This document shows, piece by piece, positions 1 through 64,000 of a DNA stretch of 64,000 nucleotides. The stretch is from Candidatus Aminicenantota bacterium. GTDB taxonomy: Bacteria; Acidobacteriota; Aminicenantia; Aminicenantales; UBA8522. A program made the translations under genes and the position numbers. The DNA lies in NCBI GenBank assembly GCA_017886205.1, contig JAFNEO010000043.1, positions 1-64,000 on the forward strand, read 5' to 3'. Under the pieces are notes generated by a model, which was given only the letters and a program-made list of their open reading frames with translations, was not told the DNA's origin and searched no databases. Within the stretch, counting starts at the first letter, position 1; the number at the start of each line of letters is the position of its first letter.

Positions 1-860
1 TACCCGACCACCCGGCCTTCGTCTCCGGAGCTCTCGGAAGAATCGGAGTAGCGGAGGACTTCGACCCGTGGCTGTCCGGCTTTTTTCAAGGCGATGAGCA
101 CCGCCGCCACCCCGCCTCCCCCGCACATGATGTTTTCGCCGTTTGCGCATCTGGTGATGAGTGTGTCGGCGTTGATGTTCCGGACGAGCGAGATGGTCTT
201 GGCGTCTACGGAGTTGGCGTCAGCCTTGGAAAGATAATGGGAGAGGTCTGTGGAAGCGACGATCAACACTTTTTTATCGCCCGCGGCCTCGGCGATGCCT
301 TTGGCCAGCGAATAGACGTTTCTTCTTGTCGGATAACCCATAACGATGGGGACGATCTTGGCGCCGGGAAGCGCTTTCTGGATGAACGGGACCTGGACCT
401 CGACAGAATGTTCCTTGGCGTGTGCCTCGGCAATGTAGGAAAAGCCAGAGGCCTTGGCGATGCGGGCGGCGAGCTCCTCGTCGACCGGAACGACGCCGAG
501 CGGCGTTTCGAACCCGCCCTTGAGGTAGATCGAGGCGCCGTCGAGAGGATACTGGTGCGATGTCCCGATAACGATCACCGTTTCGTACGGCCTGCCCTTA
601 ACAAGCTTGTAAGCGTAGGCCGCCGTCTGCCCGGAGTAAACATATCCGGCATGGGGGCAGACGAGTGCCCGAACGTCGCCGGAGACCGCCGGGAGGTCCT
701 TGGCAGCGCTCAGATAGCCGTCGATGCGGGCCGCCAAAGCGGCCTTGTCCTCGTCGTAGAAGGCCCCCGCGAACGCGGGCCTGCGGACCTCCTGCGTCCG
801 CGCGCCGAGCGCGGCGGCGAGACCGATGACCAGGAAAGAGACGAAAGTCCTTTTGTTCAT
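1..860 (-). CDS. Exported MEMO-family protein (AmmeMemoRadiSam protein B), partial
   Basis: The reading frame runs leftward from ATG at 860-858 and leaves the window before its stop codon, so the C-terminus is missing. A GGTGGAG ribosome site precedes the start. The N-terminus looks like a short signal peptide. The family's conserved pattern is present: CPHAGYVYSG, IGTSHQ, EHSVEVQVPF, a DLSHY motif and CGGGGVAAVL, which supply the His, Asp and Cys residues that line the MEMO1 metal site. The fold belongs to the extradiol dioxygenase (LigB) superfamily. MEMO homologues often sit beside AMMECR1 and radical SAM genes, which would lie outside the window. The exact biochemical role of bacterial MEMO proteins is not settled. 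Confidence 0.88.
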   Translation of the reverse strand, partial: MNKRTFVSFLVIGLAAALGARTQEVRRPAFAGAFYDEDKAALAARIDGYLSAAKDLPAVSGDVRALVCPHAGYVYSGQTAAYAYKLVKGRPYETVIVIGTSHQYPLDGASIYLKGGFETPLGVVPVDEELAARIAKASGFSYIAEAHAKEHSVEVQVPFIQKALPGAKIVPIVMGYPTRRNVYSLAKGIAEAAGDKKVLIVASTDLSHYLSKADANSVDAKTISLVRNINADTLITRCANGENIMCGGGGVAAVLIALKKAGQPRVEVLRYSDSSESSGDEGRVVG

Positions 861-952
861 TTCTCCACCCCCCAAGAATATACCGGGCGGCTTCCCAAAA
901 AGCAACCGCCGGACCCAAACATTACTATTCCTATATAAACACTAAGATAGGG

Positions 953-981
953 TTGACATTTTATCTTGCTTGAGGGAGAAT
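953..981 (+). promoter_or_regulatory. Sigma70-type promoter for small membrane protein
   Basis: TTGACA at 953-958 and GAGAAT at 976-981 are separated by 17 bases. This places transcription start about 20 bases before the ATG at 1008. The -35 box is perfect and the -10 box matches 4 of 6. Confidence 0.5.
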
Positions 982-1007
982 ACAGTTGCACTGCGAGGCA
1001 TTGACCG

Positions 1008-1142
1008 ATGAAAGATTTCTTCAAAGGCATTCTCGTTATAGCCGCGCTTATTTCCGCCTTCTTTATGGGTCTTCAGCTCGGCAAGACGAAGGAAAAGGCC
1101 AAGATCCCGAATTTCCAGGAAGACACCGAAGCCCACATCTGA
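1008..1142 (+). CDS. Small single-span membrane protein (44 aa)
   Basis: A short open frame starts at ATG 1008 with GAGG nine bases upstream. The product begins MKDFFKGILVIAALIS, forming one hydrophobic segment (about residues 6-24), followed by a charged tail with KTKEKAK and an acidic end. I do not recognise the family. A promoter-like sequence just upstream and a good ribosome site support expression. It could be a small regulatory or membrane-anchored peptide; no function can be assigned. Confidence 0.55.
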   Translation: MKDFFKGILVIAALISAFFMGLQLGKTKEKAKIPNFQEDTEAHI

Positions 1143-1209
1143 GGCCCTTTCCTCGGCCCGGCGTTTGTTCCCATACCTTCGAGGTCTATCCCGTCTGGCT
1201 GATGAATAA

Positions 1210-1238
1210 TTGATTCTTCATAATCGGAGGCCTATAAT
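1210..1238 (+). promoter_or_regulatory. Sigma70-type promoter for 90-aa membrane protein
   Basis: TTGATT at 1210-1215 and a perfect TATAAT at 1233-1238 are separated by 17 bases, and the ATG follows at 1266. This could also drive the lolB-like/ispE genes downstream. Confidence 0.6.
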
Positions 1239-1265
1239 AGAAAAAATCGGAACGAAGGAAAGACC

Positions 1266-1538
1266 ATGAACTGGGGAACATACGGGATCTTGATCGCTTT
1301 CGGCCTCTTCGTCCTGCTGGTGATCTTCAACCCCAGGATATCGTGCTTCGGCAAACGCATCCGGTCGCCGTTCTATCCACTCCTCCGAAAAAAGAGCCGG
1401 AAGAAGGCTCCCCCGCCGGCGGAGGACTATGGGTTTCGTCTGACGGAAGGACAGGGTCAAGACGCGGCCAGGGCGGCCGAGGATAAAAAGAGGGCGGTCA
1501 AGAAAACGGACGATTACGGGTTCCGGCTGGACCAATAG
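1266..1538 (+). CDS. Small membrane protein with repeated DYGFRL motif
   Basis: This 90-residue protein has one membrane span near the N-terminus (about residues 5-22) and then a basic, cytoplasm-compatible tail. The motif DYGFRL occurs twice, near residue 54 and at the very C-terminus, separated by a charged linker rich in Ala, Lys and Asp. GAAGGAAAG upstream provides the ribosome site. It lies directly before the lolB-like lipoprotein and may be co-transcribed with it. The family is unknown to me; the repeated tail motif suggests a binding peptide, which is inference. Confidence 0.6.
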   Translation: MNWGTYGILIAFGLFVLLVIFNPRISCFGKRIRSPFYPLLRKKSRKKAPPPAEDYGFRLTEGQGQDAARAAEDKKRAVKKTDDYGFRLDQ

Positions 1539-1580
1539 CCGGACGCCCGTCCCGGGATGGCGAAAAGAGGAGGAGGGGAA

Positions 1581-2252
1581 ATGAGGAGGAGCGCGCCCGC
1601 TCTTCTCTTTTTATCGGCCCTGACGCTTCTCTCCTGTCTTCCCTCTCGGCCCGCCGTCGCCCCCCTTCCTCCGACCGTGGAGTCAATCGAAGGTTTTGCC
1701 ACCTTCCGGCTGGCCAGGGAGGGAGGGACGGCCAAGTCCAAACTCTCCTTTCTCTTCCGGCTCCCCGGCCAAGGCCGGATCGAGCTTCTCGATCCTCTCG
1801 GCCGGACGGCTTCACTTCTCTTCCTGGATGACGACGTGGCCTATCTCGTCCTGCCGGGCCGGCGCGCCTATTGGAAGTCCGGCCGCGATGAGGTCATGTC
1901 CAAATTGCTGGGTTTCGCCCTGGGACCCGAGGACCTGACCCATATTTTGACCGGACGGGGGGACCGCTTGAGCGGCTGGACCTTGGAAAAGGACAGCCAG
2001 GGCCGCGTCGTCCGCGGCCGCCGCGAGGACCTGCAGTTTGAAGTCCGCCTTTTCTTCGAACGAAGCCCTCTTCCCCGGCTTCTCGTTCTCTCCCGGGCCG
2101 AAGACAAGGGGAGTCTGAGAGTCCTGCGGATGAGTTTCAACCAGCCTCTGAAAGCCAAGGCGTTTCATCTTTTCTTCCTTGGAGAGGGCGGCTATCGGCC
2201 GGCCGATTGGAATGAGGTCGAGCGCTGGCTCCAGGAGACGGCCGGGCGATGA
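1581..2252 (+). CDS. Outer-membrane lipoprotein, LolB-like
   Basis: The start at 1581 is preferred over an in-frame ATG at 1557 because GAGGAGGGG lies just before it. The 223-residue product has a lipoprotein signal peptide ending in LLSC, so Cys would be lipidated. The mature part has the pattern of LolA/LolB-fold proteins: IEGFATFRL, then FRLPGQGRIELLDPLG, then hydrophobic strand segments. The gene overlaps ispE by four bases (ATGA). In Gammaproteobacteria lolB sits directly before ispE, and the same order here supports a role in lipoprotein insertion or a related DUF4292-type function. The family assignment rests on both fold pattern and synteny, so exact LolB identity is uncertain. Confidence 0.6.
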   Translation: MRRSAPALLFLSALTLLSCLPSRPAVAPLPPTVESIEGFATFRLAREGGTAKSKLSFLFRLPGQGRIELLDPLGRTASLLFLDDDVAYLVLPGRRAYWKSGRDEVMSKLLGFALGPEDLTHILTGRGDRLSGWTLEKDSQGRVVRGRREDLQFEVRLFFERSPLPRLLVLSRAEDKGSLRVLRMSFNQPLKAKAFHLFFLGEGGYRPADWNEVERWLQETAGR

Positions 2253-3109
2253 AGTTCCGATCCTTTGCCAAGATCAACCTGGGGATTGACGTCCTGGGGA
2301 AGCGGGAGGACGGCTACCACGAGATCCGGACCCTTTTCCAGGCCATCGAGTTCGGGGACATCCTCGAGTTCCATCCCTTGACCGAGCGGGAGATCCGCCT
2401 CAGCGGTACCGACGCCTCCATTCCCTGGGACGAGAGAAACCTCGTTCACCAGGCAGCGAGGCTGCTGCAGCAGGACTTCCCGCAGGCCGGCGGAGTCAAA
2501 GTCCTGGTCACCAAGAACGTCCCGTCGGGCAAAGGCCTGGGCGGCGGGAGCAGCAACGCCGCGATGACCCTCTTCGCCCTGAACAGGCTGTGGGGGCTCG
2601 GGCTGGACCGGAGCCGCCTCCAGGATTACGGCCGCCGGCTCGGCGCCGATATTCCCTATTTCCTGGATGGCGGGCTCTGCCTGGGGGAGGGCCGCGGCGA
2701 TGTCATCACCCCCCTCCCCGACCTCCCCGTTTATTACTGCGTCCTCGCCCTGCCTTCCTTCCCCATCCTGACCTCCGATATCTACGGCCGGCTTCGCTTG
2801 ACTTCACCGCCTGAAGACAGTAAAATGAACCGGTTTCTAGCGCGAAGAGAGTTCGGGCTATTAGAGAATAAACTCGAAGAAACCATCTTTAGCCTGTATC
2901 CTCGATTAAAAGCGATTAAGAGTTCTTTTCTTCACAAGGAAGCTGTCCTTTCCCTGGTGAGCGGAACGGGGTCGGCGGTGTTCGGGCTGTTCGAGGACCG
3001 AGAGAAGGCCGTTCGGGCCCTCGCCGACCTTGAGAGGACAGAGGAGGCGCTTCTCGTGGAAACCCTGTCCAGGGAGCGCTATTGGAAAAGAGCCACGGCT
3101 GGGGTGTAG
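2249..3109 (+). CDS. ispE: 4-diphosphocytidyl-2-C-methyl-D-erythritol kinase
   Basis: IspE phosphorylates CDP-methylerythritol in the MEP isoprenoid pathway. The 286-residue protein starts with the typical FAKINLGIDVLGKREDGYH and carries the GHMP kinase ATP loop PSGKGLGGGSSNAA near residues 90-104. The third GHMP motif is visible as VSGTGSAVFGLF near the C-terminus. Its start overlaps the lolB-like stop. Its last ten bases, including the TAG stop, lie inside the downstream tRNA-Gln gene. IspD and IspF of the same pathway are encoded at 13.3-14.5 kb. Confidence 0.96.
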   Translation: MKFRSFAKINLGIDVLGKREDGYHEIRTLFQAIEFGDILEFHPLTEREIRLSGTDASIPWDERNLVHQAARLLQQDFPQAGGVKVLVTKNVPSGKGLGGGSSNAAMTLFALNRLWGLGLDRSRLQDYGRRLGADIPYFLDGGLCLGEGRGDVITPLPDLPVYYCVLALPSFPILTSDIYGRLRLTSPPEDSKMNRFLARREFGLLENKLEETIFSLYPRLKAIKSSFLHKEAVLSLVSGTGSAVFGLFEDREKAVRALADLERTEEALLVETLSRERYWKRATAGV

Positions 3110-3171
3110 CCAAGCGGTAAGGCAACGGACTTTGGATCCGTCATCCGGAGGTTCGAATCCTCCCGCCCCAG
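3100..3171 (+). tRNA. tRNA-Gln (anticodon TTG)
   Basis: A complete cloverleaf can be folded. The acceptor TGGGGTG pairs with CGCCCCA including one G-T pair, the D stem is GCC/GGC, the anticodon stem is ACGGA/TCCGT with loop CTTTGGA, and the T stem is GGAGG/CCTCC with loop TTCGAAT. The anticodon TTG (3132-3134) reads glutamine CAA codons. The 3' CCA is not encoded. The 5' end overlaps the last ten bases of ispE. A tRNA-Gln between ispE and prs is also found in many Gammaproteobacteria. Confidence 0.97.
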
Positions 3172-3207
3172 TTTAATGCTGAATGGAGTGCGGATAAGGA
3201 AAGGCCG

Positions 3208-4137
3208 ATGAGAGTATTTGCCGGATCTTCGAACCAGGCGCTCGCCCTGGAGGTCGCCTCCTACCTCGGGATCGGACTGGGGAACATCGCCCTCAGCCGG
3301 TTCAGTGACGGAGAGATCCACATCTATATCGACGAGAACGTCCGCGGCGAGCACGTGTTCATCATCCAGACGGGCTCGGCCGATGCGAACTTCCATCTTA
3401 TGGAGCTCTTCCTGATGATCGACGCCGCCAAGCGCGCCTCCGCGGAGCGGATCACCGCGGTTATTCCCTATTACTGCTACGCGCGGCAGGATTGGAAGGA
3501 CCGGCCCCGGGTGCCGATCTCGGCCCGCCTCGTCGCCGACCTCCTGGAGAAATCCGGCGCCGACAGGATTCTGGCCATGGACCTCCACTCGCCCCAGATC
3601 CAGGGATTCTTTTCCGTTCCCATGGATAATCTGACGTCTATGCCGGTCCTAGCGCGGTACATCGGCGGCCTCAAGCTGGATAATCTGGCCATCGTCTCGC
3701 CGGATGCGGGAGGCGTCGGCCGGGCCAGGGTTTTCGCCCGGCGGATGCAGGCGGGCCTGGCCATCATCGACAAGCGGAGGCCGGCCCCCAACGTCGCCCA
3801 GGTCCTCCACGTCATCGGCGATGTCCAGGGCCGCGATGTCGTCATCTTCGACGACATGGTGGACACGGCGGGGACACTCGCTCTGAGCGCCGAGGCCCTG
3901 AAGAAAGAGGGCGCCAGAAGGATTCTCGCCGCCTGCACCCATCCCGTTCTCTCCGGCCAGGCCATCGAGAAGATCGAAAAATCGCCCCTCGAACACGTGA
4001 TCGTCACTGACACCATCCCGCTCAACCCTGCCGCTCAGGCCTGCCGAAAGATCGCCGTCCTCTCGGTGGCCGAGCTCTTCGGCGAGGCGATCCGCAGGAT
4101 CAACGAGGGGAGCTCGGTGAGCTCCCTGTTTGTCTAA
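3208..4137 (+). CDS. prs: Ribose-phosphate pyrophosphokinase
   Basis: The enzyme makes PRPP from ribose 5-phosphate and ATP for nucleotide, His and Trp synthesis. The 309-residue protein shows the family order: FAGSSNQALA, FSDGEIHIYIDENVRG, the flexible-loop region YYCYARQDWKDRPRVPIS, the divalent-ion site MDLHSPQIQGFF and the PRPP loop VVIFDDMVDTAGTL. The loop after the YARQD motif differs from the usual DRK form. The product is close to the usual length of about 310-320. The ribosome site is AAGG before ATG 3208. rplY follows immediately. Confidence 0.96.
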   Translation: MRVFAGSSNQALALEVASYLGIGLGNIALSRFSDGEIHIYIDENVRGEHVFIIQTGSADANFHLMELFLMIDAAKRASAERITAVIPYYCYARQDWKDRPRVPISARLVADLLEKSGADRILAMDLHSPQIQGFFSVPMDNLTSMPVLARYIGGLKLDNLAIVSPDAGGVGRARVFARRMQAGLAIIDKRRPAPNVAQVLHVIGDVQGRDVVIFDDMVDTAGTLALSAEALKKEGARRILAACTHPVLSGQAIEKIEKSPLEHVIVTDTIPLNPAAQACRKIAVLSVAELFGEAIRRINEGSSVSSLFV

Positions 4138-4147
4138 GGAGGAGATG

Positions 4148-4882
4148 ATGAGCTTCACCGTCAAAGCGGAAAAAAGGGACGCCTTCGGCAAGAATGCCTC
4201 CCGGAGGCTGAGGAAACAGGGCCTGATCCCGGCCGTTCTATACGGGGAGGGAATGGCCACTATCCCCCTTGTCCTGGCGAAAAAAGAGGTCATCCTGATC
4301 TTGAAATCGGATACCGGGGAGAACACGATCTTCAAAGTGACCTTCGACTCCAAAGCGCAGGACGCGATGTTCAAGGATGTCCAGATCGACTCCAGCACGG
4401 ACGAGCTCGTCCATGCCGACCTGATCCAGATCTCCATGGACAAGGCCATCCGCGTGAACGTGCCCGTGCTGCTCCTGGGAGATCCTATCGGGGTCAAGAC
4501 CGAAGGCGGGTTTGTCGATTTCATGACCCGGGAAGTCGAGATCGAGTGTCTGCCCAAAGACATCCCCGAAAACATCAAGATCGATATCAGCTCACTTCAC
4601 CTGCACCAGTCCATCAAGGTCAGCGATATGGCGACCCCGGAAGGCGTCACGCTGATCAGTGATCCTTCGTCTGTTGTCGTGCTCGTCGGCGTGCCGCACA
4701 AGGAAGAAGAGGTCGCCAAGCCGGTCGAGGAAGGCGTCGTGGCCGCCGAGCCCACCGAACCCGAGGTGATCAAGAAGGAGCGGGCGGAAAAGCCGGAAGA
4801 GGAAGAGAAGCCGGAGAAGAAAGAGAAGCCGGAGAAGAAAGAGAAGCCGGAGAAGAAAGAAAAGAAGGAGAAGAAGGAGTAG
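4148..4882 (+). CDS. rplY: 50S ribosomal protein bL25 (Ctc/TL5 form) with KPEKKE tail
   Basis: This is the long, two-domain Ctc/TL5 form that binds 5S rRNA. The N-terminal L25 domain covers about residues 1-90 (FTVKAEKRDAFGKNASRRLR) and the TL5 C-terminal beta domain about 95-185. After that comes a lysine/glutamate-rich tail with three exact 18-bp repeats encoding EKPEKK. An in-frame TTG at 4130 would overlap prs. ATG 4148 is chosen because AAGGAGG ends five bases before it. The tail is probably disordered. The prs-rplY-pth order matches Gammaproteobacteria. Confidence 0.92.
   Translation: MSFTVKAEKRDAFGKNASRRLRKQGLIPAVLYGEGMATIPLVLAKKEVILILKSDTGENTIFKVTFDSKAQDAMFKDVQIDSSTDELVHADLIQISMDKAIRVNVPVLLLGDPIGVKTEGGFVDFMTREVEIECLPKDIPENIKIDISSLHLHQSIKVSDMATPEGVTLISDPSSVVVLVGVPHKEEEVAKPVEEGVVAAEPTEPEVIKKERAEKPEEEEKPEKKEKPEKKEKPEKKEKKEKKE
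4805..4858 (+). repeat. Three exact 18-bp tandem repeats inside rplY
   Basis: The unit GAGAAGCCGGAGAAGAAA occurs three times head to tail at 4805, 4823 and 4841, followed by degenerate GAGAAGAAG-type sequence up to about 4879. It encodes the charged tail of bL25. Copy number could vary by slippage. Confidence 0.95.
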
Positions 4883-4885
4883 TCG

Positions 4886-5458
4886 TTGTGGGTCGTGGTC
4901 GGCCTGGGGAACCCCGGCCGGCGCTATGCCGGGACGCGGCACAACGTCGGCTTCTCCGTCATTCAGCGGCTGGCCCGACGCTGGGGCGTGAAGCTCCGGC
5001 GGCGGAAATATGCGGCCAAGGTCGTGGAAGTGATGCGGAATGAGGAACGGCTGGTCCTGGCCCAGCCCCAGACATACATGAACATGAGCGGAGTGGCCGT
5101 GAGACAGATCGCGGACGGGTACCGAGTCCCGCCGCCGAACATCGTCGTCGTCACCGACGACCTGGACATCCCGCTCGGCCAGATCCGGGTCCGCAAAGGC
5201 GGCAGCGCCGGCACCCATAAGGGCCTGCGCTCTGTCGTCGCCGAGATGGGGACGCCCTCGATCCCGCGCCTGCGGATCGGGATCGGGCCCCTTGCCGAAC
5301 GCGAGGATGCCGTGGAGTTCGTGCTCTCGCCCTTCTCCCGGGAGGAACTTCCCGTCGTGGAGGAGGCCCTGGCCAAGGCCGAGGAGGCCCTGGATATGAT
5401 CCTCGATGGCCGGATCGAGGCGGCCATGAACACGTTCAACCAGAGAGGAAAGACTTAA
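4886..5458 (+). CDS. pth: Peptidyl-tRNA hydrolase
   Basis: Pth recycles peptidyl-tRNA released from stalled ribosomes. The 190-residue protein has the full signature: VVGLGNPGRRYAGTRHNVGF with the catalytic His, the NMSGVAV segment with the tRNA-binding Asn, and DDLDIPLGQIRVRKGGSAG with the catalytic Asp. The start is a TTG at 4886, three bases after the rplY stop. AAGGAG inside the end of rplY serves as ribosome site, so translation is probably coupled. No alternative start fits the conserved N-terminus. Confidence 0.96.
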   Translation: MWVVVGLGNPGRRYAGTRHNVGFSVIQRLARRWGVKLRRRKYAAKVVEVMRNEERLVLAQPQTYMNMSGVAVRQIADGYRVPPPNIVVVTDDLDIPLGQIRVRKGGSAGTHKGLRSVVAEMGTPSIPRLRIGIGPLAEREDAVEFVLSPFSREELPVVEEALAKAEEALDMILDGRIEAAMNTFNQRGKT

Positions 5459-5523
5459 CGGGAAACACGCTCCTTGTTCCTTCTCGCAAGAAGAGGGAGC
5501 TTTAATATCCATAAGGAGGTCGC

Positions 5524-5916
5524 ATGAAGATTTACGAAACAGGGTTTTTGCTCGCCCCCAACCTTTCCGAAGACGACACCGAAAAGCTCATCACCCAGAT
5601 GGCCGATGTCATTTCCCAGAGAGAGGGTAAGCTCATCAAGCAGGAGAGGTGGGGGAGGCACCGGATGGCCTATTCGATCAAACGGTGGAGCGAGGCCTTC
5701 TATGTTTTTTTGCATTATGAGGGCCGGCCCGATATCCCCCTCGAACTGGAGAGGCGGTTCAAGCAGACCGACGCCGTCCTGCGCTACCTGACCCTGCAGA
5801 AGGAAGCCGGGGAGTCAACCCGCCGGAAGCGGAAGAAAAATGCCCCACCGGAGCCCAGAGAGGCCCCCGCCGAGCCGCGACCGGCCGGCCAGGAATCGGG
5901 AGAAGAGGTGAAGTGA
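5524..5916 (+). CDS. rpsF: 30S ribosomal protein bS6
   Basis: This is the small-subunit platform protein that pairs with bS18. The 130-residue product begins [18 protein letters not shown] and contains [20 protein letters not shown] and [18 protein letters not shown] of the family. It carries a basic and then acidic Pro/Glu-rich extension of about 30 residues. A strong ATAAGGAGGT ribosome site lies just before the ATG. rpsR begins one base after its stop. No ssb gene lies between rpsF and rpsR. Confidence 0.96.
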
Positions 5917-5917
5917 A

Positions 5918-6175
5918 ATGGCCAGAGAAGAGCGAATGGAGAAACCGTCCTACCGGAAGTTCTTTCCGCCGAAGAGGAAGTTCTGCCGCTTTTGCCAAAG
6001 GAACATCCGTGATATCGACTATAAGAACGTGGACATCCTGAAAAAATACGTCCCTGAACGCGGCAAGATCGCTCCCCGGCGGGTGACGGGAACATGCGCC
6101 TATCATCAACGCAAGCTGGCCACGGCGATCAAGCGGGCGCGCCTGATGGCGATGCTCCCCTACTTGGAAGATTGA
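5918..6175 (+). CDS. rpsR: 30S ribosomal protein bS18
   Basis: The 85-residue protein contains [26 protein letters not shown] and ends with the conserved [16 protein letters not shown] segment. A CxxC near residue 23 and CAYH near residue 64 could form a zinc site, so this looks like the zinc-ribbon type of bS18. The start directly follows the rpsF stop, consistent with a coupled rpsF-rpsR-rplI operon. Confidence 0.96.
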
Positions 6176-6201
6176 TCTCCGGGGAGATCGCTGGAGGAAC
6201 G

Positions 6202-6696
6202 ATGAAGGTCATCCTGAAACAAGACGTGGAGAAGGTGGGCCGGAAGGGGGACATCGTCAATGTCGCCCCGGGTTACGGCCGCAACTACCTCATCCCCCGG
6301 AAGCTGGCGCTCGAGGTCACATCCTCGAACCTGAAGATGATCGAGATCGAGCGGCAGGCCCTGAAAAAGAAGGTGGAGAACGAGCGGCAGTCCTTCCAGG
6401 ACCTGATCGGGCGGCTCAACGAGGTGACCCTGACCTTTTCCCGAAAGGCGGGGGAGAAAGACATGATCTTCGGCAGCGTTAGCGCCGCCGACGTCAAGGA
6501 GGCCCTGGACCGGCTGGGTTTCGAGGTTGAGAAGAAAAAGATCGGCCTCGACGAGCCGATCAGGAGGCTGGGGAACTACAGCATCCCGGTCAAGGTATTC
6601 CACGACGATAAGGCCACCCTGCGGGTCGAGGTCCGGAAGGATGAAGGGGCGGCCGGGGCGGCCGGCGAAGGCGAGGCCGGAAAAAGCAAGGACTAA
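6202..6696 (+). CDS. rplI: 50S ribosomal protein bL9
   Basis: The start at 6202 has GGAGGA before it and gives the canonical N-terminus MKVILKQDVEKVGRKGDIV, followed by PGYGRNYLIPRKLAL. A longer in-frame ORF from 6094 would run inside rpsR and is not used. The 164-residue protein has the two-domain layout with a long connecting helix around residues 45-75 and the C-terminal domain with GSVSAADVKEAL. A short Gly/Ala-rich tail follows. Confidence 0.96.
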   Translation: MKVILKQDVEKVGRKGDIVNVAPGYGRNYLIPRKLALEVTSSNLKMIEIERQALKKKVENERQSFQDLIGRLNEVTLTFSRKAGEKDMIFGSVSAADVKEALDRLGFEVEKKKIGLDEPIRRLGNYSIPVKVFHDDKATLRVEVRKDEGAAGAAGEGEAGKSKD

Positions 6697-6749
6697 GGGA
6701 TGATAGGAGCGGGCGGGCCGGCCCTTTCGCTCCGGAGGAGAGGTTGACC

Positions 6750-8111
6750 ATGGAACTCGACCTCATGTTTTTGAAGAAGACTCCGCCCCACAGCGTGGAG
6801 GCGGAAAAGACGGTACTGGGGGGTATCCTGGTCAATAAGGAGAACCTCAACACGGTCCTCTCCATCATCTCGCCCGAGGATTTCTACAAGGACTCGAACC
6901 GCAAGATCATCGAGAGGATCGTCGTCCTCGTGGACAAAGGCCTGCCGGTCGACCTGCTCTCGCTGAGCGAAGAGCTGGAGAGGTCGGGATCTCTGGACGA
7001 GGTGGGGGGGGCGTCCTACCTGTCCTCGCTCCTGGACGGGGTGCCGAAGAGCCCGAACGTTGAGTACTACGCCAAGATCATCAAGGAGAAATCCCTCCTC
7101 CGCAAGCTCATCCTCTCCTCGGCCAAAATCATCAGCTCAAGCTACGAGCAGAAAGAGGACGCAGACGAGCTGCTCAACGAGGCCCAGGCGGCCATCCTCG
7201 ACGTGGCCGAACAGAGGGTCAAGCCGGGGTTTGTATCGGTCGGCCAGCTGACCGCGCCCACTCTGGAGATGATCGCTCAGTTGGCCGAGAGGCGCGAAGC
7301 GGTCACCGGGGTCCCCTCGGGCTTCCGCGACCTGGACAACCTCACCGCGGGGTTCCACAAGTCCGAGTTCGTCGTCGTCGCCGCCCGGCCGTCCATGGGC
7401 AAGACCGCCCTCTGCCTGAACATCTCCCAGCATGTCGGCCTGAACACCCATTATGCGGTCGGTTTCTTCTCGATGGAGATGGCCAAGGAGCAGATCCTCA
7501 TCCGTTTCCTCTGCGCCGACAGCCAACTCGACATCAAACGGGTCCGGACCGGATTCATCAGTGAGCGGGAATTCGAAAAGCTCAAGCTCAGCGCCGAAGC
7601 CCTCTCCCATGCCCGCATCTTCCTGGACGAAACGGCCGGGCTGACGGTGATGGAGATGAAGGCCAAGTGCCGGCGGCTGAAGATGGAGAACAACCTGGAC
7701 GTGGTCTTTATCGATTATATCCAGTTGATGAGGCCCGGCAGCCGGTTCGAGAACCGCAACCAGGAGATGGCCTTCATTTCGCGCTCCCTGAAGGAGCTGG
7801 CCAAAGAGCTTCAGATCCCGGTGGTCGGGATCTCCCAGCTCAGCCGCGCTCCCGAGAAGGGCCGGCGCGAGCCGCGCCCGCTGCTGAGCGACCTCCGCGA
7901 GTCGGGGGCCATCGAGCAGGACGCCGACGTGGTCATCTTCATCTACCGCCCCGAGGTCTACCAGCCACAAGACGAAACCCTCCGCGGCATCGCCGAGGTC
8001 AACGTCGCCAAGCAGCGCAACGGGCCGACCGATATGCTCAAGCTCGCCTTCTTCAACAAATACGCCCGCTTCGCCAACGCCGACCTGGATTTCCACCATC
8101 CGGAAGCCTGA
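6750..8111 (+). CDS. dnaB: Replicative DNA helicase DnaB
   Basis: This is the hexameric helicase that unwinds DNA ahead of the replisome. The N-terminal collar domain starts PPHSVEAEKTVLGG (residues 12-25). The RecA-like motor has Walker A AARPSMGKTA near residues 211-220, FFSMEM, Walker B VVFIDYIQLM, and the C-terminal DLRESGAIEQDADVV and KQRNGPT motifs. The 453-residue length is normal and no intein is present. ATG 6750 is preferred over TTG 6744 because GGAGGAG sits about ten bases upstream. The gene order rpsF-rpsR-rplI-dnaB is widely conserved. Confidence 0.97.
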   Translation: MELDLMFLKKTPPHSVEAEKTVLGGILVNKENLNTVLSIISPEDFYKDSNRKIIERIVVLVDKGLPVDLLSLSEELERSGSLDEVGGASYLSSLLDGVPKSPNVEYYAKIIKEKSLLRKLILSSAKIISSSYEQKEDADELLNEAQAAILDVAEQRVKPGFVSVGQLTAPTLEMIAQLAERREAVTGVPSGFRDLDNLTAGFHKSEFVVVAARPSMGKTALCLNISQHVGLNTHYAVGFFSMEMAKEQILIRFLCADSQLDIKRVRTGFISEREFEKLKLSAEALSHARIFLDETAGLTVMEMKAKCRRLKMENNLDVVFIDYIQLMRPGSRFENRNQEMAFISRSLKELAKELQIPVVGISQLSRAPEKGRREPRPLLSDLRESGAIEQDADVVIFIYRPEVYQPQDETLRGIAEVNVAKQRNGPTDMLKLAFFNKYARFANADLDFHHPEA

Positions 8112-8112
8112 G

Positions 8113-8904
8113 ATGGCCAGCCTATCCCCGAACGCTCTCCTGCTCGGCGCGTTCGAACAGCTCGGCGCCGTCGGCTGGCTGTTCTTCAAGACGATGAAGA
8201 ACCTCTTCCGGAGACCGCGCGAACACCAGATCCTGCTCCAGCAGCTCGAGGAGATCGGCGTGCGCTCGCTCCCCGTCGTCTCCTTGACCGCCGCCTTCGG
8301 CGGGCTGGTCTTCGGATTCCAGACGTACACCGGTTTCCACCGCTATATCGGCCCCGGGTCGGAGGCCTTCGCGGGTCCGATCATCACCCTTGGACTGGCC
8401 AAGGAACTGATCCCCATCCTGGTCGGGCTGATGATCTCGGGGCGCGTCGGGTCGTCCATGGCGGCGGAGATCGGGACAATGAAGATAACCGAACAGATCG
8501 ACGCCCTGCACAGCCTCGGCGCCAACCCCATCCGCTATCTGGTTGTTCCCAGAACCCTGGCCGCGTTTTTTATGCTGCCCTGCCTGGTCCTCTACGGCGA
8601 CATCATCGGTATCCTCTGCGGGTATTTCTACAATGTCGTCCTGATGGGGGTCAACCGAGTGATGTACGTCCAGAACACCTTGATGTACCTGGAGATCTGG
8701 GATGTCGCCACCGGGCTGATCAAGTCGTGCGTTTTCGGCGTCGTCATCGCCATCGTCGGCTGCTGGCAGGGCATGGAGACCGAGGGCGGCGCAGAGGGGG
8801 TCGGCCGGGCGACGACGCGCACGGTCGTCATCTCCAGCATCTCGATCCTAATCCTCAATTTTTTCATCAGCAAGCTGCTTCCGGCCACACTCAAAGGCGG
8901 TTGA
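8113..8904 (+). CDS. mlaE: MlaE-family ABC transporter permease
   Basis: This is the inner-membrane permease of the Mla/MCE phospholipid transport system. The 263-residue protein has about five hydrophobic segments and the family signature near the middle (LVGLMISGRVGSSMAAEIGT, then KITEQIDALHSLGANP). It begins one base after the dnaB stop and is followed one base later by the ATPase gene. The three-gene mlaE-mlaF-mlaD unit probably moves phospholipids between inner and outer membranes. Direction of transport cannot be read from sequence. Confidence 0.95.
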   Translation: MASLSPNALLLGAFEQLGAVGWLFFKTMKNLFRRPREHQILLQQLEEIGVRSLPVVSLTAAFGGLVFGFQTYTGFHRYIGPGSEAFAGPIITLGLAKELIPILVGLMISGRVGSSMAAEIGTMKITEQIDALHSLGANPIRYLVVPRTLAAFFMLPCLVLYGDIIGILCGYFYNVVLMGVNRVMYVQNTLMYLEIWDVATGLIKSCVFGVVIAIVGCWQGMETEGGAEGVGRATTRTVVISSISILILNFFISKLLPATLKGG

Positions 8905-8905
8905 C

Positions 8906-9652
8906 ATGATCCGCATCATCGATCTCCACAAGTCCTTTGGGCCAAAAGTAGTCTTGCGCGGAGTCAGCCTGACCATCGAGAAAGGCGAGACGATGGTCGT
9001 CATCGGCCAGAGCGGCTCGGGCAAGAGTGTCCTCATCAAGCACCTGATCGGCCTCCTCAAGCCCGACTCCGGGGAGATCTACATCGACGATGTCGAGATC
9101 ACCCGTCTCGATGACGACGAGCTACTGCGAGTCACCAGAAAATTCGGCCTGCTGTTCCAGGGGGCGGCCCTGTTCGATTCCATGACCGTGGCCGAAAACG
9201 TCCGCTTCGGCCTGGAGCGATACACTCGTTTGAGCGAGGAGGAGGTCCGGAAACGGGTATCGGAAAGCCTGGCCCTGGTCGGACTCAACGATGCCGAATG
9301 CCTCATGCCCTTCGAGCTCAGCGGGGGGATGAAAAAAAGAGCCGGCCTGGCCCGGGCCATCGCCTACCGGCCGGAGATCATGCTCTACGACGAGCCCTCT
9401 ACCGGCATCGACCCCATCCGGGCGGACGCCATCAACGACCTGATCAAGAAGCTGAAGAACGATCTGGGGATCACCTCCGTGGTCATCACCCATGATATGG
9501 TCAGCTCGTACAAGATCGCCGACCGGATCGCCATGCTCTATGACGGCGAGATCATCGAGGTCGGGACACCCGAAGAGATCAGAAATTCGAAGAGCGCGTT
9601 CATCCAGCAGTTTATCCACGGGCAGGCCGAGGGGCCGATCAAGGATTGGTAG
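8906..9652 (+). CDS. mlaF: MlaF-family ABC transporter ATPase
   Basis: This is the ATPase partner of MlaE. Walker A GQSGSGKS is at residues 34-41. The signature has the MlaF-type form LSGGMKKRAGLARA, Walker B is IMLYDEPSTGIDP, and the switch His is in VVITHDM. Length (248 aa) is normal. The characteristic GGMKKR in place of GGQQQR supports the Mla subgroup rather than an amino-acid importer. Confidence 0.95.
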   Translation: MIRIIDLHKSFGPKVVLRGVSLTIEKGETMVVIGQSGSGKSVLIKHLIGLLKPDSGEIYIDDVEITRLDDDELLRVTRKFGLLFQGAALFDSMTVAENVRFGLERYTRLSEEEVRKRVSESLALVGLNDAECLMPFELSGGMKKRAGLARAIAYRPEIMLYDEPSTGIDPIRADAINDLIKKLKNDLGITSVVITHDMVSSYKIADRIAMLYDGEIIEVGTPEEIRNSKSAFIQQFIHGQAEGPIKDW

Positions 9653-9668
9653 CCAATGAGGTCATAAG

Positions 9669-10976
9669 ATGCGACGCGAAATCAAGATTGGAATCTTCTT
9701 GGCCGGGACGTTCCTGATCCTGGCCGCATTCATCTTCATCGCCGGCGATATGTCCACCTGGTTTCAGAAGCCGGGTTATGACCTCTCCGTCCTTTTCCCT
9801 ACGGCCAGCGGGCTGGAAAAGCACGCCGCCGCAAGGCTGGCCGGCGTCAAAATCGGCTATGTCAAGGATATCCGCCTGGATCAACGTAAAGCCCGGGTCG
9901 TCCTGGCCATCTGGCCAAAATACCAGGTCCCCAGAGGCTCCCGGGCGACCCTAGCTTCTATCGGGCTTGTCGGGGAAAGGTACATCGAGATCAACCCCAG
10001 CGAGCAGGCCGACTTTCTGAAGCCGGGAGAGACGATCGAGGCCAGCGCGGCCATCGGCTTCGACCAGATCGGCAGCCTGGCTGCTTCGATCGGCGATGAG
10101 CTCAAAGCCGTCAGCCAGTCAATCCGGGAGATGACTGACGAGGAAGCGAAGCAAAATCTGTCCGGTATCCTGAAGAACCTAAACGCCTTCACCCAGGAGA
10201 TGGGCGAATTCCTGGCTGCAAACAAGGGGGAGCTCGAAGACGGCATCCGGAGCGCTTCCCGGGCCGCCCGGGAGTTCGACCAGAAGCTCGGGACGGTCTC
10301 TGTGAGCCTCGACGAGACCATCCGGGCGGTGAAGAGCATCGCCGCTGAGAACCAGGAGAGCATTAAGTCGAACCTCCAGAAGCTCGAGGACGTGCTCACC
10401 GAGCTTCAGGAATCCGTCCGGCTCCTCCGGAATTCTCTTGAGAAAATCGACAGGGGCGAGGGGACCGTTGGGAAACTCGTCCAGGACTCGGAGCTTTACG
10501 AGGAAGCCCGGGAAACCCTCGGCACGGTCAAGAGGACCGTAGAGCCGCTGAGCCAGATGCGGGCGACGGGCCACTTCAGGGCCGATTACCTCAACGAAAC
10601 CCGGAAGTACAAAGGCACGATCAGCGCCGGCTTCTACCTGACCCCCCGCAGCTTCCTGTTGGGACAGGTCGTTGATGACCCGCGGCAGGACGGGTTCGTC
10701 TACTCCGCCCAGGCCGGTATGCGCCTCGGCGCGGTGGCCCCACGGGCCGGGATCATCGAATCGGAGTTCGGGGCCGGCGTCGACTTCCTGGCCCTCGGCG
10801 ACCGCCTGATGTTCAGCCTGGAGGGGTTCGATTTCAGGCGGGAGGGCGGCCCGCATCTCCGTCTGACCAGCCAGTTCGCCCTCCTCAGATACCTGCACCT
10901 GGTGCTGGGAATCGATGACCTCGGGTCGGATTCCCGGCGAGAGATCTATTTTGGCCTTGGCCTGGGAACGCGATGA
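9669..10976 (+). CDS. MCE-domain substrate-binding protein (MlaD-like) with C-terminal beta domain
   Basis: The 435-residue protein is anchored by one N-terminal span (about residues 7-27) and then has an MCE domain (about 38-115, including SGLEKHAAARLAGVKIGYV). A long helical/coiled-coil stretch covers about 130-290. The last 130 residues are different: alternating hydrophobic strands with many aromatics (GTISAGFYLTPRSFLLGQVV, then FSLEGFDFRREGG) ending in YFGLGLGTR, as in outer-membrane beta sheets. This suggests the protein spans the periplasm and contacts the outer membrane. It overlaps radA by four bases. Confidence 0.9.
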   Translation: MRREIKIGIFLAGTFLILAAFIFIAGDMSTWFQKPGYDLSVLFPTASGLEKHAAARLAGVKIGYVKDIRLDQRKARVVLAIWPKYQVPRGSRATLASIGLVGERYIEINPSEQADFLKPGETIEASAAIGFDQIGSLAASIGDELKAVSQSIREMTDEEAKQNLSGILKNLNAFTQEMGEFLAANKGELEDGIRSASRAAREFDQKLGTVSVSLDETIRAVKSIAAENQESIKSNLQKLEDVLTELQESVRLLRNSLEKIDRGEGTVGKLVQDSELYEEARETLGTVKRTVEPLSQMRATGHFRADYLNETRKYKGTISAGFYLTPRSFLLGQVVDDPRQDGFVYSAQAGMRLGAVAPRAGIIESEFGAGVDFLALGDRLMFSLEGFDFRREGGPHLRLTSQFALLRYLHLVLGIDDLGSDSRREIYFGLGLGTR

Positions 10977-12343
10977 AGGACAAGCTGAAGACCGTCTTTA
11001 TCTGCCAGACCTGCGGCACCCGTTCACCCAAATGGCTGGGCCGCTGTCCGGGCTGCGGCGAATGGAACACGATGGTCGAGGAGGCCGAGGAGACGGCGCC
11101 GGCGGCCGAATATTCCTTCCCGCCTTCCGAAGCGCTGCTCTATCGGGATATCAAGGAAGTCGCCAAGCAGAGGATCCAGATTCCGACCGAGGAATTCAAC
11201 AAGGTCCTGGGCGGGGGCGTCGTCCTCGGCTCGCTGGTCCTGATCGGCGGGGAGCCGGGGATCGGTAAATCCACCCTGCTCCTCCAGGTCTGCCGGGATT
11301 TCGCCGCCCAGGGCGAGCGGGTTCTCTATGTCTCCGGCGAGGAATCGCTGGAGCAGATCAAGATCCGCGGCGACCGGCTGGGCGTCCGGGACGGAGAGCT
11401 GTATCTCCTGGCCGAGACCAACATGGAGCGCATCATCGCCCAGGCTGAGAAGATCCGGCCCCGGGTGTTCGTCGTGGATTCGGTCCAGACCGTTTTCTCC
11501 GCCAAGCTCTCTTCCAGCCCCGGGACCATCAGCCAGGTTCGCGAGGCGGCCAACGAGATCTTCCGCTTCGCCAAGAAGAACAACGTCTCTTCTTTCCTCA
11601 TCGGGCACATCACCAAGGAGGGTTCGCTGGCCGGCCCGAAATCGCTCGAGCACATGGTCGATGTCGTCCTCCTGTTCGAGGGCGAACGGGACCACAGCTA
11701 CCGGGTGCTCAGAGCCCTTAAAAACCGGTTCGGGCCGGTCTCCGAGCTGGCCATATTCGAGATGACCGCGACGGGACTCCAAGCGATCCTCAACCCGTCG
11801 GCCTTTTTCCTCAAGGAGCGGCCGGCCGAGGAATCGGGGAGTGTGGTTGTCTCGACGATCAAGGGATCGCGGCCGCTGCTCGCCGAGGTCCAGGCGCTGG
11901 TCTCGCCGACCCTGTTCGCCGGCAACCCCCGGCGGATGACTATCGGGCTCGACCACTTCCGGACATCCCTGCTCCTGGCCGTCATCGAGAGGAAGATGCG
12001 GGCGAGCTTCGGGGGCCAGGATATCTACCTCAACGTTGCCGGCGGTCTCCAGATAGAGGAGCCGGCGGCCGACCTGGGGGTCGTCCTGGCCGTCATCTCG
12101 TGCCTCAAGAACAGAGCCCTTCCCCGCGACGTCGTCGTCTTCGGGGAGGTCGGCCTGAGCGGCGAGATCCGTTCGGTCTCGAGCCCGCTGGCCCGGATCA
12201 AGGAGGCCCTCTCCCTCGGCTTCGAGACCGTCCTCCTGCCCAAGGGCAACCTGGCCATGTTGGAGAGGGAGGATCTTCCGAAGGCGCGTCTTCTTGGCGT
12301 CCAGAACATCAAGGAGGCGTCACCCATTATATTTTCACAATAA
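10973..12343 (+). CDS. radA: DNA repair protein RadA
   Basis: RadA is a RecA-related branch-migration helicase in recombination. The 456-residue protein has the N-terminal zinc finger CQTCGTRSPKWLGRCPGCG, Walker A GGEPGIGKST near residue 95, the RadA-specific KNRFG motif and a C-terminal Lon-protease-like domain (LNVAGGLQIEEPAADLGV). Start ATG overlaps the mce gene stop. With the downstream YacL-like gene, ispD and ispF it reproduces the Firmicutes radA-disA-yacL-ispD-ispF order, but disA is absent. Confidence 0.96.
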   Translation: MKDKLKTVFICQTCGTRSPKWLGRCPGCGEWNTMVEEAEETAPAAEYSFPPSEALLYRDIKEVAKQRIQIPTEEFNKVLGGGVVLGSLVLIGGEPGIGKSTLLLQVCRDFAAQGERVLYVSGEESLEQIKIRGDRLGVRDGELYLLAETNMERIIAQAEKIRPRVFVVDSVQTVFSAKLSSSPGTISQVREAANEIFRFAKKNNVSSFLIGHITKEGSLAGPKSLEHMVDVVLLFEGERDHSYRVLRALKNRFGPVSELAIFEMTATGLQAILNPSAFFLKERPAEESGSVVVSTIKGSRPLLAEVQALVSPTLFAGNPRRMTIGLDHFRTSLLLAVIERKMRASFGGQDIYLNVAGGLQIEEPAADLGVVLAVISCLKNRALPRDVVVFGEVGLSGEIRSVSSPLARIKEALSLGFETVLLPKGNLAMLEREDLPKARLLGVQNIKEASPIIFSQ

Positions 12344-12354
12344 GGATTTATCCC

Positions 12355-13344
12355 ATGGGTATTCATGTCTTCCGCGTCTTCATCATCGGCTGCATCACGG
12401 CCGCCGGGTATTTTTTCCCCCTCTTCCGGCTGCCCCGGCCGGCCGGCGCGGCCATCGCCTTCATCGTCGGGGCCATCATCATGTATCTCGAGACCCGGAT
12501 CCGGCGGACCCAATTCAAGGTGATTTGGAGCGCGACCATCGGGACCTACGCCGGCGTTTTTCTGGGCTGGTCTTTGGGCGCGGTCTACAAGAACATCACC
12601 GATGACGCCTCGACCGCCCTCTTCATCCGTATCTTCTTCCTCATCATCATGCCCTACATCGGGTTCCTGGTGGGGGTCCAGAAGTCGGAGTGGCTCGACC
12701 CCGCCCACCTCTTCCGCTTCTTCAAGGAGAAGAGCGGCGGCCGGAGCTACAAGCTTCTGGATACGAGCGTCATCATCGACGGCCGCATCACCGACCTCTG
12801 TGACACGGGCTTTATCGAGGGGACCCTGGTCATCCCCCAGTTCGTCCTCAAGGAGCTGCAGTTCGTGGCCGATTCCTCGGACGGCCTGAAGAGGCAGCGG
12901 GGCCGGCGCGGGCTCGACGTCCTCAACCATCTCCAGAAGTCCTCCCAGATCTCGGTCGTCATCTGGGAGATGGACTTCCCCGAGATCCGGGACGTCGATT
13001 CCAAGCTTATCGAGCTGGCCCGGCAGCTCGACGCCAAGATCGTCACCAACGACGTCAACCTCAACAAGGTGGCCAAGCTGCGCGGCCTCTCCGTCCTCAA
13101 CATCAATGAGCTGGCCAACGCCCTGCGTCCGGTCGTCCTGCCGGGCGAAGCGATGCGGGTGTTTATCCTCAAAGAAGGCAAGGAGAAAGATCAGGGCGTG
13201 GGCTACCTGGACGACGGCACCATGGTCGTCGTCGATAACTCGCGGCGGATGATCGGCCAGAACGTCGATATCACCGTGACCTCGGTGCTCCAAACGACCG
13301 TAGGCAAGATGATCTTCGGGCGGTACAACGAAGACGCGCGATGA
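12355..13344 (+). CDS. Membrane PIN-TRAM domain protein (YacL family)
   Basis: The start at 12355 (ATGGGTATTC) gives a 329-residue protein with four membrane spans in the first 110 residues. A PIN nuclease domain begins at LLDTSVIIDGRI (about 134-145) and its acidic residues are conserved (IDGRITDLC, TNDVNLNKVA). A TRAM domain ends the protein. YacL-type proteins are putative membrane-bound RNases. A longer ORF from 12100 lies inside radA and is rejected. It overlaps ispD by four bases. Confidence 0.9.
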   Translation: MGIHVFRVFIIGCITAAGYFFPLFRLPRPAGAAIAFIVGAIIMYLETRIRRTQFKVIWSATIGTYAGVFLGWSLGAVYKNITDDASTALFIRIFFLIIMPYIGFLVGVQKSEWLDPAHLFRFFKEKSGGRSYKLLDTSVIIDGRITDLCDTGFIEGTLVIPQFVLKELQFVADSSDGLKRQRGRRGLDVLNHLQKSSQISVVIWEMDFPEIRDVDSKLIELARQLDAKIVTNDVNLNKVAKLRGLSVLNINELANALRPVVLPGEAMRVFILKEGKEKDQGVGYLDDGTMVVVDNSRRMIGQNVDITVTSVLQTTVGKMIFGRYNEDAR

Positions 13345-14006
13345 GCAAGGTCTCGGCCATCATCGTCGCCGCCGGAGCCGGCAAGCGCTTCGGTTCGGCC
13401 AAACAGTTCGCCCTCCTGCGGGGGAAATCCGTGCTCGAAGGGAGCCTGGAAGCGTTCGAGGCTCATCCGGAAGTGGATGAGATCGTCCTTGTCCTGCCCG
13501 CTGAGGAAGGCGGGTCCCGGTACCGGAAGCGCGGTGGCAAGGTCGTCGCCGTCGTCCGCGGAGGAGAGAGAAGGCAGGATTCGGTCGTCCGGGGGTTCGA
13601 GAAGGTGGATTCCCTTGCGGGCGATATCGTCCTGGTGCACGACGGGGTTCGGCCGCTGGTCAGCCGGGAAGTCATCACCCGCGTGATCGCTGCAGCCAGG
13701 AAGTGCGGGGCCGCCGTCGCGGCGGTCCCGGTCGAAGACACCATCAAGGAGGCGGCCGGAGGGTTCGTCGTCCGAACCCTGGAACGGGAGAACCTTCAGC
13801 GCGTCCAGACGCCGCAGGCCTTTATCCGCGAGGTTCTCGATCGGGCCCTGCGGAAGGCACGGGAGGACGGGTTTTGCGGGACGGATGAGGCGGCGCTCGT
13901 GGAGAGGACCGGTCACCCCGTGGCTGTGGTCCTGGGCGACCGGCGAAACATCAAGATCACGACCGCCGCCGACCTCAAGATCGCGGAGGCATGGCTTGAA
14001 GATTAA
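13341..14006 (+). CDS. ispD: 2-C-methyl-D-erythritol 4-phosphate cytidylyltransferase
   Basis: IspD joins MEP to CTP in isoprenoid synthesis. The 221-residue protein has the nucleotide loop IIVAAGAGKRFGSAKQF and GERRQDSVVRGF, then VLVHDGVRPLVS, and ends with NIKITTAADLKIAEA. The start overlaps the PIN-TRAM gene by ATGA, and the end overlaps ispF by 11 bases, so translation of the three genes is likely coupled. Confidence 0.96.
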   Translation: MSKVSAIIVAAGAGKRFGSAKQFALLRGKSVLEGSLEAFEAHPEVDEIVLVLPAEEGGSRYRKRGGKVVAVVRGGERRQDSVVRGFEKVDSLAGDIVLVHDGVRPLVSREVITRVIAAARKCGAAVAAVPVEDTIKEAAGGFVVRTLERENLQRVQTPQAFIREVLDRALRKAREDGFCGTDEAALVERTGHPVAVVLGDRRNIKITTAADLKIAEAWLED

Positions 14007-14490
14007 GATTGGCCTCGGCTACGACATCCATCGTCTGTCCAAGGGGAGGGACCTCTTTTTGGGCGGAGTCAAAATTCCTCATCCCTCTGGCCTCATCGGA
14101 CATTCCGACGGCGACTGCCTGGTCCATGCGCTCATCGACGCCCTGCTCGGGGCCGTTGGCGAGGTCGACATCGGCCGGCTCTTTCCCGACACCGACCCGG
14201 CGTACAAAGGAATCCGGAGCACCGTGCTTCTCCGTAAGGTCATGTCCCGGCTGAGACGCCGCCGGATGGAGGTCCTGAACGCCGATGTCGTCGTCGTCGC
14301 CCAGGCGCCGAGGCTGGCCCCCTATATCGAGGTGATGAAAGACACGGTCTGTCCGATCCTCGGAGTGTCGCGGGACAGGCTGGGGATAAAGGCCAAGACC
14401 AACGAAGGCCTGGGCCTCATCGGGCGGGAGCGGGCCATGGCCTGTTGGGCGGTTGTTTTGGTAGAAGAAAAAGCGGGGAAAAAGGCATAA
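13996..14490 (+). CDS. ispF: 2-C-methyl-D-erythritol 2,4-cyclodiphosphate synthase
   Basis: IspF cyclises the product of IspE. A TTG start at 13996, inside ispD, gives the expected N-terminus (L/M)KIKIGLGYDIHRL with the metal ligands Asp and His. CGGAGG lies six bases upstream. The later IGHSDGDCLVHALIDALLGA and GRLFPDTDPAYKG segments are typical. Length is 164 residues, close to the usual 156-160. No ATG is available in frame near the conserved start. Confidence 0.95.
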   Translation: MKIKIGLGYDIHRLSKGRDLFLGGVKIPHPSGLIGHSDGDCLVHALIDALLGAVGEVDIGRLFPDTDPAYKGIRSTVLLRKVMSRLRRRRMEVLNADVVVVAQAPRLAPYIEVMKDTVCPILGVSRDRLGIKAKTNEGLGLIGRERAMACWAVVLVEEKAGKKA

Positions 14491-14494
14491 AAAA

Positions 14495-14507
14495 AGGCGA
14501 TCTGCCT
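14495..14507 (-). terminator. Possible weak terminator for the small minus-strand gene
   Basis: Read on the minus strand, AGGC and GCCT form a four-pair stem with a five-base loop, followed by a run of seven T (complement of the A tract ending at 14495). The stem is short, so efficiency is doubtful. Confidence 0.35.
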
Positions 14508-14528
14508 CATCATCCTTGATCCTTGAAC

Positions 14529-14705
14529 TCAGGACGGGTCGACGGGCAGGTGCGCCTTGGCCAGCACGTTGGCGATGATCTCATATCCGGCCTTCTTCCC
14601 CATCTTCAGCATATCGAGCGCGGAAGAAGAGGCGATCAGGTTGAACCCGGTCAGAGTGATCAACGTGGCCAGAAGAAAGATCGCGACTTTGGCTTTGAAG
14701 CTCAT
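14529..14705 (-). CDS. Small membrane-anchored protein (58 aa)
   Basis: The likely start is ATG at 14705-14703, with AAGGAG seven bases before it; an upstream ATG at 14732 has no better site. The product begins [20 protein letters not shown], a membrane span or uncleaved signal, and ends with a short soluble tail. It is convergent to ispF. The family is not recognised. The good ribosome site supports a real gene. Confidence 0.5.
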
Positions 14706-14906
14706 TTGAGTCTCCTTATCGAGCTGTTTCATCGTTTGCTCTCACACCGTATATACGCAGCGGGTTCGCCAAAGGTTCCATGGAGAAGGCGGTTTTCTTA
14801 AAAAACCCTATGTTTTTTATCGGAATAGGGGAAAATCACCGCAATAGGGTTGACGGAAGGGGCCGTTCACATTAAGCTCAGACTTCACGAAATCGGAGGA
14901 GGCGAA

Positions 14907-16769
14907 ATGAAAGCTCATAGGATATCCGGGTTCGCGGCTCTTGTCCTGCTCTGCGGGCTGGGCTCTCTCTGGGCGGCCGAGGAAAAAAAGCCGCCGCAGA
15001 AGTATACGGTTGCCGGAGAACGACACGGGGTCAGCTTCTTCCCGCTCGTCGATTATCCGGAGACGAAACCCAAGGCCGAGGGTGAGATGGACTTCTTCCA
15101 CTATCACAAGTATGCGGAAGTCATCTCGTTCCTGAGGGCCTGGGCCAAGGACCATCCGGATATCGTTGACCTCTATTCAGTCGGGAAAACCTTCGAGGGG
15201 CGGGAGATCTGGCAGATCACGATCACCAATAAGGCGACCGGCAAGGACACCGACAAGCCGGCCCTGTTTCTCGAAGGGAACCGGCACTCCGGCGAGGTGA
15301 CGGCGGCCGAATCCGCTCTTTACTTCGCCTGGCATGTGATCACTCAATACGGCACCGACCCGGAGATCACCCGTCTCGTCGACACCAAGGCTTTGTACGT
15401 GAAGGTCAAGAACAACCCGGACGGTTCCGAGCTCTACCTCAACAGCGCCCAGAGCAACCGGAGCACGGTCCGGCCCCACGACAGCGACGGGGACGGACTG
15501 CTGGACGAGGACCCCTCCGAGGATCTGGACGGTGACGGGTTCTGCTATCAGATGCGGCAGAAGGTTGAGCCGGGAAAGGGCGAATTCATCAGCCATCCCG
15601 ATGACAAGACGGGAAGGCTGATGAAGAGGGTGGGGAAGGACAAGGGCGATTATAAGATGTACGGCGAAGGACTGGACAACGACGGCGACGGCAAGTACAA
15701 CGAGGACGGGATCGGCGGTCTCGACCTCCACCGGAACTATCCCGAGAACTGGCGTCCCGAACCCGGGCTCGATTTGACCGGCCGGGGCAGGACGCAGCTC
15801 GGCGCCGGCGCCTATCCCCTCTCCGAGCCGGAGACGCGGGCCGTGTTTCTTTTCCTTCTCCAGCATCCCAACGTCTCGATCGGCCAGACCATGGATACGG
15901 CCGTTCCGATGCACCTGCGGCCGCCCTCCACCTCGCGCAGCGAGGAGTCGATCGTCCCCGGCGACCTGGCCCTTTACAGGTATTTCGACGAGCAGGGAAA
16001 AAAGATCACCGGCTACCCCTATGCGGGCGATGTCTTCTGGGACTTCGCCAAGGCCACGAGCGACTACCGCGAGGATGATGAAGAAGAAGAGGAGCCGAGC
16101 GGCCGGCCGCTGTTCGGCCACTCGCCCGACTTCGGCTATTTCTACTACGGCGCCATCTGGTACGGCGACGAGCTCTGGTCGGGCGGCAAAGTCGTTGATT
16201 ATGATAAAGATGGGAAGATCAGCGAGCTCGAAGTCTTGAGCTGGAACGACGAGGCGCTGGCCGGCAAGGGGTTCAAGAATTGGACCCGCTTTGCCCATCC
16301 CCAGCTCGGCGAGGTGGAGATCGGCGGGTTCAACCCCAAGTTCTTCCGGCAGAACCCTCCGGCCGCGGTCCTCGAAGATTGGGCGAGGAAAGAGGCCATG
16401 TTCAACCTGCTGCTGGCGAAATCCTTGCCGCAGGTCAAGATCGTCTCGGTCGATGTCCGTCCCGTCAAGAAAGAGCCGGGAGTCCTCGAGATCGTCGCCG
16501 TATTCACCAACGAAGGATTCCTTCCTACGGTGCTGGAAATGGCCGAGCGCGTGAAGATCGTCAACCCGGACCGGGCCGAGATCTCCTTCCCGGAAAAAGA
16601 GCTGGCGCTTGTCAGCGGCAAGAAGACGATTGACTTGGGGCGGCTCAGATCGGGGGAGAAGAAAGAGGCCCGCTGGAAGGTCCGACCGGCCAAAGCGGAT
16701 GTCGAGGCAGAAGTCTCTATCCTCTCCACTCGCGGCGGCGTCGCTAAGCAGAAGGTCAAGATCGGCTGA
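14907..16769 (+). CDS. Exported M14-family zinc carboxypeptidase-like protein
   Basis: GGAGGAGGCGAA precedes ATG 14907, and a signal peptide covers about residues 1-23. The M14 domain shows the zinc pair in EGNRHSGEVTAAE (H127, E130) and the substrate-binding GLDLHRNYPENW. The position expected for the third zinc His reads QTMDTAVPMHLRPPS, apparently with Asp330 instead. The candidate catalytic Glu is in WYGDELW. Calcium-type DxDxDG repeats are inserted (DSDGDGLLDED, DNDGDGKYNEDG, DYDKDGKISELE). A C-terminal domain of about 110 residues looks Ig-like. Role: secreted peptide degradation or a modified, possibly weakly active enzyme. Confidence 0.85.
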   Translation: MKAHRISGFAALVLLCGLGSLWAAEEKKPPQKYTVAGERHGVSFFPLVDYPETKPKAEGEMDFFHYHKYAEVISFLRAWAKDHPDIVDLYSVGKTFEGREIWQITITNKATGKDTDKPALFLEGNRHSGEVTAAESALYFAWHVITQYGTDPEITRLVDTKALYVKVKNNPDGSELYLNSAQSNRSTVRPHDSDGDGLLDEDPSEDLDGDGFCYQMRQKVEPGKGEFISHPDDKTGRLMKRVGKDKGDYKMYGEGLDNDGDGKYNEDGIGGLDLHRNYPENWRPEPGLDLTGRGRTQLGAGAYPLSEPETRAVFLFLLQHPNVSIGQTMDTAVPMHLRPPSTSRSEESIVPGDLALYRYFDEQGKKITGYPYAGDVFWDFAKATSDYREDDEEEEEPSGRPLFGHSPDFGYFYYGAIWYGDELWSGGKVVDYDKDGKISELEVLSWNDEALAGKGFKNWTRFAHPQLGEVEIGGFNPKFFRQNPPAAVLEDWARKEAMFNLLLAKSLPQVKIVSVDVRPVKKEPGVLEIVAVFTNEGFLPTVLEMAERVKIVNPDRAEISFPEKELALVSGKKTIDLGRLRSGEKKEARWKVRPAKADVEAEVSILSTRGGVAKQKVKIG

Positions 16770-16835
16770 AGCGAGATCGTCTACATGAACTTGGCCCCCG
16801 GGCGAACCTTTTCGGCCTCTTTTTCGTACTAAAAA

Positions 16836-19001
16836 ATGAAGATTATGCCTAAACCGCGGATCGTTGCGCCGATTGCTTTCCTTATCGCTTTGCTTTCATC
16901 CACCCTGTTTGCTGCCGAGCCGCTGGTCGCTGCCAAGGCTTCTGTAGCCCCGGTCATCGACGGCCGGCTGGATGAAGACATCTGGAAAACGGCCTTGAAG
17001 TTCACGGATTTCAAGACCTTCAAGCCGGATTATGGAAAGGAGCCCGGTCAGAAGACGGAGGCCTATTTCCTCTTCGACGCTGAGAATTTCTACGTCGCCT
17101 GCCGGGGCTACGATACCAACCCCGGCGGGATTAAGGCCAACATCTCCAAGCGGGATGACATGTTCGCGGATGATTATTTCGCCTTTTGCCTCGATACTTT
17201 CAGCGACGGGCAGAATGCCTACGTGCTCTTCATGAACCCTCTCGGGATCCAGGGCGACGGCCTGATGAACTCCATCGGAAACCTGGAGCCCAGCATGGAC
17301 TTCGTCTGGTACAGCAAGGGCCGGATAGATGATCAGGGATATTCCGTGGAATGCCGGATCCCCTTGCAGAGCCTCCGTTTTTCCAATAAGAAGACGGTAA
17401 TCATGGGTATGGCCTTTGTCCGGCAAATCGTCCGGACTTCGGAGAACTCCAGCTTCCCGGCCATATTTCCCGACAAGGGAAGCCTGATCACTCAACTTCA
17501 GCCCGTTTCGATCACCGGGCTGAAATACGATCGGGTCGTTGAGGTCCTGCCGGCTTTGACTCACAGCACCCGGCTGGCGATCCAGGACGGCGTCCTTCGG
17601 CGCGATGTGCAGCAGACCGATTTCAGCCTGACAGCCAAGGTCGGCCTGACCTCGGACTTGACGGCCGACGCTGCTTATAACCCGGACTTCAGCCAGGTCG
17701 AGTCCGACGCCGGCCAGGTCGATTTCAACATCCGTTATGCCCTCTATTACCCGGAAAAGCGGCCGTTTTTCATGGAAGGCATCGAATATTTCCAGTTCGC
17801 CGGCAACACCGAAGAGGCCCCGCTGCGGGCCGTCCTATACACCAGGACCATAATCAACCCCGTCTTCGGCCTCAAAGGCACGGGCAAGCTCGGCTCAAGA
17901 AACACGATCGCCGCCATCTATGCCCATGACGACATGCCCGGTGATTCGGCCGACCGCTACCCGGACTTCGGGATCGTCCGGTTCAGGCACTCACTACGAG
18001 ACGATTCATATATCGGCAGCTTTTATACGTCTCGGTTCGAGGGGAGCGGTTTCAACCAGGTCGCCGGCTCGGACGGACGGTTCCGCCTTACCGGGGCTTC
18101 GGTCGCCGAGTATCACCTTTTCGGCTCGTTCACCCGGAGCCCGGGACAAGAATCAACAATCAACGGCCACGCCCTCGGCCTGTATTATAACTACGGCACG
18201 CGTTCGGTTTACACAGAGCTGGGCCTGCAAGATATTTCCAAGCATTTTCAGGTCGACACCGGATTCATCACCCGGACGGGCATCAGCCGGCTGAATCCGC
18301 TCTTCATCTACAAGTTTTATCCCAAGTCCAAGTTTTTCCAGCGCATAGAGCCCTTCTACTGGGGCGAACACATCTATGACAAATTCTACGGCACTTTCGA
18401 GACGATCAACGTTTTTGTACTGAGGTTCTGGCTCCCGGGGAATTCTCAGTTTCGGGTCGACGGCCTCCTGGGGAACGAAGTCTATTATGGTCGCAAGTTC
18501 AGCCTCGACGGCTATAGGGTCCAGTTTGTGACGCAGCTGACCAAACAATTTTACCTGGAGGGTCAATTTCGGCGGGGCGGGTCGATTTTCTACGATCCGG
18601 CCGATCCCTACCAGGGATATGGCAACCAGGCGCAGATCTATGCGGAATACCAGCCTCTAGAGAAGCTCTCCTTTGGATTCAGCTATACGTACATCGACTT
18701 CTACCGGAAATCCGACCGCCAGAGGGTTTACGACTACGGCATCATCCGCAGCCGGAACACCGTTCAGGTCAACAAGTACCTGTTCCTCCGGGCGATCTTC
18801 GAGTACAACACTTTCTACCGCCGGCTGACCACGGACGGCTTGATTTCATTCACCTATATCCCGGGGACTGTCATTCACCTCGGCTACGGCTCGGCCTACG
18901 AGAAATCGGAATGGAACGGCAGAGAATATCTCGAAAGCCGCCGCTTTCTGGAGACCCAGCGCGGCTTCTTCTTTAAAGTGTCCTACCTCTGGCGCTGGTG
19001 A
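16836..19001 (+). CDS. DUF5916 outer-membrane protein with N-terminal CBM9-like domain
   Basis: The 721-residue protein has a signal peptide (about 1-25), then a carbohydrate-binding family 9-like domain (VIDGRLDEDIWKTA, about residues 40-210) and a large DUF5916 beta-barrel-like region ending FKVSYLWRW, a typical outer-membrane C-terminus with terminal aromatic. Such proteins are common in Bacteroidota, Gemmatimonadota and Acidobacteriota. Ligand and transport role are unknown. The weak ribosome site (AAAAA before ATG) is unusual. A related C-terminal fragment occurs at 30176-30547. Confidence 0.85.
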   Translation: MKIMPKPRIVAPIAFLIALLSSTLFAAEPLVAAKASVAPVIDGRLDEDIWKTALKFTDFKTFKPDYGKEPGQKTEAYFLFDAENFYVACRGYDTNPGGIKANISKRDDMFADDYFAFCLDTFSDGQNAYVLFMNPLGIQGDGLMNSIGNLEPSMDFVWYSKGRIDDQGYSVECRIPLQSLRFSNKKTVIMGMAFVRQIVRTSENSSFPAIFPDKGSLITQLQPVSITGLKYDRVVEVLPALTHSTRLAIQDGVLRRDVQQTDFSLTAKVGLTSDLTADAAYNPDFSQVESDAGQVDFNIRYALYYPEKRPFFMEGIEYFQFAGNTEEAPLRAVLYTRTIINPVFGLKGTGKLGSRNTIAAIYAHDDMPGDSADRYPDFGIVRFRHSLRDDSYIGSFYTSRFEGSGFNQVAGSDGRFRLTGASVAEYHLFGSFTRSPGQESTINGHALGLYYNYGTRSVYTELGLQDISKHFQVDTGFITRTGISRLNPLFIYKFYPKSKFFQRIEPFYWGEHIYDKFYGTFETINVFVLRFWLPGNSQFRVDGLLGNEVYYGRKFSLDGYRVQFVTQLTKQFYLEGQFRRGGSIFYDPADPYQGYGNQAQIYAEYQPLEKLSFGFSYTYIDFYRKSDRQRVYDYGIIRSRNTVQVNKYLFLRAIFEYNTFYRRLTTDGLISFTYIPGTVIHLGYGSAYEKSEWNGREYLESRRFLETQRGFFFKVSYLWRW

Positions 19002-19008
19002 GGAAAGA

Positions 19009-19026
19009 GGGAGCGGAGTCGCTCCC
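19009..19026. terminator. Hairpin between convergent genes, possible bidirectional terminator
   Basis: GGGAGCG and CGCTCCC form a perfect seven-pair stem around loop GAGT, located between the ends of the DUF5916 gene and the aldo/keto reductase gene. On the minus strand it is followed by TCTTTCCTC, on the plus strand by ACTCTCCC, so the U tract is weak in both directions. Confidence 0.55.
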
Positions 19027-19041
19027 ACTCTCCCTTGGAGA

Positions 19042-20262
19042 TCAACCCAGAAATTCGGCAGGAATATCTTTAAGTCTGATGATATCTTTCACCCGGCCGG
19101 CCACGTCGAACCCCTTGGCGCACTTGACCGTACATGTACTGCAGCTCCGGCAGGGGTTGGATGGGACATCCAGTTCCTTCAGAAGGTCTTGGGCCAGTCC
19201 CAGGTTCCGGTAGCCATAGGCATACATGTAGCTGCGCATGAGGTCGGGAAGGGGAAGGCCTTGGCGGCAGCCGGGCAGGCACTGGCGGCAGTGCTGGCAG
19301 TAGAGCCCGCCGTGGATATCGACCTTCAGGTCTTTGAGCTCCTGCTCTGTCAGCGTCAGGTCGGTCAGCACCGCGAGGTCTTCCTCGAGCTGGTCGAAGG
19401 CGGTCATGCCGGGGACGGCGGTCGTCACGTTGGTGTCGTTGAGGACCCATTTCAGGGCCGCCTTCATGTTGATCGGTTGTTGTTTCTCCTTGTCCCAATA
19501 GGCGCCGGCCTGAGTCTTCATGGCGACGATCCCGATTCCGGCGCGCGTGGCTTCAGCAATGGCCTTACGAACCTCGTCGCGGTGGTCCTGGCGGAAATTG
19601 TAGGCGGTGAGCACGACCTCGTGGACCTTGGCCTCGACCACCGCCCGGATGACCTCGGGCTCGTTGCCGTGGGTGGTGACGCCGATGAAGCGGGCCCTCC
19701 CCTCTTTCTTGATTTTCTGGAGGGCGTTGAGGACGGGCTCGAAGAGGGCCTGGTCGCGGGCCAGGACATTGTGCTGATAGAGGATGTCCACGTACTCGAG
19801 GCCTAGCCTCTGCAGGCTGAGGTTGAACATCTCATAGAATGGATCGGCTTGGGCATCGGCCGGGATGGCACCCGTGCTCCGGTCGCGCCCCGGGGCCGGG
19901 ACCTTGGTGGCGATGACAAAGGAGTCCCTGGGCCGTCCCTTGATAACCTCGCCGATGATGACTTCGTTCTTGCCCCTCTGATAACCGTGGGCCGTGTCGA
20001 GCATAACAATCCCCCCGTCCAAGGCCGCCCGGATAAGGTTGGAGTTGTCCGAGTTCATCACACCCATGCTGACAACCGGGAGCTTGAGTCCGGTCCGGCC
20101 GAGCGTCCGGACGATCACATCCTTCTTCTGAGGGTTGGGCGCTGCAGCCGGAAAATCTCCGGGCCGGGTTCCGGAGACGGGGTTGACTGCCAGGCCCGCC
20201 ATTCCGGCGGCGCTCCACTTCAGGAACGACCGCCGCTTCAGCCGATTCGAGTTCTTCGCCAT
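19042..20262 (-). CDS. Tat-exported aldo/keto reductase with C-terminal Fe-S cysteine clusters
   Basis: ATG 20262 is chosen over 20280 because AAGGAGG lies six bases before it. The 406-residue protein starts with a twin-arginine signal (KRRSFLKWSAAG), so it should be exported folded. The reductase barrel has the catalytic tetrad pattern: Asp and Tyr in DTAHGYQRGKNE, Lys in IATKV and His in ILYQHNV. The C-terminus has two CxxCxxCxxxC motifs (CQHCRQCLPGC and CRSCSTCTVKC), which fit one or two 4Fe-4S clusters. Substrate is unknown; the Fe-S tail suggests electron transfer rather than simple NADPH use. Confidence 0.9.
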   Translation of the reverse strand: MAKNSNRLKRRSFLKWSAAGMAGLAVNPVSGTRPGDFPAAAPNPQKKDVIVRTLGRTGLKLPVVSMGVMNSDNSNLIRAALDGGIVMLDTAHGYQRGKNEVIIGEVIKGRPRDSFVIATKVPAPGRDRSTGAIPADAQADPFYEMFNLSLQRLGLEYVDILYQHNVLARDQALFEPVLNALQKIKKEGRARFIGVTTHGNEPEVIRAVVEAKVHEVVLTAYNFRQDHRDEVRKAIAEATRAGIGIVAMKTQAGAYWDKEKQQPINMKAALKWVLNDTNVTTAVPGMTAFDQLEEDLAVLTDLTLTEQELKDLKVDIHGGLYCQHCRQCLPGCRQGLPLPDLMRSYMYAYGYRNLGLAQDLLKELDVPSNPCRSCSTCTVKCAKGFDVAGRVKDIIRLKDIPAEFLG

Positions 20263-20304
20263 CGGGGCCTCCTTGTTCAAGAATCGTTATTTTACTAAAT
20301 CTAT

Positions 20305-20332
20305 AGTATATATAGCAATAGTAGACTTTAAC
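20305..20332 (-). promoter_or_regulatory. Weak promoter candidate for the reductase gene
   Basis: On the minus strand TATACT (20310-20305) lies 16 bases after GTTAAA (20332-20327), within an AT-rich island of the 293-base space between the divergent genes. The -35 match is poor. Confidence 0.3.
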
Positions 20333-20555
20333 CCTCTCCCAAGATCGACGCAACGCGGGTAGGAAAACGGCAGTTCTTAGGAACAGGTAGAACACAGCCG
20401 TGAATATCACAAAGCCTCTTCGCTTTGACGGAGACGTCGAGGTCAGAGTCTTGAACGGCTTCTCGACAGGCCCGCTCCGAGTCCCCCGATGAACCTCTCG
20501 CTCACAGATGTCCTTTGAGAAGGGTCGGGAATTGGGATATTATGGAGAGATGACG

Positions 20556-21230
20556 ATGTCCAAGACAAACAAATCGGCAATCCTGGTTTTCTGTCTGCTT
20601 CTTTTCCTCTCTTCTGTTTCTTCTCTTCCTCAGGTTACCGACAAAAACCGCAACCTCGATGACCGGGTGCGGGCCTTCCTCTCCAAGACGGAATATCGCT
20701 GGCGGGACATGAACGTGCCGGAGACGGATGGAGAGATTCTGTACAATATCGTTCTCGAGAATAAGTACACGAAAGCTCTGGAAATCGGCACCTCGACCGG
20801 GAAGTCGGGGATTTATATCGCCTGGGCCTTGAGCAAGACCGGAGGAAAACTCACGACCATCGAGATCGATCGAGGCCGTTATGAAGAGGCGCTGGTGAAT
20901 TTCCAGGAAGCCGGGCTGAGCGAATATATCGAGGCGCGTCTGGCCGATGCCCATGAGCTCGTCCAGGAGCTGGCGGGTCCATTCGACTTCGTTTTCATCG
21001 ACGCCGACAAGGATTGGTACACAGACTATGCCCAGGCCTTGATCGCCAAGCTTGAAGCCGGAGGCTGCATCGCCGCCCATAATGTCTATGAGCGGCGAGG
21101 CGGCTGGGGCGGCCATGGCGGGACAGGCGATTTTTTTGAATACATGAAAGGCCTTACCCAGTTCGAGACCACAATCCTGACCGAGAGCCGGGGCGGCCTC
21201 TCCGTGAGCTACAAGAAGAAGGCAATGTAG
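20556..21230 (+). CDS. Exported SAM-dependent O-methyltransferase-like protein
   Basis: ATG 20556 follows GGAGAG by six bases; ATG 20550 is also possible. A signal peptide of about 23 residues (SAILVFCLLLFLSSVSSLP) is followed by a class I methyltransferase of the catechol-type group: TDGEILYNIV, the SAM loop ALEIGTSTGKSGIYIAW (about 74-90), TIEIDRGRYEEA and FDFVFIDADKDWYTDY. An exported SAM-dependent enzyme is odd because SAM is cytoplasmic, so the hydrophobic segment could instead be a membrane anchor. Divergent from the Tat reductase gene. Confidence 0.85.
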   Translation: MSKTNKSAILVFCLLLFLSSVSSLPQVTDKNRNLDDRVRAFLSKTEYRWRDMNVPETDGEILYNIVLENKYTKALEIGTSTGKSGIYIAWALSKTGGKLTTIEIDRGRYEEALVNFQEAGLSEYIEARLADAHELVQELAGPFDFVFIDADKDWYTDYAQALIAKLEAGGCIAAHNVYERRGGWGGHGGTGDFFEYMKGLTQFETTILTESRGGLSVSYKKKAM

Positions 21231-21311
21231 ACCGGGGCCCGGCCGCTTCTTTTTTGATAGGACGTGTGATAGGAAAATAGGGCGCTGCCCGGATTTGGGG
21301 CGGCCATCGCC

Positions 21312-22403
21312 ATGAACGAAAGAAAAAACATCTACCCGGAGGTCCTCCGCCGGCTGGAGCGCCAAGAGACTCTCGTTCTGGCGACCATCGTCGAGGCCGA
21401 AGGAGCGACACCCCAGGTGCCCGGGGCATCGGCCCTCTTTGGTGAGAGGGGGCTTCTCCTGGGAACTCTGGGCGGGGGGATACTGGAGGCCGACGCCGAA
21501 AAAAGGGCCTCGCTCTGCCTGATAAATCGGAGCTCACTCTGCTATCGGTTCGAGCTCCAGGGCGAAGACTTGGCCGCCGGAGAGCCGATCTGCGGTGGGT
21601 TCGTCTGGATCCTGGTCGATGGCTCACCGGGCGATAGGCGGGAGACTTGGCGCCGACTCGCGGATGCCCATCTCGCCCGCCGGAGCGGGGTTTTAGTGAC
21701 TCAGATCGACCGGCGTCCCGATGACCAGGCCGAGGTCAAGCGCCTGTGGCTCGATGAAAAAGCGTCTGATCTCGAAGCCGGGCCAGCCGTTCGCCGCTTC
21801 ACCCGGGAGCTTGCCCAGGCCAACCGGCAAGAGAAGCCGATGCTCCTTGAGGATAAAGGTACGGCCCCGCAAGACCATCAAACCTTCTGCTTTCTCGAGC
21901 CGATCGCTCCGCCTCCCCGGCTCCTGATCGTGGGTGCGGGGCATGTCGGCCAGGCCGTGGCCCGTCAGGCGGAGTGGCTGGATTTCGAAGTCACGGTCAT
22001 CGATGACCGGCCCGAGTACGCCAGCCGGGAAAGGTTTGGCGAGGGGACTGCTCTGATCGTCGCTGACATCGAGCCGGCGGTCCGGGAATTCCCCGTCTCC
22101 GCCGACACCTACATTGTCATCGTCACGCGTGGGCACAGCCATGACGCCGAAGCCCTGAAGTCCTGTATCCATTCGCCCGCCACCTACATCGGCATGATCG
22201 GGAGCCGGCACAAGGTCGCGCTGATGAGGGAACGATTTCTCTCTGCAGGCTGGGCCTCGGCCCAGGAATGGGAGCGTATCCACGCACCCATCGGCCTGAA
22301 GCTCGGGTCGAGGACCGTCGAAGAAATCGCCGTCAGCATCGCCGCCGAGCTCGTCCAGGTCAGGAGTCGGATTCGGGAGATGAAAGCCGGAGAGGGCCTG
22401 TGA
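21312..22403 (+). CDS. XdhC/CoxI-family molybdoenzyme maturation protein
   Basis: XdhC-type proteins bind molybdenum cofactor and help insert it, with sulfuration, into xanthine or CO dehydrogenase-like enzymes. The 363-residue protein has the N-terminal XdhC domain (ATIVEAEGATPQVPGASALF, LLGTLGGGILEA) and the C-terminal Rossmann domain (LLIVGAGHVGQAVARQAEWL, then YIGMIGSRHK). The downstream gene is a MocA-type cytidylyltransferase, overlapping by four bases. The target dehydrogenase is not in the window. Confidence 0.92.
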   Translation: MNERKNIYPEVLRRLERQETLVLATIVEAEGATPQVPGASALFGERGLLLGTLGGGILEADAEKRASLCLINRSSLCYRFELQGEDLAAGEPICGGFVWILVDGSPGDRRETWRRLADAHLARRSGVLVTQIDRRPDDQAEVKRLWLDEKASDLEAGPAVRRFTRELAQANRQEKPMLLEDKGTAPQDHQTFCFLEPIAPPPRLLIVGAGHVGQAVARQAEWLDFEVTVIDDRPEYASRERFGEGTALIVADIEPAVREFPVSADTYIVIVTRGHSHDAEALKSCIHSPATYIGMIGSRHKVALMRERFLSAGWASAQEWERIHAPIGLKLGSRTVEEIAVSIAAELVQVRSRIREMKAGEGL

Positions 22404-23017
22404 TCTGGGCGATCGTCTTGGCCGCCGGTGAATCCCGGCGGATGGGACGGCCGAAGCTCCTCCTCCCCTATGGCGATAGGACGATCATCGAGACGGTTGT
22501 TCAGAACGTCGTCTCGTCCCGTGCCGACCGGGTCGTGGTTGTCCTAGGGGGGTACAGGCGAGAAATCGAAGAAAAGATCCGGGGTTTTGCCGTCAAAAGG
22601 GTGATTAACCGCAGGTACCAGGAAGGGATGCTGTCCTCTGTCCGGCGCGGGCTTTCGGCGCTGCCCACCTCTGCGCGGGCCGCCGCGTTCATCCTGGCCG
22701 ACCAGCCGGAGGTTGCGTCTTCAGTGATCGACTTGATGATAGAAGCCTATCGCCGGGAGAAGAAAGGGATTGTCCTCCCTGTCTACCGAAAAAAGAGGGG
22801 CCATCCCCTGCTCATCGACTTGAAATACCGCCGGGAGATCGAGTCTCTCTCCCCTGATATCGGGCTGCGCGGGCTTCTTCGGGAACACCGGGACGATATC
22901 CTCGAGGTCCGAGTCTCGAGCCCGGCCGTCCTCAAGGACATCGACAACCCGGACGATTACGGGCGGGTTCTGGGAACCATCCGGGGACGGGCGCGCCCTA
23001 AGCCTGACCGGGTTTAA
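22400..23017 (+). CDS. MocA/MobA-like nucleotidyltransferase (molybdenum cofactor)
   Basis: A GTG start at 22400 overlaps the xdhC-like stop (GTGA), with GGAGAGGG upstream. The product starts VIWAIVLAAGESRRMGRPKLL, the nucleotide-binding signature of the family. FILADQPEVASSVID and RGHPLLI are typical of MocA (CTP:molybdopterin cytidylyltransferase). Coupling to XdhC supports maturation of a cytosine-dinucleotide molybdoenzyme. Length 205 residues. A longer ORF from 22268 inside xdhC is rejected. Confidence 0.9.
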   Translation: MIWAIVLAAGESRRMGRPKLLLPYGDRTIIETVVQNVVSSRADRVVVVLGGYRREIEEKIRGFAVKRVINRRYQEGMLSSVRRGLSALPTSARAAAFILADQPEVASSVIDLMIEAYRREKKGIVLPVYRKKRGHPLLIDLKYRREIESLSPDIGLRGLLREHRDDILEVRVSSPAVLKDIDNPDDYGRVLGTIRGRARPKPDRV

Positions 23018-23041
23018 TCTCTGATATGTTTCGTGTATAAT
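23013..23041 (+). promoter_or_regulatory. Promoter candidate for small exported protein
   Basis: A perfect TATAAT at 23036-23041 lies 17 bases after a weak TTTAAT at 23013-23018, and the ATG follows at 23069. The -35 box overlaps the stop of the upstream gene. Confidence 0.45.
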
Positions 23042-23068
23042 ATTGTTCAGTTATAAAAGGAGAACAAA

Positions 23069-23443
23069 ATGCGCAAGAGCTGGCTGCTTATCTTGGCTTT
23101 CTTCGCTTTGCTTTCTTTTGTTGTTTTGGCCGGCGCTCAAGTCACCGATGTCAGCGGTGAGTGGGAGCTGACCATCCAGAGCCCTCGCGGCGAGATGATT
23201 TCGACGGCCAAGTTTGTCCAGGAAGGGGAAAAGATCACGGTGACCATGACCGGGCCCCGGGGAGGAGAATCCAGCGGCGAGGGAACAATCCAGGGAAACG
23301 CCATCCAGTGGTCGATCACCCGGACCGGGCCGGAGGGGAATCAATTTACCATCAGCTATAAAGGCACGGTCGAAGGAACCACCATGTCCGGGACCGCCGA
23401 GACCCCGCGCGGCTCCGTGAACTGGAAGGCGACGCAGAAATAG
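23069..23443 (+). CDS. Small exported beta-sheet protein (124 aa)
   Basis: AAAGGAGAAC precedes the ATG. A clear signal peptide (about residues 1-23, ending GAQ) is followed by a domain of alternating strands starting VSGEWELTIQSPRGEM and containing repeated GTxxG-type turns. The pattern resembles a small lipocalin-like or 'extracellular' beta-barrel domain seen as single copies in Acidobacteriota-type genomes. Function unknown. It is likely a single-gene unit with its own promoter. Confidence 0.75.
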   Translation: MRKSWLLILAFFALLSFVVLAGAQVTDVSGEWELTIQSPRGEMISTAKFVQEGEKITVTMTGPRGGESSGEGTIQGNAIQWSITRTGPEGNQFTISYKGTVEGTTMSGTAETPRGSVNWKATQK

Positions 23444-23493
23444 TCCATTTCCACCCTCGTTTCGGCTCTGAAGACAGAACCTTTATTCCCTTT

Positions 23494-23518
23494 TGAAACC
23501 TTCACCAGGGATATTCGT
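23494..23518 (+). promoter_or_regulatory. ECF-type promoter before the sigma factor operon
   Basis: TGAAAC at 23494-23499, a 16-base spacer, then CGT at 23516-23518 match the TGAAAC-N16-CGT layout of SigW-type ECF promoters. The same stretch is a perfect inverted repeat (TGAAAC with GTTTCA at 23517-23522). It suggests autoregulation by the downstream sigma factor; this is inference. Confidence 0.5.
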
Positions 23519-23596
23519 TTCATATAAAGAATAGGGAAGAATTACCTCGGCACTCCGTCTAAAAGATGTACGGAGGCCAATCGAAAGTGTTCACGA

Positions 23597-24169
23597 ATGG
23601 ACGAGAAAGAGCTCATCCGGCGGTCTCAAGCAGGAGACGGCGAGGCCTTCGGAGTCTTGGTCGAAAGGTATAAGGGCAAGGTGTTCAGTCTGGCTTACGG
23701 GTTCACGCGGGACAGGACGATCGCCGATGATCTGGCCCAGGAGGTCCTCATCAAGGCCTATTTCTCCCTGCCGAAATTCAAGGCCAAGTCCGAGTTCGGG
23801 ACCTGGCTCTATCGCGTGGCCGCGAACCATATCAAAGACTACCTGAGAAAAAACAAGCAACGGCTGAAGGAAATTCCCCTTCAAGAGGCGGGCGATCGGG
23901 TCCTGGCATCCGCAGACCTCGGACCCGAGGAGGAACGTCTCCGCGAAGGGCAGCGGAAGGTCGTCCAGGCGGCCCTGGCGCGCCTCCCGGAGAAATATCG
24001 GGTTATCCTGACCCTTCGGGATATCGATGGGCTTTCCTATGAGGATATCTCCGGGATTCTGAAACTCTCGCCGGGGACCGTGGATTCGCGGCTCCACCGG
24101 GCTCGGCGGAAGCTGCGGGAGAAATTGACGGGCCGTCTGATTCGGCAAGGAGGAGAACATGGACTGTAA
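23597..24169 (+). CDS. ECF-family RNA polymerase sigma factor
   Basis: The 190-residue protein has region 2 (LIRRSQAGDGEAFGVLVERY, then DDLAQEVLIKAYFSLPKF and FGTWLYRVAANHIKDYLRK) and region 4 (LPEKYRVILTLRDIDGLSYEDISGILKLSPGTVDSRLHRAR). It lacks regions 1 and 3, as ECF factors do. Its 3' end overlaps the anti-sigma gene by 11 bases. It probably directs transcription of its own operon, which encodes an efflux system, from the TGAAAC-N16-CGT site upstream. Confidence 0.95.
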   Translation: MDEKELIRRSQAGDGEAFGVLVERYKGKVFSLAYGFTRDRTIADDLAQEVLIKAYFSLPKFKAKSEFGTWLYRVAANHIKDYLRKNKQRLKEIPLQEAGDRVLASADLGPEEERLREGQRKVVQAALARLPEKYRVILTLRDIDGLSYEDISGILKLSPGTVDSRLHRARRKLREKLTGRLIRQGGEHGL

Positions 24170-24653
24170 AAAAGCCGAACGTTTTCTCCTTCGCTCCTTG
24201 GACGGAAGACTTGATCACGAAAATAGGGCTTTGCTGCAAGCGCATCTCGAGAAATGCCCCTCTTGCCAGAAGAAAGACAGGGAATACCAGATGATCCTCA
24301 GCCTTGTCCGGCCGCAGACGGTGCCGGAGCTTCTCCCCTATTTCAAGGAGCGGCTTCTGGCCAAGCTCAAAGAGAAGGAGAGGACCGCGCCCGCCCTCCT
24401 CTGGGTAAAATGGGCTCATCGGGCGGTCGCCTTCTCCCTGGCCACCTTCCTCCTCTTCGGCGCCGGCATCCTCTTCTTCCAGCCGCAGGAGCCCCGGGAG
24501 CTGAGCCGGACAGAGAGGTTTCTCCTCCAGGATGAGAATCCCCTCGGCGAGGCCGGCAGCATCCTGGACCAGAAAAAGGCCGAAGACAGGAACATGATGT
24601 TGATCTTCGCCTCCGTTGGGGACACGGATGTCTCGAGGAGATACAGACCATGA
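24159..24653 (+). CDS. Zinc-finger anti-sigma factor
   Basis: The 164-residue protein has the N-terminal HxxxCxxC anti-sigma zinc motif (HLEKCPSC, about residues 29-36), then a helical linker and one membrane span near residues 88-108 (FSLATFLLFGAGILFF). A periplasmic tail follows. It would hold the sigma factor at the membrane until a signal releases it. The ATG lies inside the sigma gene and the stop overlaps the next gene by four bases. Confidence 0.88.
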   Translation: MDCKKAERFLLRSLDGRLDHENRALLQAHLEKCPSCQKKDREYQMILSLVRPQTVPELLPYFKERLLAKLKEKERTAPALLWVKWAHRAVAFSLATFLLFGAGILFFQPQEPRELSRTERFLLQDENPLGEAGSILDQKKAEDRNMMLIFASVGDTDVSRRYRP

Positions 24654-25096
24654 ACAATAAATATAGATTATGGATCGTCCTCTCGCTCCTCGTCGCCTTT
24701 GCGGCCGGAGTCCTGGGAGGCATTTTCGCGGAGCGGATTTTTTTCCACCCCCGGCAGCATACCCGGGCTCAGAGAGGTTTGTCCCACCCCCCTGACCTTG
24801 AGGAAATGGCCCGGGACCTGGGCCTCTCCCCTGATCAGAAGGAGAGCATTCGTCAGATTTTTGAGAGGAACGACAGTACGTTCAAAGAGCTGTACACAGA
24901 GATGCACAAGCGGCTGTCCGCAATTCGGACAGAAATCAAGAACCAAATCGATGCCGTGTTGACGCCTGAGCAAAAGCAAAAAATGGAGGCGATCATCGCC
25001 AAGCATGACGAACGAAGAAAAAAAGAATCCGAACAAGAAGGTAAGAGAAACGAGAGAGAAGGCTCTCCGGACAAGTCTAAAGGAGAAGGTCGATGA
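24650..25096 (+). CDS. CpxP/Spy-like periplasmic sensor or chaperone
   Basis: The 148-residue protein has an N-terminal membrane or signal segment (about 8-27), then a helical domain. LGLSPDQKESIRQIF and a later LTPEQKQKMEAII match the LTxxQ repeats of the Spy/CpxP/heavy-metal-resistance family. The C-terminus is highly charged. It probably senses or protects unfolded proteins or metals in the periplasm for the sigma/anti-sigma pair. It overlaps both neighbours by four bases. Confidence 0.8.
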   Translation: MNNKYRLWIVLSLLVAFAAGVLGGIFAERIFFHPRQHTRAQRGLSHPPDLEEMARDLGLSPDQKESIRQIFERNDSTFKELYTEMHKRLSAIRTEIKNQIDAVLTPEQKQKMEAIIAKHDERRKKESEQEGKRNEREGSPDKSKGEGR

Positions 25097-26472
25097 GGAA
25101 GAAAGTCATCATCGGGGTCGCCACCGTGGTGGTCGTGGCCGGGGCCATCCTCGGCTGGACCATGCTCAGGAACAACAAGAACGGCCTGCCGAAATACCGG
25201 CTCGAGAAACTCACCAAGGGTGACATCGAAGCCGTGGTCACCACTTCGGGGACGGTCAACCCGATCACCAAGGTGGAAGTCGGAAGCCAGGTTTCGGGGA
25301 AGATCGCCAAGCTCTATGTCGACTACAATTCCCAGGTCAAGGAAGGCCAGATCCTGGGCGAGCTCGACCTGCTGCAGTTTGAAAGCCGGGTGAAACAGAG
25401 CGAGGCCAACTATTCGAGCTCCAGAGCATCGCTCGAGAAAGCTAAGGTCACACTGGCCAATCTGCAGAGGCAGTATGAAAGGGCCTTGAGCCTTTTTGAG
25501 AAAGACCTGATCTCCTTCGAGGAGAAAGACACGGCCGAAGCCAACTATCTCGGCTCCAAGACCGACCTCCAGTCGGCCGAAGCGCGTCTACAGCAGGCCG
25601 CGTCCCAGCTCGACCAGAGTAAGCTCGACCTCAGCTATGCCATCATCCGTTCGCCTATCGACGGTATCGTCATCTCCAGGAACATGAACGTGGGTCAGAC
25701 CGTCCAGGCCAGCTTTACGGCTCCTAAGATCTTCGAGATCGCTAACGACCTGAGCAAGATGCAGGTCGAATGCGACGTCGACGAGGCCGATGTGGGCAAG
25801 GTCAAGGAAGGCGAGAAAGTGCGTTTTACCGTAGATGCCTTTCCGGAAAGCACCTTCAACGGCACGGTGAAACAGGTCCGTTTTTCGCCGACGGTCACCC
25901 AGAACGTCGTAACCTACACAACCATCGTGAACGCGGAAAACCCGGAGCTTAAGCTTCGTCCTGGAATGACCGCCACGGTCATGATCATCACGGGCGAGGC
26001 CAAGGGTGTGCTTCGAGTGCCCAACGGCGCCCTCCGATTTACGCCCAGTCTCCCGGCTGAGGAGATCGCCAAGATCATGAAGGAGGCCGGGGAGAAGATG
26101 TTCGCCAAGCGCAAGGCGGAAGCAGGGCCGGGCCAGACTCAGGGGAGCACCAGCTCCCAGACCCCTCAGGGCACCCAAGGCACTCAAGGGGGAGCCCAGA
26201 CGATGATGTTCTCCCAGGCCGGCGGCATGTCCCAGGGCATGGGCGGAACAGGGAGCGGACAGAGGAGAAAACCCACCACGGTTTGGTATCTGGATGAAAA
26301 CGGCAAGCTGACCGTGACCTTCATCAGGGCCGGGGTGACGGATAATTCTTTTACCGAGATCCTGCGCGGCGAGCTGAAAGAAGGCCAGGAGATCATCCTC
26401 GGCGAGCAAACCGCTCAGGCGGCCGCTTCCAGTACTGGCGGACCTCCTCCGATGATGATGATCCGGCGCTAG
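25093..26472 (+). CDS. MacA-like periplasmic efflux adaptor
   Basis: The 459-residue membrane-fusion protein has an N-terminal anchor (about 5-20), a lipoyl/barrel-sandwich domain (VTTSGTVNPITKVEVGSQVSG), a coiled-coil hairpin (about 95-180) and a beta-barrel domain (DLSKMQVECDVDEADVGKVKEG). Between the barrel and the membrane-proximal domain is an insertion rich in Gln, Gly, Thr and Met. The protein ends in GGPPPMMMIRR. It should link the MacB complex to TolC. The Met-rich parts might bind metal, which is speculative. Confidence 0.92.
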   Translation: MRKKVIIGVATVVVVAGAILGWTMLRNNKNGLPKYRLEKLTKGDIEAVVTTSGTVNPITKVEVGSQVSGKIAKLYVDYNSQVKEGQILGELDLLQFESRVKQSEANYSSSRASLEKAKVTLANLQRQYERALSLFEKDLISFEEKDTAEANYLGSKTDLQSAEARLQQAASQLDQSKLDLSYAIIRSPIDGIVISRNMNVGQTVQASFTAPKIFEIANDLSKMQVECDVDEADVGKVKEGEKVRFTVDAFPESTFNGTVKQVRFSPTVTQNVVTYTTIVNAENPELKLRPGMTATVMIITGEAKGVLRVPNGALRFTPSLPAEEIAKIMKEAGEKMFAKRKAEAGPGQTQGSTSSQTPQGTQGTQGGAQTMMFSQAGGMSQGMGGTGSGQRRKPTTVWYLDENGKLTVTFIRAGVTDNSFTEILRGELKEGQEIILGEQTAQAAASSTGGPPPMMMIRR

Positions 26473-26512
26473 AACGAGTTTGCCTGAGAGACGTATTAAG
26501 GAAAGAAATCAG

Positions 26513-27232
26513 ATGTCCACTCCAGCCATACAAATCGATGACCTGACCAAGGTCTATAAGGTCGGCGAGACAGCGGTCCATGCCCTCCGCGGCATCTCGT
26601 ATAAGGTCGAGTCCGGGGAGTTCTTGGCCATCATGGGGCCCTCAGGGTCCGGCAAATCCACCCTGATGAACATCATCGGCTGCCTGGACAGGCCGACAAC
26701 GGGGCAGTATCTGCTGGAGGGGGAAGAGGTGTCCACCTTTGACCGGGACAAGCTGGCCCGCATCCGCAACCAGAAGATCGGGTTCGTTTTCCAGACGTTC
26801 AACCTGCTCCCTCGGACCTCGGCCCTGGAGAACGCCGAGCTCCCGCTCCTCTATTCCTCCCACATTAATTCCAAGCAGAGGAGGGAATTGGCCCTGAAAG
26901 CCCTGGAATCCGTGGGCTTGAAAGACCGGGCCCACCACAAGACCAACCAGCTGTCGGGCGGCGAACAGCAGAGGATCGCCATCGCCCGGGCTCTATTGAA
27001 CAGCCCATCGTTGATTCTTGCCGACGAGCCCACCGGAAACCTGGATACCAAGACGAGCGCCGAGATCATGGAGATCTTCACTCGCCTTAATGAGGATAAA
27101 AAGATCACCCTGGTCATGGTCACTCACGAGCCCGACATCGCCTGCTACGCCAAAAAAAGAATCTATATGCGGGACGGAAAGATCATCAGGGAAGAGAAAG
27201 GCCGGGAAGGTTGTGAAGACCAGGCCAGATAA
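26513..27232 (+). CDS. MacB-type ABC transporter ATPase
   Basis: The start at 26513 follows AAGGAAAG; an ORF extension to 26480 lacks homology. The 239-residue ATPase has Walker [10 protein letters not shown], the LolD/MacB-type segment [20 protein letters not shown], signature [16 protein letters not shown] and Walker [13 protein letters not shown]. It pairs with the separate permease downstream, so MacB is split into two chains here. Confidence 0.94.
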
Positions 27233-27247
27233 ACAGGAGAACGAACC

Positions 27248-28474
27248 ATGAATATACTGCGCACAAGCCGGGTTGCCCTGCGGGCGCTCGGTCGCAACAA
27301 GATGCGGTCGTTCCTGACCGCCCTGGGCATCATCATCGGCGTCGGCGCCGTGATCTCCATGGTCAGCATCGGAGAAGGAGCCAAACGCGGCGTCGAGGAC
27401 CGCTTCGCCTCCATGGGCACCAACCTGCTGTTTGTTTCCCCCGGGAGCAGGAGTTCGCACGGCGTGCATTCCGGTTCCGGAGGCTTCAACACGCTCAAGC
27501 CCGAGGATGCGACGGCCATCGAGACGCAGTGCGATGCCGTGAAATACACTTCTCCTTCGGCCAGCACGCGCGCCCAGGTCGTCTACGGCAACAAGAATTG
27601 GAGCACCTCGATCCAGGGAACCGGAGCCATGTACCCCGAGGTCCGGAACTGGGAGCTGGACCAGGGGACATATTTTGACGAGGGCCATGTGAGGACGGCG
27701 GCCAAAGTCTGCGTCCTTGGGAGCGAAGTCAAGAAGAGCCTGTTCGAGGGCGAAGACGCGATCGGCAAGATCATCCGCGTCAAGGCTATCCCCTTCCGGG
27801 TCATCGGCGTCTTCAAGTCCAAGGGCGAATCCGGCGGCTGGTTCAACCGCGACGACATGATGACGGTGCCCTACACTACGGTGATGAAGAGGCTGACCGG
27901 ACAGGAATACATTTCCTCGATCGACATCTCGGCCGTGTCTTCGGCGCGGACGAAAGAAGCCCAAACCCAGATCGAGGAGCTGATGCGGGTCCGGCACAAG
28001 ATCGCCCCTGGCGCCGAGGACGACTTCCAGGTCCGGAACATGTCGGAGATCGCCGAGGGCGCGGCCCAGGCCACCCAGATCATGACCATCCTGCTGGGCA
28101 GCATTGCCTCGATCTCGCTCCTCGTCGGCGGCATCGGGATTATGAACATCATGCTCGTCTCGGTGACCGAGAGGATCCGGGAGATCGGCATCCGCATGGC
28201 CGTGGGCGCCCGGCAGAAGGACATCCTGCTTCAGTTCTTGACGGAGGCCATCGTCTTGAGCGTTCTCGGAGGACTGATCGGCGTCTTTTTCGGCATCGGG
28301 CTGTCCAAGATCCTTCATTACATCAAAATATTCTCTGAGTTCAAGACGACGGTTTCCCCCAGTTCTATCATCATGGCCTTCGCCTTCTCGGCTTCGGTCG
28401 GGATCTTTTTCGGGTTCTACCCCGCCCGCAAAGCCTCGAGGTTGGACCCGATCGAAGCTTTACGCTATGAATAA
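27248..28474 (+). CDS. MacB-type ABC transporter permease
   Basis: The 408-residue protein has an N-terminal span (RSFLTALGIIIGVGAVISMVSIGEGAKRG region), a large periplasmic MacB-PCD domain (about 55-250) and three C-terminal spans in an FtsX domain (IASISLLVGGIGIMNIMLVSVTERIREIGIRMA region). It ends PARKASRLDPIEALRYE, a typical terminus. With the adaptor and TolC it would form a mechanotransmission efflux pump rather than a classical transporter. Confidence 0.95.
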   Translation: MNILRTSRVALRALGRNKMRSFLTALGIIIGVGAVISMVSIGEGAKRGVEDRFASMGTNLLFVSPGSRSSHGVHSGSGGFNTLKPEDATAIETQCDAVKYTSPSASTRAQVVYGNKNWSTSIQGTGAMYPEVRNWELDQGTYFDEGHVRTAAKVCVLGSEVKKSLFEGEDAIGKIIRVKAIPFRVIGVFKSKGESGGWFNRDDMMTVPYTTVMKRLTGQEYISSIDISAVSSARTKEAQTQIEELMRVRHKIAPGAEDDFQVRNMSEIAEGAAQATQIMTILLGSIASISLLVGGIGIMNIMLVSVTERIREIGIRMAVGARQKDILLQFLTEAIVLSVLGGLIGVFFGIGLSKILHYIKIFSEFKTTVSPSSIIMAFAFSASVGIFFGFYPARKASRLDPIEALRYE

Positions 28475-28514
28475 ACGTATATAAAGAATGAGACCCAATT
28501 TCTGGAGGTTCCAT

Positions 28515-30086
28515 ATGCGCGGACGAATAGCTAGACTTTTTGCTGTCCTGGTCCTGCTCTGGCCGGCCGTTTCCCGGGCCCAGGAGAAGACAGAGCTGGT
28601 CCTTTCCCTGACCCTTGAGGATACGATCCTCCGCACGCTGAAGAACAACTATGGCGTCGCCATCCAGGTCATGAACCCGGAGATCGCCGGCTACTCCGTC
28701 GCCCGGGCCAAGGAGATATTCCTGCCCACCCTCGGGTTCGGTATCACCGACCGCAGCAATGAAAGTGCATCCTATTCCTGGCTCGAGACGACGGGCACGA
28801 CGATCACCGACTACTATGATTACGACGCCTCGGTCTCTCAGCTCGTCCCAACGGGTGGAACTTTGACTGCCTCCTGGGTTAACTACAAGAACAAGAGCAA
28901 CAGCAAGTTCCAGACGGTCAACCCCCGGTACGGGAGCACTCTCCGGTTTGACTTTCGGCAGCCGCTGCTCCGGGATTTCGGGATCAAGGTGACCCGGAAT
29001 GACATCCTGGTCAGCCAGAACAACTTCGAGAAATCCGAGATCGACCTGGAGAGTACGATCGCCGACATCATCTATACGGTCGAAGAGGCCTACTGGAATT
29101 TAGTTTATAGCCAGGAAGACTTAAAGGTAAGGCAGCAGTCCCTCAAGCTCGCCCAGGACCTCCTGGCCAAGAACCAGAGGGCCGTTGAAGTGGGCACCCT
29201 GGCGCCGATCGAGATCCTGAGCGCCCAGGCCGAAGTGGCCACCCGGGAGGCCGATATCATTTCGGCAGAGGCCGACGTCAAGAGCAACGAAGACCGCCTC
29301 CGGACGATCATCAACCTCCCGGATGACGAGATGAAACTGGCCCTGGCGATCAAGCCTATGGACGTGCCTAAATTCGAGGAACGCCAGGTCAATGTCGAAG
29401 AAGCCCTTCTCACGGCCATGCAAAACAGGCCCGAGCTCAAGTCGCTCAAAGTCGATCTGCGGATCCAGGACCTCAACGTCAACTACACCAAAAACCAGCT
29501 CTTGCCGCGGCTCGACCTGACAGCCTCGTACTACAGCCCCGGGATCTCCGGAGACAGGATCCTCTACCTCAACGACAATCCCCTGACAGGGGTGATCATC
29601 GGCATCGTCCCCGGTCCGGCAAAAAATGCCATGAAGGACGCCTTCAATCGTAAGTACAACAACTGGACGGTCGGCCTGACCCTCGACATCCCCCTGAACA
29701 CCGTCTTCTCGCGCGCCGCATACACCCAGGCAAAGCTCGAGCTGGAGCAGGCCATGCTGCAGCTGAAAAACCAGGAGCAGATCATTTACCTTGAGATCCG
29801 AAACGGCGTCCGCTCGGTCGAGACGAACTACAAGAGAGTCCAATCCTATCGGGTCGCCCGTGAGCTGGCAGAGAAAAAGCTTCAGGCCGAAGAAGAAAAG
29901 CTCAAGGTCGGGTTGAGCACGAATTTCATCGTCCTCACCTACCAGCGTGACCTGAGCAACGCCCGGATCATGGAGTTGCGGTCGATCGTCGATTACACCA
30001 TCTCGGGGGCCAGCCTGGAGAAGGCTACCGGCACCAACCTGAAGAACAAGAATATCAGCGTTGAACAGGTAATGGTCGGCCGTTGA
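28515..30086 (+). CDS. TolC-family outer-membrane efflux protein
   Basis: CTGGAGG six bases before ATG 28515 makes it a better start than 28488. A signal peptide ends near VSRAQ. The 523-residue protein has the duplicated helical-hairpin pattern of outer-membrane efflux proteins: EEAYWNLVYSQEDLKVRQQSLKLAQDLL in one half, and IRNGVRSVETNYKRVQSYRVARELAEKKLQAEEEKL in the other. It closes the probable sigma-efflux operon. Confidence 0.92.
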   Translation: MRGRIARLFAVLVLLWPAVSRAQEKTELVLSLTLEDTILRTLKNNYGVAIQVMNPEIAGYSVARAKEIFLPTLGFGITDRSNESASYSWLETTGTTITDYYDYDASVSQLVPTGGTLTASWVNYKNKSNSKFQTVNPRYGSTLRFDFRQPLLRDFGIKVTRNDILVSQNNFEKSEIDLESTIADIIYTVEEAYWNLVYSQEDLKVRQQSLKLAQDLLAKNQRAVEVGTLAPIEILSAQAEVATREADIISAEADVKSNEDRLRTIINLPDDEMKLALAIKPMDVPKFEERQVNVEEALLTAMQNRPELKSLKVDLRIQDLNVNYTKNQLLPRLDLTASYYSPGISGDRILYLNDNPLTGVIIGIVPGPAKNAMKDAFNRKYNNWTVGLTLDIPLNTVFSRAAYTQAKLELEQAMLQLKNQEQIIYLEIRNGVRSVETNYKRVQSYRVARELAEKKLQAEEEKLKVGLSTNFIVLTYQRDLSNARIMELRSIVDYTISGASLEKATGTNLKNKNISVEQVMVGR

Positions 30087-30175
30087 TGGGATTCCTGCCG
30101 AGGAGTAGAATGGCGGGTCCGCCCTGAGCCGGAAAACGTTCGCTCTCGTAAGCCCAAAGATTTGAGCTAGGAAGA

Positions 30176-30547
30176 TTGAGAACATCACTGCTGACCTGCG
30201 GCATCCAGACCGACGTCATCCTCACGGAAGGCAGCGGCCGGCGCCAGACGTACATGTGGACGTGGTATTCTTCGGGTTTGGAGCGCTACGAAGCCGTCTA
30301 CAAGATCAACGTCATCTCCCAGCGCCTCAATTATCAGGTCACGCGCCCGTTCTCCGTGAGGCTGATCACCGACTACAACGACTACTACAGGACCCTTTAT
30401 GTCAGCGCCCTGCTCAGCTATGAGTACCGGCCCGGCACAGTTTTTTATTTTGGCGTGGATGATAACCGGGAAAGGGACTTCCAGGGGTACTTCCGGGGCA
30501 CCGGTCGCTATTATTTCGCTAAGTTCTCTTACTGGTGGAGGGTTTAA
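30176..30547 (+). pseudogene. Remnant of a DUF5916 outer-membrane protein (C-terminal fragment)
   Basis: This frame encodes about 123 residues that align with the last 90 or so residues of the DUF5916 protein at 16836-19001: YNDYYRTL aligns with YNTFYRRL, YRPGTVFYFG with YIPGTVIHLG and FSYWWRV with VSYLWRW. There is no signal peptide or CBM9 domain, and an in-frame TAA lies just upstream. No ribosome site precedes the only start (TTG 30176). It is best read as the end of a deleted gene. Confidence 0.65.
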
Positions 30548-31268
30548 GACGGAACATTCTCGGGGCGAGCGAGTCTGGTCACGGCGTCGGCGGGAGACCT
30601 GGCTGGCCGGCCTTCTTGTCCTTCTTATCGTTTTTTTGGGCGCCTGTTCCTCTTCTCCCCGCGGAGTCATCATCCTCTGCGCCGGAGATAGCCTTACGGA
30701 TTCCGAGTATCCGCGGCATCTCCACCGCCTGCTCGTCGGGGAGGGCCGGCGGACACGAGTCCTCAACTGCGGCCGCAAGGGTAACACATCGGGTGAATTT
30801 TTGCGCTTTCTGAAGCAGCAGGGAACGGCGCTCGCGCGGGAGCATCCGGATTTCGTCCTGCTCCAGTTGGGCACGAACGACGTCCGGGTGGACGGCGATC
30901 ACACGCCGGCCGACGCCTTCGCCAACAACATGAGGGAGATTATCGGTCTTTTCCGGGAGTTCTCCGACCGCCGGGGAGAAAGGGTAAGGATCCTCCTGGC
31001 CACCATCCCCCCCCTTCCCGAGCGATATTCTTTCCCCTTCGGGCCGGATTCCGCCGGCCGGGTGGTCCGGGAGATTAATCCGCTCGTCCGGAAGATCGCC
31101 GCCGAGGAGCAGTTGGTCCTGGTCGATAACTATGGGCTTTTTCTGAGGTCGCCGGAGCTTCTCCCGGATGTCCATCCGACGAGCGCCGGCTATCGGCTCC
31201 TGGCCCGGAATTGGTACGACGCCCTGAAGCCGCTCCTTCCCGATATTGAAGTCAGTCCGGAAAAGTGA
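30459..31268 (+). CDS. SGNH/GDSL-hydrolase lipoprotein
   Basis: The mature part is clear: after a basic RRRR stretch comes a lipoprotein signal with lipobox FLGAC, then block I CAGDSLTDSEYP, the GTNDVR block and the C-terminal DVHPTSAGY with catalytic Asp-His. The enzyme is an esterase or lipase-type hydrolase at the cell surface. The start is uncertain. ATG 30459 is the nearest in-frame ATG but leaves a long n-region; GGTGGAGG at 30535-30542 suggests a rare start codon soon after 30547, where the upstream fragment stops. Confidence 0.8.
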   Translation: MITGKGTSRGTSGAPVAIISLSSLTGGGFKTEHSRGERVWSRRRRETWLAGLLVLLIVFLGACSSSPRGVIILCAGDSLTDSEYPRHLHRLLVGEGRRTRVLNCGRKGNTSGEFLRFLKQQGTALAREHPDFVLLQLGTNDVRVDGDHTPADAFANNMREIIGLFREFSDRRGERVRILLATIPPLPERYSFPFGPDSAGRVVREINPLVRKIAAEEQLVLVDNYGLFLRSPELLPDVHPTSAGYRLLARNWYDALKPLLPDIEVSPEK

Positions 31269-31274
31269 TAGAAT
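31246..31274 (+). promoter_or_regulatory. Sigma70-type promoter for hfq-like/pdxA
   Basis: TTGAAG at 31246-31251 and TAGAAT at 31269-31274 are separated by 17 bases. The site lies at the 3' end of the SGNH gene and places transcription start about 40 bases before ATG 31323. Confidence 0.55.
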
Positions 31275-31322
31275 ATGGAACAAGCGGAGTTCCTTAATCA
31301 ATCCAATAGGTGGAGAATTTCT

Positions 31323-31664
31323 ATGAACAGAAGGCTCATCAGACCCAACCTGGCCGAGATCCGGGACAGCCGGGAAAGAGAAAAAGAGCGCCACGAATCT
31401 GAAAAAAGGAAGATGCACCCGCCCTATGATACTCACGCCGAGAACTACTACTACCTCAAGCAGATGAACAAGAAGACCAAGATGGCCGTGGCCTTTGTGG
31501 ACGGCCAGGTCATCGAGGGTTACATCGAGTGGTACGACCGGAACTGCTTCAAGCTCAACCGTGATGATGCGCCCAACCTGCTGGTCTACAAGGCCAACAT
31601 CAAGTACCTCTACAAAACGGAGGACATCAAGGAAGAGGAAGAGGCCAAGAAAAAGAGCCGATGA
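31323..31664 (+). CDS. Hfq-like RNA-binding protein with N-terminal extension
   Basis: GGTGGAG before ATG 31323 supports this start. The first 40 residues are charged and include ERLE-type Lys/Arg/Glu runs. Residues about 40-100 resemble the Sm-fold core of Hfq: YYYLKQMNKKTKMAVAFVDG, then GYIEWYDRNCFKL, and an Sm2-like LLVYKANIKYLYK in place of the usual YKHAI. An acidic/basic tail follows. It could be a divergent RNA chaperone, but the Sm2 difference makes the call tentative. The stop overlaps pdxA (ATGA). Confidence 0.75.
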   Translation: MNRRLIRPNLAEIRDSREREKERHESEKRKMHPPYDTHAENYYYLKQMNKKTKMAVAFVDGQVIEGYIEWYDRNCFKLNRDDAPNLLVYKANIKYLYKTEDIKEEEEAKKKSR

Positions 31665-32638
31665 CTCTTCGGAGGATCGGGATCACGCTCGGCGACCCGG
31701 GGGGCGTAGGACCGGAAATCGTCCTCAAGGCCTTGGCGGGGGATTACCGACTGCCGGAAGCCGATTATGTGCTTTTCGGTTCCGCGTCTGTCCTCCGGGA
31801 CGAGGAGAGGGCTCTCGGTATTCATTTCGATTTTGATTCGGTGAAGGCAGAAATAGCCGCTCTGTCGGGGACCCTGACCTTCCATGAAGTCCCCAGCTCC
31901 ATGAGGACAGTAACGAAGGGGGCACCTTGTGCGAAAAACGGGCTGGAATCGTTCCGCTATTTCAAAGCCGCCGTCGCCGAAGCTAGAGAGGAGAATCTTC
32001 AGGCCATCGTTACGGCTCCGATCTCCAAGTCCTCCTGGGCGCTGGCCGGCGTCCCCTGGAAGGGTCATACCGACTACCTGAGCCAGTTCTATCGGGGGGC
32101 CATCATGGCTTTCTGGTCGGAGAAGCTCAAAGTCGCCCTCTTGAGCCATCATGTCTCTTTGAAGAATGCCTTGAAAAAAGTCAGGAGGGAAAGCCTGCTG
32201 GATTTTTTCCTTTCCCTCCACAGGAGCCTGAAGAGGATCCGGCCGGGGGGCTTCGAGTTCCTTATCGCCGGGCTCAACCCTCATGCCGGAGAAGGCGGCC
32301 TTCTGGGTCACGAAGAGACTGAGGAGATCGCTCCCGCCATCAAGGAGGCACGCCGGCAGGGAATTAAAATCAGCGGCCCTTATCCGCCCGACGTCGTTTT
32401 CCGGAGTGCCCTCGGCCAGTCGGACAAAATCGTCATTGCCCTTTACCATGACCAGGGGCTGATTCCCTTTAAGCTCGCGGCCTTCGATTCCGGCGTCAAC
32501 TTGAGCCTGGGCCTTCCCTTTGTCCGCACCTCTCCCGACCACGGCACGGCCTTTGATATCGCCGGGAAAAATGTCGCCTCTCCTCAGAGTCTGATCGCGG
32601 CCATTAGGCTCGCTGCCACCTTTTCTTCGTCTCCTTAG
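31661..32638 (+). CDS. pdxA: 4-hydroxythreonine-4-phosphate dehydrogenase
   Basis: PdxA acts in the DXP-dependent pyridoxal phosphate pathway. The 325-residue protein has the typical start ITLGDPGGVGPEIVLKAL and the metal/substrate motifs: VTAPISKSSW, SHHVSL, NPHAGEGGLLG, YHDQGLIPFK and RTSPDHGTAFDIAG. Start overlaps the Hfq-like stop by four bases. Confidence 0.95.
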   Translation: MTLRRIGITLGDPGGVGPEIVLKALAGDYRLPEADYVLFGSASVLRDEERALGIHFDFDSVKAEIAALSGTLTFHEVPSSMRTVTKGAPCAKNGLESFRYFKAAVAEAREENLQAIVTAPISKSSWALAGVPWKGHTDYLSQFYRGAIMAFWSEKLKVALLSHHVSLKNALKKVRRESLLDFFLSLHRSLKRIRPGGFEFLIAGLNPHAGEGGLLGHEETEEIAPAIKEARRQGIKISGPYPPDVVFRSALGQSDKIVIALYHDQGLIPFKLAAFDSGVNLSLGLPFVRTSPDHGTAFDIAGKNVASPQSLIAAIRLAATFSSSP

Positions 32639-32659
32639 CGGGTGCCGGCGCTTCACTTT

Positions 32660-32689
32660 TTGAGTTTTGGCGGCCGGGTGCGATATAAT
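32660..32689 (+). promoter_or_regulatory. Sigma70-type promoter for tldD-tldE pair 1
   Basis: TTGAGT at 32660-32665 and a perfect TATAAT at 32684-32689 are separated by 18 bases. ATG of tldD follows at 32738. Confidence 0.6.
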
Positions 32690-32737
32690 CAATCTTCATG
32701 TTCGTTCCCATCCAATCCATCGCCAAGAGGAGTCATC

Positions 32738-34261
32738 ATGAGTCTTAAAAGTGATTTCGTCGAGGACATCCCTCGGCGCAAATTCCTCGAGCTGAGTTTC
32801 AAAGGAGGTATCGCTCTGGCGGCCACGCCCGCTCTGCTCCGGAGTCTCTTGGCCGGAGACACAGCGGCCGGGCCGAAAGTCGACCTCGAAGATTTGAACC
32901 GGGTCATCCGCCATGCGCTCAACCAGGGTGGCGAATTCGGCGAGGTCTACACCGAGCACCGCATTTCCCGGAGCATCCTGCTCGAGGAGGGGAAGTTCAA
33001 GAGCGCCGTCTTCGGGATCAGCCAAGGCGCCGGCGTGCGCATACTCTCAGGGGACAAAACCGGCTATGCCTACACGGATGAGATCACGCAGGAAAAGCTC
33101 ATCCGGGCCGCCGAGGTGGCTTCGTTTGTTGCCCGGGGGGCGAAGACCATCAAGCCGGTGGATATCAAAGAAGAAAGCCGGCCGTCCTACATCACGGTCA
33201 AGGTCCCGCTCCAGACGGTCGCCGACGAAAAGCGACTGGAGATCATGAAGCGCGCCCACGACGCCGCGCTGGCTTATGACTCCAGGATCAAGATGGCCTC
33301 GATTGACTATTACGATGAGGTCCGCAGCCGCGTCATCGCCAACAGCGAGGGCCTCTACCTGAGCGACGAGCTGCCGCTCCTCTTCTTCATCGTCCAGACG
33401 CTCGGCGTCGGCAACAACACCTCCCACATGGGACGTGAACGGTTGAGCCGGCACTCCGGGATCGAGATGTTCGACGAGCTCAAGCCTGAGGACGCGGCCC
33501 GGACCTGCGCCCGGGAATCCATCGTCATGCTCGAGGCCAAAGATGCCCCGGCCGGGAAGATGGACGTGGTCATGCAGAACGGCTGGGGCGGTGTTCTCGT
33601 CCACGAGGCCGTTGGCCATCCGCTCGAAGGAGACAACATCGCCCGGGAGACCGGCGTCTTCGTCGGCAAGCTCGGGAAGAAGGTCGCCAGCGAAAAGTTC
33701 ACCATGGTGGACGACGGCACCCTCCCCTGCTTCCGCGGCACGACCAACTACGATGACGAGGGGACCCAGATGAAACGCAGCATCCTGATCCAGGACGGGG
33801 TCCTGGTCAAGTTCATGACCGATATCCTCTCGGCCAAGCAGCTCAAGATGGAGCGCACGGGAAACGGCCGCAGGGAGAGCTTCCGCAACATCCCGATTGT
33901 CCGCATGACCAACACGTTCATCGACCGCGGCAAGGACAAGCCGGACGATATCCTGGCCTCGACCAAGAGCGGTATTTATGTCCAGAGCCTGAGCGGAGGC
34001 AGCGTCAACCCGACGACGGGTGTGTTCAACTTCACTTGCCGGGAAGTCTACCTCATCGAGAACGGTAGGAAGACGACCCCGGTCAAAGGAGCCACCCTCA
34101 TCGGGAGCTGCCTCGATGTCATCCAGGGCATTGACGCCGTCGGAGACGATCTGGACTTCGGTCCCGGGATTTGCGGCAAAGGCCAGGCGGCCGAAGTCGC
34201 GGCCGGGCAGCCCACGGTCCGGATCCGTGGCATCAACGTCGGCGGGTCGCGGGCGAGATAG
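32738..34261 (+). CDS. TldD-type metalloprotease with twin-arginine N-terminus (copy 1)
   Basis: GAGGAG precedes ATG 32738. The 507-residue protein begins with a Tat-like signal (DIPRRKFLELSFKGG followed by a hydrophobic stretch). The TldD core shows the zinc motif HEAVGHPLEGD (HExxxH) near the middle, and the conserved segments GTGNGRR-like RTGNGRRESF and INPTTG-like VNPTTGVFNF. TldD works with TldE as a heterodimeric peptidase that processes unfolded or modified peptides. The Tat signal implies export of folded enzyme. tldE follows at once. Confidence 0.93.
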   Translation: MSLKSDFVEDIPRRKFLELSFKGGIALAATPALLRSLLAGDTAAGPKVDLEDLNRVIRHALNQGGEFGEVYTEHRISRSILLEEGKFKSAVFGISQGAGVRILSGDKTGYAYTDEITQEKLIRAAEVASFVARGAKTIKPVDIKEESRPSYITVKVPLQTVADEKRLEIMKRAHDAALAYDSRIKMASIDYYDEVRSRVIANSEGLYLSDELPLLFFIVQTLGVGNNTSHMGRERLSRHSGIEMFDELKPEDAARTCARESIVMLEAKDAPAGKMDVVMQNGWGGVLVHEAVGHPLEGDNIARETGVFVGKLGKKVASEKFTMVDDGTLPCFRGTTNYDDEGTQMKRSILIQDGVLVKFMTDILSAKQLKMERTGNGRRESFRNIPIVRMTNTFIDRGKDKPDDILASTKSGIYVQSLSGGSVNPTTGVFNFTCREVYLIENGRKTTPVKGATLIGSCLDVIQGIDAVGDDLDFGPGICGKGQAAEVAAGQPTVRIRGINVGGSRAR

Positions 34262-34282
34262 GGCCGAAAGATGGAGAACACG

Positions 34283-35617
34283 ATGGACTACAAGGGATTA
34301 GCCGAACAGTTGGTCAAGAAGTGCCTGAAAAAAGGGGCCGACGCGGCCGAAGTTTATATCGAGAACGGCCGGAATCTGAGTATCGAGGTCCGCAAGGGCG
34401 AAGTCGAGACCGTGGAGGAAGCGGCCTCCTACGGCGCTGGGTTCAGGGTCTTCCTCAAGGGAAAGATGGCCTTCGCCAGCTCCAATGATCTCGGAGAAAG
34501 GCCGCTCGAGGATGCCATCGGCCGGGCCATCGAGTTCGCCAAGATCACCACACCAGACCCGAACAATGGGCTCCCCTACGACACTGGGATGACCGAAATC
34601 GCCGGTCTCTACGACCCCCGGATCGCCCAGATATCCATGGAGCAGAAGATCGACCTGGCCAAGAAAATAGAACAGCTGGCCATGAAAGATTCCCGGATCA
34701 CCAAGAGTGACGGGGCACGATACGGGGAGGGAGAGGGCGAAGTCATCATCGCCAATTCCAGCGGCCTGGCAAAGAGCTACCGGTCCTCGGCCTGCTCCCT
34801 GGGTGTTTCGGTGGTGGCGGAGAAGGGAGAGCAGAAATCGTCGGGCGGCGAATTCTGCGGCGCGCGTTCCTTCAAGGACCTCAAGCCGGCCGAAGAGGTG
34901 GCGGCCAAGGCGGCGCGGGATGCCTACGAGATGCTGGATCCCAGGCCGGTCAAGACACAGAAGGCGGCCGTCATCTTCCACTCGGACGTGGGTTACGCGC
35001 TTCTCGGGGGGATTCTCGGGGCGGTCAACGGAGAGCGGGTTCTTCAGGGGGCCAGCTTTCTGGGCAGGATGCTCGGCCAGAAGATCGGCTCGGAGCTGGT
35101 CACTTTGATAGACGACGGGACGCTCGAGAAGGGCGTGGCCAGCGAGCCCTTCGACGGCGAGGGGGTTTCGACCCAAAAGAGGCTCATCGTAGAAAAAGGC
35201 GTACTTAAAGGCTTCATGTACAATACGATCGTGGCCAAGCGGGCGGGAGTCCGGAGCACGGGAAACGCATCGCGGGGCGGGTTCACCAGCCTGCCGGGGA
35301 TCGGTCCCCACCAGTTCTACATGGCCGCCGGCCAAGCCAAGCCGGAGGACATCATCATGGCGACGAAGGTTGGCCTGCTGGTCAAGGAGGTGACCGGCTA
35401 CGGCATCAACCCCGTCAACGGCAACTTCAGCGGCGGGGCGTCCGGGTTCTGGGTCGAGGACGGGAAGATCGCCTTCCCGGTCAAGGGTTTGACCATCGCC
35501 GGGACGGCGGAGGAGATGCTAAACGGGATTGAAATGGTCGCCGACGATCTCGACCTGAGTCGGGCGAGAACCACCCCGACCTTCCGAATCCGGCTTCTCC
35601 AGATCGGGGGGGAATGA
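34283..35617 (+). CDS. TldE/PmbA-type protein (copy 1)
   Basis: The start at 34283 has GGAG six bases before it; ATG 34271 is a possible alternative. The 444-residue protein has the TldE pattern GADAAEVYIENGRNLSIEVRKGEVETVEEAASYG and GINPVNGNFSGGASGFWVEDG. It lacks the HExxxH zinc site, as TldE subunits do, and has no signal peptide. It should pair with the preceding TldD-type protein, possibly being carried out with it. Confidence 0.93.
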   Translation: MDYKGLAEQLVKKCLKKGADAAEVYIENGRNLSIEVRKGEVETVEEAASYGAGFRVFLKGKMAFASSNDLGERPLEDAIGRAIEFAKITTPDPNNGLPYDTGMTEIAGLYDPRIAQISMEQKIDLAKKIEQLAMKDSRITKSDGARYGEGEGEVIIANSSGLAKSYRSSACSLGVSVVAEKGEQKSSGGEFCGARSFKDLKPAEEVAAKAARDAYEMLDPRPVKTQKAAVIFHSDVGYALLGGILGAVNGERVLQGASFLGRMLGQKIGSELVTLIDDGTLEKGVASEPFDGEGVSTQKRLIVEKGVLKGFMYNTIVAKRAGVRSTGNASRGGFTSLPGIGPHQFYMAAGQAKPEDIIMATKVGLLVKEVTGYGINPVNGNFSGGASGFWVEDGKIAFPVKGLTIAGTAEEMLNGIEMVADDLDLSRARTTPTFRIRLLQIGGE

Positions 35618-35624
35618 GCCCTCT

Positions 35625-36200
35625 ATGGCCATGACAGCGAAGACTCTTCTTATTGTGACGCTCATCCTGGGACTTCTCGGATCGGGAGTGGCCGCATCTC
35701 AAGACCTGAGTTCTTATGAATCCTTGAAGACGCCGCGGCTCACGACGATGGCCCAGCAGAAGATGATCGTGGTCGAGGCCAAGGGCGATCCGAATGTCGT
35801 CGGCAAGGAGGCCTTTGGGCTCCTCTACAAGACCTTCTTCAGCCTGAAGGGTGTCCGCATGGCGGCTCCTAGGGCGCGCTGGCTGAACATAGCGACCGAC
35901 CCCAAGGATCAGTGGGTCGGACTCTATGGTCTTCCCATCCCCGATTCGATCTCCGAGTTGCCTGAGGGAACGCAGGGAGTACGCATCGAAGCCTGGGAAT
36001 ATGGAGAGGTGGCGGAGATCCTTCATATTGGCCCTTATGCTGAGGAGACTCCGACGATCGTGAAGCTTCACGAGTTCATTCGGGAGAGCGGCTACGAGAT
36101 CGCCGGTCCACACGAGGAAGAATACCTGAAGGGCCCGGGGATGGCCGCCAGCCCCTCGGACTACTGGACGGTCATCCGCTACTCGGTCAAGAAACGATAG
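35625..36200 (+). CDS. Exported GyrI-like (AraC effector-binding) domain protein
   Basis: The 191-residue protein has a signal peptide (about 1-24). The rest resembles a GyrI-like small-molecule-binding domain: QQKMIVVEAKGDPNVVGKEAFGLLYKT, then VRIEAWEYGEVAEILHIGPYAEE, and ESGYEIAGPHEEEYL. Such domains usually act in regulators in the cytoplasm, so an exported stand-alone copy may be a ligand-binding or hydrolase-type protein. It lies just after tldE and may be co-transcribed. Confidence 0.7.
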   Translation: MAMTAKTLLIVTLILGLLGSGVAASQDLSSYESLKTPRLTTMAQQKMIVVEAKGDPNVVGKEAFGLLYKTFFSLKGVRMAAPRARWLNIATDPKDQWVGLYGLPIPDSISELPEGTQGVRIEAWEYGEVAEILHIGPYAEETPTIVKLHEFIRESGYEIAGPHEEEYLKGPGMAASPSDYWTVIRYSVKKR

Positions 36201-36216
36201 TGCCCCTCAAAAGTAT

Positions 36217-36999
36217 CTATTTGCTCTTGGGCTCGTAGGAGAGGTTGGGGCGGTAGCGTCCGGTTTTTGACTCCGTTTTCTTGATCAGGGCTCGAGTCCG
36301 CTTCGACAGCACGGCGCCCTCCTCCCCCATCGCCTTCCAGAATTTCTCTTCAGCGATGGCGTAATCCGCCGCGCTCTTGCCATACTCCACCCAGACATAG
36401 ATGGGCATCTTCGTGCCCAGGTCGCCGGCCCAGGTGTGGAAGGGATCTTGGGCGTTCTTGGCCTTGCTGAGGGCGATCCATTGCTTGTTGATGGCCTCGA
36501 ATTCCCCCTCCTTGCCGGGGATCACTGAGACGAAATCCCAGGTATAATAGCCTCTCTCTTCCGGTTTCAGCCGTTCCTTCTCCGGGAGAAACGAGATATC
36601 CGGGCGGTAGTACCAGAACTGATAAACCCGTTCGATCTCGGCGGCTACGATGCGGCCGTGGAGCGCTTGCAGGTTTTCCGGTCCCATCTTCTGGCCCAAC
36701 TCTCCCCAGGCTTTAAGCCACAAGTCGGCGTCGGCATAGTTTTTTAGAGGATAGAGAATGTAGTAGTGGTTGTCGTCCGTGCTGTAAGAATTGAGAGGAA
36801 AAGGAAAGCCGTGCTTTTCCAGGTTGGCCAGGAGCTCCTTGATGGCCGCTTCATATTCGGCGACCCGGGAGGTGTCGACGAGAAAATCACCCACGAGATG
36901 GAGCTGAGGTTTTAGTTCTTGGGAAAGAGCCGCCGCGGGCAGGGCCCAGAGAAAAATGAAGATCCCCAGGATCGAGACGAGATTTTTTTGGGGTTTCAT
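36217..36999 (-). CDS. Exported protein of unknown function (260 aa)
   Basis: AAAGGAGGG lies before the ATG. A signal peptide (about 1-26, ending ALSQ) is followed by two similar halves. Each half contains a stretch like HLVGDFLVDTSRVAEYEAAIKELL or TWDFVSVIPGKEGEFEAINKQW, which suggests a duplicated dimeric alpha-beta-barrel (ferredoxin-like) fold. I do not recognise a named family. It is convergent with the GyrI-like gene. Confidence 0.65.
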   Translation of the reverse strand: MKPQKNLVSILGIFIFLWALPAAALSQELKPQLHLVGDFLVDTSRVAEYEAAIKELLANLEKHGFPFPLNSYSTDDNHYYILYPLKNYADADLWLKAWGELGQKMGPENLQALHGRIVAAEIERVYQFWYYRPDISFLPEKERLKPEERGYYTWDFVSVIPGKEGEFEAINKQWIALSKAKNAQDPFHTWAGDLGTKMPIYVWVEYGKSAADYAIAEEKFWKAMGEEGAVLSKRTRALIKKTESKTGRYRPNLSYEPKSK

Positions 37000-37059
37000 G
37001 AAGCCCTCCTTTTGTGAAGAGGATATCTCAATCGCCGGCCGGATATCAAGTCTCTCCGC

Positions 37060-37611
37060 CTAGCGGTAAACGAAAAAACCGAGGGCGGCTGAGCCGAGGA
37101 TAATTAGGGCGGGGTTGATCCTGGTCAGGGTAAGCACGACAAAGGCAGCGATGACGATGAGCACCTTGTCCCAGCCGCCGAGGAGGGCGCTGCTCCACCC
37201 GAGTTTTCTAGCCGAAAAAACGCTATAAGCCATGTCATAGGCAGTCCAGAGCAGGAGGCCGACCACAACCGGCCGCACCGCCTGGAGCATGGCCTTGACC
37301 GCCGGACTGTCTTTGATGCCGAAGAAATAGACGATCATCAGAAGCATCAGGAGTGTGGTCGGCAGCACGGTGCCGGCGACGGCGGCCACGGCGCCCGGGA
37401 TTCCGGCCAGCTTATAGCCGACGAAGGCCGAGACCTGCGGGGCGATCGGTCCCGGAAGGGCATTTCCCGCGGCCACGGCGTCGGCGAATTCGGCGGAGTT
37501 GACCCAGCCGGCTGCGGTTGTCTCCCGCTGCATCAGGGCCAGCGAAGCCGGCCCTCCTCCCCAGGAAAACAGCGCCACCCGGCTGAACAGGACGAAAATT
37601 TTAAGAAGCAT
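37060..37611 (-). CDS. Chromate transporter family protein, single-domain (CHR short form)
   Basis: The 183-residue protein has about five membrane spans and the CHR domain features: LFSWGGGPASLALMQRE, AVAAGNALPGPIAPQVSAFVGYKLAG and VLPTTLLMLL. Full-length ChrA has two such domains, and short forms are usually encoded as adjacent pairs. Here only one is found, between smpB and an unknown exported protein. It may act as a homodimer. Substrate could be chromate/sulfate or another anion. Confidence 0.85.
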   Translation of the reverse strand: MLLKIFVLFSRVALFSWGGGPASLALMQRETTAAGWVNSAEFADAVAAGNALPGPIAPQVSAFVGYKLAGIPGAVAAVAGTVLPTTLLMLLMIVYFFGIKDSPAVKAMLQAVRPVVVGLLLWTAYDMAYSVFSARKLGWSSALLGGWDKVLIVIAAFVVLTLTRINPALIILGSAALGFFVYR

Positions 37612-37644
37612 GACGGAGGCTCCTTCCAGAGGTTAGAACTTCTC

Positions 37645-38097
37645 CTACCGCAGCCGTTTCTTGAGTTCGGCCCGGACCTCGCGCTCCAGCTCCCGCTCCT
37701 TGATGGCCCGCTTCTTCTCGTAGATCCTCTTCCCTTTGGCCAGGGAAACCTCAACCTTGACCCTGCCCTTCTCGCTGAAGAGCACCTTGGTCGGGATAAG
37801 GGTGTAGCCCTTTTCCCGGATCTTCCCGATCAGCCGCTTGATCTCTTGGCGGTGGAGGAGGAGCTTCTTCTCCCGCAGCGGTTCGTGGTTGAAGATGTTG
37901 GCCTGCTCGTAGGGACTGATATTCATGTGGAGGAGAAAGACCTCGCCGTTCTTGATTTCGGCGTAGCTGTCCTTGAGGCTGACCCGGCCTTCGCGGATGG
38001 ACTTAACCTCGCTCCCGAGAAGGGCGATGCCCGCCTCCAGGCTCTCGATGATCTCGTAGTTGAAGTAGGCCTTCTTGTTCGAGGCGACGATCTTCAT
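37645..38097 (-). CDS. smpB: SsrA-binding protein SmpB
   Basis: SmpB carries tmRNA to stalled ribosomes. The 150-residue protein begins MKIVASNKKAYFNYEIIESLEAGI and includes LLGSEVKSIREGRVSLKDSYAEI, HMNISPYEQANIFNHEP and the basic tail GKRIYEKKRAIKERELEREV. The start overlaps the CNNM/CBS gene by four bases. No tmRNA gene was identified in the window. Confidence 0.96.
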   Translation of the reverse strand: MKIVASNKKAYFNYEIIESLEAGIALLGSEVKSIREGRVSLKDSYAEIKNGEVFLLHMNISPYEQANIFNHEPLREKKLLLHRQEIKRLIGKIREKGYTLIPTKVLFSEKGRVKVEVSLAKGKRIYEKKRAIKERELEREVRAELKKRLR

Positions 38098-39365
38098 GGC
38101 CGTTGTTTGAGCTCCGCCGGGCGAAGGGTGATGCGGACCAGGCTGATGTGGCGCTTGTTCATCTTCTCGACGACGTAATTATTCCCTTCGAACTCCAGGG
38201 CGTCCTTTTCATGGGGGATCTTCCCGAAGCGGAAGAGGAGAAACCCGGCCAGGGTGGTGAATTCGCCCGTCTGCGGGAGGCAGAGAGGCAGCCTCCGGCA
38301 GAGTTCCTTGATCGAGGCGTTGCCCTTGACGAGGTAGGCATTTTTTCCCTGGGTCTGGAACCACTCTTCGGCCTTCTCGTCGTACTCGTCCTGGATCTCG
38401 CCGACGATCTCCTCGATGATGTCCTCCAGAGTGACGATACCCTCCAGCGTCCCGAATTCGTCGACGACAAAGGCCAGGTGCATGGCCTTGTCCTGCATCT
38501 GGATGAGGACCTTCTCGATCGAGGCCGATTCCGGGACGAAAAAGGGAGGCCGCAGCACCTCTTTAATGCTAAATTCTTTTTTATTAATAAGATATGGAAT
38601 AATATCCTTGGTGTGGATGAGGCCCTCGATGTTGTCCATCCGGCCCCGGTAGACTGGGAGCCGCGAGTATTCGGTCGTCAGGACCGTCTCCATGATCTGG
38701 GAGAACGAGGCGCTGATTTCGACCGCCCGAAGCTCTGGCCGCGGGACCATTATCTCCTTGACCGGCCGCTCGCCGATGTCCAGCACTCCCCCGATCATCC
38801 GCCGGCGGAGCGAGGACATTCCCTTGACCCCCTTGGTCAGGAGCAGTTTGATCTCTTCTTCGTTCAGGGCGCTCGATTTGTGGCCGCGCTCGTCCTGGGG
38901 GGCTTTGAAAAGAAGCCTGGGGATGAAGGTGAAGGCTTTAACGAAGGGATAGGACAGGACGACGAACAGCCGGAGAGGATGAATAAGGATTCTCGAAACC
39001 TTCAAAGGGTAATAGGCGGCAAAGGTCTTGGGGTTGATCTCGCCGAATATCAGGATGAACAGGGTTGTGGCCAGCGTTGCCAGCAGCGCCGCTTTGTTCC
39101 GGTCCTCGGGCATGATGGACAGAAAAAAGAGAGTGGCCACCGAGGCGGCCGAGATATTGACGAGAGTGTTGCCGATGAGGAGGGTTGCCAGCAGCTGGTC
39201 GATCCGGGCGAGCATCCGCTTGATCAGCCGGGCCCTCCGGGAGCCCTTCTGTTCCATAAGGTCGAGGGTGTAGGGGTTCAAGGACAGCAGGGCGGTTTCG
39301 GAGGCGGAGAAAAAGGCGCTCAACAGCAGGAATATAAAGAACAACAGGATGGACGTCAGTATCAT
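38094..39365 (-). CDS. CNNM/CorC-type transporter with CBS domains
   Basis: The 423-residue protein has an N-terminal DUF21 (CNNM) membrane domain of about four spans (SAFFSASETALLSL start), two CBS domains (about 200-320; MVPRPELRAVEI and FVVDEFGTLEGIVTLEDIIEEIVGEI) and a C-terminal CorC/HlyC domain. Such proteins are linked to magnesium homeostasis and were formerly called hemolysins. The coding frame on the opposite strand is open for 483 codons but lacks any family pattern. Confidence 0.93.
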   Translation of the reverse strand: MILTSILLFFIFLLLSAFFSASETALLSLNPYTLDLMEQKGSRRARLIKRMLARIDQLLATLLIGNTLVNISAASVATLFFLSIMPEDRNKAALLATLATTLFILIFGEINPKTFAAYYPLKVSRILIHPLRLFVVLSYPFVKAFTFIPRLLFKAPQDERGHKSSALNEEEIKLLLTKGVKGMSSLRRRMIGGVLDIGERPVKEIMVPRPELRAVEISASFSQIMETVLTTEYSRLPVYRGRMDNIEGLIHTKDIIPYLINKKEFSIKEVLRPPFFVPESASIEKVLIQMQDKAMHLAFVVDEFGTLEGIVTLEDIIEEIVGEIQDEYDEKAEEWFQTQGKNAYLVKGNASIKELCRRLPLCLPQTGEFTTLAGFLLFRFGKIPHEKDALEFEGNNYVVEKMNKRHISLVRITLRPAELKQRP

Positions 39366-39373
39366 CGGAGAGA

Positions 39374-39892
39374 TCAGATCTCGACGTTCTGCTTGAGGCT
39401 CTTAAAGCAGAGGGTTAGGATATGGGCGATCCTCTGCTCAATCTCACGCAGGGAGAGTTCGGAGACCTCGGAGATCTCGGCGATGAGCAACTCTTTAACC
39501 TTCTCCAGCATCTTTTTCTCTCGGAACGAGAGGGTCTTGGTAAGGCTCAGATAATAAAGGCTTTTCAAGACGCAGGCCATGTCGAAGATCGTCCCGGAGC
39601 GCATCAGGTTGATATGCTCTTTGTACCTTCCCTTCCAGTCAGCGGAGACATCCACCTGGTGTTTCTTCAGGTATCGAAAGATCTCCTCGACGGCGTCCTC
39701 GGACATCAGCTTGCGGATTCCCATCTCTTCGGTGTTTCCGGACGGGACCAGGACGAGCGTCTTGTTGGACAGGATCCGGACTCGGTAAAAATTGAAATCT
39801 TCCCCGTAGAGGTGCTCCTGCTGGATGCCTTCGATGACGGCTAGGCCTTGATTGGGATAGATGATCCTATCCCCAATCTTGAATGAATCCAT
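39374..39892 (-). CDS. CarD-family transcription regulator
   Basis: CarD/CdnL proteins bind RNA polymerase beta and stabilise open promoter complexes, often at rRNA genes. The 172-residue protein begins FKIGDRIIYPNQGLAVIEGI, the RNAP-binding Tudor-like domain, and continues with the helical DNA-binding part (DWKGRYKEHINLMRSG, then SFREKKMLEKVKELL). There is no ribosome site. The -10 box lies seven bases from the ATG, so the mRNA is probably leaderless. Confidence 0.92.
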   Translation of the reverse strand: MDSFKIGDRIIYPNQGLAVIEGIQQEHLYGEDFNFYRVRILSNKTLVLVPSGNTEEMGIRKLMSEDAVEEIFRYLKKHQVDVSADWKGRYKEHINLMRSGTIFDMACVLKSLYYLSLTKTLSFREKKMLEKVKELLIAEISEVSELSLREIEQRIAHILTLCFKSLKQNVEI

Positions 39893-39899
39893 TGCTTAA

Positions 39900-39928
39900 A
39901 TTATAGCCGAATCCCCCCTGGGAGTCAA
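39900..39928 (-). promoter_or_regulatory. Sigma70-type promoter giving a leaderless carD transcript
   Basis: On the minus strand TTGACT (39928-39923) and perfect TATAAT (39905-39900) are separated by 17 bases. Seven bases separate the -10 from the A of ATG at 39892, so transcription should begin at or next to the start codon. Confidence 0.75.
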
Positions 39929-39935
39929 CTTCATC

Positions 39936-39964
39936 TTGACAGACGGTCGGCGCTCGATTAAGAT
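39936..39964 (+). promoter_or_regulatory. Sigma70-type promoter for rpmH operon
   Basis: Perfect TTGACA (39936-39941), a 17-base spacer and TAAGAT (39959-39964) lie 25 bases before rpmH. The -35 boxes of this promoter and of the divergent carD promoter are only seven bases apart. Confidence 0.75.
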
Positions 39965-39989
39965 TGTTCTCCTGAAGTGAGCTGAAGCC

Positions 39990-40124
39990 ATGAAGCCAAC
40001 GTTTAAGCCCAACGTTAGAAGGCGAAAGAAGACCCACGGTTTTCGCGTCCGGATGAAAACCAAGGGCGGCCAGAAGGTTATCAAGAGCCGCCGGCAGAAG
40101 GGCAGAAAAAGACTTGCCGTTTGA
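39990..40124 (+). CDS. rpmH: 50S ribosomal protein bL34
   Basis: The 44-residue product begins [20 protein letters not shown] and continues [20 protein letters not shown], the full bL34 signature. TGAAGTGAGC lies upstream, with no strong ribosome site. The stop TGA shares its last base with the ATG of rnpA. rpmH-rnpA-yidD-yidC-jag-mnmE-mnmG is a conserved origin-proximal order. Confidence 0.97.
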
Positions 40125-40480
40125 TGGCGGAAAGCCTTGCTCCTCGAGAGAGGATCAGAAAGAAGAAAGATTTTTTAGTCCTCTATAAAAAAGGTTACCG
40201 ATACAAGAGCAAGTATTTCAACCTCATCGGCCTCTCTAATGCCTTGACTTATTCCCGCGTGGGCGTTGTCGCCTCCAGGAAGGTCGGGAATGCCATCGCC
40301 CGGAATAGAGCCAAACGCTGGATGAGAGAGCTGTTCCGGAGGAACAAGGATTTGATCGAATGTCCTGTCGACCTTCTCATCGTGGCCTCGCCGGCCATGA
40401 AGGAGGCCACTTGGACGGAGATGAAGGAGAGTTATCTCCAGGCCGTCGGGAAGTTCCTCGAGAAAAAGAGGGTGCGATGA
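40124..40480 (+). CDS. rnpA: Ribonuclease P protein component
   Basis: RnpA helps the RNase P RNA mature tRNA 5' ends. The 118-residue protein has RIRKKKDFLVLYKKGYRYKSKYFNLIGL and the RNR-type motif KVGNAIARNRAKRWMRELFR. Start ATG overlaps the rpmH stop by one base (TGATG); the TTG three bases earlier is less likely. The stop overlaps yidD. Confidence 0.95.
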   Translation: MAESLAPRERIRKKKDFLVLYKKGYRYKSKYFNLIGLSNALTYSRVGVVASRKVGNAIARNRAKRWMRELFRRNKDLIECPVDLLIVASPAMKEATWTEMKESYLQAVGKFLEKKRVR

Positions 40481-40686
40481 AACAGACGGCGTTGCTGGCC
40501 ATCCGGCTGTACCAGCTGGTCCTCTCGCCATTGTTCGGCGGGCAGTGCCGGTTTCACCCCAGCTGTTCGGCCTACACGCGGGAGGCAATCGACAAATACG
40601 GCCTGCTCAAGGGCATTTCGCTCGGCGGCAGACGGCTCCTTAGGTGTCATCCCTTCCACCCGGGCGGAGTCGATCACGTTCCCTAA
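40477..40686 (+). CDS. yidD: Membrane protein insertion efficiency factor YidD
   Basis: The 69-residue protein has the family pattern IRLYQLVLSPLFGGQCRFHPSCSAY, followed by GGRRLLRCHPFHPGG with three conserved Cys. The start (ATGA) overlaps the rnpA stop by four bases. It sits before yidC as usual. Confidence 0.95.
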   Translation: MKQTALLAIRLYQLVLSPLFGGQCRFHPSCSAYTREAIDKYGLLKGISLGGRRLLRCHPFHPGGVDHVP

Positions 40687-40697
40687 GAGGTCTGATT

Positions 40698-42335
40698 ATG
40701 GAAAAAAGACTGATCCTGGCTATCGTCCTTTCTTTCCTGGTCCTGGCGCTCTACCAGATGGTCTTCCTGAAAAAAAAGCCCCAAACGGAGCCGCTGGACC
40801 AGACGCAGGTCCCGGTCCAGGCGGCAGTTTCTGAACCTAAGCCCGCCGAATCGCCGGCCCCGCCGGAGACCCCTCCGGCAGCGGCGCAGGCCTATGAGGA
40901 AGCCAAAGCCCAGGCGGAGGCTCAAGTCCTCGTCGACACATCGCTCTACCAGGCCGTCTGGAGCAATCGGGGGGCATCACTCCGGAGCTGGAAGCTGAAG
41001 ACGCACCTGGACGAGAACAAGGACGGGCTGGAGCTCGTTTCCCGGGGCGCGGCCGAGGTCGCGAAGTTCCCATTTTTCCTGGAGACCCAGGACGCCGAGC
41101 TGGACAAAACGGCCAACGGGGGCCTGTTCCTTCCCTCGGTCGCCCGCCTCGACCTCAGAGACGGCCAGACGGGAGAGCTCAAATTCTACTATTCCGATGG
41201 GAATAGTGTAAAAATAGAGAAAGCCTTTATTTTCACCGGTGGCGCCTACGACTTCGATGTCCGGATCAGCGTCTGGAAGGACGGCCGCAAGGTCGAGCCC
41301 CGGGTCATCTGGGGTCCGGGGATCGGCAATCCGGTCGTCACCTCAAAGAGGCAGCAGTTCGGCGTCGGGAGCGGCGTGGCCGTCCTCGCGGCCAACCGAG
41401 TGTACCGGGTCAACGATAGAAAATACAGGCCCGAAGCCAGCGCTTTCAACTTTGCCAACTGGGCCGCCTATGAAGATAATTACATGGCCGCCCTCTTCAT
41501 CACCCCGCCACAGCAGGGAACGGCCCAATTCCTGAGAGTGCCCAGAGACGAAAGGATCGCGGATTTCTTTCTCTCCGTGAGCGTCCCGCAAAAGGCCTAT
41601 ATCGGGCCAAAGGACTTCGATCGGCTTCGCGCCTTCGGTCACGAGGCCAAGAAGATTATCAATTTCGGCTTTTTCGGGTCGATCGCCGAGATCCTTCTCA
41701 TCTCGATCAAGTTTATCCATCGATATATCCCCAACTGGGGTTTTGCCATCATCATCCTGACCTTCCTCATCAAAATCGTTTTCTTCCCGCTGACCTACAG
41801 CAGCACCAAGTCGATGGCCAAGATGCAGGAACTTCAACCGAAGATCAAAGCTCTCCGGGCCAAATACAAGAAGGCCAAGCAGGACATCAACCAGCGCCGC
41901 CAGATGAACGAGGAGATGATGAAGCTCTACAAGGAGCATGGCATCAACCCGGCCGGGGGATGCCTGCCCATGCTGGTCCAGATCCCCGTCTTCTGGGGGT
42001 TTTTCCGGATGGTGGTGGTGGCCATGGAATTTCGGCAGAGCCCGTTTATCCTCTGGATCAAGGACCTGTCCGTACACGATCCCTATTATGTGACACCGAT
42101 CTTGATGGGCGCCACCCAGTTCATCAGTCAGAAGATGATGCCGACGTCGGCCGACCCCTCCACGTCCAGGATGATGCTCATCATGCCCGTCGTGATGACC
42201 GTCTTCTTCATGAATTTCCAGAGCGGCCTGGTCCTCTACTGGCTGACCAACAATTGCCTCCAGATCGGCCAGCAGTACATCATGAACCGGATGATGGCCA
42301 AGCAAAAGAGAGAATCTCATGGAAAACGAAAATAG
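40698..42335 (+). CDS. yidC: Membrane protein insertase YidC
   Basis: The start at 40698 follows AAGAGG and gives an N-terminal span KRLILAIVLSFLVLALYQ. The 545-residue protein has the Gram-negative form: a Pro/Ala-rich linker (about 30-80), a large periplasmic P1 domain (about 85-330) and the conserved membrane core (WGFAIIILTFLIKIVFFPLTY, MKLYKEHGINPAGGCLPMLVQIP, then YWLTNNCLQIGQQ). YidC inserts membrane proteins alone or with Sec. Its last 17 bases overlap jag. Confidence 0.97.
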   Translation: MEKRLILAIVLSFLVLALYQMVFLKKKPQTEPLDQTQVPVQAAVSEPKPAESPAPPETPPAAAQAYEEAKAQAEAQVLVDTSLYQAVWSNRGASLRSWKLKTHLDENKDGLELVSRGAAEVAKFPFFLETQDAELDKTANGGLFLPSVARLDLRDGQTGELKFYYSDGNSVKIEKAFIFTGGAYDFDVRISVWKDGRKVEPRVIWGPGIGNPVVTSKRQQFGVGSGVAVLAANRVYRVNDRKYRPEASAFNFANWAAYEDNYMAALFITPPQQGTAQFLRVPRDERIADFFLSVSVPQKAYIGPKDFDRLRAFGHEAKKIINFGFFGSIAEILLISIKFIHRYIPNWGFAIIILTFLIKIVFFPLTYSSTKSMAKMQELQPKIKALRAKYKKAKQDINQRRQMNEEMMKLYKEHGINPAGGCLPMLVQIPVFWGFFRMVVVAMEFRQSPFILWIKDLSVHDPYYVTPILMGATQFISQKMMPTSADPSTSRMMLIMPVVMTVFFMNFQSGLVLYWLTNNCLQIGQQYIMNRMMAKQKRESHGKRK

Positions 42336-42942
42336 TGAGCCGATCCAGGAATTCAAGGGCAAGAACCTAGACGAGGCCTTGGGGCACGCCGAGCATGTGC
42401 TCAAGATACCCCGGGAAAAGTTCACCTACGAGATCGTCACCGAGAAGACCAAGCTATTCGGGATGCGGGGCAAGGAAATCGTCATCCGGGCCTGGCCGAA
42501 GAAGGAGGTCGACACGAATCCCGTCAGCGGCTTCCTGGACACGCTCCTCCCCTCTTTTCCCCTGGAATTGACGTATGAGATCAAGAAGAAGAACGAGACC
42601 ATCTATGTGATCTTTGACGGCGAGGACAAGAGCCTGCTCCTCCGCAAGGATGGTTCCCTGCTCCTGGCTTTTCAACACATCCTCAGCAAGGTATCTCCCC
42701 ACAAGGTCCAGGTGGACTGCGAATTTTACAGGCGGAGGAAGGAAAAGCAGCTGCGGGAATACGCCCAACAGATTGCCCATCAGGTCAGCGAGACGGGGAG
42801 AGATGAGGTCCTCGACCTGATGAACCCCTACGAAAGGCGGATCGTCCACATCGCCGTCAACCAGGTCCCCGGGATCACCAGCGAGAGCCTCGGCGAGGGC
42901 TTCTTAAAGAGGGTCAAAGTTTTTCCGATCGGCAAATCTTAG
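42319..42942 (+). CDS. jag: RNA-binding protein Jag/KhpB
   Basis: The 207-residue protein has a Jag N-terminal domain (EFKGKNLDEALGHAEHVLKIP, about 12-65), a KH domain (about 85-145, LLLRKDGSLLLAFQHILSK) and an R3H domain (about 145-207, MNPYERRIVHIAVNQVPGITSES). It begins inside yidC, and ends nine bases before the convergent kinase-like gene. Confidence 0.93.
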   Translation: MENENSEPIQEFKGKNLDEALGHAEHVLKIPREKFTYEIVTEKTKLFGMRGKEIVIRAWPKKEVDTNPVSGFLDTLLPSFPLELTYEIKKKNETIYVIFDGEDKSLLLRKDGSLLLAFQHILSKVSPHKVQVDCEFYRRRKEKQLREYAQQIAHQVSETGRDEVLDLMNPYERRIVHIAVNQVPGITSESLGEGFLKRVKVFPIGKS

Positions 42943-42950
42943 CCAGAGGC

Positions 42951-43808
42951 TCAATAGAGGACGGCGGACTCTCCCTTCTCGGCGATCAGCTTCTGGAAGC
43001 GGGCTGCGATCAGGTCCCGTCGGGCCATCAAGGCTTCGATTTCCCATTTGGTCAAATGATCTCCGACGGCGTGCGAGATGACATCCTTCGATAGCCCAAG
43101 GAGCCTGGAAAAGAGCCCTTTCTCGCACTTGAGCAGTTCTTTTTCTTCCGGAAGCTGGCGGAGCGTCCGGAAGGCGCGCGAGAAATCGATGATCCAGATC
43201 TTCCAATCCTCCGTGATCAAGACGTTCTGGAGGTTTCGGTCGGTGTCATAGATGAGTTGAGAGAAGATACGAACCGAGTGCATCTGTCTGTTCCAGGCGT
43301 GGGTATCGGGAGGAGGGATGCCCTGCTTCACGCGCTCGTCCTCGTCCATCTTCACATCGTCGACCCACCAGCTCAAAGACCCCTTTTTCCCCTCCCATTC
43401 TCGTTCCACGGTGATGGGCACCATATCGTCGACCTCGAGCAGCACGGCGAGCTCATAGGCCGCGATGTTGTAATGGAAGGAGTCGGCGAAGTTCAGCTCC
43501 CTCCCGCCTCCGGCGAAGCCGGCCTCTTGTGTGCGCACGTCTATGTCCTGGAACGAGGCGTCGTGAGTGAGGCCTCCGGCCGAGAGGGTCAGCCGCCAGG
43601 GATGAGTCAGCCCCTTCCCGATCTTTTCGCTCTTGACCACCTTGGCCGTGAGGAGGAACCGACACACCTCATCTTTGGACAAGAGAGAAGACTGCTCCTG
43701 TCCGGGAAGCCGGAGCGGGATGAACAGGAAGTGGGCACCGGCCAGGAACACAATGAGCTGTAGGACATGCAGTAACGCCGAGTGTTTCCTCAACAGTTTT
43801 ATCTTCAT
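42951..43808 (-). CDS. Exported or membrane-anchored kinase-like protein
   Basis: ATG 43808 is chosen: a promoter lies just upstream and a hydrophobic signal/anchor (about residues 12-31) follows. An ORF extension to 43970 has no signal. The 285-residue protein has features of the PI3/4-kinase and HipA-like fold: FHYNIAAYELAVLLEVDDMVP (helix C-like), YDTDRNLQNVLI (residues 187-197, catalytic-loop-like) and IWIIDFSRAF (205-213, metal-binding Asp). A substrate cannot be named. It is convergent to jag and divergent from mnmE. Confidence 0.7.
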   Translation of the reverse strand: MKIKLLRKHSALLHVLQLIVFLAGAHFLFIPLRLPGQEQSSLLSKDEVCRFLLTAKVVKSEKIGKGLTHPWRLTLSAGGLTHDASFQDIDVRTQEAGFAGGGRELNFADSFHYNIAAYELAVLLEVDDMVPITVEREWEGKKGSLSWWVDDVKMDEDERVKQGIPPPDTHAWNRQMHSVRIFSQLIYDTDRNLQNVLITEDWKIWIIDFSRAFRTLRQLPEEKELLKCEKGLFSRLLGLSKDVISHAVGDHLTKWEIEALMARRDLIAARFQKLIAEKGESAVLY

Positions 43809-43832
43809 GATGTCCGCCTTTCCCGGAATGAT

Positions 43833-43862
43833 AATATATCGCCGCAGGGCAGACACTGTCAA
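43833..43862 (-). promoter_or_regulatory. Sigma70-type promoter for kinase-like gene
   Basis: On the minus strand TTGACA (43862-43857) and TATATT (43838-43833) are separated by 18 bases, 25 bases before the ATG at 43808. Confidence 0.65.
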
Positions 43863-43938
43863 CCGGATGGCCCGGCCGTTGTTTACTAATTCAACCGAGT
43901 TGATTAAAATGAACCTCAGCGGAGGATAGAGCCGTTCG

Positions 43939-45309
43939 ATGTTGGACGAGACGATCATCGCGATTTCCACTCCGCCGGGATACGGGGGCCTGGGGATTGT
44001 CCGCTTGAGCGGTCGAAAGGCCCTCCGGATCGCCAGGAAAATCTTTCGTCTGAGGCGAAAAACATGGCGGGAAGTCGAGCCCAGGGCACTCGTCCTGGGC
44101 GAGATCTACGACGGCGAGAAAAAGGGGTTGATCGATGAGGCCTTTCTGGCCTATTTTCCCGCGCCGCGCTCTTATACCAGGGAGGACCTCGTCGAGATCA
44201 GCTGCCACGGCAGTCCGGTGGTGCTGGAGGAAGTCGTCCGCCTGGGAACCAAGGCTGGGGCCCGGGTCGCCCATCCGGGCGAGTTCACGCTCCGGGCCTA
44301 TCTTCACGGGCGGGTCGATCTCATCCAGGCTGAAGCCGTCAATGACCTGATTGCGGCCACCTCGCTGGCCCAGGCCAGGATCTCCCTTGGTCAGATCCGG
44401 GGCGGGCTCTCGCGGCATATCGGCGCTCTGCGCGACCAGATCGTCGAGCTGATGTCCCTGGTTGAAGGCGCAATCGAATTTACCGACGACGGGCTGGGGA
44501 TCAGCCCCAAGGAAACCACGGGCAGGCTCGAAACGGCGCTCCGGACGGTCCAAAAATTGATTTCGAGCTACCGGGCGGGACGGGCCATGACCGAAGGGCT
44601 CGAACTGGCCATCGTGGGCCGGGCGAACGTCGGCAAGTCCACGCTCTTTAATGCGCTGCTCGACCAGGAAAGGGCGATCGTCAGCCCATATCCCGGGACT
44701 ACCCGTGACTATCTCCGGGAGACGATCAAGATTAAGGACTCATTCTTTCATCTGATCGACATGGCCGGCCTGGAGGACTCGCCCCATCCCGTGGAAAAGG
44801 AGGGTGTCAAGAGGGGCGGAGAGCTGGCTTCCCAGGCGGATGGAATCCTTCTTGTCCTGGATGCGTCCAGGCGGGAGACTCTGGCCGACTTGAGGCTGGT
44901 TGATAGGTTCAAGCCTAAGAAAACGATCCTTCTGTTCAACAAGTCCGACCTTCCTCGCAAAATCGACCAACCGAAGTGCCTGGCGCTGAACAGAAAAACC
45001 CGTTGGCTCGAGGTTTCGGCCCTGATCGGGAAAAACCTGGAGGCCTTGCGGAACGCGATCTATGATGACTTCGCCCTGAGGCAGGACGGAAATGATGAAG
45101 TACTGCTCCACCTGAGGCAGAAGCTGCTGTTCGAACAAGTTGCCTCCTGCCTGGAAAAAGCCTTAAGCCTGCTTCGAGACGGGTATTCGGAAGAGGTCTG
45201 GGCTGAGGAAATCCGCCGAATTTTGCCCTTGATCGGGCAGTTGACGGGGGAGATTCGCGTCGACGAGGTCATTGACAACATTTTCTCCCGTTTTTGTGTG
45301 GGAAAATGA
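43939..45309 (+). CDS. mnmE: tRNA uridine-5-carboxymethylaminomethyl synthesis GTPase MnmE
   Basis: With MnmG it modifies wobble uridine 34 in several tRNAs. The 456-residue protein has the tetrahydrofolate-binding N-domain ([21 protein letters not shown]), then G1 GRANVGKS at 227-234, G2/G3 TTRDYLRE and DMAGLED, G4 NKSD, and the C-terminal CVGK motif with its key Cys. It overlaps mnmG (ATGA). Confidence 0.97.
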
Positions 45310-47171
45310 GCAAAGGGGGCGTCTCCAGGCCTGATTATGATGTGATCGTGGTCGGGGCCGGCCACGCCGGCTGCGAGGCCGCCTCAGCGGCCAGCCGCAT
45401 GGGTCTTAAGACCATCCTGGTCACCATTCATCTGGAGACGATCGCCCAGATGTCGTGTAATCCGGCCATCGGCGGTCTGGCCAAAGGGCACCTGGTGCGG
45501 GAAATCGACGCCCTGGGGGGCCTGATGGGGCTCCTGGCCGACGAAACGGGCATCCAGTTCCGCCTTCTCAACCGCAGCCGGGGGAGCGCCGTCCAGGCGC
45601 CGCGAGCGCAGTGCGATAAGGCCAGGTACAGGCTGGTTATGAAAAAGTGGCTGGAAGACACCCCGAACCTGACCGTCTTCCAGGGAATCGTTACGGATGT
45701 GATCATTTCCAGGGGACGAGCGGGCGGAGTGATGACTCTGGACGGAAACCGCCTTCAGGGAAGGACGGTGATCATCTCTCCTGGGACTTTCTTGAATGGC
45801 CTGATCCATATGGGGCTCAGCTCATATCCGGCGGGAAGGGCCAATGAACCGGCGGCCACATCCCTGAGTGAGAGCTTGCGCAGGCTGGGGCTGAAGATGT
45901 TCCGTCTAAAAACGGGGACGCCGATGAGACTGGATAAGCATACCATCGACTGGAGCGCTTTTTCTCCGCAGCCCGGCGACGAGAAGCCCGTTGGCTTTTC
46001 CTTCCGGACGAGCCGGCCCCTGATAAACCAGGTTCTGTGTTATTTGGGCTACACCAACGCCGGGACACATGATGTCATCCGGAAAAACCTGGACAAATCC
46101 CCTCTTTACAGCGGGATCATAACCGGGATTGGGCCCCGGTACTGCCCTTCCATCGAGGATAAGGTCGTGAAATTCCCGAACCATCACCGCCATCAATTCT
46201 TCCTTGAACCGGAGGGATTGGAGACTTCGGAGGTCTATGTCAACGGGATGTCCTCCAGCCTTCCATTTGATGTGCAGGTGGAGATATTAAAGACTATTCC
46301 CGGGCTGGATCAAGCGAAGATTCTTAGGCCGGCCTACGGGATCGAGTATGATGCTGTCTCGCCGATGGAACTCAGGCCTTCTCTCGAGGTCAGGCGGATC
46401 GAAAACCTCTTTCTCGCGGGACAGATCAACGGGACATCGGGGTATGAGGAAGCAGCTGCACAAGGGATTATGGCCGGGATCAATGCCGCTCTGAAAATCA
46501 GGGGAAAAGAGCCCTTTGTCCTGAGGCGGGATGAGGCCTATATCGGAGTTATGATCGATGACTTGGTAACTAGAGGGGTCGAGGAGCCGTATCGGCTGTT
46601 CACCTCAAGAGCGGAATACCGGCTGAACCTGCGAGCGGACAACGCCGACCGGAGGCTGGCCCATTATGGCTATAGATTCGGTCTGGTCAGAGACGAGGAC
46701 TACCGGGCTTTTGAGAAAAAACAGGAGAAAATCAAGGGTCTATTCCAATTTCTCCAAAGAGAAAAAATCGCCCTTGAAAGCGGGGTCCGAATAACCCTCA
46801 AGGAATGGTTGAAAAAACCTGATGTTTCGCTGCGAAGTGTGTTAGAATATAAAAAATACCCTGATCCGGTAACAGATGAAGAGATGAGATACGCAGAGGC
46901 AGAGGTAAAGTACGAGGGCTACTTGAGGCGGCAAGAGAAAGAGATCGAAAAAATAAGACGGATGGATCAGGTCAAATTGCCTGAGAATATCGATTTTAGC
47001 AAGGTCCCAGGCTTGACCAGGGAAGCGGTAGAAAAACTGCTCAAGTCCCGGCCGAAAACGATCGGCCAAGCAAAGGAAATCCCAGGGATGACGCCCGCTG
47101 CCATGGTCAACCTCAGTCTCTATATTCAGGCCCAGAAAAGAAGGCCGAAAACGGGCCAATGTTCCACGTGA
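45306..47171 (+). CDS. mnmG: tRNA uridine-5-carboxymethylaminomethyl synthesis enzyme MnmG
   Basis: The start ATG 45306 overlaps the mnmE stop. The 621-residue flavoprotein has the FAD motif [14 protein letters not shown] near residue 14-27, [24 protein letters not shown], and the C-terminal [19 protein letters not shown] parS site covers its stop codon. No rsmG gene follows; parA begins directly. Confidence 0.96.
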
Positions 47172-47175
47172 AACA
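47160..47175. other. parS: parS centromere site
   Basis: TGTTCCACGTGAAACA is identical to the well-known 16-bp parS form of Bacillus subtilis. It covers the mnmG stop (TGA at 47169-47171) and lies 10 bases before the chosen parA ATG at 47186. ParB from this operon would load here. I saw no second copy in the window. Confidence 0.93.
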
Positions 47176-47185
47176 TAGTGGGAAC

Positions 47186-47941
47186 ATGGGAAAAGTAGTT
47201 GCTGTTGCCAACCAAAAGGGAGGAGTCGGCAAGACGACGACAGCCATCAACCTGTCTGCGGCCCTGGCCATGAAGAATAACCGGGTCCTGGTCATCGACC
47301 TAGACCCCCAGGGAATGGCAACGGCCAGCCTCGGAAAGGCCAAGGAACCCCATAAAGGTATCTATCAGGCGTTCATGAACGGGCATGACCTCATGGACCT
47401 TGTCTTGGGAACGGAACTCGAAAATTATTATATTTGTCCTTGTTCGCCCGAGCTCTCCGGCGCAGAAGTGGAGCTTTTCCCCAAAGAAAACAGGGAGAAA
47501 AAACTGCGAGACGCCCTGGAGAGGGCCAGGCGCAGTTTCCACTACATTTTCATCGATTGCCCGCCATCGCTGGGCTTCCTCACCATCAACGCACTGACTG
47601 CGGCCGATTCGGTCCTCATCCCCATTCAATGCGAGTTCCTATGCATGGAAGGGATCCCCGACCTCCTGGCCATATTTGACCAAGTCCGAACATATTTCAA
47701 TCCTACACTATCCATAGAGGGCATTGTCCTAACAATGTTCGACGAGCGGACCAACCTCTCTAAGCAGGTCGCCGCAGAGATCAGGCGTTCTCTCAAGGCG
47801 ATCGTCTTTGAAGTCGTCATCCCCAGGAGCGTAAGGCTGGCTGAAGCGCCGAGTTTCGGCCAGCCGGTCGTTCTCTATGATATCAAATCCAGAGGAGCGG
47901 AGGCCTATCTAGTGCTTGCACAGGAGTTACTCAGCAAATGA
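47186..47941 (+). CDS. parA: Chromosome-partitioning ATPase ParA (Soj)
   Basis: The start ATG 47186 (MGKVVAVANQKGGVGKTTTA) gives the Walker-type KGGVGKTT at residues 11-18. IDLDPQGMATASLG, FIDCPPSLGFLTINAL and VLTMFDERTNLS follow. Length (251) matches chromosomal ParA/Soj. An in-frame ATG at 47159 would place parS inside the coding sequence and has no better ribosome site. It overlaps parB by four bases. Confidence 0.95.
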   Translation: MGKVVAVANQKGGVGKTTTAINLSAALAMKNNRVLVIDLDPQGMATASLGKAKEPHKGIYQAFMNGHDLMDLVLGTELENYYICPCSPELSGAEVELFPKENREKKLRDALERARRSFHYIFIDCPPSLGFLTINALTAADSVLIPIQCEFLCMEGIPDLLAIFDQVRTYFNPTLSIEGIVLTMFDERTNLSKQVAAEIRRSLKAIVFEVVIPRSVRLAEAPSFGQPVVLYDIKSRGAEAYLVLAQELLSK

Positions 47942-48786
47942 CCAAAAAAGCCCTGGGAAAGGGTCTGGGAGTGTTCTTGCCTGACGACTACGGAATTCTC
48001 AAGGACGAGCGCTATGCCGAGGTGGACATCGAGGAAGTATTGCCAAACCCCCTGCAGCCGAGGATGAGGTTCGACCCGGGTTCTATCGAGGAATTGGCGC
48101 GTTCCATGAGGGAAAGCGGTGTCATCCAGCCAATTCTCGTCGTGCCGGAAGGCGAAACCTACAAGATCATCGTCGGGGAAAGAAGATGGAGGGCGGCCCA
48201 AAAGGCGGGACTAAGAAAAATCCCGGTCCTGATTCGGCAGATACCCAAAGAGCGGCAGCTCGAGATCTCCCTGGTCGAAAACCTTCACCGGGAGGACCTA
48301 AATCCTTTGGAGATCGCCCATGTCTATCGAAGGCTGATCCGGGAGCTGGACTACACCCAGGATGAGATTGCCGATCGGGTAGGCAAGGACCGGACATCGG
48401 TCGCTAACTATGTCCGGCTGCTGAATCTCCCCGAACTCGTTCAAGGTTATCTGATCGAAAACAAGATCACCATGGGCCATGCCCGGGCGCTCCTGGCGCT
48501 TGAAGAGGCAGAGTCTCAGGTTTCGTTGGCCCGGGAGATCGTCCATAGAAACCTGACTGTAAGGGACGTTGAAAGAATCATCTCCGGCCGGAAAACGGGG
48601 AGGCCGGCTGCCAGGAAGCCGGAGTCCGACGCCGACCTTCGGGCCGTGGAGGAGGAACTCATCAAGGTCCTCGGGACCAAGGTCGCAATTGCCGGAAATC
48701 AAAAAAAAGGGGTTATCAAAATTTCCTATTTTTCTCTGGATGACCTCAACCGCATATACGGAAAGATCAAAGGAGGATCGCGATGA
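47938..48786 (+). CDS. parB: Chromosome-partitioning protein ParB (Spo0J)
   Basis: ParB is a CTP-dependent DNA clamp that loads at parS. The 282-residue protein has ALGKGLGVFLP at the start, then the CTP-binding boxes NPLQPRMRF, GERRWRAAQKAGL and ENLHREDLNPLE, followed by a helix-turn-helix (YTQDEIADRVGKDRTSVANYVRLL) and a C-terminal dimer region. The stop overlaps the bactofilin start by four bases. Confidence 0.96.
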   Translation: MTKKALGKGLGVFLPDDYGILKDERYAEVDIEEVLPNPLQPRMRFDPGSIEELARSMRESGVIQPILVVPEGETYKIIVGERRWRAAQKAGLRKIPVLIRQIPKERQLEISLVENLHREDLNPLEIAHVYRRLIRELDYTQDEIADRVGKDRTSVANYVRLLNLPELVQGYLIENKITMGHARALLALEEAESQVSLAREIVHRNLTVRDVERIISGRKTGRPAARKPESDADLRAVEEELIKVLGTKVAIAGNQKKGVIKISYFSLDDLNRIYGKIKGGSR

Positions 48787-49190
48787 AAGAAAAAGAAAGA
48801 AAAAGGGAGTATGACGAGCAGAAGATCACGGGCTTCTTTGATAAAGACACCGAGTTCAAGGGCGATCTGTCTTTCAAGGGCTCCTTTCGCATCGACGGTT
48901 TTTTCAAAGGCACGATCGTTTCCGACTCGATGCTCGTTATCGGAGAACAGGGTAAAGTGGAGGCCGATGTCCGGGCCGGATATGTCGTTATCAACGGCGA
49001 GATCAAGGGTACGATCCGGGCGGAAGACAAAGTCGAGGTCCACAGCCGGGGCCGCGTTTTCGGGGCGATCATCACTCCAAAATTGATCGTGGACGAAGGC
49101 GCCTACCTGGAGGCCAATTGTCAAGCCGGAGAACAAGCGGCGCCGACATCCCCGGAGACAGACAAAGCCAAGGAGGGAGCATCATCTTGA
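48783..49190 (+). CDS. Bactofilin family cytoskeletal protein
   Basis: The 135-residue protein has the right-handed beta-helix of bactofilins (about residues 20-110): FKGDLSFKGSFRIDGFFKG, then GKVEADVRAGYVVINGEIKG and GRVFGAIITPKLIVDEGAY. Short unstructured ends flank it. Bactofilins polymerise without nucleotides and in Myxococcus help place ParABS. Its position directly after parB supports a similar role. It overlaps both neighbours. Confidence 0.92.
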   Translation: MKEKERKREYDEQKITGFFDKDTEFKGDLSFKGSFRIDGFFKGTIVSDSMLVIGEQGKVEADVRAGYVVINGEIKGTIRAEDKVEVHSRGRVFGAIITPKLIVDEGAYLEANCQAGEQAAPTSPETDKAKEGASS

Positions 49191-49912
49191 AGCGGGCGGC
49201 GGCGGTCATCCCGGTCCGGTACCAATCCAGCCGGTTCCCCGGCAAGCCTCTTGCCTTGATCCTCGGGAAGCCGATGATCCAGATGGTCTATGATGGCGTA
49301 AGGAAGGCCCGCCTGGTGGACCGCATCATCGTCGCCACCGACGACGAGCGCATCCGGGAAGCTGCAAAATCCTTCGGGGCGGAGGCGGTGTTGACCTCAG
49401 GGGTTCACAATTCGGGCACAGAGCGGGCGGCGGAAGTTGCGCAAATCATTGATAATAAAATAATTATAAACGTCCAGGGGGATGAGCCGCTGGTTACCGG
49501 TGGGCTGGTCGATTCGCTTGTTGAAGCCCTCCAGGACGAGGACCTGCAGATGGCTTCGCTCATGGCCAAGGTCTATGACCTTGACCTTCTGGCCAACCCG
49601 AACATCAATAAGGTAGTCACGGATCAGGAAGGGTTTGCTCTCTATTTCTCCCGCGCTCCGGTCCCCTATCAGGCCTCAGATTTCTTCTATCAGCACATCG
49701 GCATCTACGGATACAGGCGGGATTTCCTCGTCGATTTCGCGAAGATGAAGCCTTCGCGTCTGGAGCGCCTGGAAAGACTGGAGCAACTGCGGGCCCTGGA
49801 GAATGGATACCGGATTAAAATGGTCGAAGCGCGGCATCCGACCTTGAGCGTGGATACGCCAGGCGATATAATCAAGGTTGAAGAATTCCTGAGAAAGAAA
49901 GGGCATGCCTAA
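49187..49912 (+). CDS. kdsB: 3-deoxy-manno-octulosonate cytidylyltransferase
   Basis: KdsB activates Kdo with CTP to CMP-Kdo for LPS. A TTG start at 49187 overlaps the bactofilin stop, with AAGGAGG about ten bases upstream. The 241-residue protein begins with [19 protein letters not shown], and [18 protein letters not shown] and YSRAPVPY follow, all typical. The stop overlaps pyrG by eight bases. Confidence 0.96.
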
Positions 49913-51533
49913 AACAAAATACATCTTTGTAACAGGCGGAGTTCTTTCGGCGCTCGGGAAAGGGATCGCTGCCGCCTCGATCGGCCGCCTGCTGGAAAGC
50001 CACGGCTATCGGATCACTCTGCAAAAGTTTGATCCTTACCTTAATGTGGACCCGGGGACGATGAGCCCGTTTCAGCACGGCGAGGTCTATGTGACCGACG
50101 ACGGCGCGGAGACGGACCTGGATCTCGGCCATTATGAGCGATTTACATCGACCCGCACATCCAAAGCGCACAACTGGACCGCCGGCAAAATCTATGAATC
50201 CATCATCCGCAAAGAGCGCAAGGGGGAGTTCCTGGGAAAGACCGTCCAGGTTATCCCCCACGTCACCGATGAAATCAAGAACGCGTTCTGCGCCGTGTCC
50301 GAGGGCAATGATATCGTCATCGTCGAGATCGGCGGGACAGTGGGCGACATCGAAAGCCTGCCCTTCCTCGAAGCGACGCGCCAGATGCGGCTGGAGCTGG
50401 GACCGGAGAATGTGCTCTTCGTCCATCTCACTCTCGTGCCCTATATCGGCACCTCCGGCGAACTGAAGACCAAGCCGACGCAGCACAGTGTCAAGGAACT
50501 TCGGGCCATCGGCATCCAGCCCGATATCCTCCTTTGCCGGACCGACCGCTCGCTGACGACCGACATCAAGAGCAAGATCGCGCTGTTCACCAACGTCCCC
50601 CTCGAAGCGGTCATCACCGCCAAGGACGTCGATAACATCTACGAGATCCCTCTTCTATTTGCCTCGGAGGGGCTGGACTCCTACATCCTCAAGAAGCTCG
50701 GCTTGGCCCCAAAGAGACGGCACTTGGCTCCCTGGCAGGCGCTCGTTAGCAGGATGAAAAATCCCCGCGATGAAGTGACCATCGCGATCGTCGGCAAGTA
50801 CGCCGGGCTCCAGGATTCGTATTTGAGTCTGAAAGAAGCGCTGAAGCACGGCGGCGTGGCGCATGGGCTCAAAGTCAACATCTGCTGGATCGAGTCCGAA
50901 AACCTGGAGAAGGGGAGGCTCGAGCAGGTCTTGGGGGACAAAGACGGGATCCTGGTGCCGGGCGGGTTCGGGATCCGCGGGATCGAGGGCAAGATCCGGG
51001 CGGTCACCTACGCCCGTGAGAAAAAAGTCCCCTATTTCGGGATCTGCCTGGGCATGCAGTGCGCCACCATCGAGTTCGCCCGAAATGTCGTTGGGCTCGA
51101 ACAAGCCAACAGTACAGAATTCGACACTGATACCCCGCACAAAGTCTTTTTCCTCTGGCGTGAGCTCAGCCCGGAGCACGACATCGGCGGGACGATGCGT
51201 TTGGGAGAGTACGTCTGCCAGCTGGAGAAGAAGTCTTTTGCCTACAAAGCCTATCGGAAAACTCTGATCCTGGAGCGGCACCGCCATCGGTACGAGTTTA
51301 ACCCCGCCTACAAGGATAAACTGGCCCAGGCCGGCCTGTCGTTCACCGGCCACAACCCCAAGCTCAACCTCGTCGAGATCATCGAGATCAAGGACCATCC
51401 CTGGTTCCTCGGCTGCCAGTTCCATCCGGAGTTCAAGTCCAAGCCGGTGAGTCCTCATCCGCTCTTTAAAGCGTTTATCGGAGCAAGCCATGCCTATCGC
51501 CTCCAAAGGCACAAGAGCCGTAGAGATCGCTAA
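49905..51533 (+). CDS. pyrG: CTP synthase
   Basis: The enzyme makes CTP from UTP and glutamine. The 542-residue protein begins [26 protein letters not shown], has the synthase core ([21 protein letters not shown]) and a C-terminal glutamine amidotransferase with GICLGMQCA. The catalytic His-Glu is in [10 protein letters not shown]. It lies between kdsB and kdsA, so CTP supply is tied to the Kdo genes. It overlaps kdsA by 44 bases. Confidence 0.97.
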
Positions 51534-52350
51534 AGGGGTCACGGCCGGAGGAGCCACACCCCTCTTCGTCATCGCCGGCCCCTGCGTCATCGAAAGCGAG
51601 GAGAAAGCCTTCTCGCTGGCCCGAGAAATTAAGGCCGTGTGCGCCGGCCTCAAAATGCCGTTCATCTTCAAAGCTTCCTACGACAAAGCCAACCGCTCCT
51701 CGATGAAATCATACCGGGGGCCGGGGATAACGCAAGGTCTGGCCATCCTCGGGCGGATCAGGGAGGAGCTCTCCGTCCCTGTCCTGGCCGATGTCCATGA
51801 GACGAGCCAGGTGGCCAAGGCGGCCGAGGTGCTCGATGTCATCCAGATCCCGGCCTTCCTCTGCCGCCAGACCGACCTCATCGTTGAAGCGGCCAGGACC
51901 GGAAAACCGCTCAACCTCAAGAAGGGCCAATTCCTCTCCCCGCAGGAGATGGAGAACGCTGTCGAGAAAGTGCTCAGCCAGGGGAATAATCGGATTCTGC
52001 TCACCGAACGGGGGACCTTTTTCGGCTATAACAACCTTGTTTTCGATGTCCGCTCCATCCCGACGATGAAGCGGTGGGGGTTCCCGGTTGTCATCGACGC
52101 CTCCCATATCGTCCAGCGGCCGGGCGGCCGGGGGGCGGCCTCGGGAGGAGAAGCGGAGTTCATCCCGCTAATGGTCCGGACCGGAGTGGCGGCGGGCGCC
52201 GACGGCCTTTTCCTGGAGGTCCATGAGGACCCGGCGAAGGCCCTGTCGGATGGATATAATTCGTTGATATTGAATAAATTAGAAGAAATTCTGCGCTCGG
52301 CTCTCCGGGTTAAGAAGGCCCTCCTGGAGAGGGAGCCTGCGGCGAGGTGA
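51490..52350 (+). CDS. kdsA: 3-deoxy-8-phosphooctulonate synthase
   Basis: KdsA condenses arabinose 5-phosphate with PEP. The 286-residue protein has [53 protein letters not shown] and [11 protein letters not shown]. Its 44-base overlap with pyrG is unusually long but the N-terminal region is needed for the conserved domain; a later start near residue 12 cannot be excluded. Confidence 0.96.
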
Positions 52351-52357
52351 CGGGCTT

Positions 52358-53329
52358 ATGAAGAAAACCGAGATCATCAAAATAGGCCGGGGAGTGCTGG
52401 AGATCGAAAGCCGGGCCATTTCCGCCCTTGTTTCCCGTTTGGACCAGAAATTCGCCAGGGCGGTTGACCTCCTGGCCGAGAACAAGTCGAGGATCATCGT
52501 GACCGGCATGGGAAAATCGGGCCTGATCGGCCGCAAGATCGCCGCCACCCTGGCCAGCTGCGGGACACCGGCGGTGTTCATCCATCCGGCCGAGGCCGGC
52601 CATGGCGACCTGGGCATGATTCTGCCGAACGACGTCATCCTGGCCATCTCCTACAGCGGCGAGACCAAGGAGATCATCGACCTCCTCGAGTTCATCAAGC
52701 GGATCGGCGTCAAGCTCATCACTATTACCGGAAACCGGAGGTCGCGGATCGCCAAATACAGCGATATCGTCCTCGACGCCAAGGTCGAGCGGGAAGCCGG
52801 TCCAAAGGACATGGTGCCCACGGCCAGCTCTACGGCCGCACTGGCCCTGGGCGATGCACTGGCTATCGCCCTGATGAAAAAGAAGGGGTTCGGCGAGGAG
52901 GACTTCGCCCTCTTCCATCCCAAGGGGCATATCGGCCGGAAGCTGACCAAAGTCGGAATGCTCATGCATAAAGGGGCGAATATCCCGCGGGTTCTCCCCG
53001 CGACGCCGATGCTCCAGGTAATCGAGGAGATGACCAGCAAGAAGCTGGGGATGACCTGTGTCGTGGCCGAAGACGACGTGCTCTTCGGGGTTATAACCGA
53101 CGGCGACCTCCGCCGGATGATGCGGAAACACGAAGAGGCGATCTTTGAGAAGAGCGCCCGCGAATGCATGACCGCCAACCCGGTTACAGTCGACCGGGGG
53201 CGGCTGGCCACCGAAGCCCTGAACCTGATGGAAGAGCGCAAGATCACCGCGCTGGTTGTCACCGGCAGATCGGGAAAGATCGAGGGCATCATCCATCTCC
53301 ATGACCTCTGGCGCACGGAGATGTTCTGA
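52358..53329 (+). CDS. kdsD: Arabinose-5-phosphate isomerase (KdsD/KpsF family)
   Basis: The enzyme converts ribulose 5-phosphate to arabinose 5-phosphate, the Kdo precursor. The 323-residue protein has a SIS domain (about 40-170, VTGMGKSGLIGRKIAATLAS, ISYSGETKEI) and two CBS domains (about 205-320). It lies between kdsA and kdsC and overlaps kdsC by one base. Confidence 0.95.
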   Translation: MKKTEIIKIGRGVLEIESRAISALVSRLDQKFARAVDLLAENKSRIIVTGMGKSGLIGRKIAATLASCGTPAVFIHPAEAGHGDLGMILPNDVILAISYSGETKEIIDLLEFIKRIGVKLITITGNRRSRIAKYSDIVLDAKVEREAGPKDMVPTASSTAALALGDALAIALMKKKGFGEEDFALFHPKGHIGRKLTKVGMLMHKGANIPRVLPATPMLQVIEEMTSKKLGMTCVVAEDDVLFGVITDGDLRRMMRKHEEAIFEKSARECMTANPVTVDRGRLATEALNLMEERKITALVVTGRSGKIEGIIHLHDLWRTEMF

Positions 53330-53874
53330 TGAGAGACGGGAAGGCCAGAGCGCTCCGGATCAAGATAATCATCATGGACGTGGATGGAACCCTGACGGAC
53401 GGGGCGCTTTTTGTCCTTCCCGACGGGGAAGAGGTCAAGTCCTACAACGTCCGGGACGGCCTGGGGATCCTGCTCGCCCACCTGGTCGGGTTCAAGACGG
53501 CGATCATCACCGGCAAGACGTCACGGGCGCTGGAGAAGAGGGCGGAGAAGCTCCGGATCGACGAGCTTCACCAGGGGATCATGGACAAAAAACCGGTGCT
53601 CGAGGCGATCCTGGCAAAGCACGGACTTAAGAACGAGGAGGCCGCCTACATCGGCGACGACCTCGGCGATCTCGCGGTCATCAAGTCGGTCGGGCTGGCC
53701 GGAGCCGTAGCCGACGCGCACCCCGAGGTCAAGAAAAACTGCCATTTTATCTGCGAGCAGAGCGGCGGCCGCGGTGCCGTCCGGGAGTTCATCGAGTTCA
53801 TCCTCGAGGCCCAGGGCAAGTGGGGCGAGGTGGAAGAAAAGGTGAAGGGCCTGTCGCTAAGGAATATCGGATAG
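53329..53874 (+). CDS. kdsC: 3-deoxy-manno-octulosonate-8-phosphatase
   Basis: This HAD-family phosphatase releases Kdo from Kdo 8-phosphate. The 181-residue protein has DVDGTLTDGALFV (nucleophile Asp), then NVRDGLGILLA, ITGKTSRALEKR and YIGDDLGDLAVI. Start shares one base with the kdsD stop. With kdsB, kdsA and kdsD the full Kdo-activation set is in one operon. Confidence 0.95.
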   Translation: MRDGKARALRIKIIIMDVDGTLTDGALFVLPDGEEVKSYNVRDGLGILLAHLVGFKTAIITGKTSRALEKRAEKLRIDELHQGIMDKKPVLEAILAKHGLKNEEAAYIGDDLGDLAVIKSVGLAGAVADAHPEVKKNCHFICEQSGGRGAVREFIEFILEAQGKWGEVEEKVKGLSLRNIG

Positions 53875-53916
53875 GGGACCGGCGAGGCAGGGCGGCGATC
53901 TCAGACGGAGGCAAAC

Positions 53917-55287
53917 GTGGACATCAACCCCAAGATTTTTAGGGAATACGACATCCGGGGGATCGTGGATAAAGACTTGTCCCTGGAGTTCGTGGAATAC
54001 CTGGGTCGTGGAATAGGGACCTTCTTCCGTGAGCACGGAAAAAAGCGAGTGGCCCTCGGCCGCGATGCGCGGTTGAGCTCGCCAGCCTATGCCGAGGCCG
54101 TCACCCGGGGGCTTCTTTCCACCGGCTGTAGTGTCGTCGACATCGGGCTGGTCCCGACCCCGCTCCTCTATTTCGCTGTCTACTACAAGAAAAACGAGGC
54201 GGCGGTCATGATCACCGGTTCGCACAACCCGCCGGAGTACAACGGGTTCAAGATGATGGTGGGGGAGGAGACGCTCTACGGAGAGACCATCCAGCAGGTT
54301 TACCGGATCCTCAGAGAGGGCAAGATCATCACCGACAAGCCAGGGACGCGCTCGTCCTATGACATCATCCCCGAGTACAAGAGCTACGTCCTGAAGGATG
54401 TCCGGCTCCGCCGCAAGCTGAAGGTCGTCCTGGACGCCGGGAACGGGACCGCCGGGTTTGTGGCCGTGCCGATCTTCCGGAAGCTGGGCTGTGACGTGAT
54501 CGAGCTTTACTGCGAGCCGGACGGAAGGTTCCCCAACCATCATCCGGACCCAACCCTTCCCGAAGCCATGGAGGATCTGGTCAAGAAAGTCAAAGAGACC
54601 GGCGCCGACTTCGGCGTCGGCTACGACGGCGACGGCGACCGGATCGGGGTGGTCGACGACAGCGGCCGGCTGCTCTGGGGAGACATGCTGATGATCGTCT
54701 TTTCGCGGGACATCCTTCCAGCGAACCCGGGAGCCGCCGTGATCTCGGAGGTCAAGGCCTCGAAGCTCCTCTATGCAGAGATCAAGAGGCTCGGCGGCCG
54801 GCCGATCATGTGGAAAACGGGGCACAGTCTGATCAAGCAGAAGATCAAGGAGGAGAAAGCCCTGTTGGCCGGGGAGATGAGCGGCCATATTTTCTTCGCC
54901 GACCGCTTCTTCGGGTTCGACGACGCCATTTATGCTTCGGCCCGGTTGGCCGAGATCCTGGCCCGCTCGGAAAAGAAGCTCTCGGAGATGCTGGCCGACC
55001 TTCCCCAGGCATTCTCTACGCCGGAGATCCGGGTCTATGCCTCGGACGAAGTGAAGTTCAAGATCGTGGAAGAAGTCAAGAAGGAGCTGGCCAAGAAGTA
55101 TCCAGTCAACGATATCGACGGGGTCAGGGTTAGCTATCCCAAGGGCTGGGCGCTCGTCCGGGCCTCGAACACCCAGGCCGCCCTGGTCCTCCGGTACGAA
55201 GCGGACACCCCGGAGGACCTCGAGGCAATCAAGCAGGAAGTCAGGAAGACCCTCGAGCGGGCCATCCAGGGGCTGGGGAATTCATGA
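53917..55287 (+). CDS. Phosphomannomutase/phosphoglucomutase
   Basis: A GTG start at 53917 gives the N-terminus DINPKIFREYDIRGIVD. The 456-residue alpha-D-phosphohexomutase has the phosphoserine loop MITGSHNPPEYNGFK, the metal loop GYDGDGDRIGV and the sugar-specificity loop GEMSGHIFF. It should supply mannose 1-phosphate for the downstream ManC-type enzyme, hence GDP-mannose for surface glycans. Overlaps the next gene by four bases. Confidence 0.93.
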   Translation: MDINPKIFREYDIRGIVDKDLSLEFVEYLGRGIGTFFREHGKKRVALGRDARLSSPAYAEAVTRGLLSTGCSVVDIGLVPTPLLYFAVYYKKNEAAVMITGSHNPPEYNGFKMMVGEETLYGETIQQVYRILREGKIITDKPGTRSSYDIIPEYKSYVLKDVRLRRKLKVVLDAGNGTAGFVAVPIFRKLGCDVIELYCEPDGRFPNHHPDPTLPEAMEDLVKKVKETGADFGVGYDGDGDRIGVVDDSGRLLWGDMLMIVFSRDILPANPGAAVISEVKASKLLYAEIKRLGGRPIMWKTGHSLIKQKIKEEKALLAGEMSGHIFFADRFFGFDDAIYASARLAEILARSEKKLSEMLADLPQAFSTPEIRVYASDEVKFKIVEEVKKELAKKYPVNDIDGVRVSYPKGWALVRASNTQAALVLRYEADTPEDLEAIKQEVRKTLERAIQGLGNS

Positions 55288-56372
55288 GCGGGCGGCCGCG
55301 CGTCTGCGCCGTGATCATGGCCGGTGGCAGCGGCACCCGGTTCTGGCCGCTCAGCCGGAAGAGCCGGCCGAAACAGTTCCTCCCAATCGCGACTAAAAAG
55401 ACTATGATCGAAGAGACGGTGGAGCGCCTGCGGCCGCTGCTTCCTCCGGAGGCGATATATACCATCTCCGACCGGGCGCAGGCGGCGGCCATCCGGAAGC
55501 TGATCCCCGATCTTCCTCGCTCCAACGTGTTCGTGGAGCCGATGGCAAAGAATACGGCCGCGTCGCTCATCCTGGCGACGGCCCGGATCTATCACCAGAA
55601 CCCCAAGGCAGTGGTGTTGGCGCTCCCGGCCGACCACCTGATCACCAAACCGGACGTCTTTCTCAAGAAACTCAGGGCGGCAGCCGCCGCAGCGGGGCAG
55701 AACGATGTCATCGTGACCTTGGGCATCCCGGCCACGTATCCGTCAACAGGCTTTGGTTATATCCATTTTTCAGGCAGCTGCAGCCTGCGGTTCGGGAGCG
55801 AAGAGTTTTATCCTGTGCTCAGGTTCAAGGAGAAGCCGGATCTCGAAAAGGCCAAGAGATACCTGAAGCAGGGGAGGCACTGCTGGAACTCCGGGATGTT
55901 CATCTGGCGGGCGGAGGTGTTCGCCCGGAAGATCGAACAATTCGCCCCGGACTTCTTCTCCTTTTGGAAGCGGATTATCGCAGCGATCAAGGAGAACGAT
56001 CGTCCTGAAATCGCCGCTGTCTTCCGGGAGATCCCGGCGACCTCGATCGACTACGCCTTGATGGAGAAAGCCGAGGGCGTCCTGATGGCCAAGGGGAATT
56101 TCGGCTGGTCCGATGTCGGCTCCTGGGTTTCGCTGGCCGATATCTGGCCGAAGGATAGGTCGGAGAATGCCCTTCGCGGCCAAGGGCTTTTTCTTGATTC
56201 TCGAAATTGCCTCGTCTACAGCCCGCACCGGCTGGCGGCCGTCATCGGTCTTCGGGATGTAATCATCGTCGATACAAAGGACGCGCTGCTGGTTTGCGCT
56301 AAAAAATCAGACCAGCGCGTCAAGGATGTCATCGAGGCCCTGAAGAAGAAGGGCAAGAAAAAATACCTCTAG
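55284..56372 (+). CDS. Mannose-1-phosphate guanylyltransferase
   Basis: The 362-residue protein begins VCAVIMAGGSGTRFWPLSRK, the ManC nucleotidyltransferase signature, and has EPMAKNTAASLILA, LPADHLITK and WNSGMFIWRAEVF. It lacks the C-terminal isomerase domain of bifunctional ManC. It makes GDP-mannose and ends the long operon starting at mnmE. Confidence 0.93.
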   Translation: MSGRPRVCAVIMAGGSGTRFWPLSRKSRPKQFLPIATKKTMIEETVERLRPLLPPEAIYTISDRAQAAAIRKLIPDLPRSNVFVEPMAKNTAASLILATARIYHQNPKAVVLALPADHLITKPDVFLKKLRAAAAAAGQNDVIVTLGIPATYPSTGFGYIHFSGSCSLRFGSEEFYPVLRFKEKPDLEKAKRYLKQGRHCWNSGMFIWRAEVFARKIEQFAPDFFSFWKRIIAAIKENDRPEIAAVFREIPATSIDYALMEKAEGVLMAKGNFGWSDVGSWVSLADIWPKDRSENALRGQGLFLDSRNCLVYSPHRLAAVIGLRDVIIVDTKDALLVCAKKSDQRVKDVIEALKKKGKKKYL

Positions 56373-56375
56373 CGG

Positions 56376-57455
56376 TCAGGGCAAAAACGAGTACAATTGC
56401 CTGACTAGATAAACATTCCCGTCCACTTCGGCACGGGAGAAATACATCACCCGTTCTGAGATGAAGAGGGGCGCATCGGGGAGCTCTGTTGTCCCTACGA
56501 AATCGCCCTTCTGAGTAAATACGTCAACCGGAAGAAGGCTGTTTTGTGACGTGATGTCCGGGGGAAACCGGAAGACGAAGATATTTTCCGGTGAGATCCG
56601 GATCGAGCTGATCATGTTTTTGAAAGTGGGGATTTTCTTCCCGAGCTCGCGGGCCACGCGGCCTGGCCATCCCTTGGACTTGGCGAATTCCTGGAGCTCG
56701 CGTTCGAGATACTTTTTTTCCTCGCGGCTGAACCTCTGCGGTTTCAGGTCCCTCCTGATCGAAGTGACCACCTGGCCGCTTTCATCTAGGAGGACGATCT
56801 CATACCGGTCGCTGATCCCAACGGCGCTGAGATGGCCGCCGTGGGCATACAGAAACTGCGGGACGTAGATGTCGTTACTGTAATTGAACATCACGGCCCG
56901 GCCCGTCTCGTCGGGCAGGTTGACCGAGAACTGGTCTTTGGCGATGGCGTGAAAGGTCCTGAGGACGTTGTTTTTGCTATCGGCCATCACCTGCTGCTGA
57001 TCTTCTGGCCGCCAGATCCAGCCGTAGAACCGGTCAGGACCTATATACCCCAGCCCGAGCCGGCCGTTGAGGTCGAGGCGGCGGATGAACGTGCCGTCGG
57101 GCTTGAGGAAAGAGACATAGAAGAGGTCCTCGAGTACGGCCAGCTCGCCCTGGGATGTGAAGACGATCTGGCCGGGGGTTTGGAAATCGCCGGGTCCCTG
57201 GCCCTTCTGGCCGAACTTCATCAGCAAGCGGCCGTTGGGTGAGAATCTAAAGACCTTCTGCTCCAACCGATCGAGTACAAAAAAATTGGATTGATCGTCT
57301 TCGCAGACCGAAGCGATGGAGCCGAAAAGCAGTTGCTTCCGGCCGATCTCCAGCGGCAGATCCAGCTTTATCGTGATAGGCGACTCTGGGGCCGCGAGCA
57401 ACGAGGGCAAGCCGATGCTTAATAACGCTAAACCCACGATGAAGCTCTTGATCAT
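56376..57455 (-). CDS. Exported 6-bladed beta-propeller protein
   Basis: The 359-residue protein has a signal peptide (about 1-21). Repeated blade-like segments follow, such as DDQSNFFVLDRLEQKVFRFSPNGRL, GQGPGDFQTPGQIVF and ENIFVFRFPPD. The pattern matches the 6-bladed propeller family (BF2992/NHL-like) frequent in Acidobacteriota and Bacteroidota. Ligand unknown. It is convergent with the guanylyltransferase gene, three bases apart. Confidence 0.8.
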   Translation of the reverse strand: MIKSFIVGLALLSIGLPSLLAAPESPITIKLDLPLEIGRKQLLFGSIASVCEDDQSNFFVLDRLEQKVFRFSPNGRLLMKFGQKGQGPGDFQTPGQIVFTSQGELAVLEDLFYVSFLKPDGTFIRRLDLNGRLGLGYIGPDRFYGWIWRPEDQQQVMADSKNNVLRTFHAIAKDQFSVNLPDETGRAVMFNYSNDIYVPQFLYAHGGHLSAVGISDRYEIVLLDESGQVVTSIRRDLKPQRFSREEKKYLERELQEFAKSKGWPGRVARELGKKIPTFKNMISSIRISPENIFVFRFPPDITSQNSLLPVDVFTQKGDFVGTTELPDAPLFISERVMYFSRAEVDGNVYLVRQLYSFLP

Positions 57456-57608
57456 GAGGATATCTTACCAGAAAAGGGCCTTTTTTGAGGCGGCTGTCCA
57501 AAACATCTTCTGGTCGGCCAAGTTTCGGGTATCGTCTGCCGGTTTGGCCTGAGAAAAAACGGCTGTCGCTTTCGTCATTGATGAAGCAGGGACAACTTTA
57601 TAAAGGTA

Positions 57609-57640
57609 TTGACAAATGGTACCGTATATGGTACCAATAT
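57609..57640 (+). promoter_or_regulatory. HicAB promoter with palindromic operator
   Basis: A perfect TTGACA (57609-57614) is followed by the exact palindrome TGGTACCGTATATGGTACCA (57617-57636), which fills the spacer and reaches the -10 region (candidates TACCAA at 57632 or CAATAT at 57635). Repression by the HicB antitoxin's DNA-binding domain is the expected use. Confidence 0.65.
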
Positions 57641-57667
57641 ATTTGATCGTGCAAGAGCCAACAAGAA

Positions 57668-57934
57668 TTGAATCGAAGATGCATTAAGTTATTTGAGAAA
57701 GCAAAACGCAACCCAACGGGGCTCAGGTTTTCCGAGCTTCGGCTTTTGTGTAAGTGTATTAGAATGATTCTCGATCGGAAAGGCGGCTCCCATTTCATAT
57801 ACAAGCTCGAACATCCCTTCTTTCTTTTGTCAATCCAAACGATGAAGGACGGCAAGGCGAAAGCTTGTCAAGTGAGGCAACTTATCGATTTTATCGAGGA
57901 GAATGATCTAGATAACCCGGATAAAAAGGAATGA
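57668..57934 (+). CDS. hicA: HicA-family mRNA interferase toxin
   Basis: A TTG at 57668 is the only usable start after the in-frame stop at 57644. The 88-residue protein resembles HicA of the longer YcfA type: LRFSELRLLCKCIRMI, GGSHFIYKLEHP with the catalytic His, LSIQTMKDGKAKACQVRQLIDFIEEND. HicA cleaves mRNA when free of HicB. The ribosome site is weak, which fits low toxin synthesis. The cassette is AT-richer than its surroundings. Confidence 0.85.
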   Translation: MNRRCIKLFEKAKRNPTGLRFSELRLLCKCIRMILDRKGGSHFIYKLEHPFFLLSIQTMKDGKAKACQVRQLIDFIEENDLDNPDKKE

Positions 57935-57937
57935 GTC

Positions 57938-58423
57938 ATGGATAAGCATCCAATCTCGATCAAATGGAGCGATGAAGACGGAGGGTATATCGCCACAATT
58001 CCCGGCATTCGAGGTCTCAGCGCTTTCGGGGAATCTTCGTCTGTAGCTCTCTCTGAGCTGAAGATCGCGGCGGACGCCTACTTCCAATCCCTGAAGAATG
58101 CCCGAAAGCGCATGCCCCCGCTGGATAAAATAACTCCGTACAGCGGCCAACTTCGCCTACGGATGCCAAAAAGCCTGCATGGCGAGCTTTCTCACGCGGC
58201 AGAAAGCGAAGGCGTATCGCTTAATACTTACATCATCACCCTCTTGTCTAAAAGACAAGTCGAAGAGGAGTTTTCAGCCACCATCCTGCGCCTAGAGAAT
58301 ATGTTTCAATCCATAGGGTCAAATATCGTATCTTCCGCACTCAATATGCGCCATTTTTTACAGCCTCAGGAGAAGCTTGCAAACACAACTCAAGAGTACC
58401 ATCTTAGCGAGAGGATTCACTAA
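57938..58423 (+). CDS. hicB: HicB-family antitoxin with ribbon-helix-helix domain
   Basis: The 161-residue protein has the HicB fold first (IKWSDEDGGYIATIPGIRGLSAFG, about 6-75), then a ribbon-helix-helix DNA-binding part (LRLRMPKSLHGELSHAAESEGVSLNTYI, about 70-105) and an extra 50-residue helical tail. It would neutralise HicA and bind the palindrome upstream. It starts three bases after hicA and overlaps the third gene by one base. Confidence 0.88.
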   Translation: MDKHPISIKWSDEDGGYIATIPGIRGLSAFGESSSVALSELKIAADAYFQSLKNARKRMPPLDKITPYSGQLRLRMPKSLHGELSHAAESEGVSLNTYIITLLSKRQVEEEFSATILRLENMFQSIGSNIVSSALNMRHFLQPQEKLANTTQEYHLSERIH

Positions 58424-58833
58424 TGATCAAGCATGTCTGGTCGATTTTGTGCGAAAGGATTAGCATCGATCAAGAAACAAATCTGGTGAGCTATCTAACC
58501 TGCGTTGAAGAGATTACGGCTACTCAATTGCCTGCTGTTCATCCGCTCTTTGCTCTGGGGAGTATCTGGCAGACGGATTGTCCCGGCGAGAACATTTTAA
58601 AAATTCGGCTGGTTCGTATTTCTCCCGATGGAGCAAAAAATATAATAATTGAAACCAATGAATTTAGACTTGACAAAGAAAGACACCGAACAAATCTAAT
58701 CTTGAACGGGATTTCTTTCGATCAAGCTGGAAAATACGTATTCCGACTCGAGTCGAAATCGAAGACAGGTTGGAAAGCAGAAACCGAGATCCCCGTAAAA
58801 ATTACACTAAAGGTCGGAGCCACGAAGGGATAA
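58423..58833 (+). CDS. DUF6941-like protein, third gene of the HicAB cassette
   Basis: The ATG shares one base with the hicB stop, so the gene is translationally coupled. The 136-residue protein begins MIKHVWSILCERISIDQETN and continues with an all-beta pattern (LKIRLVRISPDGAKNIIIETNEF, AGKYVFRLESKSK). It has no signal peptide. It resembles DUF6941-type proteins of unknown function; that name is from memory and uncertain. The coupling suggests it acts with the toxin-antitoxin pair. Confidence 0.65.
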   Translation: MIKHVWSILCERISIDQETNLVSYLTCVEEITATQLPAVHPLFALGSIWQTDCPGENILKIRLVRISPDGAKNIIIETNEFRLDKERHRTNLILNGISFDQAGKYVFRLESKSKTGWKAETEIPVKITLKVGATKG

Positions 58834-58836
58834 TAG

Positions 58837-60183
58837 TTACGCCTTCTTGCCGCCGACGGTGATTTCGGCCACGCGGAAGGACGGGCTATTCAGGCTGCCG
58901 CGCAGGTCCAGGTCGTTGGCGACCTTGTCGATCGCCTTGAGGATATCGAGCGTCGTGCCGCCGAGGGTGACACCGTCGACCGGAAACGCCTTGGCGCCGT
59001 CCACGATCCAGAACCCGCTGCAGCCGACCGAGAACGCTCCCGTGGTAACGTCGGTTCCCAGCCCTCTCATCCCGGTGACAAGAAGCCCTTCCTTGACGTC
59101 CTTGAAAAGAGAGGCAGGGTCGTCTTTCCCGTTCTCGGCGATTAGGCAAAGGAAACCGGCCGACGGACCGGACTGGTAACCGTAACGCCGCGCCATGGTG
59201 TTGACCTTTACCCCTGCCTTCCGGGCCGTCTGGGAGTCATAGAGGAACATCTTCAGGATACCCTTGTCCACGATCGTGTTCTTCCGGGTGACGTTGCCTT
59301 CGCCGTCAAACGGCACCGAGCCGACAAACCGGGGCATCGTCGGATTATCAGTGATGGTGACGAAGGGCGAGGCGATGGACTTCTCGAGCATTTCAGTCAT
59401 GAAGGTGGTCTTCCGGAAGACGGCGTCGCCGTCGAGGGCGAATAGGAGTCCCATCCAAAAGGACGGGGCGGCATAGCGGTCGAAAATGACGGGGACCTTT
59501 TTGGTTTCCACCGGCCTGGCGCCGAGCTTTTCGATGGCCTTTTGGGCGGCCGTCTTGGCCACTTCCTCGACGGCAGCGAGTTCCTTGAAGAACCGTTTGG
59601 TGCTGGACCAGCCGCCACCCTGCATGGCGTCGCCTTCGCCAGCGATGACGTAGGCGCCGAAAGAGCACCGCGATTCCTTGAAGACATAGGCAATGCCCTT
59701 GGAGTTGAACAACCCGGCCTCCCGTTCCGTATTCGAGAACGAGCCGCCTTCACTGTTGGTGATGCGCTTGTCTTGCGCCATGGCGATACGCTCGACGTCC
59801 CTGGCGATAGCGATCTTCTTCTCATCGGGGATCTCGGCGAGCTCGGCGTCGTAGAGGTCGAGCTCGGCCAGCGGCTGCGGACCGAAATCGGGCAGGCCGT
59901 GCCACGGTTTGGCCTCGGTGATCCCGGCCAGTTCGACCGTCTTCTTAACCGTTTCATCCAAGGATTCCGGAGACAGGTCGGACGTGTAGGAGAACCCGAG
60001 CTGCTTGTTGATGAACAGCCGGAGCCCCAAGCCCTTGGAAACCGACTTCTGCAGCGTCTCGATCTCGCCCTTTCTCACGCTGACGTTGAATTCCTTGACG
60101 TTTTCGATGACGGCTTCGGCTTCTTCTGCTCCATACTGGACGGCCTTCTTGACGACTTCTTCACCGATCTTCTTGATGTCCAT
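58837..60183 (-). CDS. TldE/PmbA-type protein (copy 2)
   Basis: The 448-residue protein has the TldE features GAEEAEAVIENVKEFNVSVRKGEIETLQ, AYVIAGEGDAMQGG and a conserved C-terminus (VTTGAFSVGCSGFWIVDG). It lacks HExxxH and has no signal peptide. The ribosome site AAAGGAGC precedes ATG 60183. It follows the copy 2 tldD by 11 bases. It is diverged from copy 1, not a recent duplicate. Confidence 0.93.
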   Translation of the reverse strand: MDIKKIGEEVVKKAVQYGAEEAEAVIENVKEFNVSVRKGEIETLQKSVSKGLGLRLFINKQLGFSYTSDLSPESLDETVKKTVELAGITEAKPWHGLPDFGPQPLAELDLYDAELAEIPDEKKIAIARDVERIAMAQDKRITNSEGGSFSNTEREAGLFNSKGIAYVFKESRCSFGAYVIAGEGDAMQGGGWSSTKRFFKELAAVEEVAKTAAQKAIEKLGARPVETKKVPVIFDRYAAPSFWMGLLFALDGDAVFRKTTFMTEMLEKSIASPFVTITDNPTMPRFVGSVPFDGEGNVTRKNTIVDKGILKMFLYDSQTARKAGVKVNTMARRYGYQSGPSAGFLCLIAENGKDDPASLFKDVKEGLLVTGMRGLGTDVTTGAFSVGCSGFWIVDGAKAFPVDGVTLGGTTLDILKAIDKVANDLDLRGSLNSPSFRVAEITVGGKKA

Positions 60184-60194
60184 GCTCTGCTCCT

Positions 60195-61739
60195 TTAGGC
60201 CTTTTTCCCGCCCACGGTGATCTTATCGACTTTGAGCGTGGGGTTCCCGAAGCCGACGGGCTTCGACTGGCCTTCCTTCCCGCAGCTCCCGCCGCCTATG
60301 ACCAGCAGGTCGTTCCCGACTATCGAGATATTCTTGAGGACGTCCTGGCCGCTGCCCATGAGCATGATCCCCTTGAGCGGCTTGGTGACTTTGCCGCTTT
60401 CAATCATGTAGCCTTCGGTCACGGAGAAAACGAACCGGCCGGTGGTCGGCTGGACGTTGCCGCCGCCGATCTTGGCGATGTACAAACCCTTGTCCACGGA
60501 CTTGATAATATCCTCGGGCTCCGCTTCTCCCGGAAGGAGGTAGGTATTGGTCATGCGTGGGTAGGGAGGGAATTTGTAGGATTCGCGGCGTCCGTTCCCG
60601 GTCGGCTTCATCTTCATCAGCCGGGCGTTCAACTTGTCCTGGATGAATGCGGCGCAGATGCCCTTGTCGATAAGCACTGTGTTCTGTCCGACGCACCCCT
60701 CGTCATCGACGTTGACGGCCCCCCAGGCGCCCCTATAAGTCCCGTCGTCGGCCAGGGTGACGACGGATGTGGCAATGGGCTGGCCCAGCTTGTCCCAGAA
60801 ACACGAGGTCTTCTTCCGTATGCCGTCGCCTTCGAGGCTGTGGCCGATGGCTTCGTGGAAGAAAATCCCGCCGTATCCCTTGGCGATGACGATCGGAAAC
60901 TCGCCAGCCGGAGCGTCTTCGGCAGGGAGGTTGCGGATGGCCATCTCCGCGGCGGTGCGGGCCATTCCTTCGGCCAGCTTGATGTCGAAATGCTCGTACC
61001 CGTAACTGCCGCTCTTGGACTCGTAGCCCCGGCTCCTCTGCTGTCCCTCCAGGGCCGCGCAGCCGGCGCCCAGGCTGGTTAAGGTCTGGCTGTCTTCGAC
61101 ATACAACCCCTCGGAGTTAGCGATCAGGATTTTCTTGTTGATGTCGTAGAAGCTGACGCCTACCTGGGTGATCCGCTTGTCAAAGGCGCGGGCCACGGCG
61201 TTTGCCTTGATGAGGAGCTCCGCTTTGGCCTTCGGGGTGATGGTGTCGGGCGAGACTTTGACCAGATAATACGAAGGAGGGGAGAGGGCGGTGAATTTCT
61301 CGGGCTTCTCCTTGACGCCGCCCGAAGCGATGAGCGCGGCCGTCTCGGCAGCCTCCTTGAGCCGGGTGAAATCGAGGTCGTCGGAGAAAGCGAACCCGGT
61401 TTTTTCTCCCTGGAGGACGCGAAAGCCGACGCCCATGTCCAGCCCTCGGGTTGCGGTCGAGATCTTGTCTTCGTCCAGCGAGATGCTGTTCTCGACGGTC
61501 CGCTCGTAGTAGAGCTCGGCGAACTCGCCTCCCCGGCTGAGGCAGACCTCCAGAAGCTTTCGAAGGCTTTCCTTATCCAGGCCGGCCGGCAACCCGGCTT
61601 CCGCGGCCAGGAGTGAATCCGTGTCCTTCCCGGCGAAATGCTTCCAGATAGGGAAGGAGACGATCAACGCTCCCGTGTGCATCCCCTTTTTCAGGAAGCT
61701 CCGCCTGTCCATCGACTGATCGGGTTTGGGAAAATGCAT
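60195..61739 (-). CDS. TldD-type metalloprotease with twin-arginine signal (copy 2)
   Basis: AAAGGAGGAC precedes ATG 61739. The N-terminus has a twin-arginine motif (DRRSFLKKGMHTGALIVSF). The zinc motif is HEAIGHSLEGD, followed by GNGRRESYKFPPYPRMTN and GGGNVQPTTGRFVF. Length 514 residues. It would form the catalytic half of a second TldD/TldE pair. Tat export of folded protein is implied. Confidence 0.93.
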   Translation of the reverse strand: MHFPKPDQSMDRRSFLKKGMHTGALIVSFPIWKHFAGKDTDSLLAAEAGLPAGLDKESLRKLLEVCLSRGGEFAELYYERTVENSISLDEDKISTATRGLDMGVGFRVLQGEKTGFAFSDDLDFTRLKEAAETAALIASGGVKEKPEKFTALSPPSYYLVKVSPDTITPKAKAELLIKANAVARAFDKRITQVGVSFYDINKKILIANSEGLYVEDSQTLTSLGAGCAALEGQQRSRGYESKSGSYGYEHFDIKLAEGMARTAAEMAIRNLPAEDAPAGEFPIVIAKGYGGIFFHEAIGHSLEGDGIRKKTSCFWDKLGQPIATSVVTLADDGTYRGAWGAVNVDDEGCVGQNTVLIDKGICAAFIQDKLNARLMKMKPTGNGRRESYKFPPYPRMTNTYLLPGEAEPEDIIKSVDKGLYIAKIGGGNVQPTTGRFVFSVTEGYMIESGKVTKPLKGIMLMGSGQDVLKNISIVGNDLLVIGGGSCGKEGQSKPVGFGNPTLKVDKITVGGKKA

Positions 61740-61815
61740 TTGTCCTCCTTTGGGTATCGGGGAAAAAAGGCCGTTCGTGCTCTTTTAAAGGGGCACAAAA
61801 GACCCCTCCCTCTTT

Positions 61816-61844
61816 AGTACACCCCAAATGGGCAAAAAGTTCAA
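61816..61844 (-). promoter_or_regulatory. Promoter candidate for tldD-tldE pair 2
   Basis: On the minus strand TTGAAC (61844-61839) and TGTACT (61821-61816) are separated by 17 bases, about 75 bases before ATG 61739. Both boxes are imperfect. Confidence 0.4.
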
Positions 61845-61979
61845 GGAGAGCCGAATTCCAGAGGGACCCTGAAGATTCAGGGAAGAAACCGGGTGGCTGC
61901 CTCGTCTAATTTGTGTTATCGTGTTTTTCTTTGCCGTTTGCCCCAGTTGGGCGAATTTCATCGAGAGGAGAAATCGTTT

Positions 61980-63809
61980 ATGAAGAAACCGGCCCTGACA
62001 ATTCTTGTCGTCTTCTGCCTGGTTTTTGGGTTGAGGGCCCAGTCCCCTCCACAACAGTCCCCGCAGCAAAAACCCGAGGACATCCAGAAAAACCTCGTCC
62101 AGGTCGAGAAAACCCAGGCGGTCCCGGACAAGATGAAAACCGGGCTTGAATCCATCACGGCCAAGGATTCCATCACTCTGCTGACCTACATCGCCTCCGA
62201 CCTGATGGAAGGCCGGGAGACGACGACCAGGGGCTATCAGCTGGCCGCCGAATACGCTGCTTCGCTTCTCGCCATCTGGAAGCTGAAAGCGGGAGGCGAC
62301 CAGCCCATGATGGGCCGGATGATGATGGGGATGGGATTCGGACCCGACCAGCCGCGTCAAACGCCGGAGAGAAGCTTCCTCCAGGAATTCGCGATGAAGG
62401 AAATCACGGATTCCTCAACCGTCATCGACCTCGACCTCAAGATGGGCGGACTGAGCAAGACCCGCACCTTCCAGTCGGGCGTCGATTTCACCGGCATGAT
62501 GTCAGGGACCGATTCGTTCACGGCGCCTGTGGTCTTCGCCGGCTACGGGATCTCGGAAAAAACGGTGGGCTACGAGGATTTCAAGAATTTCGACGTCAAG
62601 GGCAAGATCGTCATGATCCTTTCCGAGGCCCCCGGCAAGGACAACCCTAATTCGCCCTTCCAGAAGGACAAGGAGCTCAAGGAAAAATACGCCCCGGTCC
62701 CGCCGATGATGATGATGCGCCGGGGCGGCGGTGGGTTCAGCAAGAGCCAGGTGATCGCGAAACTCGGTGCGGTCGCCATCCTCCAGGTGCAGAGCTCGGT
62801 CAAGGACAGCGAGATGGTCAACGGCCTGGCCAGGCCGCGGCCGGTCTCAGACGAGCGGCCGATCATCCATCGGCAGCGCCGACGCCTGCTGCTCCCGGGC
62901 GCCACCCAGCGGATGCCCTGGGAGGGGTCGCCGGTCGTCACGATCACCCGGGAAATGGCCAACGCCATCCTGGAGGGTTCCGGACAGAAGATCGATGACC
63001 TCAAGCAGAAGATCGATACGACCCTCAAGCCGGCCTCGATGGAGCTAGCGGGCACGCGCCTGAGCATAACCACAACGGCCAAGACGACGCTGGTGACATG
63101 CCGGAACGTGGTCGGCTACATCGAGGGCTCTGACCCCAACCTTAAAAATGAGGTCGTCGTCATCGGAGCGCACCTCGACCACAACGGCGTCAGCGGCGAA
63201 TACATTTTCAACGGCGCCGACGACAACGGCTCCGGGTCGGTCGGTGTCCTCAACCTGGCCCGGGCCTTTGCCTCCAACCCGGAGAAGACCAAGCGGACCG
63301 TTGTATTCTGCCTCTGGACAGGGGAGGAGGAGGGGCTGCTCGGCTCCCGGTATTATGTTCAGAACCCCCTGTATCCCATGGATAAGACCGTGGCCTACTT
63401 CAACATGGACATGATCAGCCGTCCCTACACAGAGCAGAACCTCAACCGCATGGCCCGGATGATGCAGATCCCCGTGGACAACGAGGCTTTCAAGAAGATC
63501 AAGGTCTCCAATTTCCTGCCCGTTTCGTTCTCGGCGGGCGCCGGGTTCGCGGACGTGGTGAAGAATGCGGACCAGTATGTCGGGCTCGACCTCTACCTCA
63601 GGGAATCCGGCGAGAACATGGAACGCGGCATGGGCGGGAGCGACCACGCCTCCTTCGCCTTCGCCAAGGTCCCCTGGTTTTTCGTTATCACTAGCATGCA
63701 CGAGGACTATCATCAGACGAGTGACAGTGTGGAGAAAGTCCGCGGAGAGATGATAGAGAAGGTGTCCCGGCTTGCCTATATGACGACTTATGCCCTGGCG
63801 GACAAATAA
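61980..63809 (+). CDS. Exported M28-family zinc aminopeptidase
   Basis: GAGAGGAG precedes ATG 61980. A signal peptide (about 1-21) precedes a PA-like inserted domain (VVFAGYGISEKTVGYEDFKNFDVKGKIV region) and the M28 core. Zinc ligands appear in GAHLDHNG, GADDNGSGSVG, WTGEEEGLLGS, FNMDMIS and HEDYHQTSD. Met-rich stretches (MMGRMMMGMGFG and PPMMMMRRGGGG) are inserted. The 609-residue length fits secreted M28 peptidases with extra domains. It would release amino acids from peptides outside the cytoplasm. Confidence 0.92.
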   Translation: MKKPALTILVVFCLVFGLRAQSPPQQSPQQKPEDIQKNLVQVEKTQAVPDKMKTGLESITAKDSITLLTYIASDLMEGRETTTRGYQLAAEYAASLLAIWKLKAGGDQPMMGRMMMGMGFGPDQPRQTPERSFLQEFAMKEITDSSTVIDLDLKMGGLSKTRTFQSGVDFTGMMSGTDSFTAPVVFAGYGISEKTVGYEDFKNFDVKGKIVMILSEAPGKDNPNSPFQKDKELKEKYAPVPPMMMMRRGGGGFSKSQVIAKLGAVAILQVQSSVKDSEMVNGLARPRPVSDERPIIHRQRRRLLLPGATQRMPWEGSPVVTITREMANAILEGSGQKIDDLKQKIDTTLKPASMELAGTRLSITTTAKTTLVTCRNVVGYIEGSDPNLKNEVVVIGAHLDHNGVSGEYIFNGADDNGSGSVGVLNLARAFASNPEKTKRTVVFCLWTGEEEGLLGSRYYVQNPLYPMDKTVAYFNMDMISRPYTEQNLNRMARMMQIPVDNEAFKKIKVSNFLPVSFSAGAGFADVVKNADQYVGLDLYLRESGENMERGMGGSDHASFAFAKVPWFFVITSMHEDYHQTSDSVEKVRGEMIEKVSRLAYMTTYALADK

Positions 63810-63818
63810 CGGCCGGCG

Positions 63819-64000
63819 TCAACTCTTGGGCTTGAGGACTTTGCCGTCTTTCATGACGAAGCTGACCTGACGCAAAGCCTGGATGTTTTCCAGGGGGTTG
63901 GCCGGGGTGGCGATGATATCGGCCGCCATCCCCTTGGCGATTGCCCCCCGAGTTTTGCCAATCCTCAGGAACTCAGCGGCGTCCACCGTCATTGCCTTCA
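63819..64000 (-). CDS. Amidohydrolase C-terminus (partial)
   Basis: Only the last 60 residues are inside the window. The pattern RIGKTRGAIAKGMAADIIATPANPLENI followed by VSFVMKDGKVLKP is the C-terminal composite beta domain of imidazolonepropionase-like amidohydrolases. The stop TGA is at 63821-63819. Catalytic residues lie outside. It is convergent with the M28 peptidase gene and probably exported too, judging by its relatives; that is inference. Confidence 0.8.
   Translation of the reverse strand, partial: KAMTVDAAEFLRIGKTRGAIAKGMAADIIATPANPLENIQALRQVSFVMKDGKVLKPKS

Follow-up and report, generated by a model that had tools for sequence, protein, structure and literature searches.

Acidobacteriota carry a hitherto uncharacterised family of exported FAM20-like kinase-fold proteins that co-occurs almost completely with TLC-type transporters, and a variant of this family is encoded at 42951–43808 of the window, the stretch of 64,000 nucleotides from a Candidatus Aminicenantota genome that was analysed as a whole. 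We put at about even the chance that these components form a system of exported kinases served by a dedicated nucleotide exchanger, in which the window gene would represent a branch with a variant active site. How exported bacterial kinases are supplied with ATP is an open problem in the field, and the near-complete co-occurrence of kinase and transporter across the phylum provides a concrete, testable answer. The family also places FAM20-type kinases, together with related pseudokinases, in bacteria; FAM20 is described as an animal family in the available text of earlier reports (PMC7948968, PMC9758233), and a literature search that was thin on subscription journals found no account of exported FAM20-like kinases from bacteria paired with TLC transporters.

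The open reading frame is a real gene. It runs on the minus strand from an ATG at 43808 to a stop at 42951 and yields a product of 285 aa; the frame is also open upstream of this ATG as far as 43970, into mnmE, while a Shine-Dalgarno-like GGCGG precedes the ATG and orthologue L007 starts with an ATG at the identical place. Two other Candidatus Aminicenantes genomes each have an orthologue flanked by jag and mnmE, with 76% and 69–70% identity, and both orthologues keep every catalytic residue; dN/dS between the window gene and the two is ~0.16 (0.153/0.956) and ~0.15 (0.217/1.480). Because the orthologues keep the catalytic residues and the position between jag and mnmE, with low dN/dS, the motif pattern lies beyond chance. 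A sequence-only reading of the window had placed the gene divergent from mnmE and had described a signal or anchor segment followed by two kinase-like motifs, and the features collected in Table 1 agree with it on both points.

Table 1. Coordinates of the window gene, its neighbours and the principal sites of its product.
Feature	Position in window	Strand	Basis
Exported FAM20-like kinase-fold protein, variant (Gln-Asn) branch, 285 aa	42951..43808	-	ORF and family comparison
Residues 1-36, positive n-region followed by a hydrophobic core (signal peptide or anchor)	43701..43808	-	Sequence; family-wide hydropathy
Gln87, aligned with the ion-pair Lys (human FAM20C K285)	43548..43550	-	Family alignment, profile match; FAM20C numbering from PMC4421793 (available text)
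Asp109, likely site of FAM20C E306 (Asp in FAM20B)	43482..43484	-	Ungapped alignment
Asn114, aligned with the ion-pair Glu (human FAM20C E311)	43467..43469	-	Family alignment, profile match; FAM20C numbering from PMC4421793 (available text)
Catalytic loop YDTDRNLQNVLI with D190 and N195, residues 187-198	43215..43250	-	Sequence and family alignment
Metal-binding loop IWIIDFSRAF with D208, residues 204-213	43170..43199	-	Sequence and family alignment
jag/khpB, context only, convergent neighbour	42319..42942	+	
mnmE, context only, divergent neighbour	43939..45309	+	

The resemblance to PI3/4-kinase, HipA and FAM20-like folds suggested by the sequence-only reading is well supported by profile searches. 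Against the PDB, a 32-member phylum-wide profile (A4) matched FAM20A (7.3e-11), FAM20C (4.8e-7), FAM20B (3.3e-6), C. elegans Fam20 (1.4e-5) and PI4K2A (0.006), and FAM20A was also found with the profile of a 30-member alignment (4.8e-6), but only at 0.0027 with that of the window branch alone. The window protein by itself gave no FAM20 match and nothing significant against the PDB, no Pfam family at 0.1, and weak matches only in NCBIfam. Among the latter, TIGR03843 (the SCO1664 family of actinobacteria, classed by NCBI as a hypothetical equivalog) matches 30/30 family and 18/18 branch members below its curated cut-off, the window protein scoring 20.1 bits against a cut-off of 172.4. Pfam Fam20C matches 16/30 family and 1/18 branch members, PI3_PI4_kinase 16/30 and 8/18, and HipA_2, weakly, 23/30 and 6/18. 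Structure prediction with AlphaFold from a three-sequence input reached a pLDDT of 40.7, too low for a usable model. Assignment of the window protein to the FAM20/PI4K2/HipA branch of the protein-kinase-like superfamily is well supported by these profile matches.

Like FAM20A/B/C, the bacterial family combines predicted export with a predicted kinase fold, the profile match spanning the C-helix and C-lobe, and has in common with them the catalytic and metal Asp, probably an acidic residue near the C-helix, related pseudokinases and what would be a need for ATP in a non-cytosolic compartment. Unlike FAM20, it is bacterial, its genes show linkage to TLC-transporter and phosphatase genes, its window branch has Gln-Asn for the ion pair, and its catalytic loop contains an Asn, which is also found in PI4K2 and HipA. 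FAM20 proteins have conserved disulfide cysteines, whereas Cys is absent among the invariant or nearly invariant columns of the family and branch alignments. With PI4K type II and other PI3/PI4 kinases, which are cytoplasmic lipid kinases, the family shares a motif order of D-R-x-x-x-N followed by D after a short hairpin, although these matches are far weaker than those to FAM20. Three other assignments were rejected. CotH spore-coat and exported kinases belong to the same superfamily and likewise act as exported or surface enzymes, but the window protein has no PF08757 match and its genome none at 1e-5; a HipA toxin is disfavoured by the lack of a HipA match for the window protein and by neighbours that are jag and mnmE rather than a HipB antitoxin; and a defence-system role found no PADLOC match.

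Within the active site, D190 and D208 are the counterparts of the FAM20 catalytic and metal-binding Asp (D458, D478) and are present in 18/18 branch members; the earlier numbering was correct for Asp208, while its Asp189 and Asn194 fall one short of the true positions, D190 and N195. FAM20's Lys-Glu ion pair (K285–E311 in human FAM20C, according to the available text of PMC4421793) is absent, with Q87 in 18/18 branch members and position 114 occupied by N in 16, S in 1 and D in 1; in the window protein a neutral pair stands in for the two charged residues that usually grip ATP. The profile alignment sets position 87 against the FAM20A Lys and position 114 against the FAM20A Glu, and the spacing between the two sites in the FAM20A alignment is 26, the same as from K285 to E311 of human FAM20C. 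A plain active kinase, as originally proposed, is therefore not borne out as stated for a branch that lacks this pair. Asp109, which ungapped alignment puts at the likely E306 site, is found in 18/18 branch members; a gapped alignment to FAM20A, with a two-residue gap, places the E306 site differently. That acidic residue is an Asp in the FAM20B-like Hydra Fam20 (PMC5865150, available text), and within FAM20 the loss of one acidic residue near the ion pair gives rise to a pseudokinase (PMC4421793, available text).

The family is held by 80/396 sampled Acidobacteriota genomes in a phylum search with the 30-member alignment, and a class search found relatives in 69/142 genomes of the class. The window's own genome has five paralogues at E 2e-24 or better, and a scan of a genome collection with the window protein returned two close relatives; outside Acidobacteriota the search also covered viral contigs, where 26 pattern matches contained no relative, and a plasmid collection, which gave no match. 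Positions 87 and 114 together read K-E in 96 of the 131 family sequences, Q-N in 16, K-D, K-G, R-E and R-D in 4 each, and R-G, Q-S and Q-D in 1 each. The Asp residues singled out by the sequence-only reading are widely conserved: a five-residue tally of the family alignment gives D208 in 131/131 and D190 in 99/131, with D190 losses confined to a separate pseudokinase clade save for one sequence with a small deletion at the site. The catalytic-loop Asn at position 195 is replaced by Gln in 15/131 members, all of which have D190 and D208.

All 18 Q87 sequences, the window's included, are invariant for D190, N195, D208, H82, E104, D109 and W147. In a tree of 92/131 sequences, built without columns 87 and 114 and pruned of non-Q87 members with ≥72% identity to a retained sequence, a branch with support 98 separates them from all the rest. 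Their sources are the window's genus, another family of its order (G084) and six families from other parts of the phylum (f18, f34, f37, f38, f42, f61). Given these invariant residues and a single broad clade, the Q87 branch is old and constrained rather than a decaying copy. The pseudokinase clade comprises 22/92 rows with support 100 and keeps Lys or Arg at 87 as well as D208, with the catalytic loop lost; five of the sequences assigned to it have lost Asp190 while keeping Arg191, three of which fall inside the clade in the tree.

Export was judged by hydropathy and charge. The window protein begins MKIKLLRKH..., a positive n-region, and continues with a hydrophobic stretch to about residue 33. 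A simple hydropathy test finds an upstream hydrophobic segment in 112/114 judged family members, the two weak ones including a start-truncated call, with 17 further members with long upstream ORFs left unjudged, and in many relatives A-x-A-like ends precede QF (ARAQF, VFAQF). These N-terminal segments with their positive n-region support the exported protein that the sequence-only reading described. Its alternative, in which the hydrophobic segment serves as an anchor and the domain stays in the cytoplasm, is very improbable, as the strong positive charge before the segment and the little charge after it predict an N-in/C-out orientation, and these classic ends precede the domain in many relatives.

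The direct neighbours of the window gene are jag and mnmE, with no transporter or phosphatase adjoining, and a comparison of 23 regions for its branch in other classes found no neighbour type common to more than 3 of them. Elsewhere in Aminicenantia, family kinases lie in a conserved cluster consisting of an exported metallophosphatase with its own N-terminal hydrophobic segment, a pseudokinase paralogue, a TLC-domain transporter of ~430–500 aa, an SdiA-regulated-like gene, one to three kinases, an RsbW-like HATPase and a STAS gene, behind which stand genes for one or two long TLC proteins that are HEAT-fused where tested. Pseudokinase paralogue and phosphatase sequence are joined in one ORF in 9/34 regions. 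Around the 84 kinase genes of these 34 regions, which were chosen around kinases and are mostly clusters, a phosphatase lies within 5 kb in 76 cases, an RsbW-like gene in 72, TLC in 66, an SdiA-like gene in 40 and STAS in 25. In other classes (20 regions, 23 kinase genes), TLC is near 1 kinase gene and phosphatase near 4, corresponding to 1/20 and 3/20 regions. Since a metallophosphatase adjoins a family kinase in three regions outside Aminicenantia (L110:7726-8889, L116:8134-9450 and L123:6628-7815), the association of kinase and phosphatase extends beyond the class.

At the level of whole genomes, with TLC presence defined as a PF03219 match above its cut-off, TLC is found in 68/142 genomes of the class and 102/396 of the phylum. 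In the phylum, 76 genomes have kinase and TLC, 4 kinase only, 26 TLC only and 290 neither; in the class the corresponding numbers are 64, 5, 4 and 69 (142 genomes), and outside the class TLC is present in 58/62 kinase genomes. Fisher values for such counts ignore relatedness, for which only the tests within a genus and a family partly correct: genus g30, taken as 19 consecutive genomes (G063–G081) with the genus label given for part of them, has 6 with both, 0 with kinase only, 1 with TLC only and 12 with neither, and family f37 (15 genomes) has 8, 0, 3 and 4. Outside the class, a TLC gene lies ≤6 kb from a kinase in at least 12 genomes (G217, G222, G244, G247, G324, G330, G349, G370, G372, G390, G421 and G440), where rough arithmetic gives a chance expectation of <1 genome. 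CotH, present in 52/396 genomes, served as a control. Over all genomes it is weakly associated with TLC (20/52 with CotH vs 82/344 without), but the association is gone once the kinase is taken into account, kinase-free genomes having TLC in 2/34 with CotH vs 24/282 without.

NTT/TLC ATP-ADP exchangers have their established roles in ATP import by parasites and plastids, and both the TLC domain and the HEAT fusion known from NTT-HEAT proteins are present beside the kinase clusters. The homologues found here are remote from the characterised exchangers, so that nucleotides are only their putative substrate; the short 455-aa ones match Pfam at 2e-9 to 1e-11 with no NCBIfam match, and the others match TIGR00769 at 2e-9 to 1e-20, well short of its cut-off. 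In the available text of PMC5381601, experiment is said to cover a small fraction of NTT diversity, NTT-HEAT proteins are described as common in free-living bacteria with roles unknown, and no supply of exported kinases is described.

In the system we propose, a family kinase would be exported to the periplasm or outer face by its N-terminal signal and would there, outside the cytoplasm, use ATP for transfer to a substrate that is secreted or belongs to the envelope. The exported metallophosphatase would reverse this phosphorylation, and the linked pseudokinase could regulate the kinase, much as FAM20A does FAM20C. A TLC/NTT-type exchanger would swap cytoplasmic ATP for the ADP made by the kinase; with high internal ATP it would release ATP and take back ADP, as an exported kinase needs. 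The window branch would operate with an altered nucleotide grip, Lys-Glu having become Gln-Asn, with the catalytic Asp, the Asn and the metal Asp unchanged, and its gene could be partnered by exchangers encoded elsewhere in the genome. A bolder form of this proposal we regard as tentative and less likely than not: that Acidobacteriota possess a dedicated extracytoplasmic phosphorylation system made up of exported FAM20-like kinases, an exported phosphatase and a pseudokinase regulator and powered by the ATP/ADP exchanger as ATP exporter, and that the window branch, with Gln-Asn and an invariant His82, is a second kind of exported kinase with another ATP grip, another phosphate donor or another transfer such as AMPylation.

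The pairing of kinase and transporter might instead reflect a common lifestyle, the transporter importing or sensing nucleotides rather than feeding the kinase. TLC without kinase in 26/396 genomes, the position of most kinases outside Aminicenantia away from a TLC gene, and the wide occurrence of NTT-HEAT proteins without known role in free-living bacteria (PMC5381601, available text) are compatible with this; the Aminicenantia gene clusters, the pairs within 6 kb in at least 12 further genomes, the joint absence of both genes within one genus and the lack of a TLC link for CotH, another exported kinase family, make it fairly improbable. The system might also target envelope sugars or lipids rather than proteins, in the manner of the FAM20B xylose kinase, Kdo kinase or PI4K2. 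A Kdo kinase model matches 16/18 branch members (best 2.1e-5), PI3_PI4_kinase matches 8/18, and the branch has Asp at the likely E306 site, as does FAM20B-like Hydra Fam20 (PMC5865150, available text). Against this, the window protein matches the Kdo kinase model over its catalytic core only (residues 179–213), and the closest PDB matches include the protein kinase FAM20C besides FAM20A and FAM20B, leaving sugar or lipid targets less likely than not.

For the window branch itself, the main rival to an active enzyme is a pseudokinase with poor or differently posed nucleotide binding that acts as activator or scaffold of other exported kinases. FAM20A provides the precedent with FAM20C (PMC4421793, PMC5413348, available text), the Q87/N114 replacement of the ion pair holds throughout the branch, Lys-Glu paralogues are present in the same genome, and a second, independent pseudokinase clade exists within the family. 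Yet catalytic Asp, Asn and metal Asp are invariant in 18/18 members, and in three genomes of other classes (G317, G252 and G303) a branch member is the sole family match found, one in each, which therefore have no active family partner left to regulate; we consider the pseudokinase a minority prospect. Because the catalytic residues are invariant, an active enzyme is favoured, and the window protein most likely remains an active enzyme that binds a metal-nucleotide, although it would grip the nucleotide in an altered way. The Gln-Asn branch offers a natural experiment on the extent to which a kinase can exchange its nucleotide grip and yet keep its catalytic machinery.

Several further observations concern individual clusters. 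Beside one kinase cluster, two long TLC/MFS-HEAT proteins stand in tandem behind a STAS gene (L048:1528-6925), so that transporter-like genes are paired, for no evident reason, with one of anti-sigma type. On contig C53 of the genome that contains the window, the TLC gene between a kinase and a pseudokinase looks broken, with only short pieces in different frames left (L045:12236-12852), and two other TLC matches with long open frames are found elsewhere. A second phosphatase-pseudokinase unit, on C12, is split into two ORFs as if frameshifted (L047:7900-9809), and on C40 the paralogue L004 lies near genes judged by eye to be phage tape-measure-like and integrase-like (L046:2483-9361).
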